From contig CAIVFQ010000151.1 in NCBI GenBank assembly GCA_903905285.1, positions 1 through 15,945 on the forward strand: a DNA stretch of 15,945 bases, in the 5' to 3' direction. The stretch's first letter is position 1, and each line of letters begins with the position of its first letter. Of this stretch, positions 1 through 15,945 are shown piece by piece. The DNA is from an uncultured Alphaproteobacteria bacterium. Lineage in GTDB: Bacteria; Pseudomonadota; Alphaproteobacteria; Paracaedibacterales; CAIULA01. Both the position numbers and the translations under genes were made by a program. The notes under the pieces are model-generated. The model searched no databases. It was not told the origin of the DNA and saw nothing but the letters and a program-made list of their open reading frames with translations.

Positions 1-10
1 AGTATGAAAA

Positions 11-478
11 ATGGCTGTGTCCCCTAAACAAGATAGCAAAAGTCACAAAAAAGAAAGCACCAAAAAGGCTGATCCTTCAGCAAGAGATATGTTCAAGAAA
101 TTTTCCGCTAAAATGCCCAAAATCGACCGCGAAAAACTAATTGATCATCATAAAAAAAATCTGGATGCCTTAAGCGATGCCCAAAAAATGGCTGTTGAGG
201 TTATAAAGAATATCGCCCAACTGCAAACCCAATTTGTGCGTCAAACGTTTGAAGAAATGCATGCTTCAATGAGAGAAGTTATGCAACACCCCCGTTCAAA
301 AGAAAAACTAACGGCCCATGCTGATAACGTGAAACAAACCTTATTCAAGGCTGTTGATCACCATGCCAGCATTTCTGATATCGTTTTGAAATCACACAAA
401 GATGTCTATAATTTGGTGCAAGATCGCTTTAAAGATGGATCTGAATCTATAAAGAAAAGTCCTTCACGCACGCATTAA
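11..478 (+). CDS. phasin family protein (polyhydroxyalkanoate granule-associated)
   Basis: A 155-residue, highly charged, almost wholly helical protein without signal peptide or membrane segment. The N-terminal 40 or so residues are Lys/Ser-rich and probably disordered. Residues about 45-140 form an amphipathic helical stretch of the Phasin_2 type, with a MAVEVIKNIAQLQTQFVRQT-like core and a second helix from about 100 to 140. Phasins coat polyhydroxyalkanoate granules and are often found in alphaproteobacteria even where PHA genes have been lost; no PHA synthase or depolymerase is visible here. An earlier ATG at position 4 runs into a stop after a few codons, so the ATG at 11 is the start; any ribosome binding site lies mostly off the window. 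The stop overlaps the stop of the convergent aminotransferase by 4 bases. The family call rests on overall pattern, not on a diagnostic motif. Confidence 0.75.
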   Translation: MAVSPKQDSKSHKKESTKKADPSARDMFKKFSAKMPKIDREKLIDHHKKNLDALSDAQKMAVEVIKNIAQLQTQFVRQTFEEMHASMREVMQHPRSKEKLTAHADNVKQTLFKAVDHHASISDIVLKSHKDVYNLVQDRFKDGSESIKKSPSRTH

Positions 479-1668
479 AAGACAAGCGGCACCTGAATAG
501 GAAGTGTGCCGCCACCTTGCAAAGCTTGATAAAGTCTAACCAACGCCCAGTCAAGCTCTTCATGGGTGATAACCAATGGCGGGGCCAAACACACCACAGT
601 CTCGCTAGGGGCGCTTGCCAAAATCCCCATATACATAAACTGCTCACAAAGCGACTGCGCCGTACGCCAAGTGGGTTCTATCTCGATACTAATCCATAAT
701 CCTTGACTCCTGATGTCATGGATATAAGGCGAATCAATGTGACGCAAACGATTTAAGAAATACTCGCCCAATTCTGCACTGCGTTCAGCCAAGTTTTCTT
801 CTTTCAAAGCCTGTAAAGAAGCAAGTCCAATGGCGGCTGCAAACGGGCTTCCTCCAAAGCTAAATTCACAACCCGTTGGTTTTAGCAACGACAATAAATC
901 ATGCCGACCGGCAAATGCTGACGTGCTTAAGAATCCACCCCCCAGGGCTTGCCCTAAAATCACCCCGTCCGGTTGAACATTTTCATCACGACACGCCAGT
1001 ATTTTTCCAGACCGCCCAAGACCCGATTGACCCTCATCAAGAATAAGCAACACGTTATTCTCTTTGCAAAGGGTGGAAATTTCAGCCAGCCAACCTTTAG
1101 GGGGAAGGGTTAAACCTGCTTTATCTTGAATAGATTCTGTGAGCACAGCACAGGTGTGCGGGGTAATCGCCTTTCTTAGCGCCCCATAATCACCAAACGG
1201 AACGTTTCGAAAGCCAGATGAACAATTGGTTAGTCCAAAAGATCGCCCTTGAAAATCGCGCTTGGTCGTAATAATTTCTATTTGATCATCCTGAATGCCT
1301 TTTCTCTGACATCCCCAAAGCCGCACCGCCTTAACCGCCGCTTCCATAGCCTCAACGGTTGACGTCATAAGCACAGCCTTATCCATCCCCGTCATCAAAC
1401 ACAGCATCTCTAAGCAAGATGACAGCTGATCATGATGAAAAGTATGAGAACATAGACTTAAGCGACCAGCTTGGCCCAACAAGGCGCCAAGAATTTTAGG
1501 ATGACAATAGCCATAATTGAGTGTTGCGCACGCAGAATTCATGTCTAAATACCGCCGGCCTTCTATATCCCACAGCCACACCCCCTGCCCCCGATTCAAA
1601 ACAACCGGCAAGTCAGCATCGGTTTGCACAGACCATTTGGCCTCGTGCTGTATCCAATCTTTCATCAT
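475..1668 (-). CDS. class III (ornithine aminotransferase-like) aminotransferase lacking the PLP lysine; probable pseudoenzyme
   Basis: A 397-residue intact ORF with the fold-type I class III aminotransferase layout, closest to ornithine aminotransferase (OAT). Matches include the VEAMEAAVKAVRLWG block (about 105-119), GRSFG (141-145), LDEGQSGLGRSGK (210-222, with the PLP-N1 Asp at 211), EFSFGGSPFA (268-277), the EENLAE block (290-295) and APPLVI (362-367). The motif that should read LGKAL, with the Schiff-base lysine, reads LGQAL: residue 240 is Gln (codon CAA, plus-strand bases 949-951). The Glu and Arg that form the OAT active-site gate (Glu235 and Arg413 in human numbering, from memory) align with Lys183 and Cys360, and the N-T-G phosphate loop reads T-S-T at 102-104. 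Normal PLP transamination is therefore unlikely, yet no stop or frameshift is present. Two consecutive ATGs (1668, 1665) could start it; neither has a clear Shine-Dalgarno. The natural substrate is unknown. Confidence 0.8.
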   Translation of the reverse strand: MMKDWIQHEAKWSVQTDADLPVVLNRGQGVWLWDIEGRRYLDMNSACATLNYGYCHPKILGALLGQAGRLSLCSHTFHHDQLSSCLEMLCLMTGMDKAVLMTSTVEAMEAAVKAVRLWGCQRKGIQDDQIEIITTKRDFQGRSFGLTNCSSGFRNVPFGDYGALRKAITPHTCAVLTESIQDKAGLTLPPKGWLAEISTLCKENNVLLILDEGQSGLGRSGKILACRDENVQPDGVILGQALGGGFLSTSAFAGRHDLLSLLKPTGCEFSFGGSPFAAAIGLASLQALKEENLAERSAELGEYFLNRLRHIDSPYIHDIRSQGLWISIEIEPTWRTAQSLCEQFMYMGILASAPSETVVCLAPPLVITHEELDWALVRLYQALQGGGTLPIQVPLVF

Positions 1669-2368
1669 AAAGAAAGACCCGCTGTTGTCAGGTGGTAAGC
1701 TTCGGCAGAATGAATGACGAACAGATGGCGCATTAAGAACAATTTTTTTTAATGTGAAATAATGTCTTTATTGCACCACAGGCAAACGCCAATGACAATA
1801 TTTAAATAAAATTTTAGTCAAATATCTCAATAGGGTTTTCCAAGAACCAGCTTAAAGGGGACTGGCTTAAAAGCCTCTGTACCTGGACGGGTCTATTCCA
1901 AAACACAAAAGCACAAGATCCCAACAACTCTTTTCTGCGCGCGACTCAGTAGCGCGTCCACCCGAAAAGAAAAACGATTTAACAACATCATGCCCTTGGG
2001 AGTCAGAATCAGAAGACGCTTGAGCCGGATGTAGTGTCTGTGTGTGCGCACCATGAAAACCATCCACCCAAGGATCCCCCCCATAGCTATAAGCCCCACA
2101 TCACCTGCAGAGACCCTCAACATCATGGCCAAAATAATGCCAAAACTACGCAATATCATCAAACGCTACCTTTACGAATTTTCTACAAAGCAGACTATAA
2201 ATATTTTAAGTAAAATTTCCTAGATCAAAACACGTACACCCAATAGATTCCGAAATCGATTAGGTATATGTTACATTGTGCTTCTTTTCAAAATCAAAAA
2301 AGGAAACCTAGACACTGTTTTCATCTAACCTCATTAGCATTCTTTTCGGCGAAAATTTTAGCCAGCGA
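1669..2368. other. largely non-coding divergent intergenic region
   Basis: About 700 bases between the minus-strand aminotransferase and the plus-strand addB, so it must hold promoters in both directions. The parts near both ends are AT-rich (for example 1741-1820 and 2180-2310). I see no tRNA, rRNA or known ncRNA. The only coding candidate is the small minus-strand ORF at 1893-2159. I could not identify a promoter here with enough match to consensus to call one. Confidence 0.5.
1893..2159 (-). CDS. small hypothetical membrane protein (doubtful)
   Basis: Possible 88-residue protein starting at ATG 2159 (a TTG sits one codon upstream). An AAAGG sequence 9 bases before the ATG (minus strand) is a reasonable ribosome binding site, which is the main reason to list it. 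The N-terminal part, about residues 1-37, is hydrophobic with one or two possible membrane segments (one around VGLIAMGGILGWMVFMV); the rest is basic (RTHRHYIRLKR). I recognise no family. It may be a small inner-membrane protein, or a chance ORF in a degraded intergenic region; an overlapping ORF in another frame is equally open. Low confidence. Confidence 0.25.
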   Translation of the reverse strand: MILRSFGIILAMMLRVSAGDVGLIAMGGILGWMVFMVRTHRHYIRLKRLLILTPKGMMLLNRFSFRVDALLSRAQKRVVGILCFCVLE

Positions 2369-5086
2369 TTGGTTGATATGCTTATTAACCAGGCCACCTC
2401 ACCCCTTGACTTGGCGCAAACGTTAATTTTGGTGCCAAACCACCGCGCTATTCTTAGTTTGAAAAATATTTTCCTAAAAAGGGTTCCTGAAGAAAGCCTT
2501 CTGTTGCCAAAAATTGTGTCGTTAAATGATTTGGGCGATCACAACCCTTTGGGGATCATGCCCATCGATAACCTGCCCAAAAAGGTAGATTCCTGCAAAC
2601 GGTTAGGCGTTCTAAGTCAGCTGATCCTTAAATTCCCAGGATATAAGTCAACGCCTCAGGCCTTAAAAGCGGCCCAATTATTGGGCACGATTTTAGATGA
2701 AATACAACGGTGGGGACTCGATGTCGAAAAAATGGAAACCGTCGTCAGCACTGACTATGCTGAACACTGGCAATTAAGCTTAGAGTTTCTGAAAATTGTT
2801 ACCCACCAATGGCCCTCTATTTTACAAGAAGAAGGAGTTATTGACGGTCAAACCCGTACTCACCAGGCCCTGGAAACCATATCGGCCTATTGGACACAAC
2901 ACCCGCCATCGCATCGTGTCGTTATCGCCGGCTCAATTGGGGCCACCCCTGGCATCGCCACCTTAATGAAAACAGTTCTGGCCTTGCCACAGGGGCAGGT
3001 TTTTCTGTATGGTCTGGATTCAAGTGACTTGTCTTATTCACTCCCCCATCCCCAACATGTCCTCCAAAAACTGTTAAGTTTTGTGGGCCTTTCTTGTGCT
3101 GACATTTGCTTTACAAAACCAACCAACCATTTAAGCACCGATCGTCATCAGCTTGTCCACACGGCAACGGGCAACCAAGACTTAACGGTAACAACGTCAC
3201 CCAACCATTGGCCGCAAATGATTGCCTGCAGCAATTTGCAACAGGAAGCCAAAGTCATTGCCCTTATCATGCGCCAAGCCATTGACACAACAACCGGCCC
3301 CATTGTTTTGGTCACACCCAACCAGAGCTTAGGCCATTGGGTCGAACAAGAATTGGCCCGTTGGAACTTAACAGCGAATCAATCCGACGGCCTTAAACTG
3401 GCCGAAACACCCCCCGCGCGATTCATGCTCAGTGTGGCCAATTACCTGCAGAACCCAACGACGGGGGGCTTGTTAAGCATTCTGAAACATCCCTTTTGTG
3501 CCAAAGCCTGCAACAGGCAAACCCATTTAGAAACCATCCGATCCTTAGAAATTAAGGTTATTCGCCGTCAGGGTTTTGAGTTTGAGACTTTAAAACAATC
3601 GTCAGAGTATATAAGTGAATACATTGATATCCTTTGTTTTCCCAATACAGCGACAGACTTGAATAATTTCCTTAATCATCACATCGCAATCTGTGAAAAA
3701 TTAACCGGGGACACTACTGAGGCTTGCCCCCTATGGCAACAGGCCGATGGCATCGCCTTAAAAGATTTTCTAAACAACCTTAAAATCCAAGCTGGCCACT
3801 TTCCCCCTGTTTCAACACAAACGTATGCAGGGGTTTTTAGAACCCTGCTTGACCAGGCAGAGGGGCTGCATAATACAAAAGGTATTGGGTCACGTCTTTC
3901 CATAGTAGGAACGTTTGAATCGCGCCTCAGTGAAGCAGAGGTTATGATCTTAGGCGGCCTGAATGAAGATAGCTGGCCCCAAGCCCCCCAAGAAAATCCT
4001 TGGTTGAACCGCGCCATGCGCCAACAAATGGGCCTGCCTTTACCGGAATGGTATATAGGGTTATCAGCGCACGACTTTTGGAGCTGCTTTTATGCTCCTC
4101 AGCTTTTTTTAACGCGAAGCTTGGAAGAGAATGGCACCCCAACACTCGCCAGCCGTTGGTGGCAACGGTTAGAGGCTGTCTATGTAAAAAACCAACAGCA
4201 CCTTGCCACAGCGCCAACCATGCCTTGGCAGGAATGGGCCAACCAGCTGATAGCTTCTGAATCCATCGACCTCCTCCCTCCGGCTCCCTGCCCACCTGTG
4301 GATGCCCGTCCTAAATGCCTGTATGTGACAGAGGTTGAACGCCTCATGCGCGACCCTTATGCCGTCTACGCAAAACATTGTCTGGGTCTTAAACCGTTGC
4401 CGTCTTTGGTTGAGGATTCCCTCGCTTTAAAAAGGGGTCAGCTGATCCACACTGTTTTAGATCAGTATATTAAAGAACATGGCGGTTTAGACCCTGATCT
4501 AGATCAGCTGTTGAATTTTGCTTACCCTTACTTTCAAAAAAATCATACCAGTCGCACTTTTTGGTGGCAGCGATTCCAAAATATAGGGGCCTGGGTGATT
4601 AATGAATTACAAAACGCCCCAGCCCTGCAACGGCTTAGCGAACATAAGGGGCATGCTTCCCTTATGGTTGGAAACCATGTCATTGACATTAAGGCAATTG
4701 CTGACCGAATTGATCTTATGGAAAATCACGTCAGTGTTATTGACTATAAAACAGGGGGTGTGCCCAGTTTGAGAGACATGAAACAAGGACTTTCCCCTCA
4801 GCTGGGGTTAGAGGCTTGGATGGCTTATCGTCAAGGGTTCTCGTTACTAAATGATGGTCCGATTAAAGCGGCTTTGTGGCACCTGACGGGGCAAAATCCA
4901 GCCGGAAGAATGATTAACTTAGAAATCACGGAAGAGTTTTTAGACGAGACAGAAAAGGGCTTATACAACCTTTTCAACACTTTCTTGAACGAACAAACAC
5001 CGTACTTGGCTTGCCCCAATCCCGAAAACGCCCCCACTTACAATGATTACAGCCACCTAGAGCGACTTAAAGAATGGCAGGGGTAA
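2369..5086 (+). CDS. addB: double-strand break repair protein AddB (helicase-nuclease subunit B)
   Basis: AddB pairs with AddA in the cytoplasmic AddAB complex, which processes double-strand ends for RecA loading. This is the alphaproteobacterial form: the N-terminal LILVPNHRAILSL takes the place of a Walker A motif. A conserved block MILGGLNEDSWP...ENPWLNRAMR...GLSAHDF lies at about 525-570, then VTEVERLMRDPYAVYAKH at about 653-670. The C-terminal PD-(D/E)XK nuclease has GQLIHTVLDQY (about 690-700), ADRID (778-782) and DYKTG with Asp792 and Lys794. The TTG at 2369 is the first common start codon in frame but has no Shine-Dalgarno. Coding resemblance continues upstream (NLISILFGENFSQRL, typical of AddB N-termini), and the frame stays open to a TAG at 2309-2311. 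The true start may be a CTG at 2315, behind AAAAAAGGAAA at 2296-2306. addA follows after 1 base. Confidence 0.93.
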   Translation: MVDMLINQATSPLDLAQTLILVPNHRAILSLKNIFLKRVPEESLLLPKIVSLNDLGDHNPLGIMPIDNLPKKVDSCKRLGVLSQLILKFPGYKSTPQALKAAQLLGTILDEIQRWGLDVEKMETVVSTDYAEHWQLSLEFLKIVTHQWPSILQEEGVIDGQTRTHQALETISAYWTQHPPSHRVVIAGSIGATPGIATLMKTVLALPQGQVFLYGLDSSDLSYSLPHPQHVLQKLLSFVGLSCADICFTKPTNHLSTDRHQLVHTATGNQDLTVTTSPNHWPQMIACSNLQQEAKVIALIMRQAIDTTTGPIVLVTPNQSLGHWVEQELARWNLTANQSDGLKLAETPPARFMLSVANYLQNPTTGGLLSILKHPFCAKACNRQTHLETIRSLEIKVIRRQGFEFETLKQSSEYISEYIDILCFPNTATDLNNFLNHHIAICEKLTGDTTEACPLWQQADGIALKDFLNNLKIQAGHFPPVSTQTYAGVFRTLLDQAEGLHNTKGIGSRLSIVGTFESRLSEAEVMILGGLNEDSWPQAPQENPWLNRAMRQQMGLPLPEWYIGLSAHDFWSCFYAPQLFLTRSLEENGTPTLASRWWQRLEAVYVKNQQHLATAPTMPWQEWANQLIASESIDLLPPAPCPPVDARPKCLYVTEVERLMRDPYAVYAKHCLGLKPLPSLVEDSLALKRGQLIHTVLDQYIKEHGGLDPDLDQLLNFAYPYFQKNHTSRTFWWQRFQNIGAWVINELQNAPALQRLSEHKGHASLMVGNHVIDIKAIADRIDLMENHVSVIDYKTGGVPSLRDMKQGLSPQLGLEAWMAYRQGFSLLNDGPIKAALWHLTGQNPAGRMINLEITEEFLDETEKGLYNLFNTFLNEQTPYLACPNPENAPTYNDYSHLERLKEWQG

Positions 5087-5087
5087 A

Positions 5088-8000
5088 ATGACATCTTTCA
5101 CATCCCAAAAACAAGCCGCTGATCCGGGCGCAAGCTGTTGGGTTGCCGCCTCGGCCGGTACGGGGAAAACCAAGGTACTGATTGATCGCTTGGCAAGACT
5201 GTTGTTGTTAGGCTTTCAAGCAGAAACCATTTTGTGCATCACCTTCACCAAAGCGGCTGCCACCGAAATGCAACAGCGCCTTTTAAAGAAACTACAAAGC
5301 TGGGCAGTGGCTGAGCCTGATGCATTAAACGAAGGTTTATCTGGTCTTTTAGGCCATGCACCTGATGGGTCTGTGACACAGCGAGCCCGAAACCTTTTCT
5401 TTCTGACCCTTGACACACCAGGGGGGCTAAAAATACAAACCATCCACAGCTTTTGCCAAGGGTTGCTGCAACGTTTCCCGTTGGAGGCTGACATTGATCC
5501 CTGCTTTCAGCTGATCGAGGAAACAGCCGCCAATGATATATTAAGACAATCTCAACAACGCATTCTTGAGAATCCATCCTCCGATTTGCAGTCAGCACTA
5601 GATTTTTTGACGGGGGAACTTTCAGAAAGTCGGTTTGAAGACATGCTGCAAAGCCTGCAAAATCAACGGGCACAGTTTCATGAATTCTTAAACCAGCATC
5701 CAACTTTAGATGGCTATCAAGAGGTTCTGCAACAGCGTTTCACGCATAAACCATCGCGCCCACCAGCCATTGATTGGTCGTTATTGTGCGAAACGTTGAC
5801 ACAATATGGGACAGAGATTGATCAGAAGATGGCTTTGAAACTTCAGTCTTATGCTAGCCACCCCACCGCCGAAGTATTCCTAACCCAAGAAGGCCAAATC
5901 AGACAAAAATTGACCAGCAAGCATTTCGAAAAAACCTTCCCTGATCTTTTCGAAAACTTATATCAATTTGCAAACTGGGTTTATCAATTTGACCAATATG
6001 AAAAAACCTGCAGCACTATTGATATAACCTTGGCGTTTTGTCAGGTTGCCCAGGCTATTTTCGAAGCCTATCAAGCCGAAAAACATAACCAAGGTTTATT
6101 AGATTTCGAAGATCTTATCGCCCTCACGCACCGTTTATTAAAAAAACCACGGATTTCTGATTGGGTTTTTTACAAGTTGGATGGGGGGTTTGATCACATT
6201 TTGGTTGACGAGGCACAAGACACAAGCCCAGCCCAATGGCAAGTTTTGCAGCAACTGATTCTGGCCCTTTTAACCCCCGATGCGTTGCAGCGGACTTTGT
6301 TTGTGGTGGGTGATATCAAGCAATCTATTTACAGCTTTCAAGGGGCCAAGCCCGCCATTTTTAATAAGTTACGCCCTGAATTTAAAAGCTATTTAACCGC
6401 CCAAGAAAGACGCTGGCACGATATTGCCCTTGACGTTTCTTTTCGCACAACCCCCGCGGTTTTGGCTGTTATTGATGAAATTTTCAACCGCAACCCCTAT
6501 GGCGTTCAATTTCTACAAGAAGAAATCCGACATGTTAGTCATCGACGAGATGACCCAGGCTTGGTTGAGATTTTGCCCCTGATTGAAACTGATAATGAAG
6601 TCGAGGAAACAATCTGGCCACTGCCCCTTGAGCAAAAGCCCGTGATTTCAGGCGGCGCGCAACTAGCAGACCAAATCGCCACCAAAATTGACGCGTTATT
6701 AAAAAGCCAGACTGTTTTGCCCAGCACCCAAAAACCAGTACAGCCGGGGGATATTCTGATTCTGTTTAGACGGCGTGCCGATTGGATATCTTCACTACTG
6801 CAACAATTAAAAAAGCGCGCCATCCCCGTTGCTGGTGTGGATCGGTTGCGATTAAAAGATCACATCGCTGTTCTTGATTTGTTAGCGTTAGGGCGGTTCT
6901 TATGCTTACCGCAAGACGACTATAGCTTGGCCTGCGTTTTGAAAAGCCCTTTAATCAATCAAGGTTATGGCCTTTCAGAGGAACAGTTATTTAGCCTGTG
7001 CCACAATCGCAAAGGCAGCCTGTGGCAGTCTTTGTTAGAGCATGACAACCAAACAGCACAACAAGCCGTTGTTTTTTTAAAAAAGTGGTTAGCGCGGGTT
7101 GATTTTGATGAACCGTTTGTTTTATTACATGACATTTTAAAAGAAACAGAGGGCGCCTTTAAGCCCCGTTTGGGTGCAGAATGCCAAGAAATTCTGTCTG
7201 AGTTTTTGCAACAAGCCCTCAATTATCAACACAACCAGGTCGCCTGCTTACAAGATTTTATCGACTTTATGGATACCCAAGAAACAGATATTAAGCGCAG
7301 TGTTTCTTTAGAGGCGAATGAAGTCCGGCTGATGACGATTCATGGGGCCAAAGGGTTACAGGCCCCTGTGGTTATTTTGGCCGACAGTGGCGACCACCCC
7401 ACCTTGCAGAATGACTTGTTCATATGGGAGGAGGAAAAGACTCCATTATTTTTGATTAAGCCTAGTCAAAAAAAACAATCAGAAGCTATTGCATATCTGA
7501 AAGAGAAAAGCCTGGATCAAGCGACCCAAGAACAAAGGCGGCTTTTATATGTGGCGATGACACGATCGCAAGATCAGCTGTTCATAGCCGGCCTAGCTAA
7601 GCGTTCAAAGCCAGGGGAATGGTACGCATTACTAAACGACGTCTTGGAAACCATGGGCGAAAAAACACCTGAAGGCAGCTGGGTTTTCCAGCCCACACCC
7701 TTCGCAAAATCAACCCTTAGCCAACCGTCGAACCAACCGATTAAGACCCCCGGGTGGCTTCACCAACAACCCGATCAGGATTTGTGGCTGAATAAATATA
7801 AGGAATCCTCGACAAAAGAATCCTTTACTGATCAACAAATTCGCGGCATTTTAATGCATCGCTTATTAGAAACGTGGACACCTTCCAATGATATCGCTGA
7901 TTGGTGCCGTCTGCATGATCCCGCAAACCTAATCAGCCTGCAAGACCAAGACAACCTTTTGAAAATTCTGACCCATTCAGAGTATCATGTGTTTTTCGGC

Positions 8001-8258
8001 CCCCAATCGGTAGCCGAGGTCGACGTGAAATCGGGCGGTTTTATGGGCCGTATCGACCGGCTGGTGGTGACCGACACCACAGCTTTCATTATAGATTACA
8101 AAACAGGGTTGGTTTCAAACAGCATCCCCTCTGTTTATCGGCGGCAACTTGATGATTATGCAAAGGCTGTTCAGCAACTATACCCAAACCATTCTGTACG
8201 CACATTTTTACTATGGACAGAAGGGCCAGAACTTGTAGAAATACCGTTGACCGTTTGA
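5088..8258 (+). CDS. addA: double-strand break repair helicase-nuclease AddA
   Basis: A 1056-residue UvrD/Rep-type superfamily 1A helicase with a C-terminal RecB-like nuclease. Motifs in order: Walker A ASAGTGKT at 21-28 (Lys27), ITFTKAAATEM (motif Ia), IQTIHSFCQ, Walker B VDEAQD at 373-378, VVGDIKQSIYSFQGA (motif III region), LILFRRR (motif IV), VRLMTIHGAKGLQAPVV (motif V), and RLLYVAMTR at 818-826 (motif VI). The nuclease carries IRGILMHRLLETW, GRID with Asp990, and IDYKTG with Asp1003 and Lys1005. Both helicase and nuclease residues look intact, so the enzyme should be active. The ATG follows the addB stop by one base, and AGGGG inside the end of addB serves as the ribosome binding site, so the subunits are translationally coupled. 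Length is slightly below many alphaproteobacterial AddA proteins (about 1100-1180). Confidence 0.96.
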   Translation: MTSFTSQKQAADPGASCWVAASAGTGKTKVLIDRLARLLLLGFQAETILCITFTKAAATEMQQRLLKKLQSWAVAEPDALNEGLSGLLGHAPDGSVTQRARNLFFLTLDTPGGLKIQTIHSFCQGLLQRFPLEADIDPCFQLIEETAANDILRQSQQRILENPSSDLQSALDFLTGELSESRFEDMLQSLQNQRAQFHEFLNQHPTLDGYQEVLQQRFTHKPSRPPAIDWSLLCETLTQYGTEIDQKMALKLQSYASHPTAEVFLTQEGQIRQKLTSKHFEKTFPDLFENLYQFANWVYQFDQYEKTCSTIDITLAFCQVAQAIFEAYQAEKHNQGLLDFEDLIALTHRLLKKPRISDWVFYKLDGGFDHILVDEAQDTSPAQWQVLQQLILALLTPDALQRTLFVVGDIKQSIYSFQGAKPAIFNKLRPEFKSYLTAQERRWHDIALDVSFRTTPAVLAVIDEIFNRNPYGVQFLQEEIRHVSHRRDDPGLVEILPLIETDNEVEETIWPLPLEQKPVISGGAQLADQIATKIDALLKSQTVLPSTQKPVQPGDILILFRRRADWISSLLQQLKKRAIPVAGVDRLRLKDHIAVLDLLALGRFLCLPQDDYSLACVLKSPLINQGYGLSEEQLFSLCHNRKGSLWQSLLEHDNQTAQQAVVFLKKWLARVDFDEPFVLLHDILKETEGAFKPRLGAECQEILSEFLQQALNYQHNQVACLQDFIDFMDTQETDIKRSVSLEANEVRLMTIHGAKGLQAPVVILADSGDHPTLQNDLFIWEEEKTPLFLIKPSQKKQSEAIAYLKEKSLDQATQEQRRLLYVAMTRSQDQLFIAGLAKRSKPGEWYALLNDVLETMGEKTPEGSWVFQPTPFAKSTLSQPSNQPIKTPGWLHQQPDQDLWLNKYKESSTKESFTDQQIRGILMHRLLETWTPSNDIADWCRLHDPANLISLQDQDNLLKILTHSEYHVFFGPQSVAEVDVKSGGFMGRIDRLVVTDTTAFIIDYKTGLVSNSIPSVYRRQLDDYAKAVQQLYPNHSVRTFLLWTEGPELVEIPLTV

Positions 8259-8291
8259 AGTGAAAAATGGGAAGGTACAGCAGACATTTTA

Positions 8292-8299
8292 AAGAAGGA
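8292..8299 (+). promoter_or_regulatory. ribosome binding site deciding the trxA start
   Basis: AAGAAGGA followed by six T residues before ATG 8306. It fixes the trxA start at 8306 rather than at the in-frame ATG at 8267, which would add 13 residues not found in thioredoxins. Confidence 0.8.
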
Positions 8300-8305
8300 T
8301 TTTTT

Positions 8306-8626
8306 ATGGCTTTAGGACAAACAACCGACGCAACCTTTCAAAACGACGTCTTGCAATCATCCGTACCCGTTTTGGTCGATTTTTGGGCAGAATGGTGTGG
8401 CCCTTGCAAAATGATGTTACCTATTTTAGAAGACGCTGCGCCGGGTTTGGTTGATAAAATAAAGATTGTGAAATTAAATATTGATCAAAATTCTGCAACC
8501 CCTGCCGCGTTTGGAGTACGCAGTATTCCGACACTTCTGATCTTTAAAGATGGTCAGGTTGTTGCCCAAAAAACAGGCGTCATGCCCAAGAACAAGCTTG
8601 TTGAGTGGATCGATTCGGCGATTTAA
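8306..8626 (+). CDS. trxA: thioredoxin
   Basis: A 106-residue classic thioredoxin, a cytoplasmic dithiol-disulfide reductant. It has VLVDFWAEWCGPCKMM with the CGPC redox pair, then the conserved cis-proline segment in RSIPTLLIFKDGQ, and a C-terminal helix KNKLVEWIDSAI. It matches E. coli Trx1 in length and has no signal peptide. The ATG at 8306 is chosen over 8267 because of a strong ribosome binding site and because MALGQTTDATF is where thioredoxin homology begins. It follows addA by 47 bases, the standard alphaproteobacterial arrangement. In many alphaproteobacteria the next gene is folC; here it is tkt, 5 bases later. Confidence 0.97.
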   Translation: MALGQTTDATFQNDVLQSSVPVLVDFWAEWCGPCKMMLPILEDAAPGLVDKIKIVKLNIDQNSATPAAFGVRSIPTLLIFKDGQVVAQKTGVMPKNKLVEWIDSAI

Positions 8627-8631
8627 TCACC

Positions 8632-10608
8632 ATGACAATTCCCCCCAACGACTTAGCCAATGCCATCCGTTTCCTAAGCCTTGATGCTGTCGAAAAATCA
8701 GCCTCGGGCCATCCGGGCATGCCCATGGGCATGGCAGACGTTGCGACGGTTTTGTTTAAAGACTTTCTGAAGTTTAACCCGTTGGATGCAGCCTGGGCCA
8801 ACCGCGATCGGTTTGTGTTATCAGCGGGTCATGGATCGATGCTGTTGTACAGTTTGCTGTACTTAACAGGCTATCCTGATTGTACTTTGGATCAGATCAA
8901 GTCTTTTCGCCAATGGGGAAGTTTAACCGCTGGACACCCTGAATATGGTCACATGCCTGGCATTGAAACCACCACAGGCCCTTTGGGCCAGGGGTTAGCC
9001 ACCGCCGTGGGCATGGCCTTGGGTGAACGGTTGATGAACGCCCGTGTAGGTGATGAATTAATTAATCATTTCACCTATGTCATCGCCAGCGATGGAGACT
9101 TGATGGAGGGCATCAGCCAAGAGGCCATCTCGTTAGCGGGGCATTTGCGCCTTCATAAACTGATTGTGTTATTTGACGATAACGACATTACCATTGATGG
9201 CAGCACGCGCTTATCAACCTCTGATGATGTGTTGCAACGCTTTCAGGCCAGTGGGTGGAAGGCGATGCGCATTGATGGTCATGATCCGGCACAAATTCAT
9301 CATGCCCTCAGCCAAGCTCAAACCCATGATCGGCCAACCCTGATTGCGTGCAAAACGACCATCGCCAAGGGGGCGCCTACTAAGGCCGGCACCTCAGCCA
9401 GTCACGGCAGTCCTTTAGGGGCTGCAGAAGTCGCTGCAACTCGGGAAGCTTTGGGTTGGCCATACCCCCCCTTTGAAATTCCCGAGATGGTTTTGGCTGA
9501 ATGGCGAACCATTGGTCAGCGTCACCAACAATCCTATCACCAGTGGCAAAGTCATTATCAAAAGGCAACGTCCCAGCAAAAAGAAACCCTTGCCGGTGAA
9601 ATGGGAACGCAGTGGCACCAGCACCTTGATCAACTAAAAGAAAATTTCACCAAAGAACACCCCAAACAAGCCACCCGCCAATTATCACAAACAGCTTTAG
9701 AAACCTTGGTTCCTGAATTACCTTGCCTGATAGGGGGATCGGCCGACCTAAGCGGTTCGAACAATACCAAAACAAAAACCCACCATGCTGTTACAGTCGA
9801 AGATTTCAGCGGCAACTATGTGAATTATGGTATTCGCGAACATGGCATGGCCGCCGCCATGAACGGGTTATCGCTGTATGGAGGGTTCATCCCTTACGGC
9901 GGCACGTTTTTGGTGTTCAGTGATTACCTGCGTCCTGCCCTTCGGTTATCGGCTTTGATGCAACAAGGGGTTATTTATGTACTGACCCACGATTCGATTG
10001 GTTTGGGTGAAGATGGCCCAACTCATCAACCGATTGAACATCTAGCCAGTCTGCGCGCCATTCCCAACCTAAATGTTTTTAGACCAGCCGATGGCGTTGA
10101 GGTTGCTGAGTGTTGGCAATCGGCCTTAGAACAACGCAAAACCCCCTCAATCTTAGTCCTGAGTCGTCAGGCGATTACGCCGTTCCGTTTCCATGCTGTT
10201 GAGAATTTATGTGCCAAGGGTGGATATGTAGTACGGGGAGATGCGTTAACATCCCAGGTGGCTTTAATCGCCACAGGGTCAGAGCTTGGTATTGCCCTTG
10301 ATGCTCACGAACAATTGACAGAGAAAGGCATTCAAAGCCATGTGGTTTCCCTGCCTTGTTGGCGTCTGTTTGATCAACAGCCAGAGGCATACCGACAGCA
10401 GGTTTTGGGCCAAGGCTTACGGATCGCGATAGAGGCCGCCAGCGCCTTTGGCTGGTCATGCTATTTAAGACACGACGATATTTTCATAGGCATGAATGGC
10501 TTTGGCGCCTCCGCGCCTGCCAGCGCTCTTTACGAACAGTTCGGCATAACAGCGAATCATGTGATTCAGAGGGTTCAGGAAAAACTTTTAGAAAAGGACA
10601 AAAAATGA
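8632..10608 (+). CDS. tkt: transketolase
   Basis: Thiamine-diphosphate and Mg-dependent transfer of two-carbon ketol units, linking the non-oxidative pentose phosphate pathway to glycolysis. From ATG 8632 the protein is 658 residues, close to the family norm of about 660. Visible landmarks: SGHPGMPMGMAD (25-36), SAGHGSMLLY (64-73), GHPEYGHMPGIETTTGPLGQG (101-121), the ThDP/Mg motif SDGDLMEG...DDNDITIDG (153-190, with Asn184), and GIREHGM (400-406) with catalytic Glu403. A GTG at 8605 would add nine residues inside trxA; I prefer the ATG because MTIPPNDLANAIRFLSLDAV is the usual transketolase N-terminus. There is no strong ribosome binding site, so coupling to trxA is likely. The stop overlaps the gap start (ATGA). 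Confidence 0.97.
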   Translation: MTIPPNDLANAIRFLSLDAVEKSASGHPGMPMGMADVATVLFKDFLKFNPLDAAWANRDRFVLSAGHGSMLLYSLLYLTGYPDCTLDQIKSFRQWGSLTAGHPEYGHMPGIETTTGPLGQGLATAVGMALGERLMNARVGDELINHFTYVIASDGDLMEGISQEAISLAGHLRLHKLIVLFDDNDITIDGSTRLSTSDDVLQRFQASGWKAMRIDGHDPAQIHHALSQAQTHDRPTLIACKTTIAKGAPTKAGTSASHGSPLGAAEVAATREALGWPYPPFEIPEMVLAEWRTIGQRHQQSYHQWQSHYQKATSQQKETLAGEMGTQWHQHLDQLKENFTKEHPKQATRQLSQTALETLVPELPCLIGGSADLSGSNNTKTKTHHAVTVEDFSGNYVNYGIREHGMAAAMNGLSLYGGFIPYGGTFLVFSDYLRPALRLSALMQQGVIYVLTHDSIGLGEDGPTHQPIEHLASLRAIPNLNVFRPADGVEVAECWQSALEQRKTPSILVLSRQAITPFRFHAVENLCAKGGYVVRGDALTSQVALIATGSELGIALDAHEQLTEKGIQSHVVSLPCWRLFDQQPEAYRQQVLGQGLRIAIEAASAFGWSCYLRHDDIFIGMNGFGASAPASALYEQFGITANHVIQRVQEKLLEKDKK

Positions 10609-11609
10609 CAATAAGAGTTGCAATTAATGGATTTGGGCGCATTGGGCGCATGGTCTTACGAGCCTTGGCAGAATCAAACCGCGAAGACATTCACATTGTG
10701 GCCATTAACGATTTGGGTTCAGCCGCAACGAACGCCCATTTGTTGCAATACGACTCTGTTCACGGTCGTTTTCCCAAACCCATTCACGTTACGGATCATA
10801 CCTTAGACGTTGGGCTGGGTCCCATTCACCTTTTGGCCGAACCGAATCCAGAGAAATTACCCTGGGCAAAACATAATATTGACTTGGTGTTTGAATGTTC
10901 CGGCAGGTTCACCAAACGCGACGATGCGGCTAAGCATTTAACGGCTGGTGCCAAACGCGTGTTGATTTCAGCTCCGGCTGAGAATGCAGACATTACCGTT
11001 GTTTATGGCGTTAATCATCAAAATATTCAAAAGGATCATCTGATTTTATCGAATGCCTCGTGCACCACCAATTGCTTAGCACCCCTGGCAGCTGTGTTAC
11101 ACAAAGCCGTCGGCATTGAGTGTGGTTACATGACGACGATTCATTCCTACACCGGCGACCAACGACTGGTTGACACCCTTCACAGCGACCTAAGACGGTC
11201 ACGAGCTGCGGCTTTATCGATGATTCCCACATCAACAGGCGCTGCCAAAGCTGTTGGCCTGGTCTTGCCCGATTTAAAAGGCAAACTGGATGGCACATCT
11301 ATTCGCGTTCCTACCGCCAATGTTTCTGTGGTTGATTTTAAATTTAACAGCTTGAAACCCACCGCCGCCGCAGCCATTAACGAAGCCTTGCGACAAGCCG
11401 CCCAAGGGCACTTGAAAGGCGTTTTAAATGTGGTTGATGTCCCGTTGGTATCATGTGACTTTAATCACGACCCTCACAGTTCCATTGTTGATCTTGAACA
11501 GACCCAGGTTGTGGGCGATAAATTCTGCCGCGTCCTGTCATGGTATGACAATGAATGGGGCTTTTCGAACCGCATGTTAGATGTGGCATCTTATATAAAA
11601 GGGCTTTAG
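10605..11609 (+). CDS. gap: type I glyceraldehyde-3-phosphate dehydrogenase
   Basis: A 334-residue phosphorylating GAPDH converting glyceraldehyde 3-phosphate to 1,3-bisphosphoglycerate. The Rossmann motif INGFGRIGR is at 7-15, and AINDL with Asp36 at the end of the second strand favours NAD. SNASCTTNCLAP at 149-160 carries catalytic Cys153, and His180 in MTTIHSYTGDQRLVD is its partner. The phosphate-site region SMIPTSTGAAKAVGLVLP and the C-terminal YDNEWGFSNRMLDVA are all present. The ATG at 10605 overlaps the tkt stop by 4 bases with AAAAGGAC just upstream, so the pair is co-translated. In many alphaproteobacteria pgk follows tkt-gap; here a roughly 560-base gene-free region and then the folate operon follow instead. 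Confidence 0.97.
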   Translation: MTIRVAINGFGRIGRMVLRALAESNREDIHIVAINDLGSAATNAHLLQYDSVHGRFPKPIHVTDHTLDVGLGPIHLLAEPNPEKLPWAKHNIDLVFECSGRFTKRDDAAKHLTAGAKRVLISAPAENADITVVYGVNHQNIQKDHLILSNASCTTNCLAPLAAVLHKAVGIECGYMTTIHSYTGDQRLVDTLHSDLRRSRAAALSMIPTSTGAAKAVGLVLPDLKGKLDGTSIRVPTANVSVVDFKFNSLKPTAAAAINEALRQAAQGHLKGVLNVVDVPLVSCDFNHDPHSSIVDLEQTQVVGDKFCRVLSWYDNEWGFSNRMLDVASYIKGL

Positions 11610-11650
11610 ATAACACAGTGTGCTCGTTTTTGAGGTTGAACGGCCGGGGT

Positions 11651-11686
11651 AAAAAGAGATAAGGATGCCTATTGGCTCTCCTTTTT
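11651..11686 (+). terminator. possible weak terminator after gap
   Basis: AAAAAGAGA pairs with TCTCcTTTTT around an inner GCC-TATT-GGC hairpin, ending in five T residues. It lies 42-77 bases after the gap stop. The stem is AT-rich and asymmetric, so this is weak. Confidence 0.3.
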
Positions 11687-11743
11687 ATGGGCAGAATTAT
11701 GGCTTATATTGGGGCCCCCCTCGAAACCCCAAACCGCGACTCC

Positions 11744-11768
11744 GCAAAACAATTATTAATTGTTTTGC
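11744..11768. repeat. perfect 11-bp hairpin
   Basis: GCAAAACAATT, loop ATT, AATTGTTTTGC: an exact inverted repeat. No T-run follows outside the stem, so it is not a classical terminator. Function unknown; it may be part of an RNA or a protein-binding palindrome. Confidence 0.6.
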
Positions 11769-11832
11769 CCGCCGCGCACCTCAACATGACTCTCCGTTTA
11801 CCTCGAAATCTTGCGATTTTGGGCACATCTCG

Positions 11833-11854
11833 TCATCGGGTTCCACACCGATGA
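11833..11854. repeat. perfect 7-bp hairpin
   Basis: TCATCGG, 8-base loop, CCGATGA. One of a row of hairpins in this gene-free region. Confidence 0.5.
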
Positions 11855-11863
11855 AAATTCGTC

Positions 11864-11892
11864 TATAGTGACGAAGCGCTTCCATCACTATA
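11864..11892. repeat. 8-bp inverted repeat around a second palindrome
   Basis: TATAGTGA (11864-11871) and TCACTATA (11885-11892) flank the palindrome GAAGCGCTTC (11873-11882), giving a nested hairpin or a two-part symmetric protein site. Confidence 0.55.
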
Positions 11893-11898
11893 AACAAG

Positions 11899-11932
11899 GC
11901 AACCCTGTTTTAAAAACAAGGGGGGCTTTTTT
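11899..11932 (+). terminator. intrinsic terminator
   Basis: CCCTG-TT pairs with AA-CAAGGG (one bulged A, 11903-11922), extended by GC/GC at 11899-11900 and 11925-11926, and followed at once by six T residues (11927-11932). It lies about 290 bases after gap, so it ends either a long gap 3' UTR or a separate small RNA. A GGGCTTT/AAAGCCC hairpin (11923-11939) overlaps the T-run and gives an alternative fold. Confidence 0.55.
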
Positions 11933-11946
11933 AAAGCCCAATCACG

Positions 11947-11965
11947 CACCCGACACATTCGGGTG
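11947..11965. repeat. 7-bp hairpin, possible second terminator
   Basis: CACCCGA, loop CACAT, TCGGGTG, then TTTCT. The stem is GC-rich but the T-run is short, so termination is only possible, not likely. Confidence 0.4.
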
Positions 11966-12079
11966 TTTCTAGCTCCACCAAGAATAAGAATAACGAAAAA
12001 AAGTTAACGAATGATGAGTCCAGAAAATTAACAAAAAAACCTGTTATTACTAACAGATGAAATCTTCCCTAATTCCTTA

Positions 12080-12124
12080 GGAGGAATCATTGACAGCCTC
12101 GTAAACGTTGTTTAGGATTCCTCC
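12080..12124. promoter_or_regulatory. 9-bp inverted repeat bracketing the folate-operon promoter (candidate operator)
   Basis: GGAGGAATC (12080-12088) and its exact complement GATTCCTCC (12116-12124) are separated by 27 bases. The left arm abuts the -35 box and the right arm overlaps the -10 box. This geometry would suit a repressor or bridging regulator, but no regulator gene is in the window. An alternative local hairpin, ATTCCT-TAGG-AGGAAT (12072-12087), uses the left arm. Confidence 0.4.
12090..12118 (+). promoter_or_regulatory. sigma-70-type promoter of the folate operon
   Basis: Exact -35 TTGACA (12090-12095), a 17-base spacer and -10 TAGGAT (12113-12118, 4 of 6 matches to TATAAT). Transcription would start near 12125, about 43 bases before the folB GTG. 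Placement directly before the operon supports the call. Confidence 0.6.
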
Positions 12125-12127
12125 ATC

Positions 12128-12166
12128 ATGGATGGCAGGTTCTTTTTAATGGCAATGTCGAATTAA
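12128..12166 (+). CDS. possible 12-codon leader ORF before folB
   Basis: ATG at 12128 opens MDGRFFLMAMSN and ends at a TAA one base before the folB GTG. The ATG would lie only about 3 bases from the predicted transcript start, so it would be near-leaderless. folB has no ribosome binding site of its own, so coupled re-initiation after this ORF is conceivable. Such a short ORF can occur by chance, so this is speculative. Confidence 0.2.
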   Translation: MDGRFFLMAMSN

Positions 12167-12167
12167 G

Positions 12168-12581
12168 GTGTTTAATTTCAACAAAACTTTTTTCAAACTT
12201 TCAATATCAGATTTACGAATCTGGGTTCACCTTGGATGTACAGACCAAGAGAAATTTCACGCTCAGCTTGTTAGCTTTACGATCGACTTAGTGTTCAAAG
12301 CTCCGCCAAAAGCAATTGCGAGCGATAGACTTGAGGACACTGCTTGTTACTTTAAGATTGTTCAGGATATTAAATCTCTTTGCCAAAGAACGCCTTTCAA
12401 TCTCATCGAACGCCTTACAACTGATGTTTACAAAGCCATAGATGTCTCTTTGGGTGGTCAAAAATCCCTTATTTCTTTTATTAACGTTACAACGCATAAA
12501 ATAGCGCCACCAGTCCAGGACGTCCACGGTGGCGTTTCTTTTACGTATTGTGATGCGCCTTCTAAGGTGAAAGAGCCATGA
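12168..12581 (+). CDS. folB: dihydroneopterin aldolase
   Basis: Converts 7,8-dihydroneopterin to 6-hydroxymethyl-7,8-dihydropterin plus glycolaldehyde. The 137-residue protein shows the FolB pattern: ISDLRIWVHLGCTDQEKFHAQ (13-33, with the family's Glu at 28), SDRLEDTACYFKI (52-64), FNLIERL (77-83, Glu81) and INVTTHKIAPPV (105-116, with the catalytic-type Lys111). Chlamydiae carry a divergent form of this gene, folX, at the head of the same cluster. The start is GTG 12168; no ATG lies in frame before the upstream stop at 12147-12149, and no Shine-Dalgarno precedes the GTG. It is the first gene of the operon, with its promoter at 12090-12118, and it overlaps folKP by 4 bases (ATGA). Divergence from standard FolB is noticeable but the key residues remain. 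Confidence 0.87.
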   Translation: MFNFNKTFFKLSISDLRIWVHLGCTDQEKFHAQLVSFTIDLVFKAPPKAIASDRLEDTACYFKIVQDIKSLCQRTPFNLIERLTTDVYKAIDVSLGGQKSLISFINVTTHKIAPPVQDVHGGVSFTYCDAPSKVKEP

Positions 12582-13849
12582 TTTATATTAGCATAGGCTC
12601 CAACTTAGGAAACCGTATCGGCAATCTAAGACAAGCTGTCGATTTACTCAAAAAACGTTACTTAAGAAATGTTCGTTGTTCTATTGTATTGGAAACGACG
12701 TGCATTTTACCAAATGATGCCCCGTCATCTTGGAATAAGCCGTTTTTAAACATGGTGGTCACGGGCGAAACAGACTTATCACCAGAGCAGTTGCTTGTAG
12801 GGCTAAAGTCAATAGAGTCTGAATTGGGACGCCCCAAAGAGTATGAAAGATGGTCGCCTCGCATCATTGATTTGGATATTCTTTTGTGGGGGGATCTTAA
12901 ATTAGAAACGCCCCAACTTAAAATTCCGCACCCTGAATTGGAAAATAGGCCCTTTTTATTACATCTGCTGGCTCTGTTAGGGGTAGATTTTCTCAATAAT
13001 ACAATCTTTCATAATTGTTTCTTAAAGAGTTTGGTTTTATACCCCCAGTTTGTCGGAATCGTTAACATTACGAATGATTCTTTCTCAGATGGGGGGCAAT
13101 TTAACAAACCCGATCAGGCGATTGCACAGGTTCTTAAACTTGCGGCAGAGGGAGCCAGTGTCATTGAAGTAGGCGCCCAGTCCACAAGACCTGGCGCAAT
13201 CATACAAACACCCGATGAAGAATATACCTACTTAGAACCTGTCTTAGAGGCGCTTAAGCCCTTGGCACAGCAGGGGAACATAACGCTCAGTTTAGATACA
13301 TTTTGGCCATCGGTCATTCGTGATGCCCTTGATCACTACCCTATTTCATGGATTAATGACGTAAAGGGCGACCTTGATGATAAGACGTTAAAATTTATCG
13401 CTGAACGGGATTGTAAAGTGTGTCTAATGCATTCTTTAGGAATTCCCCCACGAGCAGACGTTATTTTGCCACCCGATCAAAGACCGATGGACGTCATAAT
13501 CCAGTGGGCTCAGAAAAATATCGACCGTCTTCTTAGCCTTGGGTTTAAACCCAACAACATCATCATTGATCCAGGTATTGGTTTTGGAAAGTCTATTTAC
13601 CAAAGCATAGAAATTTTACGACATCTTGACGCATTAAAAACACTCAACACCCAAATACTTATTGGGCATTCAAGAAAATCTTATATAGAGGCTTTCTCGG
13701 CAGAAAAAGCAGCACAGAGAGATTTAGAAACAATTGCTATTTCGGCAACTTTAAAACATAAAGTCGATTTTTTGCGTGTCCATAACGTGGCCGATCATAT
13801 GCGTTTTTTCGCAGCCTACGAGACCTTCACGGAAAGATATCAAACATAA
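12578..13849 (+). CDS. folKP: bifunctional HPPK-DHPS fusion (FolK-FolP)
   Basis: A 423-residue fusion that pyrophosphorylates 6-hydroxymethyl-dihydropterin and then condenses it with pABA to dihydropteroate. The FolK domain (about 1-135) has SIGSNLGNR (5-13), PKEYERWSPRIIDLDILLWGD (86-106, Mg ligands Asp98 and Asp100) and IPHPELENRPFLLHLL. The FolP domain (about 155-415) has GIVNITNDSFSDGG (160-173), VGAQSTRPG (198-206), SLDTFWPS (238-245), INDVKG (259-264), CLMHS (282-286), IIIDPGIGFGKS (328-339), IGHSRKSYIE (362-371, Lys367) and RVHNV (400-404). The AQSTRP form in place of the common GESTRP, and RVHNV in place of RVHDV, are variants. FolK-FolP fusion in this order is typical of chlamydiae and eukaryotes and not of free-living alphaproteobacteria. 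It overlaps folB by 4 bases and folA by 1. Confidence 0.94.
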   Translation: MIYISIGSNLGNRIGNLRQAVDLLKKRYLRNVRCSIVLETTCILPNDAPSSWNKPFLNMVVTGETDLSPEQLLVGLKSIESELGRPKEYERWSPRIIDLDILLWGDLKLETPQLKIPHPELENRPFLLHLLALLGVDFLNNTIFHNCFLKSLVLYPQFVGIVNITNDSFSDGGQFNKPDQAIAQVLKLAAEGASVIEVGAQSTRPGAIIQTPDEEYTYLEPVLEALKPLAQQGNITLSLDTFWPSVIRDALDHYPISWINDVKGDLDDKTLKFIAERDCKVCLMHSLGIPPRADVILPPDQRPMDVIIQWAQKNIDRLLSLGFKPNNIIIDPGIGFGKSIYQSIEILRHLDALKTLNTQILIGHSRKSYIEAFSAEKAAQRDLETIAISATLKHKVDFLRVHNVADHMRFFAAYETFTERYQT

Positions 13850-14340
13850 TGAACATTGTAGGGATCATGGCTGCAACGGCAACAGGGGTAATTGGAAAGG
13901 ATAATGGCTTACCTTGGAACTATCCTGAGGAACTGGATCACTTTAGAATGCTGACAAAAGGTCACAGGATGATCATGGGCCAAAGAACCTTTGAAACAAC
14001 ACCAACAGACCTTTTTTTAGAGAGAACGCCAATTGTTTTTTCTCAAGAGGATTCTTTTAAAAACCCTTATGGCTGCACTGTTAGGGACCTAGAAGAATGC
14101 CTTACCCTTATACAAACCTTTCAGGATTCAGGAAAAATTTTCATGATTGGGGGTGCAGAGATTGCCCATTTATTTTTAGAGGCAGCCTTAATATCCTCCT
14201 TCATCTTAACGAAAATTCATCATCCCTACCCTGGAGATACATACTTGAATCTGAAATTTTTTGAGGGGTGGAGCGAAGAAATTTTGACCTCAAACCTGCT
14301 TTATACAATTATCCATCTAACACCAAAGGACACACCATGA
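13849..14340 (+). CDS. folA: dihydrofolate reductase
   Basis: Reduces 7,8-dihydrofolate to tetrahydrofolate with NADPH. A 163-residue protein of normal DHFR length. IMAATATGVIGKDNGLPWNYPEELDHF (6-32) holds the substrate pocket, with Glu28 where E. coli has Asp27. HRMIMGQRTFET (39-50) and FMIGGAEIAHLFL (98-110) are the NADPH-binding blocks, and TKIHHPYPGDTYLN (121-134) is the C-terminal signature. The ATG overlaps the folKP stop by one base (TAATG), and the stop overlaps the next ATG (ATGA). The family is clear. The sequence is shorter at the SIGRPLPGR position (reads TPTDLFLERTPIVFS), as in many divergent DHFRs. Confidence 0.94.
   Translation: MNIVGIMAATATGVIGKDNGLPWNYPEELDHFRMLTKGHRMIMGQRTFETTPTDLFLERTPIVFSQEDSFKNPYGCTVRDLEECLTLIQTFQDSGKIFMIGGAEIAHLFLEAALISSFILTKIHHPYPGDTYLNLKFFEGWSEEILTSNLLYTIIHLTPKDTP
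14325..14330 (+). promoter_or_regulatory. ribosome binding site deciding the CADD start
   Basis: AAAGGA with a 6-base spacer before ATG 14337. It selects this ATG over the in-frame 14268 start, which would add 23 residues lying inside folA. Confidence 0.7.
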
Positions 14341-14993
14341 CAATTTGCCAAATTCTTGATTCATCCCTTGAGTCTCTGCATTTATTGAAGCACCCTTTTT
14401 ACCAAGCATGGAACGAAGGCCACCTTAGTACCGAGACATTAAAAACATACGCGAAAGAATACTACCATCATGTGGCGGCCTTTCCCCGTTATATAAGCCA
14501 AATTCACACCTTATGTCCCGATATAAAAGCACGGCAAATCTTGCTAGAAAATTTGATTGATGAGGAACAAGGCAAAGACAACCACCCCGACCTTTGGATG
14601 CGTTTTGCAGAAGGACTAGGGATTTCCAGAGAAGAAACCGACCAACCAGCCTTGTTGCCCACAACGTCTGGCCTTGTTGAGGGATACTTTGATTTGGTCA
14701 AAACTGATTACGCAACCGGCCTTGGGGCCCTTTATGCTTATGAACGGCAAACGCCCGCCGTTTCTCGGTCTAAAATTGAGGGGTTAAAAAAGCATTACGC
14801 TATAACTGATGAAAGAACCTTGGAATTTTTTACGGTTCACCAAAAAACCGATGAATGGCATACCGCAGAACTTGCTGGCTTACTGGAAAAGCTTGGCCCC
14901 GCTGAACAAGAAAAAGGCGCTCAAGGGGCTCAAAAAGGAGCTCACCTGTTGTGGTCATTTCTTGATGGGATGATGAGCATCCATGCACATTAA
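14337..14993 (+). CDS. CADD-type self-sacrificing p-aminobenzoate synthase (TenA/PqqC-like fold)
   Basis: A 218-residue helical protein of the CADD family (chlamydial CT610). CADD replaces PabA/B/C by making p-aminobenzoate from its own side chains with a dinuclear metal site and O2. Aligned by eye with C. trachomatis CADD (offset 5-6 residues), all six metal ligands can be placed: Glu76, His83, Glu136, His168, Asp172 and His175, in the DEEQG...NHPDLW, YERQ and HQKTDEWH motifs. The tyrosines reported as important (27 and 43) correspond to Tyr22 and Tyr38, and the lysine reported as amino donor (152) to Lys146. It lies directly between folA and a FolC2-like gene, which fits pABA supply. The alternative, a PqqC- or TenA-type enzyme, is unlikely: no pqq or thiamine genes are near. 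The last 11 bases overlap the next gene. Confidence 0.9.
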   Translation: MTICQILDSSLESLHLLKHPFYQAWNEGHLSTETLKTYAKEYYHHVAAFPRYISQIHTLCPDIKARQILLENLIDEEQGKDNHPDLWMRFAEGLGISREETDQPALLPTTSGLVEGYFDLVKTDYATGLGALYAYERQTPAVSRSKIEGLKKHYAITDERTLEFFTVHQKTDEWHTAELAGLLEKLGPAEQEKGAQGAQKGAHLLWSFLDGMMSIHAH

Positions 14994-15717
14994 AGCAATC
15001 AAAACACATCGAATTGATCAACATAACTCCTTACAAGAGACGCTAGACCAGTATATCACCCAGGTTTCAAATGAGGATATATTGCTTATAACCTCGAAGA
15101 TTTTGAGCATCATGCAGGGCCGATTGATACGCAAAGAGGCGATTGAGAAATATGCGCTTATATGCCAAGAAGCAGACGCAGTGCTTGAAAGCGATCAAAA
15201 TCCTTATGATCTTTATTTAACCATCAAAAATGGCATTCTGATTCCCTCTGCTGGGATAGATGAATCTAATGGAAACGGGGTGTATATTTTATATCCTGAA
15301 AATATTCAAAAAACGGCTACTTGGATATGGTCGTATTTAAAAGAGAAGCATCATATTCAAAAACTTGGCATTGTGATTACAGACAGCCATACAACCATTA
15401 TGCGACGGGGAGTGACTGGTATTGCCCTTGGATGGTGTGGGTTCACTCCTCTTTATTCTTATATTAACAAACCAGACCTTTATGGTAGCCCTTTACGCGT
15501 AACCCAAGTGAATATTCTGGATTCGTTGGCAACAGCGGCTGTTTTTGTCATGGGCGAAGGAAATGAACAAACCCCCTTTTCCATCATTAAAGATGCCCCT
15601 AAAATTTCTTTTCTTGACCGTCCTCCTACTTTAGAAGAAGAGGAAAGCATCAAAATTCCGATGGATGAAGATTTGTATGCCCCCCTTCTTATGGGGGCAA
15701 AATGGATCAAAACATAA
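14983..15717 (+). CDS. CofE-like (COG1478) folate:glutamate ligase, FolC2 type
   Basis: A 244-residue member of the F420-0:gamma-glutamyl ligase family, orthologous in context to chlamydial CT611, which has been shown to replace FolC. The likely role is adding glutamate to dihydropteroate or folates. Family motifs: LLITSKILSIMQGRLI (34-49), NGILIPSAGIDESNG (83-97), LGIVITDSHTTIMRRGVTGIALGWCGF (128-154), where canonical CofE has an ISDTFGRPWR-type sequence, and LDSLATAAVFVMGEGNEQTP (179-198). No other F420 genes are seen, so deazaflavin cofactor synthesis is not supported. The start overlaps CADD by 11 bases without a strong ribosome binding site, consistent with coupled translation. In Chlamydia this gene precedes CADD; here it follows it. 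Confidence 0.88.
   Translation: MHIKAIKTHRIDQHNSLQETLDQYITQVSNEDILLITSKILSIMQGRLIRKEAIEKYALICQEADAVLESDQNPYDLYLTIKNGILIPSAGIDESNGNGVYILYPENIQKTATWIWSYLKEKHHIQKLGIVITDSHTTIMRRGVTGIALGWCGFTPLYSYINKPDLYGSPLRVTQVNILDSLATAAVFVMGEGNEQTPFSIIKDAPKISFLDRPPTLEEEESIKIPMDEDLYAPLLMGAKWIKT
15678..15699 (+). repeat. 7-bp hairpin over the ribosome binding site of the next ORF
   Basis: TGCCCCC, 8-base loop, GGGGGCA. The right arm is the G-rich sequence just before ATG 15702. Ribosomes finishing the FolC2 gene would open it, so it could enforce coupling. Confidence 0.35.
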
Positions 15718-15806
15718 GAATGCAAAGAGAAGCCCCTATTCAGAAGATTTATACTGGCCTATGTGTTTTATTTTGCCTCTTAATAGCGATTGGCAACCTA
15801 ACATAA
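15702..15806 (+). pseudogene. 5' fragment of a membrane-protein gene cut off by an insertion sequence
   Basis: A 34-codon ORF that begins inside the FolC2 gene (16-base overlap, like the rest of the operon) and encodes a polar start followed by a hydrophobic segment (TGLCVLFCLLIAIGNL). It stops at a TAA that coincides with the likely IS end. The tail resembles the first membrane helix of VUT-family (COG1738, queuosine-precursor type) transporters, whose homologues continue past this point; that match is from memory and weak. It was probably the sixth gene of the operon. The 3' part, if it survives, lies beyond the IS and the window. Confidence 0.45.
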
Positions 15807-15945
15807 CCCGAGTTGCGTTTAAGGATTTAATTTAACGACAGATTCTAGAGATGGTTTATCGTCCCTGAGCTGGTAATTAATTAGTCCCGCAATGAGGTGA
15901 GCAAAAGCATTGGTGGGGCTTCGGTGTCTTGTATGGACAAAGGTA
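15806..15945. mobile_element. end of an IS982-like insertion sequence (partial)
   Basis: The minus strand encodes the C-terminus of a transposase, and ACCCGAGTTGCGTTT at 15806-15820 is a plausible terminal inverted repeat start; IS982 elements have short ends beginning AC or ACC. Only one end is in the window, so neither the second repeat nor a target duplication can be checked. Confidence 0.65.
15819..15945 (-). CDS. IS982-family transposase, C-terminal fragment (runs off the window)
   Basis: Reading the minus strand from the window edge gives 41 codons and a TAA at 15819-15821. The piece THTRHRSP-like core (as FVHTRHRSPTNAFAHLIAGL) followed by INYQLRDDKPSL is the recognisable C-terminal end of IS982-family transposases, where a T/S-RHRS motif is followed by an N..NLIAGLIAY-type helix and KPS. 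The catalytic DDE residues lie upstream, outside the window, so activity cannot be judged. The reading is in the opposite direction to the folate operon. Confidence 0.75.
   Translation of the reverse strand, partial: TFVHTRHRSPTNAFAHLIAGLINYQLRDDKPSLESVVKLNP

Follow-up and report, generated by a model that had tools for sequence, protein, structure and literature searches.

A single, tightly overlapping operon of five folate genes (folB, folKP, folA, CADD and folC2; Table 1) was found in the window, that is, the whole 15,945-nucleotide stretch analysed, from an uncultured alphaproteobacterium of the order Paracaedibacterales. Most likely, the operon produces folate by combining dihydropterin obtained through salvage with p-aminobenzoate (pABA) of its own making, and shares its source with the operon of Rickettsia and Ca. 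Megaira instead of having been simply inherited down the order. The evidence consists of tree positions, gene content, family membership and conserved residues.

Table 1. Features of the folate operon (five ORFs at 12168-15717, + strand) and of its upstream flank.
Feature	Position	Strand	Details
Promoter-like TTGACA-17-TAGGAT	12090..12118	+	consensus scan; 50 bases 5′ of folB; weak
folB, dihydroneopterin aldolase	12168..12581	+	137 aa, GTG start; Pfam FolB 59.8 bits
folKP fusion, HPPK + dihydropteroate synthase	12578..13849	+	423 aa; HPPK 105 bits, Pterin_bind 192.9 bits
folA, dihydrofolate reductase	13849..14340	+	163 aa; Pfam DHFR_1 100.8 bits
CADD-type self-sacrificing pABA synthase (predicted)	14337..14993	+	218 aa; TIGR04305 302.9, Haem_oxygenas_2 99.5 bits
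folC2, CofE-like dihydrofolate synthase / folylglutamate ligase (predicted)	14983..15717	+	244 aa; TIGR04132 352.6, F420_ligase 120.2 bits

The five functions, which an earlier note had read from the ORF list, were borne out by Pfam and NCBIfam searches, as was the overlap at every junction (4, 1, 4 and 11 bases, successively, from folB to folC2). FolKP consists of HPPK (residues 3-132) and Pterin_bind (residues 160-402) domains in Pfam and is above the NCBIfam cut-offs for both TIGR01496 and TIGR01498, while FolB passes Pfam and TIGR00526, with 59.6 bits for the equivalog TIGR00525 (below its cut-off of 72.15). The start assigned to CADD sits within a longer ORF (14268-14993). The promoter-like site is weak because the number of such sites in the region, at 11, is close to the 10.2 expected in shuffles; in the same scan, 10 terminator-like sites were observed versus 4.5. 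Since the identical five genes recur in identical order at seven other loci (L035, L077, L078, L079, L087, L147 and L208, with folC2 split in L147), the cluster does not reflect chance.

The window CADD is above the NCBIfam cut-off of 200 bits for TIGR04305, and matches C. trachomatis CT610 (1rcw) plus chains named 4-aminobenzoate synthase. All six metal ligands, which we take to be E76, H83, E136, H168, D172 and H175, are kept. Kept as well are the self-sacrificing tyrosine and the lysine (Tyr22 and Lys146), corresponding to CT610 Y27 and K152 as identified in the accessible part of PMC11965152, where the metal ligands are given as three histidines and three carboxylates. The same text ascribes metal choice to the CT610 Tyr141 and Tyr170 positions, at which the window CADD has Tyr and Phe, respectively; this pairing, which occurs there, in the part available, only as an engineered variant, is natural in the window CADD. 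NePabS of Nitrosomonas europaea, a self-sacrificing pABA synthase described in that part of the paper, likewise has Phe at the Tyr170 position, yet it differs from the window CADD in having Phe at the Tyr141 position and, as stated there, in being encoded outside any folate cluster. By family and conserved residues, the window CADD is predicted to be a pABA synthase in its organism.

The window FolC2 matches TIGR04132 over the whole protein, narrowly above the cut-off of 350 bits. The F420 ligase CofE was considered and rejected (TIGR01916, 112.4 bits, below the cut-off of 180.65). CT611, the FolC2 of C. trachomatis, complements E. coli folC, with in-vivo replacement in print for CT611 only, according to the accessible part of PMC1971073. 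The window FolC2 probably stands in for FolC in its own organism.

That CADD and FolC2 fill real gaps, as the earlier note supposed, is supported by the window's draft genome (217 contigs; 0.34% stated contamination), because neither a chorismate-binding enzyme (PabB/TrpE) nor FolC was found in it, the best FolC match reaching 33 bits against a cut-off of 162.65. GTP cyclohydrolase I (FolE), FolE2, RibA and TrpF were not found in this draft either; since it is fragmented and one of the eight stretches sampled from it is all N, a single absence is no proof. In the other genome of the genus (G405; 83% complete), no match above cut-off came from any of the eight families with which the order was searched.

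Across 42 genomes of the order, which are not independent of each other, 8 have CADD and 13 a chorismate-binding enzyme, with no genome harbouring both (chance 0.036, weak taken alone); FolC and FolC2 were found in 19 and 14, again never together. Moreover, one of the two pABA sources is present in 20 of the 21 genomes with DHPS versus 1 of the 21 without it. The CADD/FolC2 route and the standard genes are a clean either/or within one order. FolE was found in all 17 genomes with separate FolP versus none of the 4 with the FolKP fusion, while RibA is present in 3 of the 42, the window's genome not among them, and TrpF in none. Reportedly, Chlamydia uses a RibA plus TrpF bypass as its pterin source; this bypass was rejected for the window's draft genome, in which neither gene was found.

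Phylogenies place the window next to Rickettsia of the torix type plus Ca. Megaira, with support of 95/93 for CADD, 95 for FolC2 and 99/99 for a concatenation of the five proteins (18 rows), and with identities of up to 74% over whole length. In the concatenation the window is outside the Rickettsia/Megaira clade (clade support 100/99), and, as judged from these sequences, its operon shares its closest common source with the operon of that clade. The torix assignment is published for RiCNE (L075; PMC5656822) and was taken from tree position for the other Rickettsia loci. AU tests on the concatenation rejected the grouping of the window with Chlamydiae (p-AU 0.016; rows from MAGs, with C. trachomatis left out), with Wolbachia (p-AU 8e-94) and, as sister, with the f3 operons of its own order (p-AU 3.6e-6), the groups with Wolbachia and f3 having been chosen after the single-gene trees were seen. 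The FolA and FolB trees gave no starred placement of the window, and L095, a Rickettsiaceae MAG, falls apart from other Rickettsiaceae. The earlier note had envisaged FolKP either beside Chlamydiae or among ordinary alphaproteobacterial homologues, and the result is split: the chlamydial rows are far off, and the window protein, whose position within the fusion clade is not fixed, also stands apart from the order's usual stand-alone FolP proteins, which form a distant clade.

In Rickettsia/Megaira, the same genes in the same order are found at L077, L078, L079 and L147 (L075 is cut by a contig end and L076 is without CADD); four of the L078/L079 proteins are 58-74% identical to those of the window, and FolA is 54% identical. 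These clusters differ from the window's in host lineage. The Wolbachia cluster (L093, L099 and L123), with which a Rickettsiales MAG (L090) is grouped, has the same five genes, yet CADD is first, 5′ of folB, and the clade is separate from the window; that CT610 homologues cluster with folABKP in Wolbachia was already published in 2007 (PMC1971073, part accessible). The C. trachomatis cluster, with CT610 as CADD and CT611 as FolC2, has the same functions (PMC1971073 and PMC11965152, parts accessible) but the last two genes reversed, as folA-folC2-CADD. A further parallel is BOOM, likewise a vitamin operon of intracellular bacteria whose tree conflicts with the species tree, as does that of the window operon when the rejected f3 sisterhood is set against organism kinship as listed for the genomes. 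However, BOOM serves a different vitamin and has reported mobile-element flanks, while none were seen at the window operon: no mobile genes were recognised among the eight window proteins scanned (Pfam and NCBIfam), and no tRNA was found in the window, leaving tRNA-borne insertion unsupported. Flanks differ between lineages. GAPDH adjoins the window operon and is ~3.3 kb from the operon in L087, but it was not counted as a shared chromosomal place because its orientation and the intervening genes differ there. Base composition (G+C of 0.415 for the operon and 0.429 for the genome sample) gave no signal of recent foreign insertion.

Movement of the operon between a chlamydia-like bacterium and the window lineage, its two final genes changing places, had been the earlier proposal; it is now extremely improbable. 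The same five functions are indeed clustered in a Chlamydiae MAG (L094) in the chlamydial order folB-folKP-folA-folC2-CADD, and chlamydial FolC2 proteins, whose separation is unstarred, share 50-58% identity with the window's, only slightly less than the 55-65% seen for many alphaproteobacterial homologues. Yet, instead of all five proteins standing beside Chlamydiae, the CADD and FolKP of the Chlamydiae MAGs are remote (CADD on a branch of ~1.7 changes per column, at a point flagged by the tree program as a meeting of long branches), the concatenation leaves Chlamydiae outside, and the CT610 Tyr170 position is Tyr in both Chlamydiae rows of the CADD alignment and Phe in the remaining 27. Nor is a swap apparent, as folA-CADD-folC2 is the usual order for this alphaproteobacterial operon, in torix Rickettsia, Megaira and related lines alike. 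Inheritance from a Rickettsiales/Holosporales-type ancestor, with loss in most lines, fits the presence of the operon in Rickettsiaceae, Wolbachia, genome G134, f3 and the window, and of parts of it in other alphaproteobacterial lines, but is unlikely: the window and f3, though of one order, are not sisters, which supports the lateral history claimed earlier, and the ordinary FolP of 17 genomes of that order belongs to the distant clade. Overall, the earlier interpretation is thus partly supported.

Two further readings concern what the genes do and whose they are. FolC2 and FolA might act in folate salvage and CADD in something else, for example the part in host-cell death that was originally attributed to it; FolC2 does occur without DHPS in 10 of the 14 FolC2 genomes of the order, yet this is quite improbable given that FolB and FolKP are open, overlapping neighbours, that CADD keeps its tyrosine, lysine and metal ligands, and that 7 of the 8 CADD-positive genomes of the order also have DHPS. 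Still less probable is that the contig stems from another organism than the rest of the genome: the draft is fragmented and G405 of the same genus is without the operon genes, but the contig parts have a G+C of 0.41-0.49, a range overlapping the 0.38-0.46 measured for seven stretches of the genome, and the stated contamination is low.

In the preferred reading of folate synthesis from salvaged dihydropterin, FolB and the FolK part of the fusion would convert dihydropterin to hydroxymethyl-dihydropterin diphosphate, with which the FolP half would couple pABA; CADD would derive this pABA from its own excised tyrosine, a lysine donating the amino group, which would make chorismate and PabABC dispensable. 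FolC2, replacing FolC, would add glutamate, and FolA would yield tetrahydrofolate. Searches of the window's draft genome turned up no known GTP cyclohydrolase, so salvage from the host is the most likely source of the pterin; intracellular life is suggested by kinship. The cassette looks to have been passed between intracellular bacteria, as it is most closely related to cassettes of Rickettsia-like symbionts and not of Chlamydia, and lateral spread among alphaproteobacteria, in either direction, is most likely.

More tentatively, the operon may be a pterin-salvage module that moves intact between intracellular alphaproteobacteria, a BOOM equivalent for folate, and that joins host dihydropterin to self-cut pABA or else depends on an undescribed GTP cyclohydrolase family: FolKP-operon carriers in the order are without FolE, and the window's draft genome is without every GTP cyclohydrolase and chorismate-binding enzyme searched. 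Independently of that reading, the folate route through CADD and FolC2, usually presented as a peculiarity of chlamydiae, is a kit common to several intracellular alphaproteobacterial lines. The findings make testable the pterin source where folKP is present without folE, a question raised for Chlamydia and Wolbachia in the accessible part of PMC1971073, as well as the lateral regain of folate synthesis by Rickettsia lines, which the authors of PMC5615194 state they left unexplored.

The window is the complete contig C151 (15,945 bases) of G000, a draft genome of 1.65 Mb rated 100% complete, and its successive folate genes overlap by 4, 1, 4 and 11 bases. On curated profiles, CADD (a self-sacrificing pABA synthase) scored 302.9 bits (cut-off 200) and FolC2 (a stand-in for FolC) 352.6 (cut-off 350), the latter falling below the CofE cut-off (112.4 versus 180.65 bits). 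The five-gene folate cluster observed in the earlier note is confirmed. The G+C content is 0.415 for the operon, 0.429 for seven readable genome stretches together and 0.491 for the trx-tkt-gap stretch. Elsewhere in the window, where no tRNA was found, gap, phasin and aminotransferase genes were identified by profile matches, and others are, from their sequence, presumably addAB, trx and tkt.

Folate operon of the window, operon neighbours in related loci and loci of genomes with FolC2 and no DHPS
Feature	Position or locus	Content	Basis or remark
Five ORFs	12168-15717	FolB, FolK-FolP fusion (FolKP), FolA, CADD-family protein, CofE-like FolC2	Profile matches
Promoter-like motif	50 bases before folB	TTGACA-17-TAGGAT	Count within chance
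Operon neighbours	L087	Aconitase, bacA, glycosyltransferase	
Operon neighbours	L035	Short-chain dehydrogenase, uvrC	
Operon neighbour	L079, L078	Desaturase	
Operon neighbours	L147	ABC transporter, lpxD	
FolC2 without DHPS (examples)	L041, L167-L170, L172, L174-L177		

Neither a chorismate-binding enzyme (PF00425; PabB and TrpE alike) nor FolC was found in G000, which supports the gap-filling role of CADD and FolC2 proposed in the earlier note; the best FolC-profile match (33 bits, cut-off 162.65) is taken by us for a Mur ligase. FolE, RibA and TrpF were not found in G000 either, nor was FolE2, the search for which covered G000 only; in this draft assembly, where N filled one of the eight G000 stretches sampled, a missing gene could sit in a gap. 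HPPK and DHPS are each single copy in G000, both within the operon.

Across the 42 genomes of the order, standard and stand-in enzymes exclude each other. CADD exceeded its cut-off in 8 of the 42 and a chorismate-binding enzyme was found in 13, with none harbouring both (chance 0.036, kinship ignored); likewise, FolC (19 of 42) and FolC2 (14 of 42; 10 over the TIGR04132 cut-off plus 4 at 296-348 bits) never co-occur (chance 1.5e-5, kinship ignored). Among the 21 genomes with DHPS, all but G388 (20 genomes) also carry either CADD or a chorismate-binding enzyme, and among the 21 without it CADD was found in one (G403) and a chorismate-binding enzyme in none. All 17 genomes with a separate FolP carry FolE, and none of the four with the FolKP fusion (G000, G393, G395, G399) does; RibA was found in 3 and TrpF in none of the 42. 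Ten genomes (G330, G394, G396-G398, G408, G418-G421) harbour FolC2 with neither DHPS nor FolC, which suggests that FolC2 also acts as a ligase on salvaged folate. DHPS, FolC and FolC2 are all missing in nine genomes, including G405 of the same genus (83% complete).

In a class-wide draw of 385 genomes, CADD exceeded its cut-off in 10, and FolC2 in 3 (14 at >190 bits). One of the nine further CADD loci of this draw (L035, in G134) has the identical five-gene order, with identities to the window of 57, 58, 54, 64 and 65%, and the other eight gave no match to the window FolB, FolKP, FolA or FolC2 within the 8-18 kb fetched. L034, the class-wide locus in G119, has CADD at the end of its 10.9-kb contig (10121-10768), which, like the window, also carries tkt and gap (687-3721); unlike in the window, yebC and ruvC adjoin CADD, and the shared contig is perhaps a coincidence.

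Among the best 80 of at least 509 FolC2 relatives in the genome collection, the order folB-folKP-folA-CADD-folC2 was found in L077 and L147 (Rickettsia; folC2 of L147 is split across two frames), L078 (Rickettsia MAG), L079 (Ca. Megaira) and L087 (G399); the separately fetched L208 (G395) has it too. A contig end inside the operon leaves part of it visible in L075 and L088. CADD comes first in L090, L093, L099 and L123 (Wolbachia plus one Rickettsiales MAG); in L089 (Wolbachia of Onchocerca ochengi) CADD is broken and the other four genes are open frames. L094, a Chlamydiae MAG, reads folB-folKP-folA-folC2-CADD, L095 (Rickettsiaceae MAG) reads folA-CADD-folC2, and L076, L091 and L092 have folKP, folA and folC2 with no CADD found. 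Operon neighbours, as compared for chosen loci, vary by lineage. FolC2-like ligases are also frequent among the best 80 in candidate-phyla bacteria (Gottesman-, Roizman- and Levybacteria; L107, L108, L110, L112, L115 and others; 43-50% identity), and the stretches fetched around them show no FolKP.

The earlier note had proposed that the operon was exchanged with a chlamydia-like bacterium. Of the five protein phylogenies (Chlamydiae represented by MAGs only, with no C. trachomatis row), those of CADD and FolC2 place the window beside Rickettsia/Megaira rather than Chlamydiae, and those of FolKP, FolA and FolB give it no supported placement. In the quick FolC2 tree (66 rows; the split L147 and 23 named rows, most of them from candidate-phyla bacteria, had been removed), the window groups with five Rickettsia/Megaira rows (support 95); the Chlamydiae, at 50-58% identity, are not remote, and no starred node separates them from the alphaproteobacterial rows. 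In that tree, the Cardinium cBtQ1 protein (L103) forms a group with the proteins of two MAGs (L106, L109; support 99), and no FolKP match was found in the fetched 20 kb. In the careful CADD tree (29 rows at ≥200 bits, the broken L089 having fallen out), the window again joins Rickettsia/Megaira (95/93), and the two Chlamydiae lie beyond a branch of ~1.7, a junction that drew a long-branch warning. CADD of G403, G404, G386 and G387, of the same family or order, forms a clade of its own; the other four operon genes were not found near it (L209-L212, 12-14 kb fetched). These genomes lack a chorismate-binding enzyme and have folC and folE at other loci, which points to a separate gain of CADD.

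In the FolKP tree (44 rows, with a long-branch warning for L138), the order's 17 separate FolP rows all fall apart from the fusion proteins (100/99), a split that rests on the DHPS part because many rows fill less than half of the columns; within the fusion clade the window lies nearest to Rickettsia without support. Neither the FolA (32 rows) nor the FolB tree (17 rows) gave a starred placement; Rickettsia rows are nearest in FolB, and in FolA the shortest path leads to L088 and the highest identity is with a Rickettsia row. Concatenation of the five proteins (22 rows) grouped the window with Rickettsia/Megaira and L091 (96/99), L095 lying elsewhere. Leaving out the long or gappy L083, L091, L092 and L095 (18 rows) made the window sister to six Rickettsia/Megaira rows (99/99), with G134 next (99/100). 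On this reduced set, AU tests rejected holding the window together with Chlamydiae (p-AU 0.016), the group set by the earlier note, as well as with the f3 operons of another family of its order (3.6e-6) or with Wolbachia (8e-94), both chosen after the single-gene trees. The sister placement and the p-AU of 0.016 argue against a chlamydial partner. As the window is not nested within the Rickettsia/Megaira clade, the tree gives no direction of transfer.

In CT610, the C. trachomatis CADD, Tyr27 and Lys152 are sacrificed and the pair Tyr141/Tyr170 sets metal choice; NePabS has Phe/Phe and uses Fe/Fe, and its engineered F148Y variant (position of Tyr141) works about as well with Fe/Fe as with Mn/Fe, according to PMC11965152. 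Alignment to CT610 identifies Tyr22 and Lys146 of the window CADD as the sacrificed pair. The Lys is kept in all 29 CADD rows and the Tyr in 27, the remaining two being truncated N-terminally. All 29 rows have Tyr at position 141, and position 170, Phe in the window, is Tyr in the two Chlamydiae rows and Phe in the other 27, so the window CADD is not of the chlamydial form; a natural Tyr/Phe pair thus occurs in 27 of 29 rows. By analogy with F148Y, the window CADD is predicted to accept Fe/Fe or Mn/Fe. In the alignment it also keeps all six metal ligands. In L093 (Wolbachia wStur), CADD lacks two of these ligands as well as its N end; folB, folKP, folA and folC2 of that locus are open frames.

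G396, of the same order, is identical in sequence to a MAG labelled Candidatus Finniella inopinata, a genus placed by NCBI taxonomy in Holosporales, Ca. Paracaedibacteraceae; the window is thus from a Holosporales-type alphaproteobacterium. From kinship with this MAG (family f3, the window being f1, with the order in common), we infer an intracellular life. PMC1971073 (2007) ascribes FolC function to CT611 and describes how, in Chlamydia and Wolbachia, CT610 homologues cluster with folABKP; PMC5615194 describes CADD as degraded in almost all rickettsiae, its authors stating that they left regain through lateral transfer unexplored; and PMC12710357 describes folate synthesis as functional in most bed-bug symbionts, including Wolbachia. 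The word folate is absent from the main text of PMC9098888. In PMC5656822, torix Rickettsia RiCNE is described as lacking folC and having a reduced folate pathway; its contig NZ_MWZE01000118.1 (L075) carries FolKP, FolA, CADD and FolC2, so that the pathway appears fuller than stated there. A literature search, with most subscription papers and preprints outside it, returned no report of the operon in Holosporales-type bacteria or of its transfer. Conceptually nearest is BOOM, a biotin operon found in intracellular microbes (PMC7750005).

Most likely, judging by gene content, FolB and FolK would process dihydropterin, CADD would make pABA out of itself, FolP would join the two, FolC2 would add glutamate and FolA would carry out the reduction. 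In place of the Chlamydia story, the operon should be regarded as one that intracellular alphaproteobacteria share, with probable lateral transfer in its past. Its point of interest is the pterin source: as FolE, FolE2 and RibA were not found in G000, pterin would have to be supplied by the host or made by an as yet undescribed enzyme, and folKP without folE or folE2 is also described for Wolbachia and Chlamydia in PMC1971073.
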